Source: Xanthobacteraceae bacterium
GTDB lineage: Bacteria; Pseudomonadota; Alphaproteobacteria; Rhizobiales; Xanthobacteraceae
Length of the DNA: 64,000 bases
Assembly (NCBI GenBank): GCA_028290465.1
Contig: JAQGJU010000027.1
Span: forward strand, 62,001-126,000
Direction of reading: 5' to 3'
Shown: one piece after another, positions 1 to 64,000 of the stretch
Layout of the letters: each line of letters starts with the position of its first letter
How positions within the stretch are numbered: position 1 is the stretch's first letter
Notes under the pieces: model-generated
What the model saw: the letters and a program-made list of their open reading frames with translations, nothing else
Database searches by the model: none
Told to the model about the DNA's origin: nothing
Made by a program: the position numbers and the translations under genes

Positions 1-2165
1 TGCAGACTATCGGCCAGACGGGTTTGGCCTTCGGCCAGCGCCGACAGGCGCGCCGCGATGCGGGCGGTCTCGCGCTCGGCCTGCGCAAAGCGCTCGCGCA
101 ACGCATTGGCTTCATGCTGACGCTCGCGCTGGCTGGCGCGGGCCGCGGTCTGCGCTTCGGCGCTGGCCTCGACCTCGTCCTCGGCGGCGGAGACCAGTTC
201 GCGCTTCGCTTCGACTTCGAGACGCACCGACTGCAATTCATGCTCGATATCGGCGAGGCGGTTCTTGCCGGCGAGGCGGCGCGCGGCGCCGGTCGGCGCA
301 TTGGCGGCGGCCGAAAAGCCGTCCCAGCGCCAGACATCGCCTTCGCGCGACACCAGACGCTGGCCGGGCTTGAGCAGCGGCACCAGGCGCGGCGCGTCCT
401 GACGCGCGATCACACCGATCTGCACCAGCCGGCGCGCCAGTTCCTGCGGCGCGCGAACATGCGCGGCCAGCGATTCCGTGCCTTCCGGCAGCGCCGGATC
501 GTTCGGATCAATCGCGGCGCCGGCCCAGCGCATCGGGGCCGACGGATCGACCGGGGCTTCAAGATCGTCGCCCAACGCAGCACCGAGCGCCTGCTCGTAG
601 CCCTTCTCGACCTGAAGGTCTTCAATCACGGCCGGGAACATGTGCTTGCTGTCGACGTGCAGCAGCTTGCTAAGTGTCTTGGCTTCGGTGTCGAGGCGCT
701 GCGCGCGGCGCTCGGCCTCGGCGAGCGGCTCACGGGCGACATCGAGCGCCTGACGGGCGGCGGACTGCGCGGCTTCGGCGCGCACGCCGGCGGCTTCAGC
801 CTCGCCGATGGCGGCCTGGGCGTGCTCGACTTCGGCGGCAAGAACTTCGAGATCGGGGCGGCCTTCGGTCGGGCCCTCAAGCTTTTCCAGCTCGACGGTG
901 ACTTCGGTCAACTCGCGTTGCAGCTTGGCAAAGCGTTCGTTGTGGCCGCGGATCGTATTGCCGAGCTGGTTGCGCCGCGCCGTCAGGTCGGCGAGCGCGC
1001 CGGTCAGTTCGCCAAAGGTCTTTTCCGACGCCGACAGGGCCGTATCGGCCTCGGCCACGCGCGCTTCCGCCTCGATGCGGCGGGAGGCGCCGGCCTCGGC
1101 TTCGCCGCCGAGGGTTTCCTGTTCAGCCGAAAGGCGCGCCAAAGCGGCTTCGGCATCGGCCGCCAGCTTGCGCTCGCGCTCGACGTCGGCGGTGAGCTGC
1201 ACCAGATAGCGGTCGAGCTCGGCCATGCGTTCGCGGGCGCGGGCTTCTTCGCGCTCCAGCGTTTCGCGCGCGATCACCAGACGATGCAGGCCGGCGGCGG
1301 CGCCGGCTTCGGCCTCGCGCAGCGCCGGAAGATCGGCCGCCAGCAGCGCCTGCTTGGTCGCGGCTTCGGCCTGCGCGCCGGTGCGGGTCGCGACTTCGCG
1401 GACCGACAGGTCCTTGGCCTGCACGGCTTCGCCGACTTCGGCATGGGCCGCGATCCAGCGCAAGTGAAACAGTGTGGCCTCGGCTTGGCGCACTTGCGAC
1501 GACACGGCGCGGTAGCGCACCGCCTGCCGAGCCTGACGCTTCAGGCCCTCGACCTGACCGGCGAGCTGGCCGATCACGTCTTCCAGACGCTGCAGATTGC
1601 TTTCGGCCGCGCGGAGACGAAGCTCTGCTTCATGGCGGCGGGCATGCAGGCCGGAAATGCCGGCGGCTTCTTCCAATACGCGACGCCGCTGCTCGGGCTT
1701 GGCCTGGATGATCTCGCCGATGCGTCCCTGATGGACGAGGGCGGGCGAACGCGAACCGGTCGATGCGTCGGCGAACAGGATATGGACGTCGCGGGCCCGC
1801 ACTTCGCGGCCGTTGATGCGATAGGTCGAGCCGTTGTCGCGCTCGATGCGGCGGGTGACTTCCAGATTCTCGGTGTCGTTGAACTGCGCCGGCGCGGTGC
1901 GGTCGGTATTGTCGATCGCCATCGCGACTTCGGCGTGGTTGCGCGCCGGCCGGTTGCCCGAGCCGTTGAAGATCACCGAATCCATGTCGGCGGCGCGCAT
2001 CGCCTTGTGCGAGGTCTCGCCCATCACCCAGCGCAGCGCCTCGACCAGGTTCGACTTGCCGCAGCCGTTCGGACCGACCACGCCGGTCAGGCCCGGCTCG
2101 ATCAGGAAATCGGTCGGCTCGACGAAGGACTTGAATCCGAGGAGACGCAAACGCGTGAGTTTCAT
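1..2165 (-). CDS. smc: Chromosome segregation protein SMC (partial, C-terminus beyond window)
   Basis: This is the structural maintenance of chromosomes ATPase, which with ScpA/ScpB compacts and resolves sister chromosomes. Reading the minus strand from ATG 2165 gives a protein starting MKLTRLRLLGFKSFVEP. It has a Walker A motif GPNGCGKSN at residues 31-39, a long charged coiled coil rich in Arg/Glu/Ala, and a globular hinge-like stretch at about 517-625, after which the second coiled coil begins. About 721 codons are present. The Walker B/ABC signature half should lie left of the window. The gene follows the DsbA-like and DUF721 genes on the same strand, a common alphaproteobacterial order. 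The long plus-strand frame covering it is an antisense artefact. Confidence 0.96.
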   Translation of the reverse strand, partial: MKLTRLRLLGFKSFVEPTDFLIEPGLTGVVGPNGCGKSNLVEALRWVMGETSHKAMRAADMDSVIFNGSGNRPARNHAEVAMAIDNTDRTAPAQFNDTENLEVTRRIERDNGSTYRINGREVRARDVHILFADASTGSRSPALVHQGRIGEIIQAKPEQRRRVLEEAAGISGLHARRHEAELRLRAAESNLQRLEDVIGQLAGQVEGLKRQARQAVRYRAVSSQVRQAEATLFHLRWIAAHAEVGEAVQAKDLSVREVATRTGAQAEAATKQALLAADLPALREAEAGAAAGLHRLVIARETLEREEARARERMAELDRYLVQLTADVERERKLAADAEAALARLSAEQETLGGEAEAGASRRIEAEARVAEADTALSASEKTFGELTGALADLTARRNQLGNTIRGHNERFAKLQRELTEVTVELEKLEGPTEGRPDLEVLAAEVEHAQAAIGEAEAAGVRAEAAQSAARQALDVAREPLAEAERRAQRLDTEAKTLSKLLHVDSKHMFPAVIEDLQVEKGYEQALGAALGDDLEAPVDPSAPMRWAGAAIDPNDPALPEGTESLAAHVRAPQELARRLVQIGVIARQDAPRLVPLLKPGQRLVSREGDVWRWDGFSAAANAPTGAARRLAGKNRLADIEHELQSVRLEVEAKRELVSAAEDEVEASAEAQTAARASQRERQHEANALRERFAQAERETARIAARLSALAEGQTRLADSL

Positions 2166-2247
2166 GCTGGGACTAAAGCCTCGACCTGCTCCCCGCGCGC
2201 GGGGAGGTGAACCTGCGCCGGAAGGCGCGAACGAGTGAGCGGCCGAC

Positions 2248-2269
2248 CCAAACCTGACAACAGGTTTGG
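2248..2269. other. Hairpin in the smc / DsbA-like gene gap
   Basis: Perfect 9-bp arms CCAAACCTG / CAGGTTTGG enclose a 4-base loop. It sits in the 364-base gap (2166-2529) between the DsbA-like gene and smc, both on the minus strand. No T-run follows on either strand, so it is not a clear intrinsic terminator. Nothing else in this gap could be supported; the frames crossing it are low-complexity noise. Confidence 0.4.
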
Positions 2270-2529
2270 CCGGAAACCTGCCGCGAAATGGGACAGAACG
2301 CCGGCCTCTCCCAGGGAAAGGCGCGCGTTCAACCAAAGCTCAGGATTCGAGCCCAACACAAGATCTAGTGGCTGGGTCGATAGGTGCCGCATCGGGGCGG
2401 AGAATGGGGGCGTAATGGCCCCGGCCGCAACAGCCAGAATGATTTATCCAGACCTCATTATGGCCCGGTATCCGGTTCGGGCGCCCGGACTGCCCCCTTG
2501 GGAGCCGTCCGGAGCCCAAAAAACCGTTG

Positions 2530-3213
2530 TCAGCTCTTGAGATAGGGGTCGATCTGCTTGGCCAGATCGTCGATCGACAGCGCGCCGCGATTGATCTTGC
2601 CGTTGATAAAGAAGGTCGGGGTCGAGTTCACGCCGAACTTTTCGGACGCCTGGGCCCGGACTTTCTCGATGCCTTCCAGCAGTTCCTGATTCGACAGGCA
2701 GGCCTCGAAGGCCTGTTCGGTAAAGCCGGCCTGCTTGGCGATCTCCATCAGCGGCGGGACCGGCTTCGGCACCACCCATTTGCGCTGCTCGGTAAACAGC
2801 GCCTCGACCAGTGCGAAATACTTGTCGCTGGCCTTGTCGCCGGCGTCCTTGGCCGAGCAGCGCGCTAGCATGAAGCCGGCGGCGGCCAGCGGATCGAGCG
2901 GGAATTCGCGGAATACGAACTTCACCTTGCCGGTATCGATGTAGCGTTTCTTGAGTTCCGGGAAGGTCTTGGTCGAGAAATCCGCACAATGACCGCAGGT
3001 CATTGAGGCGTATTCGATGACCGTGACCGGCGCATCGGCCTTGCCGAGGGTCATTTCGCCGAGCGGGCTCGGCGCGGCCAGTTCGGCCGCCGACGGGGTC
3101 TGGGCCAGCGCGGGCGTGACCAGGCGGGCCAGGGGCGCGATGCCGGCCACAAAGGCGGTCGCAAGGGCGAGGGTCGCGGTCCCGGCGCAGAATTCGCGGC
3201 GTGTGATGGTCAC
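2530..3213 (-). CDS. Tat-exported DsbA-family thiol:disulfide oxidoreductase
   Basis: This is a periplasmic thioredoxin-fold protein of the DsbA/Thioredoxin_4 group. The GTG at 3213 is chosen because GGAG lies 6 bases upstream and the protein then opens with a twin-arginine signal (RREF at residues 5-8, followed by an Ala/Leu-rich hydrophobic stretch ending near AQT). The CGHC redox motif follows in TCGHCADF. The cis-Pro region appears as STPTFFING near the C-terminus. The length of 227 aa is usual for this family. It probably oxidises or isomerises exported proteins; the substrate is unknown. It lies 85 bases downstream of the DUF721 gene on the same strand and could be cotranscribed with it. 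Confidence 0.88.
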   Translation of the reverse strand: MTITRREFCAGTATLALATAFVAGIAPLARLVTPALAQTPSAAELAAPSPLGEMTLGKADAPVTVIEYASMTCGHCADFSTKTFPELKKRYIDTGKVKFVFREFPLDPLAAAGFMLARCSAKDAGDKASDKYFALVEALFTEQRKWVVPKPVPPLMEIAKQAGFTEQAFEACLSNQELLEGIEKVRAQASEKFGVNSTPTFFINGKINRGALSIDDLAKQIDPYLKS

Positions 3214-3303
3214 TGGAAACTCCGTGGCTGGCAGATGCGTGGGGTTATCGGGAAACCTCAATTGTGGCAACCAAAGGTCCGCCCGTTGAAGGCTTCTTGG
3301 GCG

Positions 3304-3801
3304 TCACGTTCGTTTGATGACCGCCCCGAGCCGGCCGAGGGCTTCGCGCAATCCGTCATCGACGACGTCGGTAAGGGCCTGCGCAACCTTTTCGGCCGCC
3401 TTGGGATCGACCGGACGGTAGGTGGCGCGCTTCGTACGCTTGGACAGCGGCGCCTGGCGCAGCGCGATGCCGCCGACCGCCCGCCAGCCGAGAAACCGGT
3501 TCACCCGCTCGCAGATCACGTTGCCGAGGTGCTGGATCTCGATCGCGGCCGGCCCCTCGACCCGCAGCACCAGGGTCGCCGGCTCCGGCGCCTCCGGATC
3601 GTGGCTGCGCGGCCATTGCAGCTTGATCGGCTCGCAATGCGCGGCGATCTCGCGCCCGGCGATGTCGGGCCAGCGGGTGATCAGTTCGGTCGATGCGAAG
3701 CCCTGACGGGAGAACGCCTCGGCAATGGCCTTGTTGACCAGTTGGCCGAGCGGGCGTGGCCTTCCTCGGAAGGACTTGTTTGGGGGGCGGGGCTCTGTCA
3801 T
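3304..3801 (-). CDS. DUF721 / DciA-like protein
   Basis: This 165-aa protein carries a DUF721 domain over most of its length (LGQLVNKAIAEAF, then ITRWPDIAGREIAAHCEP and TLVLRVEGPAAIEIQH). The domain is shared with DciA, the ancestral bacterial loader of the DnaB helicase, although alphaproteobacterial members are little studied. The ATG at 3801 (MTEPRPPNKSF) is used; the longer open frame upstream is antisense to mutY and reads as noise. The start codon is only 10 bases from the divergent mutY start, so its promoter must lie inside mutY coding sequence. Confidence 0.8.
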   Translation of the reverse strand: MTEPRPPNKSFRGRPRPLGQLVNKAIAEAFSRQGFASTELITRWPDIAGREIAAHCEPIKLQWPRSHDPEAPEPATLVLRVEGPAAIEIQHLGNVICERVNRFLGWRAVGGIALRQAPLSKRTKRATYRPVDPKAAEKVAQALTDVVDDGLREALGRLGAVIKRT

Positions 3802-3811
3802 CGCTGCACCT

Positions 3812-4942
3812 ATGACTCTAGCAGTGCCGACCCGGCGACGAAAGCGGGCTGGAAACAGCAACGCGAAACAAGTTGCTTCGCCAGATCCCGCGGATCTGCT
3901 CGCCTGGTACGACCGGCATCGGCGCGTGCTGCCATGGCGGGCGAGGCCCGGCGAGCGGCCGGACCCGTACCATGTCTGGCTGTCCGAAATCATGCTGCAG
4001 CAGACCGGCACCAAGACGGTCGCCGACTATTACGCCAAATTCCTGCTTCTGTGGCCGGACGTTCGCGCGCTCGCGGCGGCGCCGCTCGATGACGTGCTCA
4101 AGGCCTGGGCCGGGCTTGGCTACTACGCCCGCGCGCGCAATCTGCATGCCTGTGCCAAGGCCGTGTCGGCCGATCATAGCGGACAATTTCCGGCCGACGA
4201 GGTGGCGCTGCGCACGCTGCCCGGCATCGGTCCCTATACGGCGGCGGCGATCGCGGCGATCGCGTTCGATCGCAAGGCAAGCCCGGTCGACGGCAATATC
4301 GAGCGGGTGATGTCGCGGCTCTATGTGGTCGAGCAACCGCTGCCGGCCGCCAAGCCGACCATCCAGACGCTGTCGGCGGCGTTGACGCCGGACGCGCGCG
4401 CCGGCGATTTCGCGCAGGCCATGATGGATCTCGGCGCCACCATCTGCACACCGCGCAAGCCGGCCTGCGCGTTGTGTCCATGGTATGCGCCGTGCGCGGC
4501 GCGGGCGCGCGGCGATCCGGAAACGTTTCCGGTCAAGGCCGCCAAGCGCGAGGGCAAGCTGCGGCGCGGCGCCGCGTTCGTGGTGATCCGCGCCAATGGC
4601 GCCATGCTGCTGCGCAGCCGTCCATCAAAGGGCCTGCTCGGCGGCATGACCGAGGTGCCGACCACCGACTGGACGCACGATTTCATTGAGGCCCGCGCGC
4701 TCGACGACGCGCCGCTGCCGAACCTGAAATGGCGAAAGCTGGTCGGCGCGGTCAGCCACACCTTTACGCATTTTCCGCTCGAGCTTGACGTCTATGTCGC
4801 GCGGGTGCCGGACACGACATCGGCGCCGTCCGGCGCTCGGTTCGTGCCGACGCGTGAGGTCGACGGCGAGGCGTTGCCGAGCCTGATGCGCAAGGTTATC
4901 GCGCATGCGCTTTCTTTAAAAAAATCAGACAGCCTCGGTTAG
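3812..4942 (+). CDS. mutY: A/G-specific adenine glycosylase MutY
   Basis: This 376-aa DNA repair glycosylase removes adenine mispaired with 8-oxoguanine or guanine. Visible landmarks are LPWR near the start of the catalytic domain, SEIMLQQTG, the helix-hairpin-helix LPGIGPYTAAAIAAIAF followed by the catalytic Asp in PVDGNIERV, and the iron-sulphur cluster cysteines C-x6-C-x2-C-x5-C (CTPRKPACALCPWYAPC). A C-terminal MutT-like domain follows (RGAAFVVI, SHTFTHF). The start MTLAVPTRRR at 3812 gives a normal length; the upstream extension overlaps the DUF721 gene and is unlikely. Confidence 0.95.
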   Translation: MTLAVPTRRRKRAGNSNAKQVASPDPADLLAWYDRHRRVLPWRARPGERPDPYHVWLSEIMLQQTGTKTVADYYAKFLLLWPDVRALAAAPLDDVLKAWAGLGYYARARNLHACAKAVSADHSGQFPADEVALRTLPGIGPYTAAAIAAIAFDRKASPVDGNIERVMSRLYVVEQPLPAAKPTIQTLSAALTPDARAGDFAQAMMDLGATICTPRKPACALCPWYAPCAARARGDPETFPVKAAKREGKLRRGAAFVVIRANGAMLLRSRPSKGLLGGMTEVPTTDWTHDFIEARALDDAPLPNLKWRKLVGAVSHTFTHFPLELDVYVARVPDTTSAPSGARFVPTREVDGEALPSLMRKVIAHALSLKKSDSLG

Positions 4943-5297
4943 GGTTTGCGGCGTAAGCCGAATACTGAAGTTTTACACATGGTAGCCATGCACGACTGTC
5001 GATAGCCTGTCACATGGCCACACCCATATGAGTGCGCTATGTCTTACTTACGCCATGGTCTTGCCGCGCGGCGCGCCATACTGACGGTCAAGCACAGGCT
5101 TCAGCATATTGCTCACATTGCCGGAAGCGGTGATCCGATTTGCTCAACGTATTGCGGCGTTGTTGGGCATGGCCCGCGACGCAGACATCTTCGTTTCTAC
5201 CAGTCGGACAGCGTTTGTAGTGGCGTTTCATTGCCGGCTCATGCGCCGGCGTCCGCATACCTCTTTCGATCGAGAATGATGTGACTTGGATTCATCC
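4943..5297. other. Intergenic region mutY to first hybrid kinase
   Basis: This 355-base gap holds small palindromes (CATGG-tag-CCATG near 4979, GCCGGC repeats near 5233) but no recognised RNA or confident promoter. An 81-codon frame at 5039-5284 has no ribosome binding site and atypical composition, and is not accepted as a gene. Confidence 0.4.
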
Positions 5298-8003
5298 ATG
5301 AAGTTGTCGACCCGGTTGACGGTCGCGATGGTCGCGCTGGTGGCCGTGACCTCGGGCGCGGTCGGAATGCTGACCTACAGCAATGCGCAGCGAACGGCAT
5401 TGCCGCGGGCGCTGGAGCGCATCGATACGCATGCCAGCCTGTTGGCCGCGCAGTTGGAGGCGTCGGTACGCGGCGCGCGCGGCGACGTCGCGGGCTTTCG
5501 CGCGGCTGTGGCGGTGGACGGCATCATCCGGGCCAGCCTGACCGGCGGCGCGCATTCCACGGACGGTATCACGGTGGCGCAATGGAGCGACCGGCTCGCC
5601 GCTCGCTTTTCGGCTGAACTCGTCGCCAAATCGAACTATGCGGAATTGCGGGTGATCGGCATTAAGGACGGCGGCCGTGAGATCGTGCGTGTCGAGCGCC
5701 GCGAGCCGCGCGGTCCGGTACGCGTCGTGCGCCAGGAAGAATTGCAGCGTGAAGCGGAGCAGCGCTATTTCCAGGAATCCATCAAGCTTCAGCCCGGCGA
5801 GATTTACGTTTCGCCGATCGAACTCAACCGAGAAAACGGCGCGATCGAGGTGCCGTATGTGCCGGTGCTTCACATCGCGGCTCCGGTATTCGCGCCCGAC
5901 GGCAGTCCGTTCGGCATCGTCATCGTCACGGTCGACCTTCGTTCGGACTTCGCGCAGGTCAGCGCCGCCGAGCAAACCGGCGCAACCATATATGTCGTGA
6001 ACGAGCGCGGCGACTATCTGCTGCATCCCGACTCCAGCCGCACATTCGGTTTCGAATTCGGCAAGCCTTACCGGTTGCAGGATGACTTTCCGGACCTCGC
6101 CGGCCTGCCGGCGCTCGAGGATGCCAAGCCCCGCGTCTCCCAACGTCGCGACGGCGAGCGTTTCGGCGCCGCGCTGGCCTCGGTGCAACTGGCCGGCGGG
6201 CCGCGCATCGCTATCGTGGAGATCGTGCCGTATGCGCGGATCTTGGCGGCCACGCAGGCGGTGCGCGACGCCAGCCTGTTCGGCGGCCTCGCGGCGACCC
6301 TGGTGGCGATGATCGTAGCGTTCTTCGTCGCGCGTTCGTTGACGCGGCCGCTGGAGCAGATGACGAGGGCGGTCGAGGGCTTTGCCGGCGGCGGCGCGAT
6401 CGCCGTGCCGACCCATGCCGGCGGCGAGATCGGCGTGCTGGCCCGTGCGTTCGAGCGGATGGCGACCGAGGTACGGGAAAAGACCGCGGCGCTCACCAAG
6501 GAAATTGAGGAACGCCGCAGCATTTTCGAGAATTCGCTCGACCTGATCCTGATCGTGGATCGCCAGGGCACATTCTTGCGGGTCAGTCCGAGTTCAGTCA
6601 CCATTCTCCGCATCAAGCCCGAAGACATGGTCGGCCGCAGCGCGACCGAATTCATCCATCCGGACGATCTCGAAAACACCCGCGTGGAAATGCGCCGCTC
6701 CCGGCGCGGCCGCGAGATGCGCAATTTCGAGTGCCGCTACATGCACGCCGACGGCCATGCAGTAACCTTGGCCTGGACCGGCGTGTGGTCCGAACCCGAG
6801 CAGCGCCATTTCTTCATCGGCCGCGACATGACCGAAAGCCTGAAGCTGGCGCAGCAGTTGCGGCAGTCGCAGAAGATGGACGCTATCGGCCAACTCACTG
6901 GCGGCGTCGCACACGACTTCAACAACATTCTCACGGTCATCACCGGCACCATCGAAGTGCTGGCGGAGGGCGTCGCCGGCCGGCCGCAGCTCGCGGCGAT
7001 CGCCAAGATGATCGACGAAGCCGCGACGCGCGGCGCCGATCTCACCAACCATCTGCTGGCGTTCGCCCGCAAGCAGCCGCTGCAGCCGCGCGCCACCGAC
7101 GTCAACGCGCTGATCGTCGACACCGCGCGGCTGCTGCGGCCGACGCTCGGCGAGCAGATCGAAATCGAGGCGATGCTGCCGGACGACGCCTGGCCGGCGA
7201 TGATCGATCCGGTTCAGCTTTCGACCGCCATCATCAATCTCGCGGTCAATGCCCGCGACGCGATGCCGGATGGCGGCAAGCTGACGCTGGAAACCCGCAA
7301 CGTCACGCTCGACGAGGCCTATGCGCGGGACAATGCCGACGTCACGCCGGGCCCTTATGTGATGGTCGCGGTCAGCGATACCGGCTGCGGCATTCCGGCC
7401 GAATTGCGCGACCGGGTGTTCGAACCGTTCTTCACCACCAAGGAGATCGGCAAGGGCACCGGGCTCGGGCTCAGCATGGTGTACGGCTTCGTCAAGCAAT
7501 CCAACGGTCACATCAAGATCTATAGCGAGGAGGGGCACGGCACGACGATCAAGGTCTATCTGCCCAAGCTCAACGAGACAGTCGAGGCCGCCCTTGCGCC
7601 GCGCGAAATCGTGGCGATGCCGGGCGGCGGCGAAACCGTGCTGGTGGTCGAGGACGACAGCATGGTGCGCAACTACGTGATCGCGCAGCTCTTGAGCCTT
7701 GGCTACCAGACGCTGGCGGCAGCCAACGCGACCGAGGCGCTGGTCTTCCTGAAAAATGGCGACACGTTCGATCTGCTGTTCACCGACGTGATCATGCCGG
7801 GCGGCCTGAACGGGCGGCAGCTTGCCGATGAAATGATCCGACGGCGGCCGTCGCTGAAGGTATTATACACCTCCGGCTACACCGAGAACGCCATCGTGCA
7901 TCATGGCCGGCTGGACCAGGGCGTCGCGCTGCTCAACAAGCCGTATCGCAAGGCCGATCTGGCGCGCAAAATCCGCGAGGTGCTGGGTTCTGCGCCAGCA
8001 TAG
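5298..8003 (+). CDS. Hybrid sensor histidine kinase 1 of 3 (Cache-HAMP-PAS-HisKA-HATPase-REC)
   Basis: This inner-membrane sensor kinase has 901 aa from ATG 5298 (a TTG four codons earlier is possible). In order: TM1 at about residues 7-26; a periplasmic double-Cache-like region (the FGIVIVTVDL and NERGDYLLHPD strands); TM2 at about 325-347; HAMP (SLTRPLEQMTRAV); PAS at about 412-520; HisKA with phospho-acceptor His539 in GGVAHDFNN; HATPase with N-box [12 protein letters not shown]1 DTGCGIP and G2 GKGTGLGLS; and a receiver at about 782-897 with phospho-acceptor Asp830 in LLFTDVIMP and the conserved Lys in LLNKPYR. No effector domain is present, so signal must leave through an Hpt protein or by receiver feedback. 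Two paralogues follow directly; the gap to the next is 48 bases. Confidence 0.93.
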   Translation: MKLSTRLTVAMVALVAVTSGAVGMLTYSNAQRTALPRALERIDTHASLLAAQLEASVRGARGDVAGFRAAVAVDGIIRASLTGGAHSTDGITVAQWSDRLAARFSAELVAKSNYAELRVIGIKDGGREIVRVERREPRGPVRVVRQEELQREAEQRYFQESIKLQPGEIYVSPIELNRENGAIEVPYVPVLHIAAPVFAPDGSPFGIVIVTVDLRSDFAQVSAAEQTGATIYVVNERGDYLLHPDSSRTFGFEFGKPYRLQDDFPDLAGLPALEDAKPRVSQRRDGERFGAALASVQLAGGPRIAIVEIVPYARILAATQAVRDASLFGGLAATLVAMIVAFFVARSLTRPLEQMTRAVEGFAGGGAIAVPTHAGGEIGVLARAFERMATEVREKTAALTKEIEERRSIFENSLDLILIVDRQGTFLRVSPSSVTILRIKPEDMVGRSATEFIHPDDLENTRVEMRRSRRGREMRNFECRYMHADGHAVTLAWTGVWSEPEQRHFFIGRDMTESLKLAQQLRQSQKMDAIGQLTGGVAHDFNNILTVITGTIEVLAEGVAGRPQLAAIAKMIDEAATRGADLTNHLLAFARKQPLQPRATDVNALIVDTARLLRPTLGEQIEIEAMLPDDAWPAMIDPVQLSTAIINLAVNARDAMPDGGKLTLETRNVTLDEAYARDNADVTPGPYVMVAVSDTGCGIPAELRDRVFEPFFTTKEIGKGTGLGLSMVYGFVKQSNGHIKIYSEEGHGTTIKVYLPKLNETVEAALAPREIVAMPGGGETVLVVEDDSMVRNYVIAQLLSLGYQTLAAANATEALVFLKNGDTFDLLFTDVIMPGGLNGRQLADEMIRRRPSLKVLYTSGYTENAIVHHGRLDQGVALLNKPYRKADLARKIREVLGSAPA

Positions 8004-8051
8004 GGCCGTCGGCGGCCGCACATAAACTAACTTGTTACCTCTTGATCGGTC

Positions 8052-10919
8052 ATGGCCAGCGGATTGCGACTTGGCATCCGGCGCAAACCCACTACACGTA
8101 TCGTAACGTGTTCGGGCGACTCTGCTCGATTGGGGTGCAAGCAGGATGACGCGGCGGTGCTGACGCGGTTTCCCGCGGGATGGGGGTTATCGACACGGCT
8201 CGCGGCCGCGATGATCTCGCTCGTGCTGCTCACCGCTTTCGCCATCGGCGTGCTCAGCTTTTACAATGTCGAACAGGCGGTGCTGCCGCGCGCGCTGGCC
8301 CGCTACGATATTGAAGTCGAATTGCTGGCCTCGCGGCTGCGGGAATCGGTCAGTCCGGCGCGCGCCGATGTTCTTGTTCTCCGCTCGATCATCGGCCTCG
8401 ACGAGGTGATGGCCGAAAAGCGCGATTCGAACGACCGCATCGGAGGCCTGACTCAGGACGAGTGGCGCGCCCGCATCGCCCGGCGGCTGTCGGCCGAGCT
8501 TCGCGAAAAGCCTGCCTATTTTCAGGTCCTCATTGTTGGCGCCGCCGACGGCGGACGTGAAATCGTGCGGGTCGACCGGGCGGGTCCGAACGGATCGATC
8601 CGCATCGTGCCGGACGGCGAACTGGCGCAGGTCGGTGATCGCGATTATTTCCGGCATGCCGTCGGGCTTGCGGGCGGCCAAGTCGACATGGCGTCGGTGC
8701 TCTTCAAGGAAGAGCGCGGGAGCGCCGAATCTCCGCCGGTGCCGGTGCTGCGCGTCGCGACGCCGCTGCAAGACGCGGATGGACGCCCGCTCGGCCTCAT
8801 CGTCATCAATGTCGATATGCGGCCGTTCTTCGATCAGCTTCGGAGTGGCCGGCAGGGATCAGCTCGGTTCTATGCCCTCGACGAGCAGGGCAACTATCTG
8901 GTCCATCCGGATCGCACGCGCGAATTCGGCTTCGCGCAGGGGCATTCATTCCGCGCCCAATCCGATCTACCGGAACTGGCTTCCATGCTGGCCGAAGACA
9001 GTCCGAAGCCGCGGTTATTGTCCGATGCCAACGGCGAGCGTTTTGGCGTTGCGCTGGCGAACGTTGGTCTGACAAATGGCCGAAAAATAGGCCTGCTCAA
9101 AACGGTCCCTTATGATGCAATGCTGCCATTGACCGGCGCGGTACGCAGCGCCAGCCTGGCGGCGGGACTTGGCGCCGTGCTGCTCGCCATCGTGCTGGCG
9201 TTGGTGCTGTCGCGGTCGCTGACGCGCCCTCTGACGCAGATGATTTCGGCAATCGATGGCTTTCGGCACGGCGCCACGACGGCGGTGCCGATCGGAGCGG
9301 GTGGTGAAATCGGCCTGCTGGCGCAGGCATTCCAGGAAATGGCCGAGGATGTGACCGAAAAATCCGCCTTGCTGCAGCGCAATGCGGAAATTTTCGACAC
9401 CATCATGACCAGCATGAGCGACGCCGTGCTGCTGGTCGACCAGGACACGCGCGTCGTATTCGCCAATCCGGCGGCGAAGGCCATGCTGCCATCGCGAGGC
9501 GAGACCGGTTGGGGCAAATGGGGCGAAGGCTATAAGCTCTATGACAGCAGCGGTCTTACTCCGATCGCGCCGGACCAATTGCCGATTTTGCGCGCCGCAC
9601 GCGGTGAAGTGCTCAATAATATTGAAGTCGCGTTTCACGAAGGCACCAGCGACAAGCTGCAGCACCATATCGTGAGCGCGCGCCCGATCCTTGGAGCGGG
9701 TCGTGAGGCCCGCGGCGCCGTGATGGTGGTGCGCGACATCACCCAGAACAAGGAGACCGAGCGGCAATTGGGCCAGTCGCAGAAGATGGATGCGATCGGC
9801 CAACTCACCGGCGGCGTCGCACACGATTTCAACAACATCCTCACCGTGATCATCGGCACCATTGAAATCCTGGCGGAGGGCGTCGCCGACCGGCCGCAAC
9901 TCGTTGCGATTGCCAATATGATCGACGAAGCGGCGACGCGAGGTGCCGATCTGACCAATCATCTGCTGGCGTTCGCCCGCAAGCAGCCGCTGCAGCCGCG
10001 TGCGACCGACGTCAACGCGCTGATTGTCGATACCGCGCGTCTGTTGCGCCCGACGCTCGGCGAGCAGATCGAGATCGAGGCGATGCTGCCGGACGACGCC
10101 TGGCGGGCGATGATCGATCCGGTTCAGCTTTCGACCGCCATCATCAATCTCGCGGTCAATGCGCGCGACGCGATGCCGAATGGTGGCAAGCTTACGCTCG
10201 AGACCGGCAATGTGACGCTGGATGAGGCCTATGTGAAGGCCAATGGCGACGTGACGCCAGGGCCCTATGTCATGATCGCGGTCAGCGACACCGGCGCCGG
10301 TATTCCGGCCGCGATACGCGACCGGGTGTTCGAACCGTTCTTCACCACCAAGGAAGTCGGTAAGGGCACCGGGCTTGGACTCAGCATGGTGTACGGCTTC
10401 GTCAAGCAGTCGCACGGCCACATCAAAATTTATAGCGAGGAAGGTCACGGCAGCAGCATCAAGCTGTATCTGCCGCGGCTGGAGGGCGTGACGGCGGCGA
10501 CCGGCGGGGCCGTCCAGACGCAGGCTCTGCCGGGCGGGCAGGAACGAATCCTGGTGGTCGAAGATGACAGCATGGTGCGCAATTACGTGATCGCGCAACT
10601 GTCGAGCCTGGGCTACCAAACGCTGTCGGCCGCGAACGCCCTTGAGGCCTTGGGTCTGTTGGATCAAGGAGAGGCGTTCGAACTGTTGTTCACCGACGTG
10701 ATCATGCCGGGCGGATTGAACGGACGGCAGTTGGCCGATGAGGTGCTGCGCCGGCGCCCGTCCGTGAAGGTGTTGTTCACATCGGGCTACACCGAGAATG
10801 CCATCGTGCACCACGGGCGGCTCGACCACGGGGTCGCGCTGCTCAACAAGCCGTATCGCAAGGCCGATCTGGCGCGCAAAATCCGCGAAGTGTTTTCGGC
10901 GTCGCCTCCGATCGCTTAA
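8052..10919 (+). CDS. Hybrid sensor histidine kinase 2 of 3
   Basis: This 955-aa paralogue has the same architecture as its neighbours: an N-terminal extension, TM1 at about residues 50-70, a Cache-like periplasmic domain, TM2 at about 366-390, HAMP, PAS ([20 protein letters not shown]), HisKA with His591, HATPase, and a receiver with Asp882. The kinase core is nearly the same as kinase 1 even at DNA level, whereas the sensor half is clearly diverged. The start ATG at 8052 is uncertain, because the first 40 residues look poorly conserved and a GTG near 8157 would place TM1 closer to the N-terminus. The gene may be cotranscribed with kinase 1. Confidence 0.92.
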
Positions 10920-10990
10920 TGACGATCTCGATCGATTGGATCGCACCGGACTCCTTCGGTACTCTTCCACCGTTTACATGCTGGAAAAAC

Positions 10991-11142
10991 GGCGGCATTT
11001 CGGATGCCGCCGCCGCAGTTGCAATGCCGATTGCCTGCGTGCACAAGTGGCCACTGTGATCGTTTCGGCACAGCCTGCATCGGACCCCTGGCTTGCCGGG
11101 GTCCGCATTTGAAGTGCGCAAGTCGAGCAGGCCCGACTTGCG
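10991..11142. other. Three stem-loops between kinases 2 and 3
   Basis: The 266-base gap holds three perfect hairpins: GGCGGCAT / ATGCCGCC (10991-11011, loop TTCGG), GGACCCC / GGGGTCC (11082-11104), and CGCAAGTCG / CGACTTGCG (11117-11142). None has a clear T-tract. They could stop transcription from kinase 2 in a factor-assisted way, or act as mRNA stabilisers. Together they suggest that kinase 3 is transcribed separately. Confidence 0.45.
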
Positions 11143-11185
11143 TGTAGCGGATGCTAGTTGCCGGCAATGACCTGCGTCCAGCGAT

Positions 11186-14053
11186 ATGAGCGCTCCGTTG
11201 GCCGAGTCGGAGAAGACTCCGGCTGCGAAAAGTTTTCGGCGCGAAGGTACGGGTGGAATGCGATTGCTTGCGCGAGCGATAAAGTGGCCGACCACATGGA
11301 GACTGTCGACGCATCTGACCGCAGCAATGATCTTGCTGGTGTTGCTCACTGCCTCGGCCATCGGATTTTTCAGCTATCGCAGTATTGAAGCACTGGTGGT
11401 GCCGCGGTCATTGTCACGGGTCGACATCGAAGTCGAATTGATGGCGTCGCGGCTGGAGGCTTTGGTCGGTGGCGCGCGGGCCGATGCTGTCGCTTTTCGG
11501 TCCTTGATCGGGCTTGATGAACTCCTGCAGGCCGGGTTTGAGCCGGGCACATCGCCGGCCACATCGTCCGCCAGCGGCATGACGGCTGATCAGTGGCGTG
11601 AGCGCATCGCCCGGCGGCTGGTGGCCGAACTGGAGGCAAAGCCGGCCTATTACCAGTTTCGTATTATTGGCATCGCCGATGGCGGCCGGGAAGTGATCCG
11701 GGTCGATCGTTCCATACCCGGCGGTGCCATTCGCGTTGCGGCCGACACCGAATTGCAGCGCAAAGGCGAGCATGGATATTTCCGGGACACGATCAAGCTT
11801 GCGTCCGGTGAGGTCTATGTCTCGTCGATCGAACTTAATGAAGAAAACGGCGCCATCGAAATGCCGCCGGTGCCGGTGTTGCGCACCGCGGTCCCGTTGT
11901 ACGGGACGAGCGGAAAGCTGTTCGGCGTTCTGATCATCGATGTCGATATGCGCGGCTTCCTCGAACAGATCCGGACCGGCACGAAGCAATCGGGATCGGT
12001 CTATGTGATCAATGAGCGTGGCGACTATCTGGTCCATCCCGACCGGGGCCAGGAGTTCGGGTTTGCCTTCGGCAAGCCGCGCCGCATCCAGGAAGACTTC
12101 CCGGGCATTGAGCCGATGCTCGCCGAGGTCGATGCCGAACCGCTCATTTTGACCGGACCTGGCGGTGATCGGTTCGGGGTTGCCTACGCTTCGAAAAGGC
12201 TCGCGGGCGGACCCAAGGTCGGCGTGGCCGAAGCGGTTACGTATGAGTGGATGCAAACGTCGTCCTATGCGGCGCGCAATGCCTCGCTGTATGCCGGCTT
12301 CGGTGCGGTGCTGTTCGCGGCGCTTCTGGCGATGTGGATGGCGCGGTCGCTGACGCTGCCGCTGAAGCAGATGACGATGGCGGTCGAAGATTTTGCGCAC
12401 GGCAAGGCGCTGCGCGTACCGGTCGATGCGCCGAGCGAAGTCGGCGTTCTGGCCCGTTCGTTCGCTCGTATGGCGGAGGATGCGGACGAGAAGAACGCGA
12501 CGATACGCCGAAACACCGAACTGCTCGACAAGACCATCACGGCCATCGCCGACGCGGTGCTCGTGGTCGACCGCAACGGCAAGACCGTTCTGGCCAACCC
12601 GGCCTGTCAGGCGCTGTTCGGATCGAAATACGATATCGGCACTGAGGAATGGCAGAAGATTTATCACCGTTTCCGGCCGGACGAAGTGACGCCGTTTCCG
12701 CCGGAGGAAACTCCGATCGGCCGCGCCTTACGCGGCGAGAATTTCGACAATGTCGAAATCGTCATGCGGCCGGAAGGCGAAACGAAAGCCTTCCATATCG
12801 TGGCCAGCGGGCGCATCACGCGCGACGAATTCGGCGCGCAGGAAGGCGCCGTCATCGTCTATCGCGATGTCTCCGACGAGAAGGAAACCGAACGGCAGTT
12901 TCGTCAGTCGCAGAAGATGGACGCTATCGGTCAGCTCACCGGCGGCGTGGCGCATGACTTCAACAATATCCTGACCGTGATTACGGGTACCATCGAGATC
13001 CTCGCCGACGCTGTCGCCGATCGGCCGAAACTCGCCGAAATCGCCAAGATGGTCGACGAAGCGGCGCAGCGCGGCGCCGAACTCACCAGCCAGTTGCTCG
13101 CCTTCGCCCGCCGGCAGCCATTGGAACCGCGCGCGACCGACGTCAACGGCCTGATTGTGGACACCGCGCGATTGCTGCGGCCGACGCTTGGCGAACACGT
13201 CGAAATCGAGTCGATGCTGAGCGACGAAGCCTGGCCGGCGATGATCGATCCGTCTCAGCTATCGACCGCGCTGATCAACCTGTCGATCAATGCGCGCGAC
13301 GCGATGCCTAACGGCGGCAAGCTGACCATCGAAAGCCGGAATGTGGTGCTGGATGAAGCCTACGCGGCGGCGCACAGCGAAGTCACGCCGGGCGCCTATG
13401 TGATGATCGCGGTCAGCGACACCGGCGGCGGCATTCCGGCGGCGCTGGTCGACCGGGTATTCGAGCCGTTCTTCACCACCAAGGAAGTCGGCAAGGGCAC
13501 CGGCCTCGGGCTCAGCATGGTCTATGGCTTCGTCAAGCAGTCCAAAGGCCATATCAAGATCTATAGCGAGGAAGGCGTCGGCACCACGATCAAACTGTAC
13601 CTGCCGAAAATGAGCGGCGCGGCCGACGCGCTCGGACTGCTTGCCGACGCGCCATCGATCCAGGGCGGCACCGAAAGTATCCTGGTGGTCGAGGACGACA
13701 CGATGGTGCGCAACTATGTCATCGCCCAGCTCGATAGTCTCGGCTACACGACGCATGCCGCCGCCAATGCGGCGGAAGCGCTGGCGATGACCGACGATGG
13801 CCTGCAGTTTGATCTGCTGTTCACCGACGTGATCATGCCGGGCGGGCTGAACGGCCGGCAGCTCGCCGACGAAGTGATCAGCCGCCGTCCGTCGGTCCGG
13901 GTGCTGTACACGTCGGGCTATACCGAAAACGCCATCGTGCATCACGGCCGTCTGGACCGCGGCGTGGCGCTGCTCAACAAGCCGTATCGCAAGGCCGATC
14001 TGGCGCGCAAAGTTCGCGACGTGCTGGCCGTGGTCGAGACCAGCCCGGCGTAG
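11186..14053 (+). CDS. Hybrid sensor histidine kinase 3 of 3
   Basis: This third tandem paralogue has 955 aa from ATG 11186; an internal ATG at 11258 (MRLLARAIK) would be 24 residues shorter and is equally plausible. The order is TM1 at about 45-66, Cache-like periplasmic domain (YVINERGDYLVHPD), TM2 at about 366-390, HAMP (SLTLPLKQMTMAV), PAS (DAVLVVDRNGKTVLANPA), HisKA with His590, HATPase ([12 protein letters not shown]) and receiver with Asp881. It shares its PAS type with kinase 2, while its sensor sequence resembles kinase 1 in places (GEVYVSSIELNEENGAIE against GEIYVSPIELNRENGAIE). No response regulator gene adjoins it. Confidence 0.92.
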   Translation: MSAPLAESEKTPAAKSFRREGTGGMRLLARAIKWPTTWRLSTHLTAAMILLVLLTASAIGFFSYRSIEALVVPRSLSRVDIEVELMASRLEALVGGARADAVAFRSLIGLDELLQAGFEPGTSPATSSASGMTADQWRERIARRLVAELEAKPAYYQFRIIGIADGGREVIRVDRSIPGGAIRVAADTELQRKGEHGYFRDTIKLASGEVYVSSIELNEENGAIEMPPVPVLRTAVPLYGTSGKLFGVLIIDVDMRGFLEQIRTGTKQSGSVYVINERGDYLVHPDRGQEFGFAFGKPRRIQEDFPGIEPMLAEVDAEPLILTGPGGDRFGVAYASKRLAGGPKVGVAEAVTYEWMQTSSYAARNASLYAGFGAVLFAALLAMWMARSLTLPLKQMTMAVEDFAHGKALRVPVDAPSEVGVLARSFARMAEDADEKNATIRRNTELLDKTITAIADAVLVVDRNGKTVLANPACQALFGSKYDIGTEEWQKIYHRFRPDEVTPFPPEETPIGRALRGENFDNVEIVMRPEGETKAFHIVASGRITRDEFGAQEGAVIVYRDVSDEKETERQFRQSQKMDAIGQLTGGVAHDFNNILTVITGTIEILADAVADRPKLAEIAKMVDEAAQRGAELTSQLLAFARRQPLEPRATDVNGLIVDTARLLRPTLGEHVEIESMLSDEAWPAMIDPSQLSTALINLSINARDAMPNGGKLTIESRNVVLDEAYAAAHSEVTPGAYVMIAVSDTGGGIPAALVDRVFEPFFTTKEVGKGTGLGLSMVYGFVKQSKGHIKIYSEEGVGTTIKLYLPKMSGAADALGLLADAPSIQGGTESILVVEDDTMVRNYVIAQLDSLGYTTHAAANAAEALAMTDDGLQFDLLFTDVIMPGGLNGRQLADEVISRRPSVRVLYTSGYTENAIVHHGRLDRGVALLNKPYRKADLARKVRDVLAVVETSPA

Positions 14054-14057
14054 CGGA

Positions 14058-15326
14058 TCAGGCGCTCGCAGCCGTTTTGGCCGGCAGGATCGGCGGCTTG
14101 GCATTCAGCGCATCGACCTGAAAGCCGGCGACCCGCTTGTAATTGTTGGCGATGTCTTCGAGCTCCTGGCGCGACAGCACGTCGGTCACGTCGGCGAAGC
14201 CGTCCGGCGCGCGCTCGTGCACCAACTGCATCACCTGTTCGGGACCGTTGCGGCGATTGAGCAGCACCAGATCGGTGGTGGCCGGGCGCCGTTCGGCCTC
14301 ATAGGCGGCGAGGGCGGTTTGTGTCGCGCCGTGTTTCAGGATCTCGCGCGTCAGCACCCGCGCGTCCAGGATCGCCTGCGAGGCGCCGTTCGAGCCGATC
14401 GGATACATCGGATGCGCGGCGTCGCCGATCAGCGTCACGTTGCCGTGGGTCCATTGCGCCAGCGGGTCGCGATCGACAAGCGGATATTCGTACACTTCCT
14501 TGGTGTTGCGAATGAGGGTCGGCACATCCAACCAGTCGAACTTCCAGCTTTCGAACCACGGCAGGAATTCGTCGGGCTTGCCGCGCCGGTTATAGTCCTC
14601 GCGGCGCCACTGGTAGTTCGGATCGAGCAGGCGCTCGGCGATCCAGTTGATGACCGGCCGGCCGGTGTCGGGCCGCGTGATCGGATAACAGACAAATTTC
14701 AGCACCTCGTGGCCGGCCATGATCATGGTGCGGCCGGTCAGGAACGGTTCGCCCTGCGCGACGCCGCGCCATAGGATGCGGCCGTTCCAGATCGGCGGGC
14801 CTTCCTCGGGATAGAGCTTGGCGCGCATCGCCGAATGGATGCCGTCGGCGCCGATCAGCAGCGTGCCGTTGTGGCTGACGGTCTCGTTGCGGCTCTTGTC
14901 GGTAAACCGCGCGGACACGCCGGCCGGCGTGTCATTCCAATCGACCAGATGGTGATGGGTGACGACATTGGCCGCGCCGAGCCGCTCGATCGCGGTGTCG
15001 AGCAGGATCTGTTGCAGCGTGCCGCGATGCACCGAGAACTGGGGCCAGTGATAGCCGGCCGCAAGACCGCGCGGTTCGCTCCAGATTTTCTGGCCGCGCA
15101 TGGAGTAATAAGCGAGTTCCTGGGTGCGGACCGCGACCGCGTCCAGCCGGTTCTGAAGGCCGAGCTCGATCAGTTCGCGGCCGGCATGCGGCAGCACATT
15201 GATGCCGACGCCGAGCGGCTTCAGGGCCGGGACGCTCTCGAACACCCGGCACGGAACGCCGATCTGATGCAGGCTGAGCGCCAGCGTCAGTCCGCCGATG
15301 CCACCGCCGGCGATGAGCACGGTCAT
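14058..15326 (-). CDS. FAD-dependent aromatic-ring monooxygenase (flavin-dependent oxidoreductase)
   Basis: This 422-aa class A flavoprotein monooxygenase belongs to the p-hydroxybenzoate / 3-hydroxybenzoate hydroxylase superfamily. Its dinucleotide-binding motif is VLIAGGGIGGLTLALSL at the N-terminus, the DG motif is LIGADGIHS, and the GD motif is LIGDAAHPMYPIGSNG. Start ATG 15326 has a strong GGGAGG site 6-7 bases upstream; an 18-residue longer frame is rejected. It would use NAD(P)H and O2 to hydroxylate an aromatic or heteroaromatic substrate that cannot be named from sequence. It is convergent with kinase 3, with only 4 bases between stop codons. Confidence 0.88.
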   Translation of the reverse strand: MTVLIAGGGIGGLTLALSLHQIGVPCRVFESVPALKPLGVGINVLPHAGRELIELGLQNRLDAVAVRTQELAYYSMRGQKIWSEPRGLAAGYHWPQFSVHRGTLQQILLDTAIERLGAANVVTHHHLVDWNDTPAGVSARFTDKSRNETVSHNGTLLIGADGIHSAMRAKLYPEEGPPIWNGRILWRGVAQGEPFLTGRTMIMAGHEVLKFVCYPITRPDTGRPVINWIAERLLDPNYQWRREDYNRRGKPDEFLPWFESWKFDWLDVPTLIRNTKEVYEYPLVDRDPLAQWTHGNVTLIGDAAHPMYPIGSNGASQAILDARVLTREILKHGATQTALAAYEAERRPATTDLVLLNRRNGPEQVMQLVHERAPDGFADVTDVLSRQELEDIANNYKRVAGFQVDALNAKPPILPAKTAASA

Positions 15327-15435
15327 GCTTTCCTCCCCAGGATGTGGCCGTTTCGTGCCATAGGCGCCGCCGGGCCGCAAAGGCTGTTTTACCTCGCAGG
15401 TTTGGCCGCAAAGCTGCGGCGGCTGGTCGAATTAA

Positions 15436-15534
15436 TCAAATACAAGCCTGGCGTCGGCGCAATCGTTGGCGCAGGAAAGCACTCAGCTCAAGCTCGAGGT
15501 CGAGAAATTCCTGACCAAGGCCCGGGCGGCTTAA
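15436..15534 (+). pseudogene. Remnant of a methyl-accepting chemotaxis protein C-terminus
   Basis: A 32-codon frame ending in TAA reads like the extreme C-terminus of a chemoreceptor: QSLAQESTQLKLEVEKFL followed by TKARAA. An in-frame stop lies just before it and there is no start or ribosome site. Bacterial MCPs typically end in such Ser/Gln/Leu repeats followed by E-V-x-x-F-L. It sits in the otherwise empty 335-base gap 15327-15661 and is probably the tail of a lost receptor gene. Confidence 0.55.
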
Positions 15535-15661
15535 CGCCAGACAGGACCTGACCGGTGGCGGCTGCTCTCTGAAAAAAGTGTGGTGATTGTCACACCTGGC
15601 CGCTTGGCAGCGTGCTAGCCTTCCGCAAGCGACACCGTCCGGCCCGTTACGCGGGGTACAC

Positions 15662-16075
15662 ATGCATCTTCATCGAGGAAGTGGTGCGGTATTCGCGCTG
15701 GCGATGGTCGCGGCGCATTTCGGCTTTAGCCAGAGCAGCCGCGCCGAGCCGACCATCAATGCCGGCATCGGTCTGTCGAGCTGCGCCAAGTTGGGCCCGG
15801 ATCTCAAGCCGGCCGAGGGCCTCAACCACATGCCGAATGCGCTGCTGTTCTTCTGGATCCAGGGCTATCTCAGCGCCGCCAATATCTATCTGCTCAACGA
15901 CACCACGAACCACATCGACATGAGCGCGGTGGATGCCGGCAAGATGATCAAGCTGGTGGCGGACTTCTGCGCGGCCAATCCGGACAACAAGCCGGTCACG
16001 GCAATCGATAAGTTCATCAACGACGCCGACAAGATCGACGTCAAGGAATCCGACGTGCCGACGCCGTGGGAATAG
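15662..16075 (+). CDS. Small secreted protein, unknown function
   Basis: This 137-aa protein has an N-terminal signal peptide (MHLHRGSGAVFALAMVAAHF, cleavage near SRAEP). The mature part has two cysteines and a helical middle (LLFFWIQGYLSAANIYLLN, then KMIKLVADFCAANPDNKPV). The pattern of a GY-containing helix followed by C-x-x-N-P resembles the HdeA-like or Rap1a/Tai-like small periplasmic helical proteins, but the match is by eye only. The internal ATG at 15662 is chosen over the longer frame from 15587 because it begins directly with the signal peptide. Confidence 0.65.
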   Translation: MHLHRGSGAVFALAMVAAHFGFSQSSRAEPTINAGIGLSSCAKLGPDLKPAEGLNHMPNALLFFWIQGYLSAANIYLLNDTTNHIDMSAVDAGKMIKLVADFCAANPDNKPVTAIDKFINDADKIDVKESDVPTPWE

Positions 16076-16096
16076 GCCGGCCTTCAGGTCCGGCCT
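16074..16096. terminator. Bidirectional hairpin between convergent genes
   Basis: Arms AGGCCGG / CCGGCCT enclose a 9-base loop between the stop of the secreted-protein gene and the stop of ccrM. No long T-run is present, so strength is uncertain. Confidence 0.45.
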
Positions 16097-16102
16097 GAGC
16101 GG

Positions 16103-17616
<1,514 letters not shown>

Positions 17617-18537
17617 ATGCGCTGGGACGATTTCGGCCGCAGCAACAATGTCGAAGACGATCGCGACGGCGGGCCGAGCGGCGGCGGCTTCCAGATGCCT
17701 GGCGGGCGGGGTGGGCTGGGTATCGGCACCGTGCTGATCCTCGGCATCGTCGGTTATGCGCTCGGCATTGATCCGCGCCTGCTGATCGAGGGAGCCGGCA
17801 TGTTAACCGGCGGCAATGCGCCGTATGAACAGCAGGCGCCGCGTGCGCCAACGCGCACCGGCGTACCTGAGGATCGAACGGGTCAGTTCGTTTCCGCTAT
17901 TCTGAAAAATACCGAGGATGTCTGGAAGACGGTCTTCCAGGCGTCCAGCCAGACTTATAAGGAGCCGAAGCTGCGGCTGTTCACCGGTCAGGTGCAATCG
18001 GCCTGTGGCACCGCCGGATCGTCAACCGGGCCGTTCTATTGTCCGGGCGACAGCCGCATCTATTTGGATACGTCGTTCTTCCGCGACCTGGAGCAGCGGT
18101 TCCGCGGCTGTCCGGCCGGTTCCAAGAGCTGCGAATTCGCGCAGGCCTACGTGATCGCGCACGAGGTCGGGCATCACGTGCAGAACGTGCTCGGCATATT
18201 GCCGAAGGTGCAGCAGGCCCAGAAGGCCGCCGGCAACAAGGTCGAGGCCAACCGGCTTCAGGTCCGCGTTGAATTGCAGGCCGACTGTTTCGCCGGGGTC
18301 TGGGCGCACCATTCCGAGCAGAAGTGGAAGTTCCTGGAGCCCGGCGACGTCGAGGCCGCGATGCAGACCGCCGCCGCGATCGGCGACGACCGGCTTCAAA
18401 AACAGTCGACGGGTACGGTTGTACCTGACTCTTTTACGCACGGCTCTTCGGCCCAGCGGCAACGCTGGTTCACGACGGGTTTGAAGGACGGCAAGATCTC
18501 ATCCTGCAACACCTTCGCTCAAGGCGTATCTCTATAA
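17617..18537 (+). CDS. Neutral zinc metallopeptidase, YpfJ/KPN_02809 family
   Basis: This 306-aa membrane-anchored putative zinc metalloprotease begins MRWDDFGRSNNVEDDR, typical of the family, followed by a Gly-rich linker and one transmembrane segment at about residues 36-52 (GIGTVLILGIVGYALGI). The periplasmic part carries the zinc site HEVGHHVQN at about residue 182, with a downstream ELQADCFAGVWAHH segment providing the third ligand region. Usual length. The substrate is unknown for the family. Confidence 0.9.
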   Translation: MRWDDFGRSNNVEDDRDGGPSGGGFQMPGGRGGLGIGTVLILGIVGYALGIDPRLLIEGAGMLTGGNAPYEQQAPRAPTRTGVPEDRTGQFVSAILKNTEDVWKTVFQASSQTYKEPKLRLFTGQVQSACGTAGSSTGPFYCPGDSRIYLDTSFFRDLEQRFRGCPAGSKSCEFAQAYVIAHEVGHHVQNVLGILPKVQQAQKAAGNKVEANRLQVRVELQADCFAGVWAHHSEQKWKFLEPGDVEAAMQTAAAIGDDRLQKQSTGTVVPDSFTHGSSAQRQRWFTTGLKDGKISSCNTFAQGVSL

Positions 18538-18650
18538 GAGAGCCGAAAAAGCGGGGTAACGGTACAATAGTGTTCATGACGGGTAGCCTGGGCGGGCCGG
18601 CATAACTATGTTGAGCGTGTGACACACGCCCCATCCGTCCTGAGTCGTTC

Positions 18651-19211
18651 ATGCCCGGAATAGACGACAGCCGCGGCTTCATTGCGCTGAAGATTGCGGT
18701 GCTGACCGTATCGGACACCCGCGACTTGGCCGACGACAAGTCCGGCGCGACTCTGGCCGGGCGCATCGAGGCGGCCGGGCACACGGTCGTGGACCGCACC
18801 ATTGTGACCGACGATGTCGAAGCGATCCGGGCGCAAATGCGCCGCTGGATTGCCGATCCGGGCATCGACGTAGTGATCAGCACCGGCGGAACCGGCTTTA
18901 CCGGCCGGGATGTCACCCCGGAAGCGGTCGAACCGCTGTTCGAAAAGCGCATGGATGGCTTTGCGACGCTGTTCCTGATGGTCAGCCACGCCAAGATCGG
19001 AACTTCGGCGATCCAGACCCGGGCCACCGCCGGGGTCGCAGGCGCGACCTACATTTTCTGCCTGCCGGGTTCCCCGGGCGCCTGCAAGGACGCCTGGGAC
19101 GAAATCCTGCTGCATCAGCTCGATTATCGCTACCGGCCGTGCAACTTCGTCGAGATCATGCCGCGGCTGGACGAGCATCTGAAGCGCGGCAAAGCGCGGG
19201 CATTAAGCTGA
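18651..19211 (+). CDS. moaB: Molybdenum cofactor biosynthesis protein B
   Basis: This 186-aa MoaB/MogA-fold protein acts in molybdopterin adenylylation before metal insertion. The signature STGGTGFTGRDVTPEAVEPL is present, with LTVSDTRD at the N-terminus and FCLPGSPGACKDAWDEIL near the C-terminus. Length and motif order match MoaB. No other moa genes are nearby. Confidence 0.93.
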   Translation: MPGIDDSRGFIALKIAVLTVSDTRDLADDKSGATLAGRIEAAGHTVVDRTIVTDDVEAIRAQMRRWIADPGIDVVISTGGTGFTGRDVTPEAVEPLFEKRMDGFATLFLMVSHAKIGTSAIQTRATAGVAGATYIFCLPGSPGACKDAWDEILLHQLDYRYRPCNFVEIMPRLDEHLKRGKARALS

Positions 19212-19260
19212 ATCCGAACCGGTCGGCCGCTCTCGGGTGCGCCGTGATAGGATGAAGGCC

Positions 19261-19482
19261 ATGACACGTAGAATCATCGATCCGCGCCAGGCGGCCGAGG
19301 CGGCGTTCAAATCGGCCACCACCCGGCCGATGGAACCGTTGCCGAAACCCCCGGCCGTGCCGGGCGCACGCGAGATGGTCTCGCTGCGGCTCGACCGCGA
19401 CGTGCTGGAGCATTTCCAGGCGGGTGGCCCCGGCTGGCAGGACCGGATCAACGCGGCGCTGCGGACCGTCGCCGGTTTGTAG
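19261..19482 (+). CDS. BrnA-like antitoxin domain protein without toxin partner
   Basis: This 73-aa protein (starting MTRRIIDPRQAAEAAF) has a C-terminal block MVSLRLDRDVLEHFQAGG followed by GWQDRINAALRTV, matching the ribbon-helix-helix BrnA antitoxin pattern. BrnA normally neutralises the RNase BrnT and represses its own operon, but no brnT-like frame lies on either side: moaB ends 49 bases upstream and a Lys-rich protein starts 101 bases downstream. In-frame ATGs at 19237 and 19252 give longer options. It may be an orphan regulator. Confidence 0.7.
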   Translation: MTRRIIDPRQAAEAAFKSATTRPMEPLPKPPAVPGAREMVSLRLDRDVLEHFQAGGPGWQDRINAALRTVAGL

Positions 19483-19583
19483 ACGTACATTTTTCCCGGC
19501 CGCGCCCCTCGTGATGACGCGGTCCCGGGTCAGTTGAACCACGAGAGCGATTTTTCGTAACCCTTTCACCGAGCGGAGCCGAT

Positions 19584-19907
19584 ATGGCAGATCATTCGAA
19601 GAAGAACGACGCGGACGCCCAGTTCGCCAAGGCGCAGCGCGCCGAGGACGGGCGCAAGGCGATGACGGAATACGAATCCGAAGCCGCGGCGACGCGGGCC
19701 AAGACCGAACGGCTGCGGGCGCTGCGTCTCGCGCGCGACGCGGCCGGCATTCCGCCGCCCGCCAAGCCGAAGGCCGCGAAAAAGGCTGCCGCGGGAACTA
19801 CGAAGGCCGGCACCGCCAAGAAGGCACCCGCCAAAAAGAAGTCGAAGAAGGAAACCTCCACGCTATCGGAGTGGATGGACAATGAGCGCAAGGACGGCCG
19901 GAGCTGA
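19584..19907 (+). CDS. Small Lys/Ala-rich protein, unknown function
   Basis: This 107-aa soluble, strongly basic protein has an Arg/Glu-rich helical N-terminal half (KAMTEYESEAAATRAKTERL), then a Pro/Lys/Ala repeat linker (AKPKAAKKAAAGTTKAG), and ends in the compact motif LSEWMDNERKDGR. The ATG has a GAGCGGAG site upstream. The Lys-Ala linker resembles nucleic-acid-binding tails, but no defined domain is recognised. Confidence 0.72.
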   Translation: MADHSKKNDADAQFAKAQRAEDGRKAMTEYESEAAATRAKTERLRALRLARDAAGIPPPAKPKAAKKAAAGTTKAGTAKKAPAKKKSKKETSTLSEWMDNERKDGRS

Positions 19908-20074
19908 ATTCGGTTCGCCTCGATCGGTGGAAGGTTTTTCCCTTCTTGAAGGCTTCTCTACCTGCACGGAACCGTCGTTGCGTGTCGCGCCGCTAGCGCG
20001 ATGCGTGACTCTGGCGTTTCGGATGCGCGGCGGGTAGGTGTAGCTATGCGCAGTATCCAAGAGTTGGCCCGGGC

Positions 20075-21268
20075 ATGAAGCCTGTCGTGGAACCAAGCCC
20101 CACCGGCGACTCGCCGATGGAGCGGACGCTGCGTCAGCGCGTGCGCCAGCAGGAAATTCTGGCCGAGCTTGGCGTGCTGGCCTTGCAGGGCACGCCGTTC
20201 GTGCAACTGCTCGACCATACCGCGCGCCTGACCGCCGAAGGTCTGGAAGCCGAATTCTGCAAGGTGCTGGAATATCTGCCGGCCGAACGCCGATTGCTGG
20301 TCCGCGCTGGCGTCGGCTGGGGTGAGGGCATCGTCGGCGTTGCCAGTGTCGGGGCCGATCTTGAATCGCCGGCCGGTTATGCGTTGCAGACCGGCAAGCC
20401 GGTGATCTCCAATCATTTGGAAAACGAAGAGCGGTTCCGTACGCCGGAACTGCTGGTGCGCTTTGGCATCCGCCGGGCGATGAACGTGATCCTGCAAGGC
20501 GACGGGTCGCCGTATGGCGTGCTCGAGGTCGACAGCCGCGCCGAAGGTGAGTTCAGTGCGCACGACATCGCCTTCCTGCAGGGCGCGGCCAATCTTCTCG
20601 GCATGGCGATCGAGCGCCAGCGTTACGAGGCCAAGCTGAAGTCGGCGTTGGATCGCCATCAGATGCTGCTGATGGAGATCAGCCATCGGGTGAAGAACAG
20701 CCTGCAACTCGTCGCCAGCATGCTGCATCTACAGGCCAAGGCGGTCGGCGATCCGGTATTGACGGGCCATCTTGGCGAAGCCTCGAACCGGGTGTCGGCG
20801 GTGGCGCGGGCTTATGATCGGCTGGCCGTTGATGCCGATGTCGAGCGGATCGAAATCGGCGGTTATCTTCGCGAGGTCTGCAAGGATTTCGACGACGCGG
20901 TGGCGCATTGCGAGATCAAGGTCGAAGCGCTGGAGCGCGCCTATCTGGCGACCACAGCGGCGATTCCACTGGCCCTGATCGTCAGCGAGCTGGTCACCAA
21001 CGCCGCCAAATACGGCTACCCGAAAGGAACCGGTGGTCCGATCTGGGTCAGCGTGAGGCGGCCGGACAGCGGCCAATTGTCGATCTCGGTGCGCGACGAG
21101 GGCGTCGGATTGCCGGCCGATTTCGATCCGGCCACGAGCAAAGGTCTCGGCATGCGCATCGTCACCGCGCTGGCGCGTCAGCTCGGCGCGACGCTCAGGC
21201 AGCAGCCGCTGGCGCGCGGCACCGAATTTTCGCTGGTGCTGCCGATCGAGGCGGACGTTAAGTCTTAA
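20075..21268 (+). CDS. GAF-domain sensor histidine kinase, HisKA_2 family
   Basis: This 397-aa cytoplasmic kinase has a GAF domain at about residues 25-180 (ILAELGVLALQGTPF, then GVLEVDSRAEGEFSAHDIAF). A HisKA_2 dimerisation segment follows with phospho-acceptor His204 in MEISHRVKNSLQLVASML, then a HATPase with ALIVSELVTNAAKYGYP and RDEGVGLP. No membrane segment is seen, so it senses a cytosolic or diffusible cue through GAF. HisKA_2 kinases usually pair with stand-alone receivers, and in alphaproteobacteria several feed the PhyR general stress switch; no partner is adjacent here. Confidence 0.9.
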   Translation: MKPVVEPSPTGDSPMERTLRQRVRQQEILAELGVLALQGTPFVQLLDHTARLTAEGLEAEFCKVLEYLPAERRLLVRAGVGWGEGIVGVASVGADLESPAGYALQTGKPVISNHLENEERFRTPELLVRFGIRRAMNVILQGDGSPYGVLEVDSRAEGEFSAHDIAFLQGAANLLGMAIERQRYEAKLKSALDRHQMLLMEISHRVKNSLQLVASMLHLQAKAVGDPVLTGHLGEASNRVSAVARAYDRLAVDADVERIEIGGYLREVCKDFDDAVAHCEIKVEALERAYLATTAAIPLALIVSELVTNAAKYGYPKGTGGPIWVSVRRPDSGQLSISVRDEGVGLPADFDPATSKGLGMRIVTALARQLGATLRQQPLARGTEFSLVLPIEADVKS

Positions 21269-21277
21269 GCACTTGTC

Positions 21278-22123
21278 TTAAAGAGTCAGCTCCCACGTCT
21301 CCCCGACCAGTTCGACGCCGAAGGAGCGATGCGGCTCTGTGCCGACGTGCGTGAAGCCGGCGCGCTGATAGATCGCACGCGCGCCGACCAGGATGCTCTG
21401 CGTCCACAGCGTGATTTTCCGATAACCGCGTTCGCGCGCAAAATCGATGCATTGCTCGACCAGCGCACGGCCGACGCCGTGACCACGCGCCGACGGCTCG
21501 ACCAGCAGCAAGCGCAATTTCGCGACCTCGTCCGATGCGCGCACCAGAAACACCGAGCCGACCGGTGCGCCGTTGATCTCGGCGATCCAGCAGGCTTCGC
21601 GCGTTGCATCAAAATCGCGCAGGAAGCCGGCCGCGATCTCGGCCACCAATGCTTCGAACGAAATGCTCCAGCCATATTCCTGCGCGTACAGCGCGCCATG
21701 GCGGGCGACGACCCAGCCGATATCGCCGGGCCGGTGCGGGCGCAACGTGAAGGGCGCCGGTGTCGTATCGGTCATCGTCTCGATGGTGCCCATCGCGGCC
21801 ACCAGATGATCCTGCGCGGCGTCCGGCAAACGCGCCAGCGTCGCCGCGACGGCTTGCCGCGAGCGCTTTTCGCAGATCGCGAATTCGGCGCGGCCCTTGG
21901 CGGTGAGTTCGAGCCGGTTCTGCCGGCGGTCGCCCGGTGTCGGCGTGCGATCGATCAGGCCGCGCACCGCAAAGCCGCGCAGGATGCGGCTGAGATAGCC
22001 GTGGTCGAGCCCGAGCGCTTCCGCGATCTCGGTCGCGGACGGCTGGTCGCGATGCGCCAGTTCGTACAGCACCCGCATGTCGGTCAGCGAAAACGGCAGG
22101 TCGAGGAAGCTCTCCTGCAGCAC
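21278..22123 (-). CDS. MarR-GNAT fusion (transcriptional regulator / N-acetyltransferase), N-terminus displaced by frameshift
   Basis: The uninterrupted frame (281 codons from a GTG) encodes a MarR winged helix (LTDMRVLYELAHRDQPSATEIAEAL, wing near TPTPGDRRQNRLELTAKG) fused to a GNAT domain (PHRPGDIGWVVARHGALYAQEYGW, acetyl-CoA loop VEPSARGHGVGRALVEQC). Family members begin about 30 residues earlier. Those residues exist in another frame just upstream, so one base seems to be missing near 22134 (see the next entry). A palindromic operator lies before the true start. It is probably an autoregulated regulator; the acetylated substrate is unknown. Confidence 0.85.
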   Translation of the reverse strand: MLQESFLDLPFSLTDMRVLYELAHRDQPSATEIAEALGLDHGYLSRILRGFAVRGLIDRTPTPGDRRQNRLELTAKGRAEFAICEKRSRQAVAATLARLPDAAQDHLVAAMGTIETMTDTTPAPFTLRPHRPGDIGWVVARHGALYAQEYGWSISFEALVAEIAAGFLRDFDATREACWIAEINGAPVGSVFLVRASDEVAKLRLLLVEPSARGHGVGRALVEQCIDFARERGYRKITLWTQSILVGARAIYQRAGFTHVGTEPHRSFGVELVGETWELTL

Positions 22124-22131
22124 GCCGAGCT

Positions 22132-22212
22132 GGCGGTGTAAGCGCGGTTGAAACGGCGCACCGCCGCGACGCGGGCCTCGAACGCCGGATTGGTAGGATT
22201 TGGTATATTCAT
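22132..22212 (-). other. Frameshifted N-terminal part of the MarR-GNAT gene
   Basis: From ATG 22212 the minus strand reads MNIPNPTNPAFEAR followed by VAAVRRFNRAYT, which then continues sensibly only in the downstream frame as RQLGVLQESFLDLPFSL. The family motif is V-R-R-F-N-x-x-Y-T-R-Q-x-G-V-L-Q. The junction reads ACCGCC where ACCCGCC would restore the frame, so a single C is missing at about 22132-22137. It could be a real mutation or a sequencing/assembly error. Confidence 0.7.
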
Positions 22213-22226
22213 CAGCCCATCATGAC

Positions 22227-22253
22227 GAGATAGTTGACTGAGTCAAATATCTC
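22227..22253. promoter_or_regulatory. 27-bp palindromic operator and promoter of the MarR-GNAT gene
   Basis: The central 13-mer TTGACTGAGTCAA is perfectly palindromic. Flanks GAGATA and TATCTC extend the symmetry to 12 of 13 base pairs, which is the usual form of a MarR-family operator. On the minus strand its right arm doubles as a -35 element (TTGACT, 22246-22241), and CATGAT at 22224-22219 lies 16 bases further on as a -10. Transcription would then begin almost at ATG 22212, giving a leaderless message repressed by its own product. Confidence 0.65.
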
Positions 22254-22833
22254 GGGAGCCGAGCAACACGACGCCGCTGCGCAGCGTGACGAGGCGTTTA
22301 CCGCCGAGTCGGCGCAGCAGCCCACGCTCGGCGTCCGGACCAGTGTGGCCGCGGAGTTCGAGATAGAACCGCTTGGCGATCAGCAGGCCCTGGTCGGGAT
22401 GCGGGCGCAGCGCGATCGACGTCGCGACGAACCACAGCGCCTCCATCAAAGCGGGCCGCAGCGTGTCGGGCGAGGGCGCGCGGCGGAACACGGCGGCCAG
22501 TCTGTCGGCCCGTCCGCCGATCTCCGCCGCCTCGATGAAGCGCCGAACCTCGGCGACCCAGCCCGGATCCAGTACGGCCCCCGGCCGCAGGAACAGCAGC
22601 CACGGCGCGCGGGCCGACGCGGCCGCATCGGCAAGGCGCTGGCCCAGCGGCGCGTCGGACGACATCCACCGGCAGCCGGCAACGTCCGCGACCGCCGCCG
22701 TATCGTCGGTTGAACCGCTATCCGCCACGATGGCTTCGCTGACGACGCCAGCGGTCGCGCCCGGAACCAGCGCGGCCAACGTCGCGACCAGCCGATGCGC
22801 ATCGTTGCGCGTGGCGATGACCACGCTCAGCAT
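22243..22833 (-). CDS. Family 2 glycosyltransferase-like protein
   Basis: This 196-aa protein has a GT-A nucleotide-sugar-binding fold: MLSVVIATRNDAHRLVATL at the N-terminus, VADSGSTDDTAAVA as the first acidic loop, and WLLFLRPGAVLDPGW in place of the usual DxD region (the DxD aspartates are replaced by RPGAVLD). It is shorter than typical GT2 enzymes (about 230-300 aa) and probably binds UDP-sugar weakly or differently. The stop codon overlaps the operator of the downstream MarR-GNAT gene. Confidence 0.75.
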   Translation of the reverse strand: MLSVVIATRNDAHRLVATLAALVPGATAGVVSEAIVADSGSTDDTAAVADVAGCRWMSSDAPLGQRLADAAASARAPWLLFLRPGAVLDPGWVAEVRRFIEAAEIGGRADRLAAVFRRAPSPDTLRPALMEALWFVATSIALRPHPDQGLLIAKRFYLELRGHTGPDAERGLLRRLGGKRLVTLRSGVVLLGSRDI

Positions 22834-22921
22834 GTTTTATTCCCTCAGCCCGGCCGCAGCCTAAACAGCTTTGGCGTTCCACGCCTGCCTAATGGATAGG
22901 CGCGGGCGAGGGCAAGGTTTA

Positions 22922-22970
22922 GAGCATGATCCCGAAAAGTGGGTACCGGTTTTCGGACAAGGTCATGCTC
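22922..22970. repeat. Dispersed hairpin repeat, copy A
   Basis: Outer arms GAGCATGA / TCATGCTC and inner arms CCGAAAA / TTTTCGG surround the apical segment GTGGGTACCGG. Three other copies in this window keep the apex but change both arms together. It lies between the glycosyltransferase and DUF3551 genes, both on the minus strand. Confidence 0.8.
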
Positions 22971-22980
22971 AAACTATAGG

Positions 22981-23214
22981 TTAGCGATAATGCCGGCGCC
23001 GGGGCCGATCGTCGGCGCGCGCCGCGAATGGATTACGCTGGCAGAATCCGCCGACCCCGCTCACGGTCGCCTGACATTGCTGGAAGCTGACAAAGCCGCA
23101 ATTGCGCGTGCTCCAGTCATAGACCGCGCACCACGGATAGGTGCGGGCCTGGCTTTCCGGCGCGCCCGCCATCATGGCCGTCAGCACGACGCCAATCCCG
23201 ATCCATTTCTTCAT
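22981..23214 (-). CDS. Small secreted DUF3551-like protein
   Basis: This 77-aa protein has a signal peptide (MKKWIGIGVVLTAMMAGAP) and a Cys-rich mature part: YPWCAVYDWSTRNCGFVSF then QCQATVSGVGGFCQRNPF, the DUF3551 pattern that is expanded in Bradyrhizobium and relatives. ATG 23214 has GGAG 7-8 bases upstream; the longer frame from 23370 is not supported. The four cysteines probably form disulfides in the periplasm. Function unknown. Confidence 0.82.
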   Translation of the reverse strand: MKKWIGIGVVLTAMMAGAPESQARTYPWCAVYDWSTRNCGFVSFQQCQATVSGVGGFCQRNPFAARADDRPRRRHYR

Positions 23215-23351
23215 CCTGGTCTCCCGCGTCGGTCTCTTGTTGGTCTCTTGGCGGCCGTTCGGCGTCGTTGATGTCGCGGAAAGAACCCTGTGACGGCTTT
23301 CCGGTTGCATCAACAGCCCGGCAACCCCCGGAACATTGTCGCCCAAAAATT

Positions 23352-23366
23352 GTTCTTGTTTTGTTC
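23352..23366 (+). promoter_or_regulatory. LexA (SOS) box before the radical-SAM gene
   Basis: The site GTTCTTGTTTTGTTC matches the alphaproteobacterial LexA consensus GTTC-N7-GTTC exactly. It ends 24 bases before the ATG of the radical-SAM gene, where a repressor would cover the promoter. Confidence 0.72.
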
Positions 23367-23390
23367 TCAACGTCGTTCTAGGTTCGAATC

Positions 23391-24605
23391 ATGGCCCGAT
23401 CCTCCGCTGCCCGCAGACTGCCCGATGTTCACCCGGCCGAGGCAACGCCTCCGGCGAATTCTGGCGCGCCTGACGCCAGTTCTAACGCCTCTATGCCGGC
23501 GCTGGCGCCGGTATCGATCGAGGGGATCGGCACCGCGGCGGTCGAGCGCGAGCGGCGGCGCGGCCGTGGCGCGCAGTCCAATGCGTCCGGCCGTTATGAA
23601 GGGGTCGCCCGCGTCGCGTTCGACGATGGCTGGCAGAGCCTGGAAGAACTGCCGCCGTTCCAGACCAGCGTGACCCTGGACGCGACCCGGAAAGTGATCA
23701 CCCGCAACGAGTCACCCGACATCTCGTTCGACCGCTCGATCAATCCGTATCGCGGCTGCGAGCATGGTTGCGTGTACTGCTTCGCGCGTCCGACCCATGC
23801 CTATCTCGGGCTGTCGCCGGGCCTTGATTTCGAAACCAAGCTGTTCGCCAAGCCGAATGCCCCGGAGCTGTTGGAGCGCGAACTGGCGGCGCCCGGCTAC
23901 GAGCCGCGCACCATCGCGATCGGTACCAACACCGATCCGTATCAGCCGATCGAGCGGCAGCATCAGATCATGCGCGGCATTCTCGAAGTGCTGGAGCGCG
24001 TCGGCCATCCGGTCGGCATCGTGACCAAATCGGCGCTGGTGACGCGCGACATCGACATCCTGTCGCGTCTCGCCAAACGCAATCTGGTCAAGGTGGCGCT
24101 GTCGGTGACCACGCTCGATCCGGCGCTCGCGCGTACGATGGAACCCCGCGCGGCGACGCCGTCGCGCCGACTTGAGGCGCTGCGCCAATTGTCGGCCGCC
24201 GGCATTCCGACCACCGTCATGGTGGCACCCGTCATCCCGGCCATCAATGATGCCGAGATCGAGCGCATCCTGGATGCGGCGGCGTTCGCCGGCGTGAAGA
24301 GTGCCGGCTACGTGCTGCTGCGGCTGCCGTTGGAAGTCAGGGATCTGTTCCGCGAATGGCTGCTGGCCAATTACCCGGACCGTTTCCGCCATGTGTTCAA
24401 GCTGATCCGCGATATGCGCGGCGGTAAGGATTACGACTCGGCCTGGGGCACGCGGATGAAGGGCGCCGGTCCCTATGCCTATCTGATCGGCCGCCGCTTT
24501 GAGATGGCGTGCGAGCGATACGGCCTCAATCTCAACAAGGCGCGGCTGAGCACCGAACATTTCGAGAAGCCGAAGAAGCAGGACGCGCAGCTGAGTTTGT
24601 TTTGA
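23391..24605 (+). CDS. PA0069-family radical SAM protein (SPL-like)
   Basis: This 404-aa radical S-adenosylmethionine enzyme has the 4Fe-4S motif C-x3-C-x2-C as RGCEHGCVYCFARPTH. It is followed by a TIM-barrel with TNTDPYQPIE, VGIVTKSALVTRDIDIL and VKVALSVTTLDPALAR, and it ends NKARLSTEHFEKPKKQ. These are features of the PA0069/Rv2578c group, which is related to spore photoproduct lyase. The Ala/Pro-rich first 50 residues are variable. A LexA box upstream suggests DNA-damage induction and a possible role in lesion repair, which is inference. A decayed copy of its 3' end lies at 32105-32147. Confidence 0.88.
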   Translation: MARSSAARRLPDVHPAEATPPANSGAPDASSNASMPALAPVSIEGIGTAAVERERRRGRGAQSNASGRYEGVARVAFDDGWQSLEELPPFQTSVTLDATRKVITRNESPDISFDRSINPYRGCEHGCVYCFARPTHAYLGLSPGLDFETKLFAKPNAPELLERELAAPGYEPRTIAIGTNTDPYQPIERQHQIMRGILEVLERVGHPVGIVTKSALVTRDIDILSRLAKRNLVKVALSVTTLDPALARTMEPRAATPSRRLEALRQLSAAGIPTTVMVAPVIPAINDAEIERILDAAAFAGVKSAGYVLLRLPLEVRDLFREWLLANYPDRFRHVFKLIRDMRGGKDYDSAWGTRMKGAGPYAYLIGRRFEMACERYGLNLNKARLSTEHFEKPKKQDAQLSLF

Positions 24606-24672
24606 AAAAGGCTGTGGCGGTTAGACAAGAAGCGAACGGAGGGCCGTAAAGTTGTCCGGTGCTGGCCTACCG

Positions 24673-24688
24673 AGGCAAACGATTGCCT
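24673..24688. promoter_or_regulatory. LacI-type operator 1 (upstream of tctC-like gene)
   Basis: AGGCAAACGATTGCCT is a 16-bp palindrome with one mismatched pair and a central CG, as LacI-family operators have. It lies 55 bases before the receptor gene start. The same core recurs at 29878 and 30060. Confidence 0.7.
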
Positions 24689-24742
24689 AAGTTGCCGTAA
24701 TCTGCTTTCCTCCTGCCAACAATAAATGCAGGGAGGAAGACC

Positions 24743-25717
24743 ATGGGCGTGTTCAAGACGATATTTGCGGCGTCAATCGGCGGTCTGGCCGGGATGGCCT
24801 TTTGCTCGATCGCGGCCGCTCAGTCGGGCGGATATCCCAACCAGGTCGTGCGTTTCGTCGTCCCGACGTCAGCCGGCAGCATCACCGATGCGATTGGGCG
24901 GGTGATCGCGGACAAACTCACGGTGATGTGGAAACAACCGGTCGTCATTGAAAATAGGCCGGGCCTCGCCGGCACCGCTTCGGTCGCCAAGGCGATGCCC
25001 GACGGTTACACGCTTTTGCTGAACTCGAACGGGCATACCATCGCGACGGCGGTAAACAAGACTGTGCCGTTTGACCCGGTCAAAGACTTCGCCGGTGTGA
25101 TGCAGATCGCCACGGCGCCGCAGGCGATCATCATTCCGCCCGACATGCCGGTGAATAGTCTCAAAGAATGGATCGCGCTTGCGGCGCAGAAGCCGAGCGA
25201 GTTGAACTTCGCGTCGGCCGGGCTCGCGACCGCGACATTCCTGGCCGCCGAAATCCTGCGGACAAACGCCAAGATCACCATCACGCATGTTCCGTCCAAG
25301 GGTGCCACTGAAGCCGTGACGGGCGTGATGCGCGGCGACACTCAGCTCTTTTTCGCACAAGTCTCCACGGCGAGCGAGTTGCAAGCCGCCAACAAGGTCA
25401 AGGTCCTGGCCGTGAACGCCGCAAAGCGCGTTCCGCAGCTTCCGAACGTGCCGACGATCGTCGAGGCCGGTTTGCCCGATTTCAAATACAACAACTGGTT
25501 CGGGCTGCTGGCGCCAGCCGCCACGCCGGCGGATATTTTGGAAAAACTGCACCGGGACGTATCGACGGTTCTGGCGATGCCGGATGTCGCCGAAAAATTG
25601 ATGGTGCAGGGCATTTTTCCCGCGCCGCTTGGCCCAAAGGAGTTCAATGCCGCCATCGCGGCCGACACCGAGCGCTACACCAAGCTGCTGAAGGAGTCCG
25701 GTCTGACGGCCAATTGA
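24743..25717 (+). CDS. TctC/Bug-family periplasmic solute-binding protein
   Basis: This 324-aa secreted receptor of tripartite tricarboxylate-type transporters has a signal peptide (FAASIGGLAGMAFCSIAAAQS) followed by the family landmarks YPNQVVRFVVPTSAGSITD, VIENRPGLAGTASVAKA, PDGYTLLLNSNGHTIATAV and PFDPVKDF. Bug proteins bind carboxylates or aromatic acids in the periplasm. No TctA/TctB membrane genes are in the window, as is usual for orphan Bug receptors. The ATG has a GGGAGGAA site. A LacI-type operator upstream ties it to the nearby regulator and catabolic operon. Confidence 0.9.
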   Translation: MGVFKTIFAASIGGLAGMAFCSIAAAQSGGYPNQVVRFVVPTSAGSITDAIGRVIADKLTVMWKQPVVIENRPGLAGTASVAKAMPDGYTLLLNSNGHTIATAVNKTVPFDPVKDFAGVMQIATAPQAIIIPPDMPVNSLKEWIALAAQKPSELNFASAGLATATFLAAEILRTNAKITITHVPSKGATEAVTGVMRGDTQLFFAQVSTASELQAANKVKVLAVNAAKRVPQLPNVPTIVEAGLPDFKYNNWFGLLAPAATPADILEKLHRDVSTVLAMPDVAEKLMVQGIFPAPLGPKEFNAAIAADTERYTKLLKESGLTAN

Positions 25718-25760
25718 ATCGGGCCGAGACAACAGCATTGCGCTGGCGGCATGGTGGCGT

Positions 25761-26705
25761 CTAAGGCTTCATGTACTTCGCGAAGAACGCCATCGTGTCG
25801 GCAATGGCCTGGACCTGCATCGGGTCCGGGGCATAGACGCCTTCGGCGTTACGCTGCGGGAATACGAAGCCGTGCAGCGCGTGATCGTAGCTCGCCCACT
25901 CCGCATCCTTGCCGGCCTCAGCGAGCAGATCGTAGCTGACGCGGAATATTCCCTGCAGTTCGTCGCTGTCGCGGCCTTGCACCAAAATCGGCGTCGCGAT
26001 CGTGTTGACGCGTTGACGCGCGACCTCTTCGGTAATGCGCGAGCGAACCTTTGCCGGATCGCGCATGATCATTTTCTCGACATTCAGCATGCCGGTTTTT
26101 GGATCGATCGAGGCGGTCTGGTCCGGCCTCAGCCGCAGGAATTCATGCGCGGCCGGTTCGCTCGCCACCATGGCGCAGAAACCATGATACTCGGACGAGA
26201 TCTTGAGTGCCATTTCGCCGCCATGGCTGACGCCCATATAACCGACACGCTTGGCGTCGATGAATGGCAAGGTCTTGACGTATTCCGCAACGGCGATGGC
26301 GTCTTCGTATTCGAGCGGTCCGCGATTGAACAGTTGCCGGTGCTGGCGGCCGGATTGAATCAGTTTGCCGACCCGGTCGTAGGCATAATCGACCTCGGCG
26401 CGATAGCGCATCCATGCGATCGCATAGCCGGCTTTAAGAAATTCATCCTGGGTCCAGCTACGATTCTGGGTGTGCTCGCGCAGCATCGCCATGCCGCCGC
26501 CGCCATTACCGGTCGCAAACAGCACGATCGGAAAGGGTCCAGGGCCTTCCGGCTTGCGCAACCCGATCGGAATGTAAGCACCGTCCGCCATCTCGATGTA
26601 CATCAGATGCACTGGGATCGCAGAACCGCGCACCGGCTCCGTCACGACGACATGTTCGGGATCCAAAGTGGAGAAGGTGGGCTGGGAGATGGCAGCGTCG
26701 TCCAT
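25761..26705 (-). CDS. Alpha/beta hydrolase (dienelactone-hydrolase-like)
   Basis: This 314-aa cytoplasmic hydrolase has the nucleophile elbow GYMGVSHGGEMAL (Ser in G-x-S-x-G-G), an oxyanion-side stretch PIVLFATGNGGGGMAML, and the His in SYDHALHGFVFPQ. Start ATG 26705 (MDDAAISQPTF) has GAGGG about 8 bases upstream; the extension to 26780 is rejected. It is convergent with the TctC-like gene and divergent from the LacI-type regulator, so it probably acts on an ester, lactone or acyl intermediate of the same pathway. Substrate not deducible. Confidence 0.82.
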   Translation of the reverse strand: MDDAAISQPTFSTLDPEHVVVTEPVRGSAIPVHLMYIEMADGAYIPIGLRKPEGPGPFPIVLFATGNGGGGMAMLREHTQNRSWTQDEFLKAGYAIAWMRYRAEVDYAYDRVGKLIQSGRQHRQLFNRGPLEYEDAIAVAEYVKTLPFIDAKRVGYMGVSHGGEMALKISSEYHGFCAMVASEPAAHEFLRLRPDQTASIDPKTGMLNVEKMIMRDPAKVRSRITEEVARQRVNTIATPILVQGRDSDELQGIFRVSYDLLAEAGKDAEWASYDHALHGFVFPQRNAEGVYAPDPMQVQAIADTMAFFAKYMKP

Positions 26706-26716
26706 GTTAGACCCTC

Positions 26717-26791
26717 TACACGCTTTTGCTGGATGCGAACGGCATAATAAAGTGGATACTAACGCGGCGGCGGCGAACAAGACAGTGCCGT
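26717..26791 (+). pseudogene. Decayed fragment of the TctC-like gene
   Basis: The segment keeps TACACGCTTTTGCTG identical to 25007-25021 of the intact tctC-like gene, then GCGAACGG-CATA against TCGAACGGGCATA, and later GAACAAGACAGTGCCGT against AAACAAGACTGTGCCGT at about 25053. Translation gives YTLLLDANG and ANKTVPY, matching YTLLLNSNG and VNKTVPF. It lies in the promoter region between the hydrolase and regulator genes and is a scar of duplication or rearrangement. Confidence 0.6.
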
Positions 26792-26925
26792 ACTGGCGCG
26801 CGCCGGACCAGCCCGGCCATGAGCGAGAAAATACGGCCGGGACGCAATTGTCATTCGCGCATGAAATTCAGTAGGGTGGGGCGACAGTTGTGCCGTTCCG
26901 TCACTTTTCTCGCTGCCTGGCCCCC

Positions 26926-27954
26926 ATGAAAAGAACGACCATCAAGGATGTGGCCAAGGCGGCGAAGGTTCATGCCTCGACCGTTTCCAGAGCGCTCGAT
27001 CCGAACTCGAAGCATCCGATTTCGAAGGAGGTCGCTGAGCGAGTCCGGGCGATTGCCAAGAAACTGGGCTTTCGGGCGAACGCGGCCGGCTATTCGCTGA
27101 AGACCAGCAAATCGCGTCTGATCGGCGTTATCGTGCCCGACATCACCGATCCGGTGTTTCCGCCGATTATTCGCGGACTGGAAGCCGGACTGGAAAAGCA
27201 GGGCTATGCCGCGCTGCTCGCCAACACCGATGGCAATGCGCGGCGGGAGCGCGACCTCGTCGAGATCATGCAGGCGAGGGGCGTCGATGGCTTGCTGCTC
27301 GCCAGCGTCACCTATAAGGGCGATCTGATCAAAAGCGCGGGCCTGCAGGACATGCCGGTCGTGACCATCGCACGCCATACCGACAATCCGGCGGTGGCCT
27401 GTGTCGTCCACGACGAGGAGGAAGGCTTCCGCCGCCTGCTCAACCATCTGGCCTCGCTGGGCCATCGCTCGATCGTCAGCATCGCCGGTCCGCAGGATCT
27501 TTCGACCGGCCGCAACCGCCACCTGGCGTTTCAGCGTTTTGCCAAGCACCTCAAGCTCGAAGCCGGCCCGACGATCTTTGCAATGGCCTTCAATGAACAG
27601 GAGGGCGAGCGCTGCGCCGAGGAACTGCTGACCGAGGGCGCCAAATTCACCGCCGTCGTGTGTGCGAACGACCGCCTTGCCATCGGGGCCATCGCGGCGT
27701 TCAAGCGGCACGGCATGAAATGTCCCGAGGATGTTTCGGTCACCGGCTTCAACGATATGCCGATGCTCGAACGGCTGGTGCCTCCGCTCACGACTGTGCG
27801 GATTCAGCAGTACAGGCTCGGCTATGAGGCCGCGGAACTGGTGCTCGAACTGATCGGCCAGGAACCGAAAGACCGGCAGGGCCGGGAGATCCGGTTGCCG
27901 ATCGAATTGGTAGTCCGGCAGTCGACGGGCATTCCTGCCCGGCGATCCTCATAG
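26926..27954 (+). CDS. LacI-family transcriptional regulator
   Basis: This 342-aa regulator has an N-terminal HTH (TIKDVAKAAKVHASTVSRAL) with the hinge helix region AAGYSLKTSKSRLIG, then a periplasmic-binding-protein-like effector domain (GVIVPDITDPVFPPIIRGL, ARGVDGLLLASV, VVCANDRLAIGAIAAF, FNDMPMLERLVPPLTTVR). Start MKRTTIKDVA at 26926 fits the family, although a GTG at 26890 has a better ribosome site and would add 12 residues. Three palindromes with the LacI-type central CG lie nearby, so it probably represses the receptor gene and the dehydrogenase operon until a pathway compound binds. Confidence 0.9.
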   Translation: MKRTTIKDVAKAAKVHASTVSRALDPNSKHPISKEVAERVRAIAKKLGFRANAAGYSLKTSKSRLIGVIVPDITDPVFPPIIRGLEAGLEKQGYAALLANTDGNARRERDLVEIMQARGVDGLLLASVTYKGDLIKSAGLQDMPVVTIARHTDNPAVACVVHDEEEGFRRLLNHLASLGHRSIVSIAGPQDLSTGRNRHLAFQRFAKHLKLEAGPTIFAMAFNEQEGERCAEELLTEGAKFTAVVCANDRLAIGAIAAFKRHGMKCPEDVSVTGFNDMPMLERLVPPLTTVRIQQYRLGYEAAELVLELIGQEPKDRQGREIRLPIELVVRQSTGIPARRSS

Positions 27955-27991
27955 GCTGCTCAGGCTTTGCTCCGGCCGTTGCGCGGGCGGG

Positions 27992-28034
27992 TCGAGAGCG
28001 CGTTCGCGCGACTTCGGTTTCTGCGCGCTCTCGA
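27992..28034. terminator. Inverted repeat between convergent regulator and amidohydrolase genes
   Basis: Perfect 11-bp arms TCGAGAGCGCG / CGCGCTCTCGA are separated by 21 bases, between the stop codons of two convergent genes. It has no T-run, but position and arm length suit a bidirectional transcription end. Confidence 0.45.
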
Positions 28035-28085
28035 TGAGATCAACCGAATGAGTGTCCCGAGCAGCCACCCACTCCGAGGGTGCCG

Positions 28086-29558
28086 TTACCGGCGCGTCCT
28101 GCTGACAATCTCCGTTATGGACGCTTTGGCTCCCGACACGACCGCGGCTTCATCGAGAGCCGTCATGCGGCCACCACGTTTTAAGAGGCGGCCGTCAACC
28201 CACACCGAATCAACGTTTGACGGACGGGCTGCCTCAACAAGCAGGTGAGCCGGGTCGTCAGCGAACATTCCCATATTCAGCGCTTGCGTATTGACCATGA
28301 TGACGTCGGCACGCTTTCCGGCTGCGATTGAGCCAATACGATCGTCCATGCCGATCGAGCGCGCCCCTTCGATCGTCGCGAGTTCGAGCAGCTTCCTTGG
28401 CGTTATCGCGAGCTCGTTTTTAAGGCGACCGGCTTCGATGCCCTGAAACGTTTTCATGACGGTGAACATGTCAGCGACCCCCGCCAGGGAATTGGAGTCG
28501 ACCCCGAGACCAACTTTCATCCCGCCCGCCAGGTAATCACCCAACTGCGTCACGCCATACCCCACGCGAAGCTCGGTCAGGGGTGTAAGGGTCAGCGGAG
28601 AGCCGGCTTCGGCGGCAATCTTGATTTCGGCGGCTGACGCATTGCTGAAATGGGCCAGTTGAACATCCTTTCCGAGGAAGTTTCCCTTAACGAGCGCATC
28701 AAACTGCTGTCGAGCGGTTACGCCACTGACGTGGACGACGATGGGTAGACCCAGTCGCCGCGCCGTTTCAAATTCCGTTTTTGCGACGCTGTATCCGGGA
28801 CTGACCGGCTCACCTGGGGTGGGCGTCGTGATACCGAGCGGTCCACGCCACGCCAGACCAAGCGACAGGGGCCTATCTCCAATGGTGGTTGCCCAGCCCT
28901 GATGAAGTTGTTCTAAGCCGGCCAAGTCCATTGACTGAGTGGGAGTGGTCGTCGTTGCCGGTCCGAAATGGAAGCGGCACCTGAGACCGGTCTCCTTCAA
29001 GGCATCAATGCACGCGTTGACGTGGTCCATGCCGCGGTTGTTATGAAAGAAGTCGACCGCTGTTGTGATGCCGGAATGGATCGCCTCCGCGGCACCCAAT
29101 CGCGTGCCTTGATAGCTATCCTCCGGTTGGTAGCCCGGTGCCAGAATGTTTCGAGTTCTAAAATAGATCGTTTCTGCCGTGTCGCCGAAGCGGCCACGCA
29201 TCTGCGTCGACCAAAGATGCGTGTGGGTGTCGACGAAGCCGGGAAGAACGATCATGTCCTTTCCGCTCAGTATTTCGGCCCCCGGCGGCACAGTAAGGTT
29301 ACGGCCGACAGCGACGATCGCGCCATTATTGATATGCAGGTCACCGTCACTCAGGTCGCCGGACTGAGCGTCCATCGTGATGATGTAGGCGCCCTTAATG
29401 AGAAAATTGCCTCGTTGCGGCAGTTGCGATGAGGGACGAGTTGCCGCTCCCTGCGCACGCAAGCCCGTCCCTAGGGCGCTCAGCAGCCCGACAGACGCGC
29501 CTCCGGTGAGCACTGCACGCCTGCTCGGATGGCGAAAGATCTTCACATTCCGCGTCAT
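28086..29558 (-). CDS. Tat-exported amidohydrolase-family protein (TrzA/AtzA/SAH-deaminase-like)
   Basis: This 490-aa protein has a twin-arginine signal (PSRRAVLTGG followed by a hydrophobic stretch to AQGAAT) and an amidohydrolase TIM barrel: metal motif GFVDTHTHLW, later His residues in PIVVHVSGV and VQLAHFSNAS, and Asp in GLGVDSNSLAG. The Glu normally found in H-x-x-E of hydrolytic deaminases is absent here (HVSG). ATG 29558 is chosen with GGGAG 8 bases upstream. Its lower-GC codon use differs from neighbouring genes and hints at transfer. It probably hydrolyses an amide, amidine or lactam outside the cytoplasm; substrate unknown. Confidence 0.82.
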   Translation of the reverse strand: MTRNVKIFRHPSRRAVLTGGASVGLLSALGTGLRAQGAATRPSSQLPQRGNFLIKGAYIITMDAQSGDLSDGDLHINNGAIVAVGRNLTVPPGAEILSGKDMIVLPGFVDTHTHLWSTQMRGRFGDTAETIYFRTRNILAPGYQPEDSYQGTRLGAAEAIHSGITTAVDFFHNNRGMDHVNACIDALKETGLRCRFHFGPATTTTPTQSMDLAGLEQLHQGWATTIGDRPLSLGLAWRGPLGITTPTPGEPVSPGYSVAKTEFETARRLGLPIVVHVSGVTARQQFDALVKGNFLGKDVQLAHFSNASAAEIKIAAEAGSPLTLTPLTELRVGYGVTQLGDYLAGGMKVGLGVDSNSLAGVADMFTVMKTFQGIEAGRLKNELAITPRKLLELATIEGARSIGMDDRIGSIAAGKRADVIMVNTQALNMGMFADDPAHLLVEAARPSNVDSVWVDGRLLKRGGRMTALDEAAVVSGAKASITEIVSRTRR

Positions 29559-29877
29559 CTTTTTCACTCCCTGCCGATTGTTTGTTGTGAGCGATTATGG
29601 CTTAGCGCCGTCAACTCGATCGGCCGTTGACGTACTCTTTGCCGGTTTTCGTGACGACATCGTTGTGTCCCACGGACAATTCCGAACAAACCATTGCGCG
29701 TATCGGGTCGGGTTGGGCATCAATACAATGACCATGCCGGGCTGCGCATCCCGAACACGCATACTTGCCTAACAGCAAATCCGAACATCAGCGTCTGACA
29801 ATTCCGGCTGATGTAATGCCCGGCTAAGTTTCGTCGTCGTTGGCGCCAACGAAGGTGCATTTCCTCGTAAGGCAGGC

Positions 29878-29897
29878 GATGGCAAACGATTGCCATC
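29878..29897. promoter_or_regulatory. LacI-type operator 2
   Basis: GATGGCAAACGATTGCCATC is a 20-bp palindrome with a single mismatched pair and the shared core GGCAAACGATTGCC. Its centre is 180 bp from the centre of operator 3. Confidence 0.7.
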
Positions 29898-30059
29898 AAT
29901 TGCACGCGGCGATCTGGAGAGTCAATGTTTCATCAATTCAGGCTCGGGCGCACTCATGGTCCGGCCGTCGACAGGCGTCACTTCCCGGCGATCCGCCGAG
30001 GCGCTATTCCAGGCCCTGCGGCTGCCGATTCTGAGCCTCTTGCATTCATTCGTCCGATC

Positions 30060-30075
30060 AGGCAAACGTTTGCCT
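30060..30075. promoter_or_regulatory. LacI-type operator 3 (perfect palindrome)
   Basis: AGGCAAACGTTTGCCT is perfectly symmetric and ends 16 bases before the GTG start of the dehydrogenase operon, just before its AAGGAGG ribosome site. That position suits repression. Confidence 0.78.
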
Positions 30076-30091
30076 AAACAAGGAGGCGGTT

Positions 30092-30973
30092 GTGAAGATT
30101 GGTTTTGCCGGATTGGGCGACATGGGGTCCTTGATGGTGCCCCGCCTCCTGGAAGCAGGGCACGACGTCACCGGCTGGAACAGGTCGAAAGACAAGGCGA
30201 CCGAGCTCATCAAGTCGGGCATGCGCTGGGCCGACAGTCCGGCCGAGGCGGCGCGCGGCGCCGACATCATGTTTTCAATCGTGACCGACGGCGCGGCCGT
30301 GCAGCAGATCGCGCTAGGCCCGAACGGCATCATCGAGACACTCGGCAAGGATGCCGTCTATGTCGACATGAGCACGATCGATCCGGACGCATCGCGCTCG
30401 GTCTCGCAGGAATTCGCTGCCAAGGGGCTGTGGATGCTCGATGCGCCGATCTCGGGCAGTCCGGTCACGGTGAAGGCCGGGCAGGCATCGGTGATGGTCG
30501 GCGGCGATGAAGCCGCGTTCGAGAAGGCGAAGCCGGCGCTGCTCGCCATCGGGCCGAAAGTGACGCGCATCGGATCGAGCGGTCTGGCCTGCCAGATGAA
30601 GATCGCCGTCAATCTTCTGCTGATGGTCGAGGTGATCTGCTTCGGCGAAGCCGTCGCGCTGGCCGAAAAGGGCGGCGTGGCGCGCGAGGTCGCCGTCGAT
30701 GCGATTCTCAAAAGCGTCGCGGCCTCGCCGGTTCTTGGCTATCGCGGTCCCTTCATCCTGGAAGGACAGATGCCGGCGAAGCCGCTGGCCGATGTGACAT
30801 TGCAGCAGAAGGACATGGTGCTGGCGCTGAATCTCGGCCGCAAGCAGGGCAGTCCCGTGCCGTTGGCGGCCGCCGCGAACGAGATGATGAATGCGTGCCG
30901 TGGGCTCGGAATCGACGGCCGTGACTTTGTCACGGCGCATGAAGTGTATCGCCGCCTGGGAGGACAAAAGTGA
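30092..30973 (+). CDS. NAD(P)-dependent beta-hydroxyacid dehydrogenase (HIBADH/6PGDH family)
   Basis: This 293-aa dehydrogenase has the Rossmann motif MKIGFAGLGDMGSLMVPRL, the substrate loop APISGSPVTVKAGQASVMVGG and the catalytic Lys region GLACQMKIAVNLLLMVE, as in 3-hydroxyisobutyrate and tartronate-semialdehyde reductases. It starts with GTG after a strong AAGGAGG site. It is the first gene of a three-gene operon with a cupin (overlap GTGA) and a hydratase, all with GTG starts, under a perfect LacI-type operator. It probably oxidises a short hydroxy-acid intermediate. Confidence 0.9.
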   Translation: MKIGFAGLGDMGSLMVPRLLEAGHDVTGWNRSKDKATELIKSGMRWADSPAEAARGADIMFSIVTDGAAVQQIALGPNGIIETLGKDAVYVDMSTIDPDASRSVSQEFAAKGLWMLDAPISGSPVTVKAGQASVMVGGDEAAFEKAKPALLAIGPKVTRIGSSGLACQMKIAVNLLLMVEVICFGEAVALAEKGGVAREVAVDAILKSVAASPVLGYRGPFILEGQMPAKPLADVTLQQKDMVLALNLGRKQGSPVPLAAAANEMMNACRGLGIDGRDFVTAHEVYRRLGGQK

Positions 30974-31365
30974 AGGCTTATCGCACCAATATTCGCGACG
31001 TTCCGTTCGAGAAGGGCCTGCGCGAGGATGAAGGCTGGATCGACATGCAGGTCCAGTTCCTGATCGACAAGAAGACCGCGGGCACCGACAACGTGGTCGG
31101 CTGGACCGTCCTCAAGCCGGGCGCGCGCCACGAGCGCCATCTGCACACCAATTGCGAAGAGTTCTTCATCGTCATCAAGGGCAAGGGCCACATCTACGAC
31201 GACAATGGCGAAGTGCCTTCCGGCGAGGGCGATGTGATCTTTTCGCCGCGCGGTGTGTGGCACGGCTTTAACAACACGTCGGATGAGGACGTGGTCCTGG
31301 TCTGGGGCTGGATGGGGGCCGGATCGATCGAAGATTCCGGCTATCAAATTCCGAAAGCCAAGTAA
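30970..31365 (+). CDS. Cupin-domain protein
   Basis: This 131-aa single-domain cupin has motif 1 GARHERHLHTNCEEFFIVIKG (metal ligands H-x-H, E) and motif 2 SPRGVWHGFNN (His). Its GTG start overlaps the stop of the dehydrogenase gene by four bases, implying translational coupling. Small cupins of this type act as isomerases, dioxygenases or sugar/acid-binding proteins; the exact reaction is not deducible. Confidence 0.87.
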   Translation: MKAYRTNIRDVPFEKGLREDEGWIDMQVQFLIDKKTAGTDNVVGWTVLKPGARHERHLHTNCEEFFIVIKGKGHIYDDNGEVPSGEGDVIFSPRGVWHGFNNTSDEDVVLVWGWMGAGSIEDSGYQIPKAK

Positions 31366-31391
31366 GCAAGCAAGTAAGGCGGGGTGAACCT

Positions 31392-32096
31392 GTGAGCATC
31401 CTTCAGGATCCGCGCGTCAAAGCCGGCCTTGATCGTCAGTTCGCAGCTTGGCGCCGCTTGACCGGCGCGGGCGGTAAGACGCTCGGCTGGAAGGTCGGTT
31501 TCGGCGCGCCGGCGGCGATGACCAAGCTGGCCATTACAGCGCCGCTGACCGGCTACCTGATGGCCGAGAACGCGCTACCGTCAGGCGCGGTGTGCAGCTT
31601 GGCCGGATGGATCAAGCCGGTCGCCGAGCCGGAAATCGCCGTTCACTTCGGGGCGGATGTTCCCGGCGGCGCATCGGATGCCGATATACGCGCCGCGATC
31701 GCGGCGCTCGGTCCGGCGATCGAACTCGCCGACCTGACGTTCGCACCGGAAGAGCCGGAGCGCATCCTGGCCGGGAACATCTATCAGCGCCATGTCATCC
31801 TGGGTGCGCCCGATGCCGCGCGCGCCGGCGGCAAGCTCGACGGGTTACTGGCGCGCGTGTTGGTCGACGGCCGGGAAACCGCTTCGACCGCCGACATGGA
31901 AGCCAACACCGGCAGGATCATCGGCATCGTCCGGCAGGTCGCGGATACGCTCGCGGCCATGAACGAAACCATCCGGGCCGGACAGATCATCATCGCCGGC
32001 TCGGTCGTTCCGCCGATCTTCGTGCAGCCCGATAACGGCGAGGTCCGCTTCGCGCTCGATCCGGTCGGTGAAATTTCGGTACGCTTTACGCGCTAG
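31392..32096 (+). CDS. 2-keto-4-pentenoate hydratase / FAH-superfamily protein
   Basis: This 234-aa protein has the hydratase/decarboxylase features GWKVGFGAPAAMTKL, GWIKPVAEPEIAVHFGADV (metal-binding E-x-E), AIGPAIELADLT-type spacing (here LGPAIELADL) and GQIIIAGSVVPPIFVQPDNG. Enzymes of this family hydrate 2-oxopent-4-enoate or decarboxylate oxo-acids in meta-cleavage pathways. It follows the cupin gene by 26 bases and closes the LacI-controlled operon. Confidence 0.86.
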   Translation: MSILQDPRVKAGLDRQFAAWRRLTGAGGKTLGWKVGFGAPAAMTKLAITAPLTGYLMAENALPSGAVCSLAGWIKPVAEPEIAVHFGADVPGGASDADIRAAIAALGPAIELADLTFAPEEPERILAGNIYQRHVILGAPDAARAGGKLDGLLARVLVDGRETASTADMEANTGRIIGIVRQVADTLAAMNETIRAGQIIIAGSVVPPIFVQPDNGEVRFALDPVGEISVRFTR

Positions 32097-32104
32097 TGGC
32101 CGCC

Positions 32105-32147
32105 CTGTTCCGCGAATGGCTGATGCGTGCGAGCGATACGGGCTGAA
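32105..32147 (+). pseudogene. Decayed fragment of the radical-SAM gene 3' region
   Basis: CTGTTCCGCGAATGGCTG is identical to 24345-24362 of the intact radical-SAM gene. It is followed directly by ATGCGTGCGAGCGATACGG, which matches 24504-24523 with one base lost. Translation gives LFREWL joined to CERYGLK, with about 141 bases deleted between them. It marks the right edge of the catabolic block. Confidence 0.62.
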
Positions 32148-32219
32148 ACGTCCATCGCATCTATGCTCAACCGTCTGGCTATGGCACGGTTCACATCACA
32201 GTGTGTGGGTGGACGACGC

Positions 32220-34106
32220 ATGGCGGAAGCGCAACTGATCGGCTGGCTGGATCGTCCGGTGGACGCAACCGATCACGTTCTCGGTCAGGATGCGGCCGAG
32301 ATCACGCTGGTCGAATACGGCAGCTACGCCTGTCCGTATTGTCGGGCCGCCAACGAGCGTATCGCCGAGATCCGCGACCAGTTCGGCGACCGGCTGCGAT
32401 ACGCATTCCGCCACAAGCCGCTGACCGGCAGCGACATCGCCCGCCGCGCCGCGGCACTGGCCGAACGCAGCCGCGATCCCGAGCAGTTCTGGAACGCCCA
32501 TGTCACGCTGATGACGCGGTCCGGGTCGCTGACCGAGGACGATCTGGTCGCGGTCGCCAAAGATCTCGGCGTCGAACTCGCCGATGCCAATGCCGATGCC
32601 GGTTCTGATCCGGCCGCCATGGCGGCCGCTGCCGCAGCGCGGGCGCGCGTCGACGCCGACGAGCGCAGCGCCAAGGCCAGCGGCGTGATGATCACGCCGA
32701 CCTTCTTTATCAACAGCCGCCGCTATGACGGGCCGTGGGACGAAAGCTCGTTCGCGGACGCGATCCTCCAACCGCTCGGCCATCGGGTGCGCGCATCGGC
32801 ATTGGATTTCGCCAGTTGGGCGCCGTCGACCGGCGTGCTGCTGCTGCTGGCCAGCATCGTCGCGGTGGCGCTGACCAATTCGCCGATGGGCCCGGCCTTC
32901 GAGGCGTTCTGGCAGCAGCCGTTCGGCTTCAGCCTCGGCGATGCCGGCTTCCACATGTCGCTGCGGCATTGGATCGACGATGGCTTGCTCAGCATCTTCT
33001 TTCTGGTGGTCGGGCTTGAGATCAAGCGCGAGTTCACCATCGGCCATCTGTCCAGCCGGCGCTCGGCGGCGCTGCCGGTCGCCGGGGCATTCGGCGGCAT
33101 GGTGGCGCCGGTGTTGCTGTATCTGTCGGTCATTCCATCGGGGCCGTGGGCGCACGGCTGGGGCGTGCCGATGGCCACCGACACCGCGTTCGCGGTGGCG
33201 CTCTTGGTGATGCTGGGATCGCGGGTGCCGGTGGAGCTGCGCATTTTTCTCACCGCCGCCGCGATTGTCGACGACATCGGCGCCATCATCGTGGTCGCGC
33301 TGTTCTATTCGGGCGATCTGAATTTCAGTTACCTGGTCGCTGCTGTCGCGTGTGCTGGCATGCTGGTGATGCTGAACCACTCCGGCGTCTACCGCGTGCT
33401 GCCCTATCTGCTGGTCGGGGCTGGCCTTTGGGCCTGCGTCCATGCCGGCGGCCTGCACGCCACGCTGGCCGGCGTGATCCTGTCGCTGGTCATTCCAACG
33501 CGGCCGCCGGCCAACCTGAAGGCGCTGACCACGCAGGCCAGCACAATCATCGCCACGGAATCGCGGCAGGGCGACCACTTTCTGCGTCACGGCCCGTCGC
33601 TGCCGGCGTTGCGCGCGCTTGACGCCATCCACGACCGCATCGAATCGCCGGCGGCGCGCGCGCTACGGCGCATCGAGCCGTGGTCGAGCTATCTGGTGCT
33701 GCCGCTGTTCGCGCTGGCCAATGCGGGCGTCGTACTGAACGCGCAGGCGTGGACCGGCCATGGCACGCTGTCCTTGGCGATCGGCCTCGGCTTGGTGCTC
33801 GGCAAGCCGCTCGGCATTGTGGCGGCGTCGGCGCTGGCGGTGTGGATCGGCGCCGCCGTGAAGCCGCGCGAATATTCCTGGCGCCAGCTCGGCGGCGCCG
33901 GCGCGCTGGCCGGCATCGGCTTCACCATGTCGCTGTTCATCGCCGGGCAGGCGTTCCCGACGCCCTCGGATTTCGCCGCCGCCAAGATCGCGGTGTTCGC
34001 GGCCTCGGTGCTGGCGGCCGTGGTCGGCGTCGCCGTGCTGTGGAGCGCCAAGTCGCCGGAACCGGAGGCCAGCGAGCCGGAGGGAAAGGGGAGTCGGGTC
34101 ACGTAA
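32220..34106 (+). CDS. nhaA: Thioredoxin-domain / NhaA Na+:H+ antiporter fusion
   Basis: This 628-aa protein couples an N-terminal DsbA-like thioredoxin domain (residues about 8-185, redox motif [13 protein letters not shown], cis-Pro [14 protein letters not shown]) to a full NhaA antiporter (about 190-605). NhaA landmarks are [34 protein letters not shown] and the ion-binding Asp pair in [15 protein letters not shown]. Eleven or so hydrophobic segments follow. NhaA exchanges Na+ for H+ across the inner membrane. The start at 32220 ([11 protein letters not shown]) is chosen; upstream residues belong to the radical-SAM remnant. Confidence 0.92.
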
Positions 34107-34186
34107 AGGAACCTCGGCTTTCCCCATTGTTCACACGCGTGGACCGGCGTGGTTGACTTGAAAGCTGTGCCGCGCAGGATCGCGCC

Positions 34187-34939
34187 ATGAGTCGTTCCCC
34201 GTCCAAGCCACCCGCCGCCCGGCTGCCGCTGCCCGAGATCGAGATCCGGCCGAGTTTCGCGCGCGAGCGCGCCGCGATGAAGCGCGGGGTGTGGCCGGTC
34301 GCCGGCTGCGACGAAGCCGGCAGGGGCCCGCTCGCCGGCCCGGTGGTCGCGGCGGCCGTGATCCTCGATCCGAAGCGCATTCCGCGCGGGCTGGACGACT
34401 CCAAGAAGCTCACGGCGGAGCAGCGCGAGATCCTATTCGAGCGGATCTGCGCGCGCGCCGAAGTCGCGGTGGCGTTCGCGCCGCCGGAGCGCATCGACCG
34501 CGACAATATTCTGCGCGCCTCGCTGTGGGCGCTGTCGCGCGCGGTGGCTTCGTTGCCGGTCCGGCCGCAACTGGTGTTCGTCGATGGCCGCGACCGCATC
34601 GAGGCGTGCTGCGACTGCGAGGCGGTGATCGGCGGCGACGCGCTGGTGCTGTCGATCGCGGCGGCCTCAATTGTGGCCAAGGTAACCCGCGACCGTCTGA
34701 TGCGGCGGCTCGGTCTGGCGCATCCGGGTTACGGTTTCGAGCAGCACAAAGGTTATGGCGTGCCCCAGCATGTCGCGGCGCTGGGCCAGTTCGGCGCCAC
34801 CATCCACCATCGGCGTTCGTTCGCGCCGGTCTTTGCCCGCTGTCAGGCGGAGCTGGAGGCGGCGACTTCCCTGGAGGCGAGGTCGGTCTTGGAGGCCACG
34901 TCCGCCTTGGTCCCCCCCATCAGCTTGTTGCCTCAATAG
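34187..34939 (+). CDS. rnhB: Ribonuclease HII
   Basis: This 250-aa enzyme cleaves RNA primers or single ribonucleotides in DNA. Catalytic motif [14 protein letters not shown] has Asp42 and Glu43, the third Asp lies in LVFVDGRD, and the fourth in VTRDRLM. DDSKKL and [14 protein letters not shown] are also typical. An Arg/Pro-rich N-terminal extension of about 35 residues precedes the core, as in other Hyphomicrobiales. Confidence 0.95.
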
Positions 34940-34997
34940 CCCGCGCACCGTATCTGTTGCGGCTCTCCTGTTCCTGTCCCACCGAGCCGCCGGGCCG

Positions 34998-36515
34998 ATG
35001 ATCTACGTTTCCATTATCGTCGAAGCCCTGCGTTCGCGCCCGGTGCTGGTGTTCTGGCTGGCGGCGCTGGCCCAGGCCGTGCTGTGGACCCTGGTTCCGT
35101 CGCTGTTCTATGCGGTTCCCCCCGGCGATCTGCCGCATGTGCTGGCGCTCGGCCACGAATTGCGGCTCGGCCCGGCGGTCGGTCCGCCGCTCGCCTATTG
35201 GCTGGCCGAATTCGCGTTCCGGCTCGGCGGCATGTTCGGCGTCTATCTGCTGTCGCAGCTCTGCGTGCTGACGGCGTTCTGGGGCGTGTTCACGCTGAGC
35301 CGTGCGCTGTTCGGGCGCACCCACGCGGCGATGGTCGTGATGTTGCTGGTCGGCATCGCGCTGTACAGCGTGCCGAGCGCTGAGTTCGGCCCGCCGATCC
35401 TGGCGATGGCGATCTGGTCGCTGATGCTGCTGCATTACTGGCGCGCGCTCGGCGAGGGCCGGCGGCGATTCTGGTATGTGCTCGGCATCGAGGCCGCGCT
35501 GCTGGTGATGACGACGCCGGTCGCGCTGGTGCTGATCGGGCTTCTGGTGGTGTTCACGGTCGGCACCGCGCGCGGCCGCGCGACGCTGGATGTCGCCGAG
35601 CCGTGGGTCGCCATCATCGCGGTGATCGGCGCGCTGATCCCGGTGCTGTTCTGGCTCGACGGTGTGTTCGACCGTTTGCTGCCGATCGGCGCGCGGCTGC
35701 TCGACGGCGGCACGCGCGACGGAAATATAGCGGCGTGGGGCCGCATGCTGGTGACGCTGCTGGTCGCGCATGCCGGCATCGGCGTGCTGGTGCTGCTGGC
35801 GAGCGGCTGGCCGCGCGCCCCGAAGGCCGATGCGCCGCGCCTGAAGCGGACCGAACCAGAGGCGCTGGCGGTCAGCTTCACGATCTTCTTCGCGCTGACG
35901 CCCGCGCTCGCGGTCACCATCCTGTCGGTGATCGTTGGCGGCTCCGCGCCGCTCGGCGGCAGCGCGCCGCTGGTGCTGCTGTCGGCGCCCGCCGTGATCC
36001 TGGCCTGCGGCAACACCATTCCGCTGCACCGCCAGCGCATGACGTTGTATGCGTGGAGCGGCCTGCTGCTGGCTCCGGCCGGGCTCGCCATCGCGGCGAT
36101 GCTGGCCGGGCCGTGGACGCTCGGTCTCGATCTCAAGATCAATCTGCCGGCCGCCGAGATCAGCCAGTTTGTCGGCGACAATTTCGAACGCCGGGCCGGC
36201 AAGCCGCTGGCGATCGTGACCGGCGACCGTCAGCTCGCGGCGCTGGTCTCGCTCCGCGCGCCGAGCCGACCCGGCGTATACGACGCGGCGGCGCCGGAAC
36301 GCACGCCGTGGATAAGTAACGCCGATATCGCCCGCGACGGCGCGGTCGTATTGTGGGTCGCGACCGATACGCGCCGCACGCCGCCGGAAGATATCCGCCG
36401 GCAGTTTCCCGATCTGGTGCCGGAGCAGCCGCGCCTGTTCGAGCGGCCGGTGCAGGGCCTGCTGCCGAAACTGTGGATTGGCTGGGCGGTGATCCGGCCG
36501 AAGCCGGCGAGTTAG
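34998..36515 (+). CDS. GT39-like membrane glycosyltransferase
   Basis: This 505-aa polytopic protein has a first hydrophobic helix PVLVFWLAALAQAVLWTLV, the luminal loop LALGHELRLGPAVGPPLAYWLAEF (resembling the PMT/ArnT first loop), then about ten more hydrophobic segments and a soluble C-terminal part (LAIVTGDRQLAALVSL). Such proteins transfer sugars from polyprenyl-phosphate donors to lipid or protein acceptors. Start MIYVSIIVEALRS at 34998 is 58 bases after rnhB; the longer frame from 34755 overlaps rnhB and is rejected. Confidence 0.72.
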   Translation: MIYVSIIVEALRSRPVLVFWLAALAQAVLWTLVPSLFYAVPPGDLPHVLALGHELRLGPAVGPPLAYWLAEFAFRLGGMFGVYLLSQLCVLTAFWGVFTLSRALFGRTHAAMVVMLLVGIALYSVPSAEFGPPILAMAIWSLMLLHYWRALGEGRRRFWYVLGIEAALLVMTTPVALVLIGLLVVFTVGTARGRATLDVAEPWVAIIAVIGALIPVLFWLDGVFDRLLPIGARLLDGGTRDGNIAAWGRMLVTLLVAHAGIGVLVLLASGWPRAPKADAPRLKRTEPEALAVSFTIFFALTPALAVTILSVIVGGSAPLGGSAPLVLLSAPAVILACGNTIPLHRQRMTLYAWSGLLLAPAGLAIAAMLAGPWTLGLDLKINLPAAEISQFVGDNFERRAGKPLAIVTGDRQLAALVSLRAPSRPGVYDAAAPERTPWISNADIARDGAVVLWVATDTRRTPPEDIRRQFPDLVPEQPRLFERPVQGLLPKLWIGWAVIRPKPAS

Positions 36516-36542
36516 ATATTGATCCAATCCGATTGATGGATC

Positions 36543-36622
36543 GTAGGATGGCTTGAGCGTAGCGAAACCCATCGCAGCGCGGCAAGAAGATGATGGGTTT
36601 GGCTGCGCTCAAGCCATCCTAC
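36543..36622. repeat. Long imperfect inverted repeat between convergent genes
   Basis: Terminal 17-bp perfect arms GTAGGATGGCTTGAGCG / CGCTCAAGCCATCCTAC continue inward as TAGCGAAACCCATC and GATGGGTTTGGCTG. The element fills the gap between the GT39-like and cydB stops. The sequence resembles widespread GTAGGATGGGTT-type dispersed repeats of proteobacteria and could also end transcription in both directions. Confidence 0.75.
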
Positions 36623-36639
36623 AAGCCGCGGCAATCGCC

Positions 36640-37644
36640 TCAATGATAGCCTTCGCCTTCGCGGACCTTGCCGCGAAACACCCAATAGACGAACACGGTG
36701 TAGCCGAGGATGATCGGCAGCAGCGGCAGCGTGCCGATCAGGATGAACATCTGACTCTCGCGCGCGGCGGCGGTCTGCCAGATCGTCAGTGACGGCGGCA
36801 CCAGATACGGGAACACCGAGATCACCAGCCCGAGATAGCCGAGCAGAAATAATCCAATGGCGCTGAAGAACGGCAGATTGTCGCGTTCTCGCGTCAGGCC
36901 CCACCAGCAGGCCAGCGCGACCAGCGCGGTGACGATCGGCACCGGCCACAGATAGAAGATGTTCGGCGTCGAGAACCAGCGTTCGGAGATGCGCTCGAAC
37001 TGCAACGGCGTCCACAGGCTGACGATGCCCATGAAGCCCAGCACCGCGAGCAGCAGCACCTGGGCCTGATCGCGCGAGCGCTCGGCGATGGCGCCGTCGG
37101 TCTTCATGATCAGCCACGTCGCGCCGAGCAGCCCATAGCCGAGCACGACGCCGACGCCGCACACCGCCGCGAACGGCGTCGCGAAATCGAACGGACCTCC
37201 GGCGAATTTGTTGTCGGCGACGTCGACGCCCTGGATCAGGCCGCCGAGGATCATGCCCTGGCTAAAGCCGGCGACCAGCGAACCGAGCCAGAACGCCACG
37301 TTCCACATCGGCTTGCTGGTGACGGCGATGGTGCGGAATTCGAACGACACGCCGCGAAACACCAGCGCCAGCAGCATTACGATAACCGGAATATAGAACG
37401 CCGGCATGATCACCGCGTAGGCCAACGGGAATGCGACCAGCAGGCCGACGCCGCCGAGCACCAGCCAGGTTTCGTTGCCGTCCCAGAACGGCGCGATGGT
37501 GTCGACGATGCGGTCGCGCTCGTGCTCGTCCGGATGAAACGGAAACAGGATCGCGATGCCGAGGTCGAAGCCGTCGAGAATGACATACATCGCGACGGCT
37601 GTTCCGATCAGGCCGGCCCAGATCAGCGGCAGATCCCACTCCAT
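36640..37644 (-). CDS. cydB: Cytochrome bd-type quinol oxidase subunit II
   Basis: This 334-aa polytopic subunit of a bd-type terminal oxidase begins LPLIWAGLIGTAVAMYVILDGFDLGIAIL, with the conserved WDGNETWLVLGG and FRGVSFEFRT. It follows cydA by 40 bases with a GGAGAAC ribosome site. With cydA it oxidises quinol and reduces O2 to water at the inner membrane without proton pumping. No cydX-like peptide was found downstream. Confidence 0.94.
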   Translation of the reverse strand: MEWDLPLIWAGLIGTAVAMYVILDGFDLGIAILFPFHPDEHERDRIVDTIAPFWDGNETWLVLGGVGLLVAFPLAYAVIMPAFYIPVIVMLLALVFRGVSFEFRTIAVTSKPMWNVAFWLGSLVAGFSQGMILGGLIQGVDVADNKFAGGPFDFATPFAAVCGVGVVLGYGLLGATWLIMKTDGAIAERSRDQAQVLLLAVLGFMGIVSLWTPLQFERISERWFSTPNIFYLWPVPIVTALVALACWWGLTRERDNLPFFSAIGLFLLGYLGLVISVFPYLVPPSLTIWQTAAARESQMFILIGTLPLLPIILGYTVFVYWVFRGKVREGEGYH

Positions 37645-37684
37645 CGCGATGTTCTCCGGCTTGTTCTATCGAAGCGAAATCAAG

Positions 37685-39058
37685 TTATGCGTCGCCTTTA
37701 GCCGCCGCCAACGGGCCGGCGCTGAATTTCTTTGGCGGACGGACCAACTGTTCCTGCGGGCCCTTCGCGATCAGGCGGTTGATGTAATACATGCCCATGG
37801 TGAACACGATGCCGTAGACCACGACAAACATCGCCAGCGTGGTAGCTACCGTGGCGGCCGGCACCGGGGATACGGCGTCCGCGGTGCGCATCAGGCCCTG
37901 GACCATCCACGGCTGACGTCCGCTTTCGGTCACCACCCAGCCGGCGATCACGGCCACGAAGCCGGTCCACCAGGTTTGCGCGACGATGCGCAGATACCAG
38001 CGCGTGTCGAACAACCGGCCGCGCCACAGCAGCAAGCCGCCGAACAGCGCCGCCGCGATCATGAAGAAGCCGATCCCCAGCATGATGCGGAACGCAAAGA
38101 ACACGTTGTGGATCGGCGGGCGGTCCTGCTTCGGCACCGACGTGAGGCCAGGAAACAGGCCGTTCGGATCGTGCGTCAGGATCAGCGAGGCGCCGCGCGG
38201 GATCGATATCTCGAAGCGGTTCCTTTCGTTGGCCGGGTCGGGCCAGGCGAAGATGTGGAAATCGCCGGGCTTGCTGCCGTCCCAATGCGCCTCCATGGCG
38301 GCGATCTTGATCGGCTGATGCTTGAGCGTGTTGAGGCCGTGCTGGTCGCCGAGAAACAGTTGCAGCGGCGCCAGCACGAACAGGAGGCCGATGCTCATGC
38401 GCACCATGGTGCGGGCTTCATCCAGATGCCGGCCGGCCAGCAGATAACGCGCGCCGACCGCCAGCACCACGAAGCCTGCGGTCAGATACGCGGCGTTGAG
38501 CATGTGGGTGAGGCGATACAGGAAGCTCGGATTGAACACGATCGCCCACCAGTCGAGTGGGTGTGCGACGCCGTTGCGCATCTCATACGCGACCGGCGTG
38601 TGCATCCAGGAATTCGCCGAGATGATCCAGAACGCCGAGATCGCGGTGCCGACCGCGACCGCTATGGCCGAAAAGATATGCAGCCCGCGCGGCACGCGGT
38701 TGCGGCCGAACAGCAGGATGCCGAGGAACGTCGCTTCGAGAAAAAACGCGGTCAGCACCTCGTAGCCGGCGAGCGGCCCGATAATGTTGCCGAACGCGGC
38801 CGAGAAGCCGCTCCAATTGGTGCCGAACTGGTACGACAGCACGATGCCCGACACCACGCCCATGCCGAACGACACCGCGAAGATCTTGGTCCAGAATCCC
38901 GACAGCCGCCCGTAATGCTCGCGGCCGGTCCAGCCCCACATGATCTCGAGCGTCGCGATATAGGCCGACAGCCCGATGGTGAAGCTCGGGAAGATGATGT
39001 GGAACGCGATCGTGAAGGCGAACTGGAAGCGGGCGAGCAGGACTGGATCGGCTTCCAT
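37685..39058 (-). CDS. cydA: Cytochrome bd-type quinol oxidase subunit I (CIO-like, short Q loop)
   Basis: This 457-aa haem-bearing subunit has an axial His at about residue 20 in FTIAFHIIFPSFTIG and a GRQPWMVQG motif. The quinol-binding Q loop is short, so it resembles the cyanide-insensitive CioA branch more than the long E. coli CydA. Family members support respiration at low oxygen or under inhibitors. No FNR-like palindrome was recognised in the 121 bases upstream. No cydDC assembly genes are in the window. Confidence 0.94.
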   Translation of the reverse strand: MEADPVLLARFQFAFTIAFHIIFPSFTIGLSAYIATLEIMWGWTGREHYGRLSGFWTKIFAVSFGMGVVSGIVLSYQFGTNWSGFSAAFGNIIGPLAGYEVLTAFFLEATFLGILLFGRNRVPRGLHIFSAIAVAVGTAISAFWIISANSWMHTPVAYEMRNGVAHPLDWWAIVFNPSFLYRLTHMLNAAYLTAGFVVLAVGARYLLAGRHLDEARTMVRMSIGLLFVLAPLQLFLGDQHGLNTLKHQPIKIAAMEAHWDGSKPGDFHIFAWPDPANERNRFEISIPRGASLILTHDPNGLFPGLTSVPKQDRPPIHNVFFAFRIMLGIGFFMIAAALFGGLLLWRGRLFDTRWYLRIVAQTWWTGFVAVIAGWVVTESGRQPWMVQGLMRTADAVSPVPAATVATTLAMFVVVYGIVFTMGMYYINRLIAKGPQEQLVRPPKKFSAGPLAAAKGDA

Positions 39059-39179
39059 CGGGCAAACCCCGCGATTGCTTCAGCGTGGTTGAGATCGCTT
39101 CGCCGGGGACACTAGTCCTTCGGATCGAGAAGCGCGAGGGCCATCGCGCATAGCTCGCGTGCGTTGATGTCGCGCGTGT

Positions 39180-39998
39180 TCAGCCGTTCAGCGCCTGCTT
39201 GATGGCCAGGAAATCCTTCCAGGCATACCGCTTTTGCAACGGACTGCGCAGCAGGAACGCCGGATGGAAGGTCGGCAGCGCCTTGATCTCGCGCGCGCCG
39301 TTCTGGAACGGGAACCAGCGCCCGCGCGTTTTGGTGATGCCATCGCGGAGACCAAGAAGGGTTTGCGCCGACGGTCCGCCAAGGCACACCAATATGTCCG
39401 GATTGGCGAGTTCGATTTGCCGCAGCACGAACGGCAGACAGATCTGCGACTCCTGCGGCGTCGGCGTGCGGTTGCCCGGCGGCCGCCACGGCACGATGTT
39501 AGCGATGTAGACCGATGTTCGATCGAGGCTGACGGCCGCCAGCATCAGGTCGAGCAGTTTTCCGGAGCGGCCGACGAAGGGCAGGCCCTCGATATCCTCG
39601 TCGCGGCCCGGCGCCTCGCCGACCAACATCACGCGCGCCTGCGGATTGCCGTCGGCGAACACCATCTGCTTGGCGGTGCCGCGCAGCGCGCAGCCCTCGA
39701 AGCCTTTCAAAATGTCGCGCAGTTCTTCCAGCGAGCCGGCGCTCTTGGCGGCGGCGCGGGCCGACATGATGGCGGCGTCCGGCGCGGCCGGCGCGGTGCC
39801 GACGAGAGGGGCGGCCTGCGATGCGGCCTGCATCCTGGGCGCGCTCGGCGCCGTGCGCTCGACCCGTGGGGCAGGGGCCGGCGGCGGAATCTCATCGGCG
39901 AAGCGGTCGACCGGCGCCTCGTCGACCAACGCGTCGACGCCCGACTCCAGATAGAAGCCGAGCAGTTCGCGGGCAGCTTTGGTAGGGTCGGGTGTCAT
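39180..39998 (-). CDS. Uracil-DNA glycosylase, family 4
   Basis: This 272-aa DNA repair enzyme has the family-4 motifs MLVGEAPGRDEDIEGLPFVG (motif 1), NIVPWRPPGNRTPTPQE, and TFHPAFLLRSP (motif 3). Iron-sulphur cluster cysteines are expected; CALRGT and later Cys residues are visible. An Ala/Pro-rich N-terminal segment of about 75 residues precedes the fold. Start MTPDPTKAARELLGFY at 39998 is preferred over a longer frame. It is monocistronic and divergent from the ETF-QO gene. Confidence 0.92.
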   Translation of the reverse strand: MTPDPTKAARELLGFYLESGVDALVDEAPVDRFADEIPPPAPAPRVERTAPSAPRMQAASQAAPLVGTAPAAPDAAIMSARAAAKSAGSLEELRDILKGFEGCALRGTAKQMVFADGNPQARVMLVGEAPGRDEDIEGLPFVGRSGKLLDLMLAAVSLDRTSVYIANIVPWRPPGNRTPTPQESQICLPFVLRQIELANPDILVCLGGPSAQTLLGLRDGITKTRGRWFPFQNGAREIKALPTFHPAFLLRSPLQKRYAWKDFLAIKQALNG

Positions 39999-40138
39999 GC
40001 TGAACCTGGGTGATCGGGTGCCACTATAGCAAGCTTGCTCGGCGAAGGGGGCATCCCGCGCCAATTTCCTGTCCGATTCGCGCATGCGATTGTCAGCGCC
40101 CCGAATCCGTGGAACCGTTATAAAAAGCCGTAGTGCCC

Positions 40139-40162
40139 GAGCCATCCCGGTCGGGATGGCTC
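40139..40162. other. Hairpin with adjacent T-run
   Basis: GAGCCATCCC / GGGATGGCTC arms with a 4-base loop are followed on the plus strand by TAGATTTTTAT. It has intrinsic-terminator form but sits between two divergent genes, so it may instead belong to the mobile repeat that follows. Confidence 0.5.
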
Positions 40163-40176
40163 TAGATTTTTATGTG

Positions 40177-40225
40177 GCGCATGTCCTTATCGGCGAACGG
40201 GTTCCCACTTCGCCGGGACATGCGC
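40177..40225. repeat. Dispersed hairpin repeat, copy B
   Basis: Outer arms GCGCATGTCC / GGACATGCGC and inner arms CGGCGAA / TTCGCCG enclose CGGGTTCCCAC, the reverse complement of GTGGGAACCCG. This is the same apex as copies A and C with different, fully compensated arms. It ends 8 bases before the ETF-QO start and includes its upstream leader. Confidence 0.75.
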
Positions 40226-40232
40226 AGGGGAC

Positions 40233-41894
40233 ATGACGATGGACGCTGAAGAACTGCCGCCCCGCGAAGCGATGGATTTCGACGTCGTCGTGGTCGGGGC
40301 CGGTCCGGCTGGCCTCGCGGCCGCGATCCGTTTGAAGCAGGTCTCGCCGGACAGCACGGTGGTGGTGGTCGAGAAGGGCTCGGAGGTCGGCGCGCATATT
40401 CTGTCCGGCGCGGTGATCGATCCCGTAGGGCTCGACCGGCTGCTGCCCGAATGGCGCACCGAAGACAGTCCGATCAAGACGAAGGTCGAGGACGACCGGT
40501 TCTACTGGCTGTCGGCCAGCGGCGGCGTACGGCTGCCGAATTTCCTGATGCCGCCGCTGATGAGCAATCACGGCAATTATGTCGTGTCGCTCGGCAACGT
40601 GTGCCGCTGGCTCGCCACCAAGGCCGAAGCGCTCGGCGTCGAGATTTATCCGGGCTTCGCGGCGGCCGAGGTGCTGTTCGGGCCCAATGGCGAAGTCACC
40701 GGCGTCGCCACCGGCGACATGGGCGTTGGCCGCGACGGCAAGCCGAAGGATGGCTTCACCCGCGGCATGGAGCTGCGGGCCAAATACACGCTGTTCGCCG
40801 AGGGCGCGCGCGGCCATCTCAGCAAGGCGCTCATTGCGCGCTTCAATCTGGCGAACGAATGCGATCCGCCGAAATTCGGCATCGGCCTGAAGGAGTTGTG
40901 GCAGGTTGCGCCGGACAAACACCAGCCCGGGCTGGTGCAGCACTCGTTCGGCTGGCCGCTCGACAACAGCACCGGCGGCGGATCGTTCCTGTATCACCTC
41001 GACGACAATCTGGTGTCGGTCGGGTTTGTGATGCACCTGAATTATCAGAACCCGCATCTGTCGCCGTTCGACGAATTCCAGCGCTTCAAGACCCACCCGT
41101 GGATTCGCGACACCTTCGAGGGCGGCAAGCGGCTGGCCTATGGGGCGCGGGCGATCACCGAGGGCGGTTTCCAGTCGGTGCCGAAGCTGGTGTTTCCGGG
41201 CGGCGCGCTGATCGGCTGCGCGGCCGGCTTTGTCAACGTGCCGCGCATCAAGGGCAGCCACAACGCGGTGCTGTCCGGCATGATGGCGGCCGAGCAGGCG
41301 GCCGAAGCGCTCAGGGCCGGTCGCGCCAACGATACGCTGACCGGCTATCAGGATGCGTGGAAAGACTCCGAGATCGGCAAGGATCTGTGGAAGGTGCGCA
41401 ATGCCAAACCGCTATGGTCGCGCTTCGGCACGCTGATCGGCATCGCGCTCGGCGCCCTCGACATGTGGACCAATACGTTCGGCTTCTCGCTGTTCGGTAC
41501 GCTGAGCCACAGCAAGGCTGATTCAAAGACGCTGAAACCGGCCGCCGATGCCGAGCGGATCGTCTATCCGAAGCCCGACGGCAAGCTAACTTTCGACAAG
41601 TTGTCCTCGGTGTTTCTGTCGAACACCAATCACGAGGAAGACCAGCCGGTGCACCTGCGTGTGCACGACATGGCGCTGCAAAAGGCGTCGGAGCACGACG
41701 TGTTCGGCGGCCCGTCGCCGCGCTATTGCCCGGCCGGCGTCTATGAATGGGTCGAGGAGGGGGCCGACGCCCGCTACGTGATCAACGCGCAGAATTGCGT
41801 GCACTGCAAGACCTGCGACATCAAGGACCCCAACGAAAACATTACCTGGGTGACGCCGGAAGGCGGCGGCGGGCCGAATTATCCGAACATGTGA
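40233..41894 (+). CDS. Electron-transfer flavoprotein-ubiquinone oxidoreductase
   Basis: This 553-aa membrane-associated FAD and 4Fe-4S enzyme passes electrons from ETF (fatty and amino acid dehydrogenation) to ubiquinone. FAD motif VVVGAGPAGLAAAIRLK is near residue 12-30, GAHILSGAVIDP follows, and the C-terminal cluster motif is CPAGVYEWVE with NAQNCVHCKTCDIKDP. Usual length. An alternative ATG lies two codons downstream. The leader contains a dispersed hairpin repeat. Confidence 0.96.
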   Translation: MTMDAEELPPREAMDFDVVVVGAGPAGLAAAIRLKQVSPDSTVVVVEKGSEVGAHILSGAVIDPVGLDRLLPEWRTEDSPIKTKVEDDRFYWLSASGGVRLPNFLMPPLMSNHGNYVVSLGNVCRWLATKAEALGVEIYPGFAAAEVLFGPNGEVTGVATGDMGVGRDGKPKDGFTRGMELRAKYTLFAEGARGHLSKALIARFNLANECDPPKFGIGLKELWQVAPDKHQPGLVQHSFGWPLDNSTGGGSFLYHLDDNLVSVGFVMHLNYQNPHLSPFDEFQRFKTHPWIRDTFEGGKRLAYGARAITEGGFQSVPKLVFPGGALIGCAAGFVNVPRIKGSHNAVLSGMMAAEQAAEALRAGRANDTLTGYQDAWKDSEIGKDLWKVRNAKPLWSRFGTLIGIALGALDMWTNTFGFSLFGTLSHSKADSKTLKPAADAERIVYPKPDGKLTFDKLSSVFLSNTNHEEDQPVHLRVHDMALQKASEHDVFGGPSPRYCPAGVYEWVEEGADARYVINAQNCVHCKTCDIKDPNENITWVTPEGGGGPNYPNM

Positions 41895-42127
41895 GGCCAA
41901 ATCCGGTTCCGGCCACGATGCTGCCACACCGGAGCGCTGAACCTGCGACGAACCGCGCCCTGATGCCGGCACCCATAGGCGGGCGGCGTTCTTGCGGGCG
42001 GCGCACAAAAAGGTCATTCTCGGCACCGGTCTGAAGTTCGATCGGCGGAACCATGCCGCCCCACCGGCGCACCACCGTCGATATCGGTCACCCGGACTTG
42101 GGTCACTTGGACCTGGCCACACGATGA

Positions 42128-42148
42128 ACGACCCGCTCGGTGGGTCGT
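42128..42148. other. Hairpin upstream of the TPR gene
   Basis: ACGACCC / GGGTCGT arms with a 7-base loop lie in the 278-base gap between the ETF-QO stop and the TPR protein start. It may be a weak terminator for ETF-QO or a leader structure. Nothing else was recognised in the gap. Confidence 0.35.
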
Positions 42149-42172
42149 CCCTGCAACGGAGACATCGGACCC

Positions 42173-43951
42173 GTGATCGTTTCGAACCCATACCGGCACG
42201 TTTCCCTGCGGAACGTGACTTTGGCCGTGCTCGCGACTCTGGTGATGGCCCGCCCGGCGGTGTCCGCCGCGCAGACATCCGAACCGCTGCCGCCGCGCAA
42301 CCCGATGTCGATTTCGGCCTCGGGCAGCTATCTGGCGGCCCGCCATGCCGGGTCGCAGCGCGATTCGGCCGCCGCCGCGACCTATTACCGTTCTGCCTTG
42401 CGGGGCGATCCGCAGAACACTGAAATTCTCGATCGCGCCTTCCTGACGGTGCTGGCGGGCGGCGATGTCGATGAGGCGGTGCGGCTCGCCGACCGCGTGC
42501 TGCAGGTCAACAAAAACGACAAGGTCGCCAAGCTGGTGCTTGGCGTGCGCGGGCTGAAGCAGAAACAATATGCCACCGCTCGGACCAATTTCGGCCAGTC
42601 GATTCGCGGCCAGATCACCGACCTGACGGCAACGCTGCTGAGCGCCTGGGCGCTGCAAGGCGCCGGCGACACCAAGGGCGCCATCGAGGCCATCGACAAG
42701 CTCACCGGGCCGGATTTCTACGCGATCTTCAAGGATCTGCACGCCGGGCTGATCCTCGATCTGGCGGGCCGCAAGAAGGAAGCCGGCAAGCGCTTCGAAA
42801 ACGCCTACAAGCTCGATCCGACGGCATTGCGAGTGGTCGAGGCCTATGGCCGCTGGACCTCGCGCAACGGCACGGCCGCCGAGGCGACCCAGATTTTCCA
42901 GACCTTCAACGCGGCTCTGCCCAACCATCCGCTGATCCTGAGCGAGATGGCGGCGATCGCGGCCGGACAGAACCTGCCGCCGCTGGTGGACACGGTTCAG
43001 GCCGGCGGCTCCGAAGTGCTGTACGGGCTCGGCGCTTCGCTCGGCCGGCGCGGCGGCGGCGAGGATCTCGGCCTCGTCTATCTGCAACTCTCGCTGTATC
43101 TGTCGCCGAGCCATCCGATGGCGCTGCTGTCGCTCGCGGATCTCTACGAGGCGCTCAAGAAGCACGACCTGGCGGTCAAGATCTACGAACGGGTGCCGGC
43201 CAATTCGCCGCTGCGCCGCAATGCCGAGATCCAGCTTGCCACCGACCTCGACACCCTGGAGCGCACCGACGAGGCCATCAAGCATCTCGACAAACTGATC
43301 GCCGACAATCCGAAGGATCTCGAGGCCATCATGGCGCTCGGCACCATCCAGCGCGGCCGCAAGCGCTACGCCGAATGTGCCGAGACCTACGGCAAGGCCG
43401 CCGCCACCGTCGAGAAGCCCGAGAAGTCGAACTGGCTGCTGTTCTACTTCCGTGGCATCTGCGGCGAGCGTTCCAAGCAATGGGTGAAGGCCGAAACCGA
43501 TCTGAAGAAGGCGCTGGAACTGTTCCCCGAACAGCCGCATGTGCTGAACTATCTCGGCTATTCCTGGATCGACCAGGGCATCAACCTCGACGACGGCATG
43601 AAGATGATCCGCCGCGCCGTCGAGCAGCGGCCGGATGACGGCTACATCGTCGACTCGCTCGGCTGGGCCTATTTCCGCACCGGCAATTACGACGAGGCGG
43701 TGAAGAACCTGGAGCGCGCGGTCGAGCTTAAGCCCGAAGACCCGACCATCAACGATCACCTTGGCGATGCCTATTGGCGCATCGGGCGCGAACTCGAAGC
43801 GCGCTTCCAGTGGGCCCACGCCCGCGACCTGAAGCCGGAGCCGGACGAACTGCCGAAGATCGAAGAGAAGCTCAAGAGCGGCTTGGCCGACGATACGTCG
43901 GCGGCGGCCTCCGCGGCCGAGAAGGCGAAGAAGTCCCGCGACGGCGGCTGA
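42173..43951 (+). CDS. TPR-repeat protein, exported
   Basis: This 592-aa protein starts at GTG 42173 (VIVSNPYRHVSLRN), followed by a hydrophobic signal segment (TLAVLATLVMARPAVSAAQ). At least ten tetratricopeptide-like helical repeats follow, clearest near the C-terminus (VLNYLGYSWIDQGINLDDGM, IVDSLGWAYFRTGNYDEAV, NDHLGDAYWRIGRELEARF). It is probably a periplasmic or membrane-anchored scaffold. The family is conserved in Hyphomicrobiales next to ispE. Function unknown; an ATG at 42140 gives an 11-residue longer option. Confidence 0.85.
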   Translation: MIVSNPYRHVSLRNVTLAVLATLVMARPAVSAAQTSEPLPPRNPMSISASGSYLAARHAGSQRDSAAAATYYRSALRGDPQNTEILDRAFLTVLAGGDVDEAVRLADRVLQVNKNDKVAKLVLGVRGLKQKQYATARTNFGQSIRGQITDLTATLLSAWALQGAGDTKGAIEAIDKLTGPDFYAIFKDLHAGLILDLAGRKKEAGKRFENAYKLDPTALRVVEAYGRWTSRNGTAAEATQIFQTFNAALPNHPLILSEMAAIAAGQNLPPLVDTVQAGGSEVLYGLGASLGRRGGGEDLGLVYLQLSLYLSPSHPMALLSLADLYEALKKHDLAVKIYERVPANSPLRRNAEIQLATDLDTLERTDEAIKHLDKLIADNPKDLEAIMALGTIQRGRKRYAECAETYGKAAATVEKPEKSNWLLFYFRGICGERSKQWVKAETDLKKALELFPEQPHVLNYLGYSWIDQGINLDDGMKMIRRAVEQRPDDGYIVDSLGWAYFRTGNYDEAVKNLERAVELKPEDPTINDHLGDAYWRIGRELEARFQWAHARDLKPEPDELPKIEEKLKSGLADDTSAAASAAEKAKKSRDGG

Positions 43952-43985
43952 ACATCGCGATGTTTTCGGCTGTTACCCTATCGTC

Positions 43986-44013
43986 ATGCGCGGGCTTTGC
44001 CCGCGCATTTCGT
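43986..44013 (+). terminator. Terminator-like hairpin after the TPR gene
   Basis: Perfect 10-bp arms ATGCGCGGGC / GCCCGCGCAT with a TTT loop are followed by TTCGTTT, 34 bases after the TPR stop. It is the best intrinsic-terminator candidate in the window, though ispE starts only 41 bases later. Confidence 0.6.
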
Positions 44014-44054
44014 TTGTGGCGATGCGTGACCTCGCAGCAGGACGGAAAACTGCG

Positions 44055-44957
44055 ATGACGGTGTTGACCGAAACGGCCTATGCCAAGGTCAATCTGACCT
44101 TGCGCATCCTCGGCCGGCGCGCCGATGGCTATCATGAACTCGAGAGTCTCGTAGTCTTCACGCGTATCGCGGGCGACACGCTGACCCTGGTGCCGGGGGA
44201 GGAACTCGGACTCACCGTGACCGGCCCGCGGGCGACCGCGTCCGGCGATATATCGGACAATCTGGTGCTCAAAGCCACGCGCGCGCTGATGGCGCGTTGT
44301 GACGGCTTGCGCGTCGGCCACTTCACGCTCGACAAGCATTTGCCAGTCGCGGCCGGGCTGGGTGGCGGATCAGTTGATGCCGGAACGGCGTTGCGGCTGC
44401 TGGCTAACGCGAATGGTCTGATGTGGGACGATCCGCGTGTCTTCGAAGCGGCGCGCGCGACCGGAGCCGACGTGCCAGTGTGTTTCTTTCCCTATGCCTG
44501 TTTCATGGAGGGGATCGGCGACGTGCTTTCTGAGCGGCTCGGATTGCCTTGCACCTTTTGCGTGCTGGCAAATCCTGGTGTCTCCCTGGCGACCAAAGAT
44601 GTGTTTGCCGCTTTGAACATGCGTACTGGCGATTGTCTGCCGTTGGCGCACATTCAACGTTTTCCGCCGCTCGGACGGGTGAGTGGGCCGGAGCCAATCG
44701 CGCGCCTATCTGAGCTCATTGAATGGGTATCCGGTGAATGCAACGATCTGGAGCCGCCCGCCATCGCGCTACAACCCGTGATCGGCCGGGTACTCAATGC
44801 ATTGCGTGCGCAAACGGGGTGCCGGCTTGCCCGGATGTCGGGCTCGGGCGCGACCTGTTTCGGCCTGTTCGACGATGAAGCAGCCGCGCAGGCGGCCGCG
44901 GCCGCGATGGCGGCGCGCCATCCTGAGTGGTGGGTGCGGGCGGACGTGCTGAGTTAA
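44055..44957 (+). CDS. ispE: 4-diphosphocytidyl-2-C-methyl-D-erythritol kinase
   Basis: This 300-aa GHMP-family kinase of the MEP isoprenoid pathway phosphorylates CDP-ME at the 2-hydroxyl. Motifs: AYAKVNLTLRILGRRADGYHE at the N-terminus (catalytic Lys and Asp region), the ATP loop LPVAAGLGGGSVDAGTAL, and MSGSGATCFGLF near the end. Start at ATG 44055. It is convergent with the polyprenyl synthase, another isoprenoid gene, overlapping it by 4 bases at the stop codons. Confidence 0.94.
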   Translation: MTVLTETAYAKVNLTLRILGRRADGYHELESLVVFTRIAGDTLTLVPGEELGLTVTGPRATASGDISDNLVLKATRALMARCDGLRVGHFTLDKHLPVAAGLGGGSVDAGTALRLLANANGLMWDDPRVFEAARATGADVPVCFFPYACFMEGIGDVLSERLGLPCTFCVLANPGVSLATKDVFAALNMRTGDCLPLAHIQRFPPLGRVSGPEPIARLSELIEWVSGECNDLEPPAIALQPVIGRVLNALRAQTGCRLARMSGSGATCFGLFDDEAAAQAAAAAMAARHPEWWVRADVLS

Positions 44958-45964
44958 TTCGACCGCGCGATGCAGAACGCCACGGTTTCCTGCAAGGCCC
45001 GCTTGATAGGGGCATCGGGAAACAGCGCCAGCGCGTCATTGGCGATGGCGCCGTAGTGGCGGGCGCGTGCGATGGTGTCCTCGAGCGCGCGGTGCTTGGT
45101 CATCAACTCGATGGCCCGTTCGAGTTCGGCATCGCTCGCGGCGCCGTCCTCGACCGCGCGGCGCCAGAACTCGCGCTCTTCTTCGTTGCCGCGCCGGAAT
45201 GCCAGCACCACCGGCAGCGTGATCTTGCCCTCGCGGAAATCGTCGCCGACATTCTTGCCGAGCTTCGAAGCCTTGCCGCCGTAATCCAGCGCATCGTCGA
45301 CCAGTTGGAACGCGATGCCGAGATTCATGCCGAACGACCGGCATGCCGCCTGTTCGGCCTTCGGCCGCATCGCCAGCACCGGGCCAACCTCGCAGGCGGC
45401 GCCGAACAGTTCAGCGGTCTTGGCCCGGATCACGGCCAGATATTCGTCTTCGGTCGTCGCGGTGTTCTTGGCGGCGGCGAGCTGCATCACCTCGCCCTCG
45501 GCGATCACGGCGGCGGCGTTCGACAGGATTTCCAGCGCCCGCAGATTGCCGACCTCGACCATCATCTTGAAGGCCTGGCCCAGCAAAAAGTCGCCGACCA
45601 GCACGCTGGCCTCATTGCCCCACACCATGCGGGCGGCCGGCCGGCCGCGCCGCATCTCGCTTTCATCGACCACGTCGTCGTGCAGCAGCGTCGCGGTATG
45701 CATGAACTCGACCGCGGCAGCCAGCCGGACATGGCCTTCGCCGGCATGGCCGGCCAGCGTCGCCATCGCCAGGGTCAGCATCGGGCGCAGCCGCTTGCCG
45801 CCGGACGAGATCAGGTGGTTGGCCACCTCCGGGATCATCGTCACATCGGAGCCGGTGCGCGACAGGATGGTGGCGTTGACCCGCTCCATGTCGGCGGCGA
45901 CCAGTTCGACCAGCGGATCGATGGAGGCGGGGGAGGGATTCTCGAACGGGACGACGACGGGCAA
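44954..45964 (-). CDS. Long-chain polyprenyl diphosphate synthase
   Basis: This 336-aa trans-prenyltransferase makes the ubiquinone side chain (octa- or decaprenyl). The first Asp-rich motif is LLHDDVVDESEMRRG and the second is FQLVDDALDYGG, with SGGKRLRPML upstream. The start is TTG at 45964, supported by GGAG 7-8 bases upstream; the next ATG would remove conserved residues. Chain length cannot be fixed by eye, although small residues before the first motif (EFMHTATLLHDD) suggest a long product. Confidence 0.92.
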   Translation of the reverse strand: MPVVVPFENPSPASIDPLVELVAADMERVNATILSRTGSDVTMIPEVANHLISSGGKRLRPMLTLAMATLAGHAGEGHVRLAAAVEFMHTATLLHDDVVDESEMRRGRPAARMVWGNEASVLVGDFLLGQAFKMMVEVGNLRALEILSNAAAVIAEGEVMQLAAAKNTATTEDEYLAVIRAKTAELFGAACEVGPVLAMRPKAEQAACRSFGMNLGIAFQLVDDALDYGGKASKLGKNVGDDFREGKITLPVVLAFRRGNEEEREFWRRAVEDGAASDAELERAIELMTKHRALEDTIARARHYGAIANDALALFPDAPIKRALQETVAFCIARSN

Positions 45965-46061
45965 AGCGGATACTCCGGGAGAGGACGCGCGAGCATAGAA
46001 ACGCTATGCTGCGCCGACAAGGGCGCGATGTGTCGCTAGTGTCCAGAACGTGGCCGGGAGG

Positions 46062-46298
46062 ATGGATTTGCGCGAACTGGTTCGCACCAACGACCCGGTG
46101 CTGCTGACGGTGATCGAATCGCTGCTCGGCGGCGCCGAGATCCACCATATGGTGTTAGACGGCAATATGAGCGTGCTGGAAGGCTCGCTCGGTATTCTGC
46201 CGCGCCGGGTGCTGGTCGCCGAGGACGATATCGGGGAGGCGCGCCAGGTTCTGACCGATGCGGGCTTGGCCCACGAATTGCGGCCCGATGCCGGCTAG
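46062..46298 (+). CDS. DUF2007-family small protein
   Basis: This 78-aa cytoplasmic protein reads MDLRELVRTNDPVLLTVIESL with EGSLGILPRRVLVAEDDIGEAR, the DUF2007 (putative signal-transducing) pattern. ATG 46062 directly follows GGGAGG; a GTG at 46050 is possible. Its stop is 4 bases before the next gene's ATG, so the two are cotranscribed. Confidence 0.82.
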   Translation: MDLRELVRTNDPVLLTVIESLLGGAEIHHMVLDGNMSVLEGSLGILPRRVLVAEDDIGEARQVLTDAGLAHELRPDAG

Positions 46299-46302
46299 CC
46301 GT

Positions 46303-47088
46303 ATGGCTGTCCCTATCACCTCCGAAACCACGACCGACGCGGTACTGGGCGGCCGGCTGCGGCTGCGGCAGAAGCGCAAGGGTCATCGTTTCGGCCATGA
46401 CGCTATTCTGCTGGCGGCGGCGACCGCCGCGCAGGCCGGCGATCGTATTGTGGAACTCGGGGCCGGAGTCGGCGCCGCCGGTCTGGCTTTGGCCGCCCGG
46501 GTACCGGGGCTGCGGCTGACCCTGGTCGAAATCGATCCGGAATTGGCCGCGCTGGCGGCCGAAAACGCGGTTCATAATGGGTTTGGCGAGGTGAGGGTGC
46601 TGGCGCTCGATGTCGGCGCGGCGCCGGACGTGTTCGGGGCGGCCGGCGCGGCCGACGGCGTGCTGATGAACCCGCCGTTCAATGACACGGCGCGCCAGCA
46701 GGTGTCGCCCGACCGCGGCCGGAGCTTGGCGCATGCCGGGCCGGCCGATCTGCTGAACGTCTGGATCGGGACGGCGGCGCGGTTGCTGCGGGCCAGAGGG
46801 ACGCTGACCCTGATCTGGCGCGCCGATGGATTGGCCGATGTGCTGGCGGCGCTGGAAGGCGCCTTCGGCGCAGTCGCCGTGATGCCGGTCTATCCGAAGC
46901 CTGACGCGCCGGCGATCCGGGTGCTGGTACGCGCCCAGAAGGGCGGGAGCGCACCGCTGAAAACGCTGCCCGGACTGGTTCTCAATAATGTGAACGGAAC
47001 GGACGGAAATGGAACGCCGAGCGTCGCGGCCGAAGCCGTACTGCGGCGTGGCGAAGCCCTGTTGCTCGCGTCAATGCCCACAACTTAA
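46303..47088 (+). CDS. TrmN6-like N6-adenine methyltransferase
   Basis: This 261-aa AdoMet-dependent methyltransferase has motif I RIVELGAGVGAAGLALAAR, acidic VEIDPELAALAAENA and the catalytic VLMNPPFND (N-P-P-F). This is typical of the YfiC/TrmN6 group that methylates A37 of tRNA-Val, although substrate assignment is by family only. An alternative ATG at 46288 overlaps the DUF2007 stop. Confidence 0.86.
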   Translation: MAVPITSETTTDAVLGGRLRLRQKRKGHRFGHDAILLAAATAAQAGDRIVELGAGVGAAGLALAARVPGLRLTLVEIDPELAALAAENAVHNGFGEVRVLALDVGAAPDVFGAAGAADGVLMNPPFNDTARQQVSPDRGRSLAHAGPADLLNVWIGTAARLLRARGTLTLIWRADGLADVLAALEGAFGAVAVMPVYPKPDAPAIRVLVRAQKGGSAPLKTLPGLVLNNVNGTDGNGTPSVAAEAVLRRGEALLLASMPTT

Positions 47089-47124
47089 GCGCGATGTCGG
47101 GCAAGCGCCTTAGCAACTAGGCAA

Positions 47125-47247
47125 TTAGCGCGACGAAACTCGGATGGGCTGCGACGCCGAACGCGACACCGTGCCGCGCGTCAAAAGATGCGACGAAGCC
47201 ATGATCACGCTCATCAGGGCCATTAGCAGGTAGACTTTGATTTCCAT
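47125..47247 (-). CDS. Putative 40-aa membrane peptide
   Basis: A 41-codon frame with ATG at 47247 (GGAATAAGACC upstream, GGA 8 bases away) reads MEIKVYLLMALMSVIMASS followed by HLLTRGTVSRSASQPIRVSSR. It has one hydrophobic helix then a basic tail, the usual shape of a small inner-membrane protein. It lies alone in the 570-base gap between the methyltransferase and S49 peptidase genes, antisense to neighbours. Conservation is unknown. Confidence 0.5.
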   Translation of the reverse strand: MEIKVYLLMALMSVIMASSHLLTRGTVSRSASQPIRVSSR

Positions 47248-47330
47248 GGTCTTATTCCATCGCTTACCGGATCGCATTTTGGGGCCGCTTCCGGTGTTTT
47301 TGTTGGTCGATCGCCATTCTCGTTTGGCTC

Positions 47331-47377
47331 GAGCGCGTTCAGCAAAAGTGGGTACCGGTTTGCGTCCGAACGCGCTC
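47331..47377. repeat. Dispersed hairpin repeat, copy C
   Basis: Outer arms GAGCGCGTTC / GAACGCGCTC and inner GCAAA / TTTGC surround GTGGGTACCGG, the same apex as copy A with different arms. Confidence 0.78.
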
Positions 47378-47390
47378 TAACTCTTTAAGC

Positions 47391-47440
47391 GGACGCGTTT
47401 TCTGAACGCGAACCGGTCTCCACTTCGCTTGAAAACGCTC
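47391..47440. repeat. Dispersed hairpin repeat, copy D, with a half-copy downstream
   Basis: Arms GCGTTTTC / GAAAACGC and inner GCGAA / TTCGC surround CCGGTCTCCAC, the apex in inverse orientation. A further half-element (GGTGGAACCGGTTTTCGG near 47563) lies just before the S49 peptidase gene. Together the copies fill most of the gap 47248-47658. Confidence 0.7.
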
Positions 47441-47658
47441 TGGAGCCCAACGTTTCAAAGCAAGGGCCGTTCCAGACTCAACAGCAGCCGATGTGGTTAA
47501 CGTCGAGTAACTTACCGTAGGCTGTCGCGGCATCCGAAAAGCTTGCCGTTGTGTGATCTGGGGTGGAACCGGTTTTCGGACAAGATCGTGTTCCAAGAAA
47601 AAAGCTGGAGCGCGATGGCGCTTTAATGCGAGCCTTTCGTGCTTCAGAAGGATTTTAC

Positions 47659-48612
47659 ATGAGCCACCTCAACAGTTCCGCGACGGGGTCCGACGCGCTG
47701 CCGTCCGAAACCGGGATGTCCGAGCATGTGCGCCAGTTGATGGCGCAGGCGCGCTCGGCGCTGCGTCCGATCCTGCCCGCACGGATGCGCGGGGATGTGC
47801 CGGTGGTGCCGGTGGTGCGTCTGTCGGGCGTCATCGGCGTCTCGTCGCCGATGCGCCCCGGATTGACGCTGACCAATACGGCCAAATCGCTCGACCGCGC
47901 GTTTTCAACCAAGCACGCCAAGGCGGTCGCGCTGGTGATCAATTCGCCGGGCGGCTCGGCTGTGCAGTCGCATCTGATCTTCCAGCGCATCCGCGCGTTG
48001 GCGACCGAGAAGAACCTACCGGTGCTGGCCTTCGTGGAAGATGCGGCGGCGTCGGGCGGCTACATGATCGCCTGCGCGGCGGACGAGATTTTCGCCGATC
48101 CGTCTTCGATCGTCGGATCGATCGGCGTCATTGGTGGCTCGTTCGGCCTGGACAAGCTGATCGCCCGTTTCGGCATCGAGCGGCGGATCTATACGGCGGG
48201 CGACAACAAATCCTCGCTTGATCCGTTCCTGCCAGAAGACCCCGAGGACGTCGCGCGTCTCAAAGCAATCCAGCAGGAAATCCACGCCAGCTTCATCGCG
48301 CTGGTGCGCGGGCGGCGCGGCGAACGCTTGGTCGGGCCGGAGAAGGCGCTGTTCTCCGGCGAATATTGGGGCGGCGAACGGGCACGCCTGTTCGGCCTGA
48401 TCGACGGCATCGGCGACGTGCGCGCGACCTTGCGCGAGCGCTTCGGCGACAAGGTGATTACGCCGCTGGTGGTCGAGCGCGGGTTTTTCGGCCGCCGATC
48501 GCCGGGCGTGAGCCTCGGTGGCGTCGAGGCGTTGTTCGACCGGACGAGCTTGGCCGAGGATGTCCTGGCGGCGTTGGAAAGCCGGACCATCTGGGGACGT
48601 TACGGACTTTAG
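47659..48612 (+). CDS. S49-family serine protease (SppA-like)
   Basis: This 317-aa protein has an S49 ClpP-like fold: LVINSPGGSAVQSHLIFQRI, nucleophile Ser in EDAAASGGYMIACAADEIFAD, VGSIGVIGG, and the general-base Lys region YTAGDNKSSLDPF. Such enzymes digest signal peptides or membrane protein fragments. Start ATG 47659 has AGAAGGA 6 bases upstream; the upstream extension is repeat sequence. No transmembrane anchor is evident at the N-terminus, so it may be cytoplasmic. Confidence 0.9.
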   Translation: MSHLNSSATGSDALPSETGMSEHVRQLMAQARSALRPILPARMRGDVPVVPVVRLSGVIGVSSPMRPGLTLTNTAKSLDRAFSTKHAKAVALVINSPGGSAVQSHLIFQRIRALATEKNLPVLAFVEDAAASGGYMIACAADEIFADPSSIVGSIGVIGGSFGLDKLIARFGIERRIYTAGDNKSSLDPFLPEDPEDVARLKAIQQEIHASFIALVRGRRGERLVGPEKALFSGEYWGGERARLFGLIDGIGDVRATLRERFGDKVITPLVVERGFFGRRSPGVSLGGVEALFDRTSLAEDVLAALESRTIWGRYGL

Positions 48613-48635
48613 GATCAAGGGCAGGGAGCCGAGAG

Positions 48636-49217
48636 ATGAAGCAGATAATCCGTCATGTGGCGATGGTCTTGGCGCTGACGGTTTCCGGCGCCACCTTATC
48701 GAGCTCAGCTTGGGCGGCCAACGAGCCGTCGCCCTATGCCGGCCTGGAAGGCCGCGGCGTCAAGGGGCTGTCGGCCGACGAAGCGCGGGGCCTGATCGCG
48801 GGCGAGGGCATGGCCCAGTCGCTGCCGGCCGAGCTCAACGGCTATCCAGGACCGCGTCACGTCCGCCAGCACGCCGATGCACTCGGGCTGAACGCCGAGC
48901 AGCGCGACCGGGCCGCCGCGCTGGAAGCCGACATGCAACAGCAGGCCCTAACCCTGGGCCGTGAAGTCGTCGGGCTCGAAGGCGCGTTGGATCGTCTGTT
49001 TCAGGATGGACGGGCAGACCCGGCCGCGGTCGAGCGGCTGACCAACGAGATCGGCCACAAGCGGGGCGCCTTGCGGGCGGTGCATCTGCGCGCCCATGTG
49101 GCGATGGCGCAGGCGCTCAACGCCGAACAGCGGGCCCGCTACATGGTGTTGCGGGGCTACGGGGCTCAAGACGGCGCGAACAAGGCGCCGCCAGCCGGCC
49201 ATCACCGGCATAATTGA
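48636..49217 (+). CDS. Periplasmic Spy/CpxP-like protein (heavy-metal-sensor type)
   Basis: This 193-aa protein has a signal peptide (MVLALTVSGATLSSSAWA) and a helical mature part with LTxxQ-like turns (ADALGLNAEQRDRAAALEAD and AMAQALNAEQRARYMVLRGY), the pattern of Spy/CpxP and periplasmic heavy-metal sensors. It ends in a His-rich tail (GHHRHN) that could bind metal. It may be a chaperone or metal-stress protein. It follows the S49 protease by 23 bases and is probably in its operon. Confidence 0.78.
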   Translation: MKQIIRHVAMVLALTVSGATLSSSAWAANEPSPYAGLEGRGVKGLSADEARGLIAGEGMAQSLPAELNGYPGPRHVRQHADALGLNAEQRDRAAALEADMQQQALTLGREVVGLEGALDRLFQDGRADPAAVERLTNEIGHKRGALRAVHLRAHVAMAQALNAEQRARYMVLRGYGAQDGANKAPPAGHHRHN

Positions 49218-49247
49218 TCGAATTGATAGAGCGGGGAGATATCGCCG

Positions 49248-49454
49248 ATGCCGTTGTTCATCCCGCCTTTATTGGCCGTGACGCTGGGCGCGGTCGGCGT
49301 TGTGGCGCTGGCCAGGGTGGCGGTCCGGCATTCCCGCCGGGTAAACGATCGCCTGGATGCGATGCGGGCGGCGGCGCGGGCCGAACAGGCGCCGGATGGG
49401 CCGAAATTCAAGCTGCGGCGCGATCCGGAAACCGGCGATTACCGGCCCGATTAG
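49248..49454 (+). CDS. Small membrane protein, unknown function
   Basis: This 68-aa protein has one transmembrane helix (PPLLAVTLGAVGVVALARVAV), then a basic cytoplasmic tail and the motif KFKLRRDPETGDYRPD. Similar short single-helix proteins with a DPxTGxYRP ending are common in Hyphomicrobiales. It starts 30 bases after the Spy-like gene, probably in the same transcript. Confidence 0.78.
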   Translation: MPLFIPPLLAVTLGAVGVVALARVAVRHSRRVNDRLDAMRAAARAEQAPDGPKFKLRRDPETGDYRPD

Positions 49455-49472
49455 GTTATCTGGCCGAGGCTG

Positions 49473-49559
49473 TTACCGGCCCGGCACGGCGTCGCGGGAC
49501 ACCATCGCGGCGAAGAACAGAAACAAGAACACCGCGCCGATCACCTGAAACGTCAGCAT
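49473..49559 (-). CDS. Putative 28-aa membrane peptide
   Basis: A 29-codon frame with ATG at 49559 and GGGAG 6 bases upstream encodes MLTFQVIGAVFLFLFFAAM followed by VSRDAVPGR, one hydrophobic helix. It is convergent with the 68-aa membrane protein gene and ends 18 bases from its stop. The good ribosome site and clean hydropathy make it a credible small protein. Function unknown. Confidence 0.5.
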   Translation of the reverse strand: MLTFQVIGAVFLFLFFAAMVSRDAVPGR

Positions 49560-49833
49560 GGGAAGCTCCCGCCATTCCGGACGTCCATCGCCCGGCTCGT
49601 GCTGTTGTCGCTATCTGGACCGAACAGGTTCAACGGCCGGTGAATCTCAAAACCTGACTCGTTCCTAACCTTAGCGAGGTCTTGTGGGACATCCTTAGCG
49701 GAGCGTTGTTGCGTAGCTATGACTTCTGTCGTTCCCGGCGCCTTGACCCCTGTCAGGGTGGCCTCTAGAGCATTGTCAGCGATGAAACAGGCCTCCGCGC
49801 CGTTCCCCCACCTCTGACCGATTGCCGCGAGCG

Positions 49834-50769
49834 ATGTCCGCCGATCTACCCCCGCATATGCGTCCGGAACGCTCGTTCCAGGGCCTGATTCTGACCCTGC
49901 AACGGTTTTGGGCCGATCAGGGCTGCGTCATCCTGCAGCCCTACGACATGGAAGTCGGCGCCGGCACCTTCCACCCGGCCACCACGTTGCGCGCGCTCGG
50001 GCCCAAACCCTGGAACGCCGCTTACGTACAGCCGTCGCGCCGGCCGAAGGACGGCCGCTATGGAGAGAACCCGAACCGGCTGCAGCACTATTACCAATTC
50101 CAGGTGATCCTGAAGCCGTCGCCGCCTGACATCCAGGACCTGTATCTGCGCTCGCTCAAGGCGATCGGCATCGACACGGCGCTGCACGACGTCCGGTTTG
50201 TCGAGGACGACTGGGAGAGCCCGACGCTCGGCGCCTGGGGCCTCGGCTGGGAGTGCTGGTGCGACGGCATGGAAGTGTCGCAGTTCACCTACTTCCAGCA
50301 GGTCGCCGGCTTCGAATGCCGGCCGGTATCGGGCGAGATCACTTATGGTCTTGAACGCCTCGCGATGTATGTGCAGGGCGTCGACCGGGTCTATGATCTG
50401 AATTTCAACGGCCGCGAGGGCGACAAGAAAGTCACCTATGGCGACGTGTTCCTGCAAGCCGAGCAGGAATACTCACGGCACAATTTCGAGCATTCCGACA
50501 CGGTGATGCTGTTCGAGCAGTTTCGCATGGCCGAGGCGGCGTGCCGGCGCTATCTCGAGGCCGGCTGGGCCGACGCGACCAAGGCCAAGCACCTGATGGC
50601 GCTGCCGGCCTATGACCAGTGCATCAAGGCCAGCCACGTCTTCAATCTGCTGGATGCGCGCGGCGTGATCTCGGTGACCGAGCGGCAGAGCTATATTCTG
50701 CGGGTGCGCGAACTCGCCAAAGCCTGCGGCGAGGCGTGGCTCGCGACCGAGGCGGGCGGGCGGGCCTAG
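49834..50769 (+). CDS. glyQ: Glycine-tRNA ligase alpha subunit
   Basis: This 311-aa class II synthetase subunit of the alpha2beta2 glycyl-tRNA synthetase has [60 protein letters not shown] and [17 protein letters not shown], all typical. ATG 49834 (MSADLPPH) is preferred to the upstream TTG. The stop overlaps the antisense GGDEF-EAL gene by 4 bases; the beta subunit lies 1.8 kb downstream. Confidence 0.97.
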
Positions 50770-52385
50770 TTCAGCGTCGCGTGTGTCAGCGCCGCCGGAG
50801 CTTTCGACTCGGCGAACAGCAGCCGCGACACGTCGCGGGCCGGCACCGCCTTGCTGAACAGCCAGCCCTGGCCCTCGTCGCAGCCATAGACCTTCAACTC
50901 GTCGAATTGCGACGACTGTTCGATGCCCTCTGCGGTCGCGATCAGGCCGAGGCCCTTCACCAGTCCGACGATGGCGCGCACGATCACGCTGCTATCGGTG
51001 TCGCGGCCGAGCCGCGCCACGAAGCTGCGGTCGATCTTGATCTTGTCGAAGCGCAACTGCACGAGCTGCGACAGCGTGGCGTAGCCGGTGCCGAAATCGT
51101 CCAGCGCAATACGCACGCCGGCGCCGCGCAGATCCTCGATCACCTTGCGGGCCACTTCAATGTCGCCGACCAGCGCGCTTTCGGTAATCTCGATTTCCAG
51201 GCGGTGCGGCGAGAAACCGGTTTCGGCCAGAATGCTTAGGATGCGCAGGCCGAGCGTCTTGTCGCGCAACTGCCGGGGCGACACGTTGACGGCCAGCACC
51301 AGATGCTGCGGCCAGTCCTTGGCGTCTTTACAGGCTTGGCGCAGCAGCCGGTCGCCCAATTCCTTGATCAGGCCGGTCTCTTCGGCGATCGAGATGAACA
51401 CGTCCGGCGACACCGGACCGAAATCCGCGGAATCCCAGCGCGCCAGCATTTCAAAGCCGACGATGGCGTTGTCCTTCAGCGTGACCAACGGCTGATAATG
51501 CGGCGTGATCGCATTCTTCGGCAGCGCCGCGCGCAGCCCGCGCTCGATCCAGCCGCGGGTTTCGACCTGTTCGTTCATCGACGGTTCGAAGAACTTGATC
51601 GAGGCGCGGCCGGATTCCTTGGCGTGGTGCAGGGCGATGTCGGCGCGGCGCAGAATGGCATCGACCTGCGTGCCATCTTCCGGCGCGACCGCGATGCCGA
51701 TGCAGGCGCCGAGCGTGCCGGCGGTGTCGCCGGCGATCGAGGCGCGCCCGATCGCAGCTACGATGATATTGGCCAGTTGCAGCGGGTCGTCGCGGGTCGC
51801 GATGTTCGGCTGCAGGATGGCGAATTCGTCGCCGCCGACCCGCGCGAACACGGTACCGGGATCAAGGATCGCCGAGATGCCTTGCGAGATTTCCATCAGC
51901 GCCTGGTCGCCGGTGTGCCGGCCATAGATTTCGTTCACGGCCTTGAAGCCGGTGAGGTCGAACATCATGATCGCGGTCCGGGCGTCGTGGTCGCTGACCC
52001 CCTGTAATGTCGCAGTGACCATCTCGGTAAAATATCGGCGGTTCGGCAGGCCGGTCAGCGCGTCGTGGCGGGCCAGATTCCAGGAATCCTGCTCCGCCGC
52101 CTGACGCGCTTGGTTCTCGCCTTGCAGGCGCCGGTTGTGCTGATACGCGAAAACGATCATCGCGAGCCCGAACGCCAGCACGACCAGCCAAAGGTCAGCC
52201 AGCGCCCATCCCTTATTGGCGACCGCGAAGGCCAGCACGCGCTGCGGCGCGTCGATATATTCCAGTCCAAGGACCGAGATCGCGGCCACGCCGAAAATGA
52301 GGACGGCCTCATAGCGCCGGAGCGTTCCGGGCAAGTCTCGGGTGCTGCTGGCCTGTTCGGCGAAAGGCTTTGGGGGCGCGGTCAT
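50766..52385 (-). CDS. GGDEF-EAL bifunctional cyclic-di-GMP enzyme, membrane-bound
   Basis: This 539-aa protein has two transmembrane helices at about residues 28-80 ([17 protein letters not shown] and [20 protein letters not shown]). A GGDEF domain with an intact active site follows ([10 protein letters not shown]), then an EAL domain in which the motif reads EML (GFEMLARW). All other catalytic residues are present: [42 protein letters not shown]. Both synthase and phosphodiesterase activities are thus possible; lack of a sensor domain suggests constitutive or partner-controlled activity. It lies antisense between glyQ and glyS. Confidence 0.93.
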
Positions 52386-52611
52386 GAACGCTTCCTGGTT
52401 GCGCCATCTTTACCGCCAATGACTTGCTGAATTGCAAAAATGCCTCCGCATTTTGACTTAGGAAGAATACGCACTGTTTAACGTGTTGGAACCCCGAAGT
52501 AGTATTGGGCAACCGGCAAGGGGGCTGACAACCCTGATGGCGCCTGCTACCTGCGGACATCGTTAAGCATCGTTCCGAAAGTTCGCCGGACATGCGCCAG
52601 AAAGCTCTTTC

Positions 52612-54780
52612 ATGCCCGACCTTCTGATCGAATTCCTGTCCGAGGAAATCCCAGCCCGCATGCAGAAGCAGGCGGCCGAGAACCTGAAGAAAATGGTTAC
52701 CGACCGGCTGGTCGAGGCCGGGCTGCCGTATGAGGGCGCCCGCGCCTTCGCGACGCCGCGCCGCCTCGCGCTGAGCGTGCAGGGCGTGCCGGCCCGCCAG
52801 CCCGACCTCAAGGAAGAGAAGAAGGGTCCCCGTGTCGGCGCCCCCGAGGGGGCCATCCAGGGCTTCCTGAAGAGCGCGGGCCTCGCCTCGATCGATCAGG
52901 CCACCATCAGCAAGGATGCGAAGAAGGGCGACTTTTATCTCGCCGTGATCGAGAAGGCCGGCCGCCCGGCGATCGAAGTGGTCGGCGAGATCGTGCCGCA
53001 GGTCATCCGCGCGTTTCCGTGGCCGAAGTCGATGCGCTGGGGCGCCGGCGACCTGACCTGGGTGCGGCCGCTGCAGAGTATCGTGGCGACCTTCGGCCCC
53101 GAGACCGAGGAGCCTGAAGTCATTCCGTTCAGCATCGATGGGCTGACCTCGGGCGACACCACGCGCGGCCATCGCTTCCTGGCGCCGGACGCGATCCGGG
53201 TGAAGCGGCTCGACGACTATGCGTCCAAGCTGGAGACCGCGCGGGTCGTGCTCGACCCGCAGCGCCGCAAGGACATCATCCTGACCGAGGCGAAGAACCT
53301 GGCTTTCGCGCAGGGCTTCGACCTGGTCGAGGACGAGGCGCTGCTTGAAGAAGTCGCCGGCCTTGTCGAATGGCCGGTCGTGCTGATGGGCGCGTTCGAC
53401 GAAGCCTTCCTGGCGATCCCGCCCGAGGTGATCCGCACCACGATCCGGGCCAACCAGAAATGCTTCGTGCTGCGCGATCCGAAAACGGGGAAGCTCGCCA
53501 ACAAATTCGTGCTGGTGTCGAACATCGAAGCCAGCGACGGCGGCAAGATGATCGTCGCCGGCAATGAACGGGTGATCCGCGCCCGGCTGTCGGACGCCAA
53601 GTTCTTCTACGAGACGGATCTCAAGACCAAGCTGCAAGACCGCCTGCCGAAATTCGAGCAGATCGTGTTTCACGAAAAGCTCGGCACGCAGGGCCAGCGC
53701 ATCGAGCGCATCGAACGGCTGGCCGGGGAGATCGCGCCGCTGGTCAAGGCCGACGCCGACACGGCCAAGCGCGCCGCGCGGCTCGCCAAGGCGGATCTGC
53801 TGACCGAGGTGGTCGGCGAATTCCCCGAGCTGCAAGGCCTGATGGGCAAGTATTACGCGCTGGCGCAGGGCGAAGACGCCAGCGTCGCGCAAACCAGCGA
53901 AGATCATTACAAGCCGGCCGGTCCGGCCGACCGGGTGCCGACGGACCCGGTGGCGGTCGCGGTGGCGCTGGCCGACAAGATCGACACGCTCGTTGGGTTC
54001 TGGGCGATCGACGAGAAGCCGACCGGCAGCAAGGATCCCTACGCGCTGCGCCGGGCAGCGTTGGGTGTGATCCGCATCATCCTGGAAAACGAATCCCGCG
54101 TGGCGCTGGCCGGACTGCTGGTCAAGCAACACAGCGTGATCCACGCGCAGGTGAACCGTTCGACCGTCGAGTTCGATTTCCTCAAAGAGGCCAGCGCGCA
54201 AAACGATCCGGCGCCCGAACCGCCGCAGGATGCGGCGCCCGATCCGGCGATGGTCAAAAATCTGCTGGCGTTCCTGGCCGACCGGCTGAAGGTGCAGTTG
54301 CGCGAGCAGGGCGTGCGTCACGACCTTGCCGACGCCGTGCTGGCGCTCGAAGGCCTGGATGATTTCCTGATGATCGTCCGGCGGGTCGAAGCGCTCGGCA
54401 AATTCCTCGACACCGAGGACGGCAAGAACCTGCTGGCCGGCACCAAGCGCGCCGCCAACATTCTGCGCATCGAGGAAAAGAAGGACGGCGTGGCCTACAC
54501 CGATGAGCCCGACAAGCGGCTCTATCAGGTGCCCGAGGAGCAGTCGCTGGCGGCCGCCATCCTGTCGGTGCGCTTTGAGGCCAAGCACGCTGTCGACCAT
54601 GACGATTTCGCCGCCGCCATGGCCGCGATGGCGCGGCTGCGGCCCAAGGTCGACGCGTTCTTCGACAAGGTGACGGTTAATGTCGAAGACCCGCCGCTGC
54701 GCGAGAATCGCCTAAAGCTGTTGAATCAGATCCGCGCCGCGACTGCCGCCGTGGCGGATTTTTCCAAGATCGAGGGATGA
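52612..54780 (+). CDS. glyS: Glycine-tRNA ligase beta subunit
   Basis: This 722-aa tRNA-binding beta subunit begins [18 protein letters not shown], with [56 protein letters not shown] and [35 protein letters not shown], all diagnostic of GlyS. It is separated from glyQ by the antisense GGDEF-EAL gene. Confidence 0.97.
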
Positions 54781-54830
54781 GGCATGCACCTTGTTCGGTC
54801 CCCGCATCCTCTATTGGCATGCGGGAAAAT

Positions 54831-54855
54831 GGAACTTGGAACTGTCTCCTCCGTT
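54831..54855 (+). promoter_or_regulatory. EcfG-type (general stress sigma factor) promoter
   Basis: GGAAC at 54831-54835, a 16-base spacer, and CGTT at 54852-54855 match the alphaproteobacterial EcfG consensus exactly. The ATG of the DUF3096 gene is 31 bases downstream. Confidence 0.65.
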
Positions 54856-54885
54856 ACTGCCTGATTGAACCACAAGGAGTTTGTC

Positions 54886-55038
54886 ATGACGCTCGGTACC
54901 GCCCATATCCAGCCCATCGTCGCCTTGATCGCCGGAATTCTGATCCTGATCGCGCCGCGGCTGTTGAACTTCATTGTCGCGATTTACCTGATCGTGGTCG
55001 GGCTGATCGGGCTCGGTGTTTTGCGCATGTTTCACTAG
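54886..55038 (+). CDS. DUF3096-family 50-aa membrane peptide
   Basis: This 50-aa peptide reads IQPIVALIAGILILIAPRLL then NFIVAIYLIVVGLIGLGVL, two hydrophobic stretches separated by APRLLN, the DUF3096 pattern. An AAGGAG site lies 7-8 bases before the ATG. With an EcfG-type promoter upstream it is probably a stress-induced inner-membrane peptide. Function unknown. Confidence 0.85.
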   Translation: MTLGTAHIQPIVALIAGILILIAPRLLNFIVAIYLIVVGLIGLGVLRMFH

Positions 55039-55133
55039 GGCGCGTGTCCTCGCCCCGGCGAGCCCATCGTCATCGGTAGACGGCATCTCCGTTTCATCGC
55101 CCCTCGCGCGGTAACACGACGGTACGAAGCGAC

Positions 55134-58037
55134 ATGAAAAAGCCCACCAAGACCAAGCGCAAATCGGCCCCGAAATCGGCTTCGAAGAAATCAGCTTCGA
55201 AGGCGAAGCGTCGCGTGCCCGCGAAGGCGGCGGCCCGCAAGCCCGTGAAAGCGGCCAAGACGTCGAAGACCAGATCTGCCAAGACGAAGTCCAAGACCGT
55301 CGCCAAGGCGAAGTCGCAGCCAAAGGCCAGGTCTGTCGCGAAGTCGCAGCCGGCCGTGCGCGGCAAATGGGTCTATGCGTTCGGTGGCGGCAAGTCCGAG
55401 GGCAAGCCCGGCCAGCGCAATCTGCTGGGCGGCAAGGGCGCGGGCCTTGCCGAGATGGCCAGCCTCGGGCTGCCGGTGCCGCCCGGCTTCACCATCACGA
55501 CCGAGGTCTGCACCGCCTTTTACGAAAACGACAAGCGATACCCGAAGGAACTGCGCGGGCAGGTCGAGGCCGCGTTGGCGCAGGTCGGGCGCATCACCGG
55601 CAAGGCGTTCGGCGATCCGTCGAAGCCCTTGCTGGTCTCGGTGCGCTCCGGCGCACGCGCATCGATGCCGGGCATGATGGATACCGTGCTCAATCTCGGC
55701 CTCAATGACGCGACCGCCAAGGCGCTGGCCGATCAGTCGGGTGACCGTCGCTTCGCCTATGACAGCTATCGGCGTTTCATCACGATGTATTCCGACGTGG
55801 TGCTCGGCCTCGATCATCATCATTTCGAGGAGCTTCTCGACGACCACAAGGATCAGAACGGCTACACGCTCGACACGGACCTTTCGGCCGACGACTGGCA
55901 GGGCTTGGTCGGCAAGTATAAAGAGCGCGTCGAACAAGAACTCGGCAAGCCGTTCCCGCAGGATCCGCACGAGCAATTGTGGGGCGCGATCGGCGCGGTG
56001 TTCTCATCCTGGATGAACCAGCGCGCCATTACCTATCGGCGCCTGCATGACATTCCGGCGAGCTGGGGCACCGCCGTCAATGTGCAGGCCATGGTATTCG
56101 GCAATATGGGCGAGACGTCCGCGACCGGCGTGGCGTTCACCCGCAATCCGTCCACCGGCGAGCGCCGGCTGTACGGCGAATTCCTGATCAACGCGCAGGG
56201 CGAGGACGTGGTCGCCGGCATCCGCACGCCGCAGGAGATCACCGAAGCGGCGCGCCAGGAGGCCGGCTCCGACAAGCCGTCGATGGAAATCGCGATGCCG
56301 GCCGCCTATGCCGAGCTGACCCGCATTTACGGCAAGCTCGAGAAGCATTACCGCGACATGCAGGATCTCGAATTCACCGTCGAGCAGGGCAAGCTGTGGA
56401 TGCTGCAGACCCGCTCCGGCAAGCGCACCGCCAAGGCGGCGCTGCGGATCGCGGTCGAACTCGCCACCGAAGGCCTGATCAGCAAGAAGGAAGCGGTGAC
56501 GCGGGTCGATCCGGCGGCGCTCGATCAGTTGCTGCATCCGACCATCGATCCGAAAGCCGAGCGCAAGATCGTCGCGACCGGCTTGCCGGCGTCGCCGGGT
56601 GCGGCTTCGGGCGAGATCGTGTTCTCGTCGGACGAGGCAGAAGCCCTCAAGGCGCAGGACCGCAAAGTTATTCTGGTCCGCGTCGAGACTTCGCCGGAAG
56701 ACATCCACGGCATGCACGCGGCCGAAGGCATTCTGACCACGCGCGGCGGCATGACGTCCCACGCGGCGGTCGTCGCGCGGGGCATGGGCAAGCCCTGCGT
56801 TTCGGGCGCCGGATCGCTGCGGGTGGACTACAACGCCGGCACGCTGACCATCGCCGGGCAGGTGTTCAAGAAGGGCGACAACATCACCATCGACGGCTCG
56901 ACCGGGCAGGTGCTGGCCGGCAAGGTCGCGATGGTCGAGCCGGAAATGTCCGGCGAGTTCGGCACGCTGATGGGCTGGGCCGACTCCGTGCGCACCCTCG
57001 GCGTCCGGGCCAATGCCGACACGCCGGCCGATGCGCGCGTCGCCATCAAGTTCGGTGCCGAGGGCATTGGCCTGTGCCGCACCGAGCATATGTTCTTCGA
57101 CGAGGATCGCATCCTGGCGGTGCGCGAAATGATCCTGGCCGACGAGGAGGGCGCGCGCCGCAAGGCGCTCGCCAAGCTGCTGCCGATGCAGCGCGCCGAC
57201 TTCGTCGAGCTGTTCGTCATCATGCAGGGCCTGCCGGTGACCATCCGGCTGCTCGATCCGCCGCTGCATGAGTTCCTGCCGCACACCGAGAAGGACATCG
57301 CCGAGGTCGCGGCATCGCTCAAGACCGATCCGGCGAAGTTGCGTCATCGCGCGCAGGAGCTGCACGAGTTCAATCCGATGCTCGGCTTCCGCGGTTGCCG
57401 GCTGGCGATCGTCTATCCGGAAATCGCCGAGATGCAGGCCCGTGCGATCTTCGAGGCCGCCGTCGAAGCCGCCAAGCAGACCGGCAAGCCGGTGCGGCCG
57501 GAAGTCATGGTGCCGCTGATCGCCACCAAGATGGAACTCGACCTGATCAAGGCGCGCATCGACGCGATGGCGGCCGAGGTCGAAAAGGAAACCGGCGCCA
57601 AGCTGACCTACGACGTCGGCACCATGATCGAACTGCCGCGCGCCGCATTGCTGGCCGGCGAAATCGCACAGACGGCCGAGTTCTTCTCGTTCGGCACCAA
57701 CGACCTGACGCAGACCGCGTTCGGCATCAGCCGCGACGATGCGGCGAGCTTCCTTGGCACGTACACGTCACGCGGCATTCTGAGCGCCGATCCGTTCGTG
57801 TCGATCGACCGCGACGGCGTTGGCGAACTGGTGAAGATCGGCGTCGAGCGCGGCCGCAAGACCCGAAAGGGCCTCAAGGTCGGGATCTGCGGCGAGCATG
57901 GCGGCGATCCGGCTTCGGTGGCGTTCTGCCACCAGATCGGCCTCGACTATGTGTCGTGTTCGCCGTTCCGCGTGCCGATTGCACGTCTGGCGGCCGCGCA
58001 GGCCGCACTCGGCCGCGATCCGGCGAGCACGGCGTGA
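55134..58037 (+). CDS. ppdK: Pyruvate, phosphate dikinase with H1-like N-terminal tail
   Basis: This 967-aa enzyme interconverts pyruvate + ATP + Pi with PEP + AMP + PPi. Core landmarks: VYAFGGGKSEGKPGQRNLLGGKGAGL (first domain), SVRSGARASMPGMMDTVLNLG, the phospho-His loop TRGGMTSHAAVVARGMGKPCVSG, and FGTNDLTQTAFGISRDDA and GICGEHGGDPASVAF in the PEP-binding barrel. The first ~75 residues are an unusual Lys/Ala/Ser tail (KSAPKSASKKSASKAKRR...) without Met, so ATG 55134 is the only ATG ahead of the fold. Confidence 0.95.
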   Translation: MKKPTKTKRKSAPKSASKKSASKAKRRVPAKAAARKPVKAAKTSKTRSAKTKSKTVAKAKSQPKARSVAKSQPAVRGKWVYAFGGGKSEGKPGQRNLLGGKGAGLAEMASLGLPVPPGFTITTEVCTAFYENDKRYPKELRGQVEAALAQVGRITGKAFGDPSKPLLVSVRSGARASMPGMMDTVLNLGLNDATAKALADQSGDRRFAYDSYRRFITMYSDVVLGLDHHHFEELLDDHKDQNGYTLDTDLSADDWQGLVGKYKERVEQELGKPFPQDPHEQLWGAIGAVFSSWMNQRAITYRRLHDIPASWGTAVNVQAMVFGNMGETSATGVAFTRNPSTGERRLYGEFLINAQGEDVVAGIRTPQEITEAARQEAGSDKPSMEIAMPAAYAELTRIYGKLEKHYRDMQDLEFTVEQGKLWMLQTRSGKRTAKAALRIAVELATEGLISKKEAVTRVDPAALDQLLHPTIDPKAERKIVATGLPASPGAASGEIVFSSDEAEALKAQDRKVILVRVETSPEDIHGMHAAEGILTTRGGMTSHAAVVARGMGKPCVSGAGSLRVDYNAGTLTIAGQVFKKGDNITIDGSTGQVLAGKVAMVEPEMSGEFGTLMGWADSVRTLGVRANADTPADARVAIKFGAEGIGLCRTEHMFFDEDRILAVREMILADEEGARRKALAKLLPMQRADFVELFVIMQGLPVTIRLLDPPLHEFLPHTEKDIAEVAASLKTDPAKLRHRAQELHEFNPMLGFRGCRLAIVYPEIAEMQARAIFEAAVEAAKQTGKPVRPEVMVPLIATKMELDLIKARIDAMAAEVEKETGAKLTYDVGTMIELPRAALLAGEIAQTAEFFSFGTNDLTQTAFGISRDDAASFLGTYTSRGILSADPFVSIDRDGVGELVKIGVERGRKTRKGLKVGICGEHGGDPASVAFCHQIGLDYVSCSPFRVPIARLAAAQAALGRDPASTA

Positions 58038-58060
58038 TCCGCTTCAATTGGATCGGATCA
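58035..58060. repeat. Short inverted repeat at ppdK 3' end
   Basis: TGATCCG / CGGATCA arms with an internal CAATTG overlap the ppdK stop codon, followed by a GGGATCATG-type segment. Similar TGATCCG-ATTC-CGGATCA units are dispersed in Hyphomicrobiales. It lies between convergent ppdK and the peroxidase gene. Confidence 0.5.
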
Positions 58061-58087
58061 GGCGCTGGTTTCTCGGCTTTTTCGGGA

Positions 58088-59470
58088 TCATGCCCCAGGC
58101 GTCGCCATCTGCTTCAGCGCGCTCACGCTGGGTAGCAGCAGGTTCAGCACGCCTTGCGTCCGAATGAAGTCCTGCAAGCCGGTCAGGACATGTTTCTCGC
58201 CCTTGGCCTGGAACTCGAATTCGTCGGAACGGTCAGGCGTCGTGCGGTTTCCGAACAGCGGATCCTGTCCGTGTTGGTTGTCAACCTTGGCGTGGAAATT
58301 AGTCTCGTTGATCCACCGCATCAGGGCGAAGAACTGCGACTCGATATCGGTGCATAGGAAAAGCCCGATCAACCCGCGGTCCAGGCCGTCATCGTTCTCG
58401 CCCTCGAGGGTGGAGCCATACGAACTGCCCCGTCGCAGCACCCGCGGCGTTCCGGACGGAAACATCGACTTGTTGCGATCGTTCAATTCATCGTCGCGCC
58501 GGTTGGCGATGCGAATGTGGGACGAAAACGGGCACCGTTCGCCGTCCGGGTCCATGGTGTAGTCGAAGTCGTTGCGCATGAAGTCCGCCGGGTCCGGCTG
58601 CGGGGCGTTCGGGAACAGAACGAGCGGGGTGCCGTTCCGCCACCGTCCCATCATTTTGGCCGCGAGCAATTCCTGGGCTTCATCCGCCGGCATGTTCGGC
58701 CACAGCGCTTTGGACCTTTCGCGCAGGAATTTATTGAACTTCGCCACATCCTGGTAAATCCAGCGCAGCACCAGATAGCTGCCGTCGCGCACCAGCCCGG
58801 TCCACGGCTCCCGGTTTGGGATGGGCTTGTTCGGGTCTTCGCCGTAACCAAGAACAAAGCGGCGCAAGTCCACCAGGTCCGGCCGCCCGGGCGCATCCTC
58901 CCAATTGACCTGTGGCTGGGAAATGCCATCGCGATAGCCGAAATGCAGAACGCCCTTGGGCGCCAACCTGCCGGTGAGCGGCTCGCCGTCGCTGCTCGGC
59001 ACCAGTTCCTTGATCCCGAGGCGGCTGGCCGAAGCACGGATCGCCGCGGTCTGCTCCGCCAGCGTCGCGGCGGACTGGCAGTAGCAAAACATCGCGACAT
59101 CGACGTCTTCGCTGACAAATTGCCCCTTCCACCAATTGGCTGGCGCGCTGTCGCCGCTGTCCCGCATCGCCTTGGGATTTGGTGGATCGCGAAAGTCGGA
59201 GCGGAACGCCCGCGTCGCCGGCATCGCGCCGGCGCGGTCGTCGACGGCTCCGGTTTTCTGTATTCCTTGCCAGCTCAGGGCAATGTTGAGGAGCGGCTCA
59301 GGTTTCGCCTTGATGTCCACCGCGGCGCTGGTGACATGCGGGACCCATTCCTTCAGGAATTCGCGGGCGGCGGCTCCGTCCGGGAATTGAAAGAAGAAAT
59401 GGCCGACCAGCGGATAGTTGAAGGACTGAAAGATCAGGCCTTGTACATTGCTGCGCTCGATCTGCACCAT
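58088..59470 (-). CDS. DyP-type haem peroxidase family protein
   Basis: This 460-aa member of the dye-decolourising peroxidase family has the distal motif FGYRDGISQPQ (G-x-x-D-G) and, downstream, a proximal-His region CPFSSHIRIANRR, usual in DyP enzymes. No signal peptide is seen, so it is probably cytoplasmic or carried by a partner. It starts 113 bases after a small companion gene on the same strand. Substrate unknown. Confidence 0.88.
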   Translation of the reverse strand: MVQIERSNVQGLIFQSFNYPLVGHFFFQFPDGAAAREFLKEWVPHVTSAAVDIKAKPEPLLNIALSWQGIQKTGAVDDRAGAMPATRAFRSDFRDPPNPKAMRDSGDSAPANWWKGQFVSEDVDVAMFCYCQSAATLAEQTAAIRASASRLGIKELVPSSDGEPLTGRLAPKGVLHFGYRDGISQPQVNWEDAPGRPDLVDLRRFVLGYGEDPNKPIPNREPWTGLVRDGSYLVLRWIYQDVAKFNKFLRERSKALWPNMPADEAQELLAAKMMGRWRNGTPLVLFPNAPQPDPADFMRNDFDYTMDPDGERCPFSSHIRIANRRDDELNDRNKSMFPSGTPRVLRRGSSYGSTLEGENDDGLDRGLIGLFLCTDIESQFFALMRWINETNFHAKVDNQHGQDPLFGNRTTPDRSDEFEFQAKGEKHVLTGLQDFIRTQGVLNLLLPSVSALKQMATPGA

Positions 59471-59582
59471 GGTCTGCCCGCCTCATCGCGCTTTCAAGCG
59501 AGCGCTCTAGACACCCGCACGACACCGCGCAACGCTTGATGACGCTCTCGACCGAGAGCGCCACCAAAAGCGTGTGGACCGA

Positions 59583-60035
59583 TCATAACTTCTTGAGAAT
59601 GTCTTCGACGGTCCGGCGCTCATAGGCCGAGAACAGATAGCCTTCCGGATTTCCTTTGTCGTCGGTTTCGCCGATCGTCGAGTTGCCGAGCGAGCGGAGA
59701 TTCATGTGCTTCGACAACTCGTAGAAGTCGTCCGCGCTGAGATCGCCAAACGAGGGCGCGCCATCGGCGAGCGAGAACAGAGCGGCGAACACATCGGGAA
59801 GTTCGTCCTGGAAGAACTTGGTATAGGCTTTGTGATCGCCGTCATATTCGGTGATGACCTGCAGAAACAGGCCGTGGACATTGACCACGCGGGCGAAGTG
59901 AACGAGCTTCGATTTCCGCAGCGCCGCGTCGATCTTCGGCTGATAGACTGTCGGGAAATCCGCAGCGATCTTGGCCAGTTTTTCCTTGGTGGCGGCGTCC
60001 TGCTTGATCGGAATTGTCAGGTTGAGTGCGTGCAT
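59583..60035 (-). CDS. DyP-associated small protein, ferredoxin-like fold (putative)
   Basis: This 150-aa protein starts at ATG 60035 with GGAGGGG upstream. Its middle reads LVHFARVVNVHGLFLQVITE then YDGDHKAYTKFF, a pattern resembling one ferredoxin-like half of DyP proteins (H-F-A-R...YDG). It precedes the DyP gene on the same strand, so the two may form a two-component unit. No catalytic haem motif is visible. Function unknown. Confidence 0.7.
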   Translation of the reverse strand: MHALNLTIPIKQDAATKEKLAKIAADFPTVYQPKIDAALRKSKLVHFARVVNVHGLFLQVITEYDGDHKAYTKFFQDELPDVFAALFSLADGAPSFGDLSADDFYELSKHMNLRSLGNSTIGETDDKGNPEGYLFSAYERRTVEDILKKL

Positions 60036-60172
60036 GGTCCCCTCCATTGACCGCGCCGCCCATTGTACCGGTGCGTTCGCGCGGTCCTGCACGCAACTTT
60101 TGCATGAGTATTTTTCAAAAGTCTAGTTTTGATTGTGGAACCCAAGCGAGCTGGGTGGGGAACAAAAGCATC

Positions 60173-60790
60173 TCACCTGCGCGAGCGGCGGCTTCCGACG
60201 CGGGCGACTTCATCGCCAACGTCCGCGACGCGTTGCGCAATCTCGCGGGTCGACGGAATGCGCCGCGCATGGGCCGCCTCGTCGGCGGCCAGGTTTTCGA
60301 TAATGGCAAACAGCGTTTTGCGCGTCGTCGTCAAATCCGCCGCGCTGACGCCCCGCGCCGCGACTTGATTCACGTCCTCGGCCATCGGCACCAGCGTGTG
60401 CTTCAGCTTGCGGCCGGCCGGCGTCAGGAAGACGTATAGGTTCTTGCGGTTATCGGCCAGGCGCCGGCGCGTCACATAGCCGAGTTGCTCCATCACCTTT
60501 ACGGCCGCGAAGGTGGTCGGCTCCATCACGCCGACCTGCGCGCTGAGTTCGCGCTGCGTGATGCCGTCGCGTTCCCACAGCACGCGCAGAAAGGTCCAGT
60601 GGCCGAGCGAGATCGAATGCTCGGTCAGCCGCATCTGTAGCGCCCGCAGCAGCGCCCGCGTGGCGTCCTTCACCAGATGGGCGAGGCGGTCGTTCGGCAC
60701 GGCCTCGCGCCAGTGCCGCAGGATGGCCTGCGTGTCATTGAGGCCGGCCGGCGCTTTGGCCATCGCGGGTTTGATCGGCTTGCGGCTCAC
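60173..60790 (-). CDS. MarR-family transcriptional regulator
   Basis: This 205-aa regulator has a winged helix: HSISLGHWTFLRVLWERDGITQRELSAQVGVMEPTTFAAVKVMEQLGYVTRR with wing LADNRKNLYVFLTPAG. The GTG start at 60790 overlaps the stop of the upstream oxidoreductase gene (GTGA), showing coupling; ATG 60763 is an alternative. Being the last gene of the phthalate-type operon, it probably senses the aromatic substrate or a product and controls the divergent promoter region at about 63 kb. Confidence 0.88.
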   Translation of the reverse strand: MSRKPIKPAMAKAPAGLNDTQAILRHWREAVPNDRLAHLVKDATRALLRALQMRLTEHSISLGHWTFLRVLWERDGITQRELSAQVGVMEPTTFAAVKVMEQLGYVTRRRLADNRKNLYVFLTPAGRKLKHTLVPMAEDVNQVAARGVSAADLTTTRKTLFAIIENLAADEAAHARRIPSTREIAQRVADVGDEVARVGSRRSRR

Positions 60791-61980
60791 GAATGTATTC
60801 CGATCTGGTGTTCGAGCACGATGTCGCGTTGCTCGCGGGCGGAGCACAGGACGGCGAGGCACACTTCAAGCGTTCCCAGCGCCCAGTTGCCGTCATGCGG
60901 GGGTGCGCGGCCATGCACGACCGCGTCATACAGTTCGTCGATCACCTCCGCGCGCGGCACGTCCGGCACCGCGACCTTGTCGAGCCGCACGCTGTCGTCA
61001 CCATAGATCATCACGCCTTCCGGTGTCAGCCGCAGGTCGGCGCGCTCGCACGATACGATCATCAGGCCGAAATGCTGGTGCAACCGGTCCGGTGACGGTT
61101 TCGGTACGCCCGCATAGTCCGCGCCGCCGTAGTTGCGCGCGGCCTTCAGGTTGGCTTCGGTCGCAGCATCGGCTCCCGCGAGGGCGCGGCGCGCGCGGCC
61201 GTATGATGTGCGATCCTTCGGCAGGCCCATCTCGCCGATCCAGCCGGTGAACTCGTCGGAATCAAAGCGTCCATAACCCTGATAGGTGAGGGTGGCGAAG
61301 GCACCATCTTCGAACCGCAACAGCGCCGCATAGGCGCCTTCGGTCGGTCGCGCCGGATCCCACGAGCCCGTCATCGCTCGCACGCTGTGCACGCGGCCGC
61401 CGCCCAGCAGCCGCGCGGTGTCGATCTGGTGCGCGCCCTGGCTGAACACCACGCCGCCACCTTGGTCGGTGATCATCTCCTCGGGACGGCGCGGCCGGTA
61501 CATGTAGTCGGTGAAATTCAGCCCGGTGATCATCCGCACGGCGCCGAAAGTGCCGCTTGCGATCAATTCTCGCGCCCGGCGCACCGGGGCGTTGAAGCTG
61601 TGGCTGTGGCCGACCACGATATGGGTGCCGGCATGTTCTGCGGCGTCGATCATCTGTCGGCATTCGGGAATGCTAATCGCCATCGGTTTTTCGACCAGCA
61701 CGTGCCGGCCATGCTCGGCCGCGATCCGCACGTGTTCGGCATGCATCTGGTGCGGTGTTGCGACATAGACCGCGTCGAGACCGTCATGGCCGCAGAGCGC
61801 ATTCACGTCGTCATAAGTTGGCGCGTTGAAATCCGCCGCGAACCGGTCGCGGGCCTCGCGCCTCGGGTCGGTGGCGGCGACCAGTTCGACGCGCGGGTCG
61901 GCCAGGAAGGTCGGCAGCATCAAGGTGAACGCCCGGCCGAGGCCTGCGACGCCGATGCGAAGCTTGCGGTCAGTGTTCAC
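60787..61980 (-). CDS. Gfo/Idh/MocA oxidoreductase (phthalate dihydrodiol dehydrogenase-like)
   Basis: This 397-aa NAD-dependent dehydrogenase has the Rossmann motif IGVAGLGRAFTLMLPTFL, the EKP motif HVLVEKPMA, and GGGVVFSQGAHQIDTARLL in the C-terminal sheet. The family includes phthalate 4,5-cis-dihydrodiol dehydrogenase. The neighbourhood (PDR reductase, Rieske oxygenase) favours that role: re-aromatising the cis-dihydrodiol. Start GTG 61980 is 3 bases after the reductase stop. Confidence 0.85.
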   Translation of the reverse strand: MNTDRKLRIGVAGLGRAFTLMLPTFLADPRVELVAATDPRREARDRFAADFNAPTYDDVNALCGHDGLDAVYVATPHQMHAEHVRIAAEHGRHVLVEKPMAISIPECRQMIDAAEHAGTHIVVGHSHSFNAPVRRARELIASGTFGAVRMITGLNFTDYMYRPRRPEEMITDQGGGVVFSQGAHQIDTARLLGGGRVHSVRAMTGSWDPARPTEGAYAALLRFEDGAFATLTYQGYGRFDSDEFTGWIGEMGLPKDRTSYGRARRALAGADAATEANLKAARNYGGADYAGVPKPSPDRLHQHFGLMIVSCERADLRLTPEGVMIYGDDSVRLDKVAVPDVPRAEVIDELYDAVVHGRAPPHDGNWALGTLEVCLAVLCSAREQRDIVLEHQIGIHS

Positions 61981-61983
61981 GCG

Positions 61984-62949
61984 TCACCGGTCGATCACGA
62001 GTTGCGGCGATTTCGCCCGTGAGACACATACCATGATGTGTGTCGCGCGTTCCTCATCGCTCAGCACCAGATCGCGATGATCGGCTTCGCCTTCCAACAC
62101 CCGGCATTTACAGGTGCCGCAGGTGCCGCTTTCGCAGGAGCTTGGAATGTCGTGGCCGTGCGCGCGCGAGGCTTCCAGGATAGTAGTGCCGACCGGCACG
62201 TCGAAGGTGATGTTCGCGCGCGCGAGCTTGACGGTGAACGCCGTGTCGTCGGCCTTCGGCGCCGACGGCTCAGTGAAGGCCTCGAAATGCAGCGCCGAGC
62301 GCGGCCAGTGTCCGGCCATGTCGCGCACGCTTTCCATCAGCGGGCGCGGGCCGCAGCAATAGATGTGCGCGTTGTTCTTGCGCTCCTCCAGCACCGGCCA
62401 CAGATCGAAGGCGCGCTCCGGCGCGCCGCCGTCGTGATGGATGAAGACCTTGCCCTTGAATTCCGGCGTACCAAATTCCTCGCGAAACGCCGTCACGTCG
62501 GGCGAGCGCGTCAGATAGTGCAGGCGGAATTGCTTGCCGGTCTGCGCCAGCAGATGGTGGATCATCGAGCGGATCGGTGTGATGCCGATGCCGCCGGCTA
62601 TGAACACGAACTGCTTGGCGTTGCGCGCCAGTTCGAAATCGTTCTGCGGCGCCGACACCATCAGGGTGTCGCCGGCCTTGGCCTCGTCGATCAGATTGTT
62701 GGTGCCGCCCGTGCCCGGGTGCTCGCGTTTCACCGCGATCATGTAGCGGTCGCTCTGCGCCGGATCGCCGCACAGCGAATATTTGCGCACCATGTCGTTC
62801 GGCGTCCGCACGGCAATATGGGCGCCGGCGGTGAATTCCGGCAGCTCGCCGCCGTCCGGGCTTTGCAATTCAAAGGCATGAATACCCGAGGCAATTTCGT
62901 CCCTACGGGCGATCAGCAGGCTCAGGTCCGGGTCTGAGGGCGTGCGCAT
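61984..62949 (-). CDS. PDR/VanB-family oxygenase reductase
   Basis: This 321-aa reductase passes electrons from NADH to a Rieske oxygenase. It has an FMN-binding domain (MVRKYSLCGDP), an NAD domain (FVFIAGGIGITPIRSMIHH, AHIYCCGPRPLM) and a C-terminal plant-type 2Fe-2S domain with C-x4-C-x2-C (SSCESGTCGTCKCRV) and the fourth Cys in IMVCVSRA. Domain order is that of phthalate dioxygenase reductase and vanillate demethylase VanB. ATG 62949. Confidence 0.93.
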   Translation of the reverse strand: MRTPSDPDLSLLIARRDEIASGIHAFELQSPDGGELPEFTAGAHIAVRTPNDMVRKYSLCGDPAQSDRYMIAVKREHPGTGGTNNLIDEAKAGDTLMVSAPQNDFELARNAKQFVFIAGGIGITPIRSMIHHLLAQTGKQFRLHYLTRSPDVTAFREEFGTPEFKGKVFIHHDGGAPERAFDLWPVLEERKNNAHIYCCGPRPLMESVRDMAGHWPRSALHFEAFTEPSAPKADDTAFTVKLARANITFDVPVGTTILEASRAHGHDIPSSCESGTCGTCKCRVLEGEADHRDLVLSDEERATHIMVCVSRAKSPQLVIDR

Positions 62950-63047
62950 CGGCGAAGGGTCACTCCCACGGTCGGGCTTTCACAGGCGTGCGCTGCACAA
63001 ATCCGATATTCGGAAATTTACTCGACAGCGGCCTCGGAGCCGTTGTA

Positions 63048-63060
63048 AAGTAGGATACTT
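63048..63060. promoter_or_regulatory. Possible operator in the divergent aromatic-degradation promoter region
   Basis: AAGTAGGATACTT (5-bp arms, 3-base spacer) overlaps a second imperfect palindrome CTTAGAGGCCTAAG, in the 178-base gap between the divergent reductase and Rieske genes. MarR-family sites often have this form. Evidence is symmetry and place only. Confidence 0.4.
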
Positions 63061-63127
63061 AGAGGCCTAAGCAAAATCAATCACTAAAAACGCACGGCCA
63101 TCGAGCGTCCGGAATTGGGAGCCCGTC

Positions 63128-64000
63128 ATGATGACGTCCGAGGAAAACGATCTGCTGTGCCGCGTCGAGGGCGACGCGCCGATGGGCCAGATCATGCGGC
63201 GGCATTGGATTCCGGCGTGCCTGACCGAGGAGGTCGCCGAGCCGGACGGCAAGCCGATCCGGGTGCGGATGCTGGGCGAAGATCTCGTGGTGTTTCGCGA
63301 CACCGACGGCAAGCTCGGCGTGCTCGACGAATATTGTCCGCACCGCCGCGTCTCGCTGGTCTATGGCCGCAACGAGGAGTGCGGCCTGCGCTGTCTCTAT
63401 CACGGCTGGAAGATGGATGTGGACGGCAACGTGGTCGAGATGGCGTCGGAGCCACCGGAGAGCGGCTTTGTCGACAAGGCCAAGACCAAGGCCTATCCGG
63501 CGCGCGAGGCGGGCGGCTTTGTCTGGATCTACATGGGCCCGGCCGAAACCATGCCGGAGTTCGAGCCGCCGGCGTTTGCGCCGACGCCCGACACGCAAGT
63601 GGCGATCCTGAAAATTCACGTGAATTGCAACTGGGCGCAGATCCTGGAAGGCCAGATCGATTCCGCGCATTCATCGAGCCTGCATTCGTCCGACATGAAG
63701 CCCGCGAAGGTCGAGAGCGCCAAGGCGGTTGAGACCCATTGGCTGCGGCCGTCCACCGACAAGGCGCCGCGCCTGCAGGTCGAGCGCACCAGCTACGGCT
63801 TCCATTACGTGGCGATCCGCCGGCCGATCATGAACGCGGCGACGCAGGACTATGTGCGCAAGACCGTCTATGTCGCGCCATTCGTTGCGCTGATCCCGCC
63901 GAACAATGCCTACAATGTCGCGACCGTGCTCGGCCCGACCGACGACACCCATACGGCGTTCTATTTCATTGCCTGGAAGGAGAGCGGCAATATCGATCAG
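63128..64000 (+). CDS. Rieske non-haem oxygenase alpha subunit, phthalate 4,5-dioxygenase-like (partial)
   Basis: The first 291 codons of a ring-hydroxylating oxygenase are present; the rest lies beyond the window. The Rieske site is C-x-H...C-x2-H in LDEYCPHRRVSLVYG and CGLRCLYHGWKMD. The mononuclear-iron region starts with NWAQILEGQIDSAHSSSLHS (D-x2-H-x4-H). Start ATG 63128 has GGGAG 7 bases upstream; a second ATG follows directly. Divergent from its reductase. Confidence 0.93.
   Translation, partial: MMTSEENDLLCRVEGDAPMGQIMRRHWIPACLTEEVAEPDGKPIRVRMLGEDLVVFRDTDGKLGVLDEYCPHRRVSLVYGRNEECGLRCLYHGWKMDVDGNVVEMASEPPESGFVDKAKTKAYPAREAGGFVWIYMGPAETMPEFEPPAFAPTPDTQVAILKIHVNCNWAQILEGQIDSAHSSSLHSSDMKPAKVESAKAVETHWLRPSTDKAPRLQVERTSYGFHYVAIRRPIMNAATQDYVRKTVYVAPFVALIPPNNAYNVATVLGPTDDTHTAFYFIAWKESGNIDQ

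What the first reader, a model, noticed from the sequence alone, without database searches (positions are those of the whole stretch)
23352..24605. An SOS box before a PA0069-family radical-SAM gene
GTTC-N7-GTTC matches the alphaproteobacterial LexA consensus exactly, 24 bases before the ATG. The PA0069 group is related to spore photoproduct lyase and has no settled function. SOS control would point to a DNA-lesion repair role in non-sporulating bacteria.
Basis: partly seen in the sequence, partly recalled or inferred. Interest (0 to 1): 0.6.

Follow-up and report, generated by a model that had tools for sequence, protein, structure and literature searches.

The report
SOS-controlled radical-SAM repair-type gene
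A bacterial gene for an uncharacterised iron-sulfur enzyme carries, just ahead of its start, the switch that turns genes on when DNA is damaged; the same arrangement is kept across most of the Proteobacteria sampled, so the gene is very probably a standard DNA-damage-response gene whose exact repair job is still unknown.

Summary
GTTCTTGTTTTGTTC lies at 23352-23366, 24 nt before the ATG of a 404-aa PA0069-family (NF033668) radical-SAM gene. One such match in the window is unremarkable (5 found, 1.8 expected), but conservation is decisive. All 80 nearest relatives keep the box (79 exact, one with 1 mismatch). So do 91 of 98 wider Alphaproteobacteria, against 0.4% of control windows. In other proteobacterial classes 27 of 40 orthologues instead carry the E. 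coli-type LexA box, and one a Xanthomonas-type box. The family therefore follows each lineage's own LexA motif, which makes LexA control nearly certain, although it has not been tested experimentally here. The box covers the predicted -35. A conserved -10 places the start of transcription at or near the ATG, so the mRNA is probably leaderless. The repair role is partly supported. Control by SOS points to DNA damage, but the family keeps only the three cluster cysteines and lacks the hydrogen-donor Cys of spore photoproduct lyase. Its closest fold matches are radical-SAM enzymes in general. SOS control of 'splB'/COG1533 was already predicted in alpha- and beta-Proteobacteria in 2012. The finding is real and solid but mostly already anticipated; the substrate remains open.

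The parts
23352..23366 (+). LexA box (GTTC-N7-GTTC), GTTCTTGTTTTGTTC
   Evidence: Sequence and pattern search; conserved in 80/80 close and 91/98 wider alphaproteobacterial orthologues
23356..23361 (+). Predicted -35 hexamer TTGTTT, lying inside the LexA box
   Evidence: Inference from the box-anchored alignment of 89 orthologues; TTGATT/TTGTTT/TTGCTT dominate
23379..23384 (+). Predicted -10 hexamer TAGGTT, 17-nt spacer, 6 nt before the ATG; predicted transcription start at or near the ATG (leaderless mRNA)
   Evidence: TAnnnY in the 12-nt slot in 44/64 orthologues, control 6%; mode at -12 from ATG; Shine-Dalgarno core in only 11/64
23391..24605 (+). PA0069-family radical-SAM protein, 404 aa; 4Fe-4S motif C123-X3-C127-X2-C130
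   Evidence: NF033668 573 bits, PF04055 72 bits; the three Cys invariant in 138/138
34187..34939 (+). rnhB (RNase HII), the usual downstream neighbour of this gene in related Alphaproteobacteria, here about 9.6 kb away
   Evidence: PF01351; downstream on the same strand in 46/98 alphaproteobacterial loci, about half within 100 bp
22243..22833 (-). Divergent glycosyltransferase (TIGR04283-like), a conserved neighbour upstream
   Evidence: TIGR04283 66.9 bits, below its cut-off of 182; a divergent homologue upstream in 41/98 loci

Best explanation
The gene is a member of the LexA (SOS) regulon. In undamaged cells LexA binds GTTC-N7-GTTC and covers the -35 hexamer and part of the spacer, which blocks RNA polymerase. 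After DNA damage, RecA filaments trigger LexA self-cleavage and the gene is transcribed from a start at or very near its AUG, giving a leaderless mRNA. The product is a 4Fe-4S radical-SAM enzyme that most likely acts on damaged DNA (or its nucleotides) by 5'-deoxyadenosyl-radical chemistry. It does so without the cysteine hydrogen donor of spore photoproduct lyase, so the substrate or the quenching step must differ. The box, its conservation, its switch to the local LexA motif in other classes and the cysteine pattern are shown. Repression by LexA, promoter use and the leaderless start are inferred. Action on DNA lesions is inferred mainly from regulon membership.
For: Exact box in 79/80 close relatives and a 1-mismatch box at the same place in the last. 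Box in 91/98 wider Alphaproteobacteria against 3/836 control windows, and CTGT-N8-ACAG in 27/40 other-class orthologues against 2/431. One orthologue has TTAG-N6-TACTA. Named examples: S. meliloti, Sphingomonas, Paracoccus, Methylobacterium and Azospirillum with the alpha box, Aeromonas caviae with CTGTATATATAAACAG. LexA is present in this genome and boxes precede recA, lexA, imuA, radA, parC, dnaE and ssb. 101/103 PA0069-positive but 66/89 PA0069-negative alphaproteobacterial genomes have LexA. Promoter anatomy. Literature: splB predicted SOS-regulated in alpha- and beta-Proteobacteria (PMC3323433); SplB/COG1533 SOS-regulated in several species, citing the P. aeruginosa SOS study (PMC8565304); radical-SAM vnz_31145 bound by LexA and mitomycin-induced in Streptomyces (PMC9380542).
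Against: No expression or binding data for this organism. Orthologues in two alphaproteobacterial genomes that have LexA lack the box (L215, L230), as do 12 of 40 in other classes within the scanned window (of these L265 has a box just outside it). No direct evidence ties the enzyme to DNA: no DNA-binding domain was found, and the structural model is poor (mean pLDDT 54).
Confidence: 0.82

Rival explanations
1. The enzyme is a true spore-photoproduct-lyase-like direct-reversal enzyme that repairs 5-thyminyl-5,6-dihydrothymine or a near relative, as the published 'splB' label implies.
For: Best Foldseek hit of the model is SPL (4fhg, E 1.5e-4); SPL gives the longest alignments in VIA-align (233-243 residues); published annotations call these genes splB.
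Against: SPL hydrogen-donor Cys (Gt C140, in A-C-T-S-D) corresponds by motif to T179 of the invariant-TD motif G-T-N-T-D, and no fourth Cys is conserved in 138 members. Z-scores of SPL are tied with LipA, SuiB and NifB. The family profile finds no SPL in the PDB by sequence, whereas an SPL-like protein from a genome that also has PA0069 finds it at 1e-60.
Confidence: 0.12
2. The gene is SOS-regulated but the enzyme does not repair DNA; it modifies RNA, a protein or a nucleotide as part of the damage response (for example a checkpoint or translation-related modification).
For: Radical-SAM enzymes do many such reactions; the model matches LipA, NifB and SuiB as well as SPL; SOS regulons also hold non-repair genes (established knowledge).
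Against: Frequent adjacency to rnhB, a nucleic-acid repair gene, and deep conservation in SOS regulons fit DNA better; no positive evidence for another substrate.
Confidence: 0.25
3. The box is a chance match or binds another regulator.
For: The bare motif occurs 143 times in the genome and 5 times in the window, 1.8 expected.
Against: Conserved at fixed spacing in 80/80 and 91/98 orthologues and replaced by the local LexA motif in other classes.
Confidence: 0.02

Closest known systems
LexA regulon of Alphaproteobacteria (GTTC-N7-GTTC; recA, lexA, imuAB-dnaE2, parE, splB)
   Same: Same box, AT-rich core, box over the promoter, same genome has boxed recA/lexA/imuA/ssb; splB already listed as a predicted member (PMC3323433)
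   Different: Nothing fundamental; here the splB-type gene is identified as the PA0069 family, and the promoter is probably leaderless
PA0069 family radical SAM protein (NCBIfam NF033668)
   Same: 573 bits over 1-348 of the model, all family-invariant residues present
   Different: Variable 56-residue N-terminal extension outside the model
Rv2578c family radical SAM protein (NF038135) of Actinobacteria; S. venezuelae radical-SAM protein vnz_31145 (its Rv2578c-family membership not tested)
   Same: Homologous radical-SAM core (232 bits); vnz_31145 is bound by LexA and mitomycin-induced (PMC9380542)
   Different: Below the family cut-off (430 bits); different LexA motif
Spore photoproduct lyase (TIGR04070, TIGR03886; PDB 4FHC)
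   Same: Radical-SAM fold, CX3CX2C cluster, a conserved (S/T)-D motif
   Different: No conserved hydrogen-donor Cys, no significant sequence match; real SPL-type proteins are rare in Alphaproteobacteria and can coexist with PA0069 as separate genes

Membership tests
LexA/SOS regulon (alphaproteobacterial type) | GTTC-N7-GTTC in the promoter | tested here: met
   Exact, 23352-23366, over the predicted -35
LexA/SOS regulon (alphaproteobacterial type) | Box conserved before orthologues, and replaced by the lineage's own LexA motif elsewhere | tested here: met
   80/80, 91/98; CTGT-N8-ACAG in 27/40 others
LexA/SOS regulon (alphaproteobacterial type) | Genome encodes LexA and boxed core SOS genes | tested here: met
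   LexA 179 bits; boxes before recA, lexA, imuA, dnaE, ssb
LexA/SOS regulon (alphaproteobacterial type) | LexA binding and induction by DNA damage | not testable with these tools
   Needs EMSA/ChIP and expression data
PA0069 family (NF033668) | Score over the curated cut-off | tested here: met
   573 against 360 bits
Radical SAM superfamily | CX3CX2C cluster motif and PF04055 domain | tested here: met
   C123, C127, C130 invariant in 138/138; PF04055 72 bits
Spore photoproduct lyase | Score over TIGR03886/TIGR04070 cut-off | tested here: not met
   No hit to either model in the NCBIfam scan of the protein; no TIGR03886 match anywhere in the genome
Spore photoproduct lyase | Conserved hydrogen-donor cysteine (Gt C140) | tested here: not met
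   No fourth conserved Cys in 138 members; position maps by motif to T179 (alignment by motif only)
Spore photoproduct lyase | SPL-specific fold similarity | tested here: inconclusive
   Z 12.3, tied with LipA 13.1, SuiB 12.8, NifB 12.7; low-confidence model
Spore photoproduct lyase | Repair of 5-thyminyl-5,6-dihydrothymine | not testable with these tools
   Enzyme assay needed

The most novel reading that the evidence does not exclude
The PA0069 family is a core proteobacterial SOS enzyme that reverses or processes a DNA lesion other than the spore photoproduct, with radical-SAM chemistry that needs no cysteine hydrogen donor: an undescribed direct-repair activity in ordinary, non-sporulating bacteria.
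Probability: 0.35. Interest if true: 0.8.

Novelty: new member of a known kind. Interest (0 to 1): 0.42.

Why it matters
A widely conserved gene of unknown substrate is under LexA control across most of the Proteobacteria sampled, even where the LexA motif has changed completely. That makes 'which lesion does this radical-SAM enzyme act on?' a concrete question, with a clear induction condition and clear deletion phenotypes to look for. It also warns that the 'splB/photoproduct lyase' label carried by these genes is not backed by the known catalytic residues.

Tried and rejected
Chance box: rejected by conservation. Close phage homologue: none in the phage collection, best hits under 37% identity; the two long viral-contig hits (L280, L281) lie at contig ends and were not pursued. 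SPL family elsewhere in this genome: none. Sequence search against solved structures with the single protein: only chance hits; with a family profile: SkfB at 9e-4, no SPL. Structure prediction from 45 close homologues: poor N-terminal half, so no active-site reading was attempted; a second job was not run because the more diverse loci came from a source not on the tool's allowed list. A Cys at position 172 seen in 43/138 members was considered as a hydrogen donor and rejected as not conserved (C/P/V scattered in both alpha and other classes). PA0069 itself appears in only one held paper, on an unrelated topic. The primary P. aeruginosa, Caulobacter and Verrucomicrobia SOS papers are not held, so they are cited only through PMC8565304.

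Full report
Check of the observation. The motif GTTCTTGTTTTGTTC is at 23352-23366 on the + strand and the ATG of the ORF 23391-24605 follows after 24 nt. An in-frame TAG at 23379 means that no earlier start is possible. The protein (404 aa) matches NF033668, PA0069 family radical SAM protein, with 573 bits (cut-off 360), and the Radical_SAM domain PF04055. The bare 15-mer pattern is not rare: 5 in the window where shuffles give 1.8, and 143 in the 5.5-Mb genome against 112 for the reversed control pattern. One site alone would prove little.

Conservation. Of the 80 nearest relatives in other genomes (71-82% identity), 79 have an exact GTTC-N7-GTTC just before the gene, mostly 23-24 nt from the ATG. 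The last (L058) has ATTCTTGTTATGTTC at the same place. In a wider sample from many families of the class, 91 of 98 have the exact box on either strand within about 260 nt upstream, against 3 of 836 equal-sized windows elsewhere in the same loci. Five of the seven others have a one-mismatch version. In 40 orthologues from other classes of the phylum, 27 have the E. coli-type LexA box CTGT-N8-ACAG in the same place (2 of 431 control windows). One further such box (L265) lies outside the scanned window, and one orthologue has TTAG-N6-TACTA, the Xanthomonas-type motif (tests). Loci are related, so the p-values (1e-113, 7e-32) overstate independence, but the change of motif with lineage cannot come from inertia. 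Named examples are S. meliloti, Sphingomonas, Paracoccus, Methylobacterium and Azospirillum (alpha box) and Aeromonas caviae (CTGTATATATAAACAG).

The SOS system in this genome. One LexA passes the family cut-off. Boxes precede recA, lexA, imuA, radA, parC, dnaE and ssb, most of them with an AT-rich core (genes named from their translations). Across 192 alphaproteobacterial genomes, 101 of 103 with PA0069 over the cut-off also have a LexA match, against 66 of 89 without PA0069. Both exceptions are fragmented assemblies whose PA0069 genes keep the box. Genome size confounds this test.

Promoter anatomy (inferred). Anchoring 89 orthologues on the box shows a conserved TA 12-13 nt downstream of it. 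Of 64 with the ATG at 20-27 nt, 44 carry TAnnnY in the -10 slot (6% in control windows), most often at -12 from the ATG, and only 11 have a Shine-Dalgarno core. In the window this reads TTGTTT (23356-23361, inside the box) - 17 nt - TAGGTT (23379-23384) - 6 nt - ATG. LexA would sit on the -35, and transcription would start at or near the A of the ATG, giving a leaderless mRNA. This was not tested experimentally.

Neighbourhood. In related Alphaproteobacteria the gene is followed on the same strand by rnhB (RNase HII) in 46 of 98 loci, about half within 100 bp, so the two may share the SOS promoter there. A divergent glycosyltransferase lies upstream in 41. In this genome the glycosyltransferase is retained, but rnhB is 9.6 kb downstream at 34187-34939, beyond a block of unrelated genes.

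What the enzyme does. Only the three cluster cysteines are conserved in 138 of 138 members. Spore photoproduct lyase needs a further cysteine as hydrogen donor (established for that enzyme; C140 in the Geobacillus structures, whose sequence reads A-C-T-S-D). The corresponding family motif is G-T-N-T-D with an invariant T-D, so the cysteine is replaced (alignment by motif, an inference). A model from 45 homologues is poor in the N-terminal half (mean pLDDT 54). Its best Foldseek hit is SPL, but the structural Z-scores of SPL, lipoyl synthase, SuiB and NifB are tied, and a family profile does not reach SPL by sequence. A clear SPL-family protein in one alphaproteobacterial genome is a separate gene beside that genome's PA0069. 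The family is therefore not filed as a spore photoproduct lyase. That it acts on damaged DNA remains the likeliest reading, from regulon membership and from the rnhB neighbour.

Prior knowledge. Sanchez-Alberola et al. 2012 (PMC3323433) predicted SOS control of 'splB' in alpha- and beta-Proteobacteria with multiple chromosomes and did not see it in the gamma genomes they studied. PMC8565304 lists SplB (COG1533) as SOS-regulated in several species, citing the P. aeruginosa SOS study. In Streptomyces venezuelae a radical-SAM gene is a ChIP- and RNA-seq-supported LexA target (PMC9380542). Aravind et al. 2013 also tie SplB-like proteins to SOS operons (PMC3765255). From memory only: PA0069 is in the LexA regulon of P. 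aeruginosa. That the published 'splB' of Alphaproteobacteria is the PA0069 family is an inference: true SPL-family genes are rare in the class (1 of 241 over cut-off) while PA0069 is in 103 of 192.

Verdict. A correct and well-founded observation. The regulatory claim is nearly certain and largely anticipated. The repair claim is plausible, the photoproduct-lyase kinship is doubtful, and the substrate is open.

Noticed in passing
22934-22954 (and a 2-mismatch copy at 47343-47363): Palindromic intergenic repeat GAAAAGTGGNNACCGGTTTTC; 67 exact copies in this genome against 0 for the reversed control pattern, so a dispersed repeat family.
   Followed up: partly
34187-34939: rnhB, the usual downstream partner of the PA0069-family gene, is separated from it here by about 9.6 kb holding a TctC receptor, a LacI-type regulator, an amidohydrolase, a 3-hydroxyisobutyrate-dehydrogenase-type gene and a thioredoxin-Na+/H+ antiporter fusion: a likely insertion into a conserved gene order.
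   Followed up: partly
16103-17242 (-): CcrM-like DNA methylase (N6_N4_Mtase plus RAMA domain).
   Followed up: no
32127-34106 (+): Fusion of a DsbA/thioredoxin-like domain with a Na+/H+ antiporter (NhaA type) in one 659-aa ORF.
   Followed up: no
L118:2465 (G000 contig C35:3664-3678): GTTCTTATTTTGTTC 19 nt before radA, suggesting SOS control of radA in this genome.
   Followed up: no
L117:2488-2502 (G000 contig C22:126587-126601): Strong T-rich LexA-type box GTTCTCTTTTTGTTC 17 nt before a 91-aa ORF with CxxC pairs and unknown function, a candidate small SOS protein.
   Followed up: no
L215 and L230: PA0069 orthologues in genomes that have LexA but with no recognisable box upstream: apparent losses of SOS control.
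   Followed up: partly
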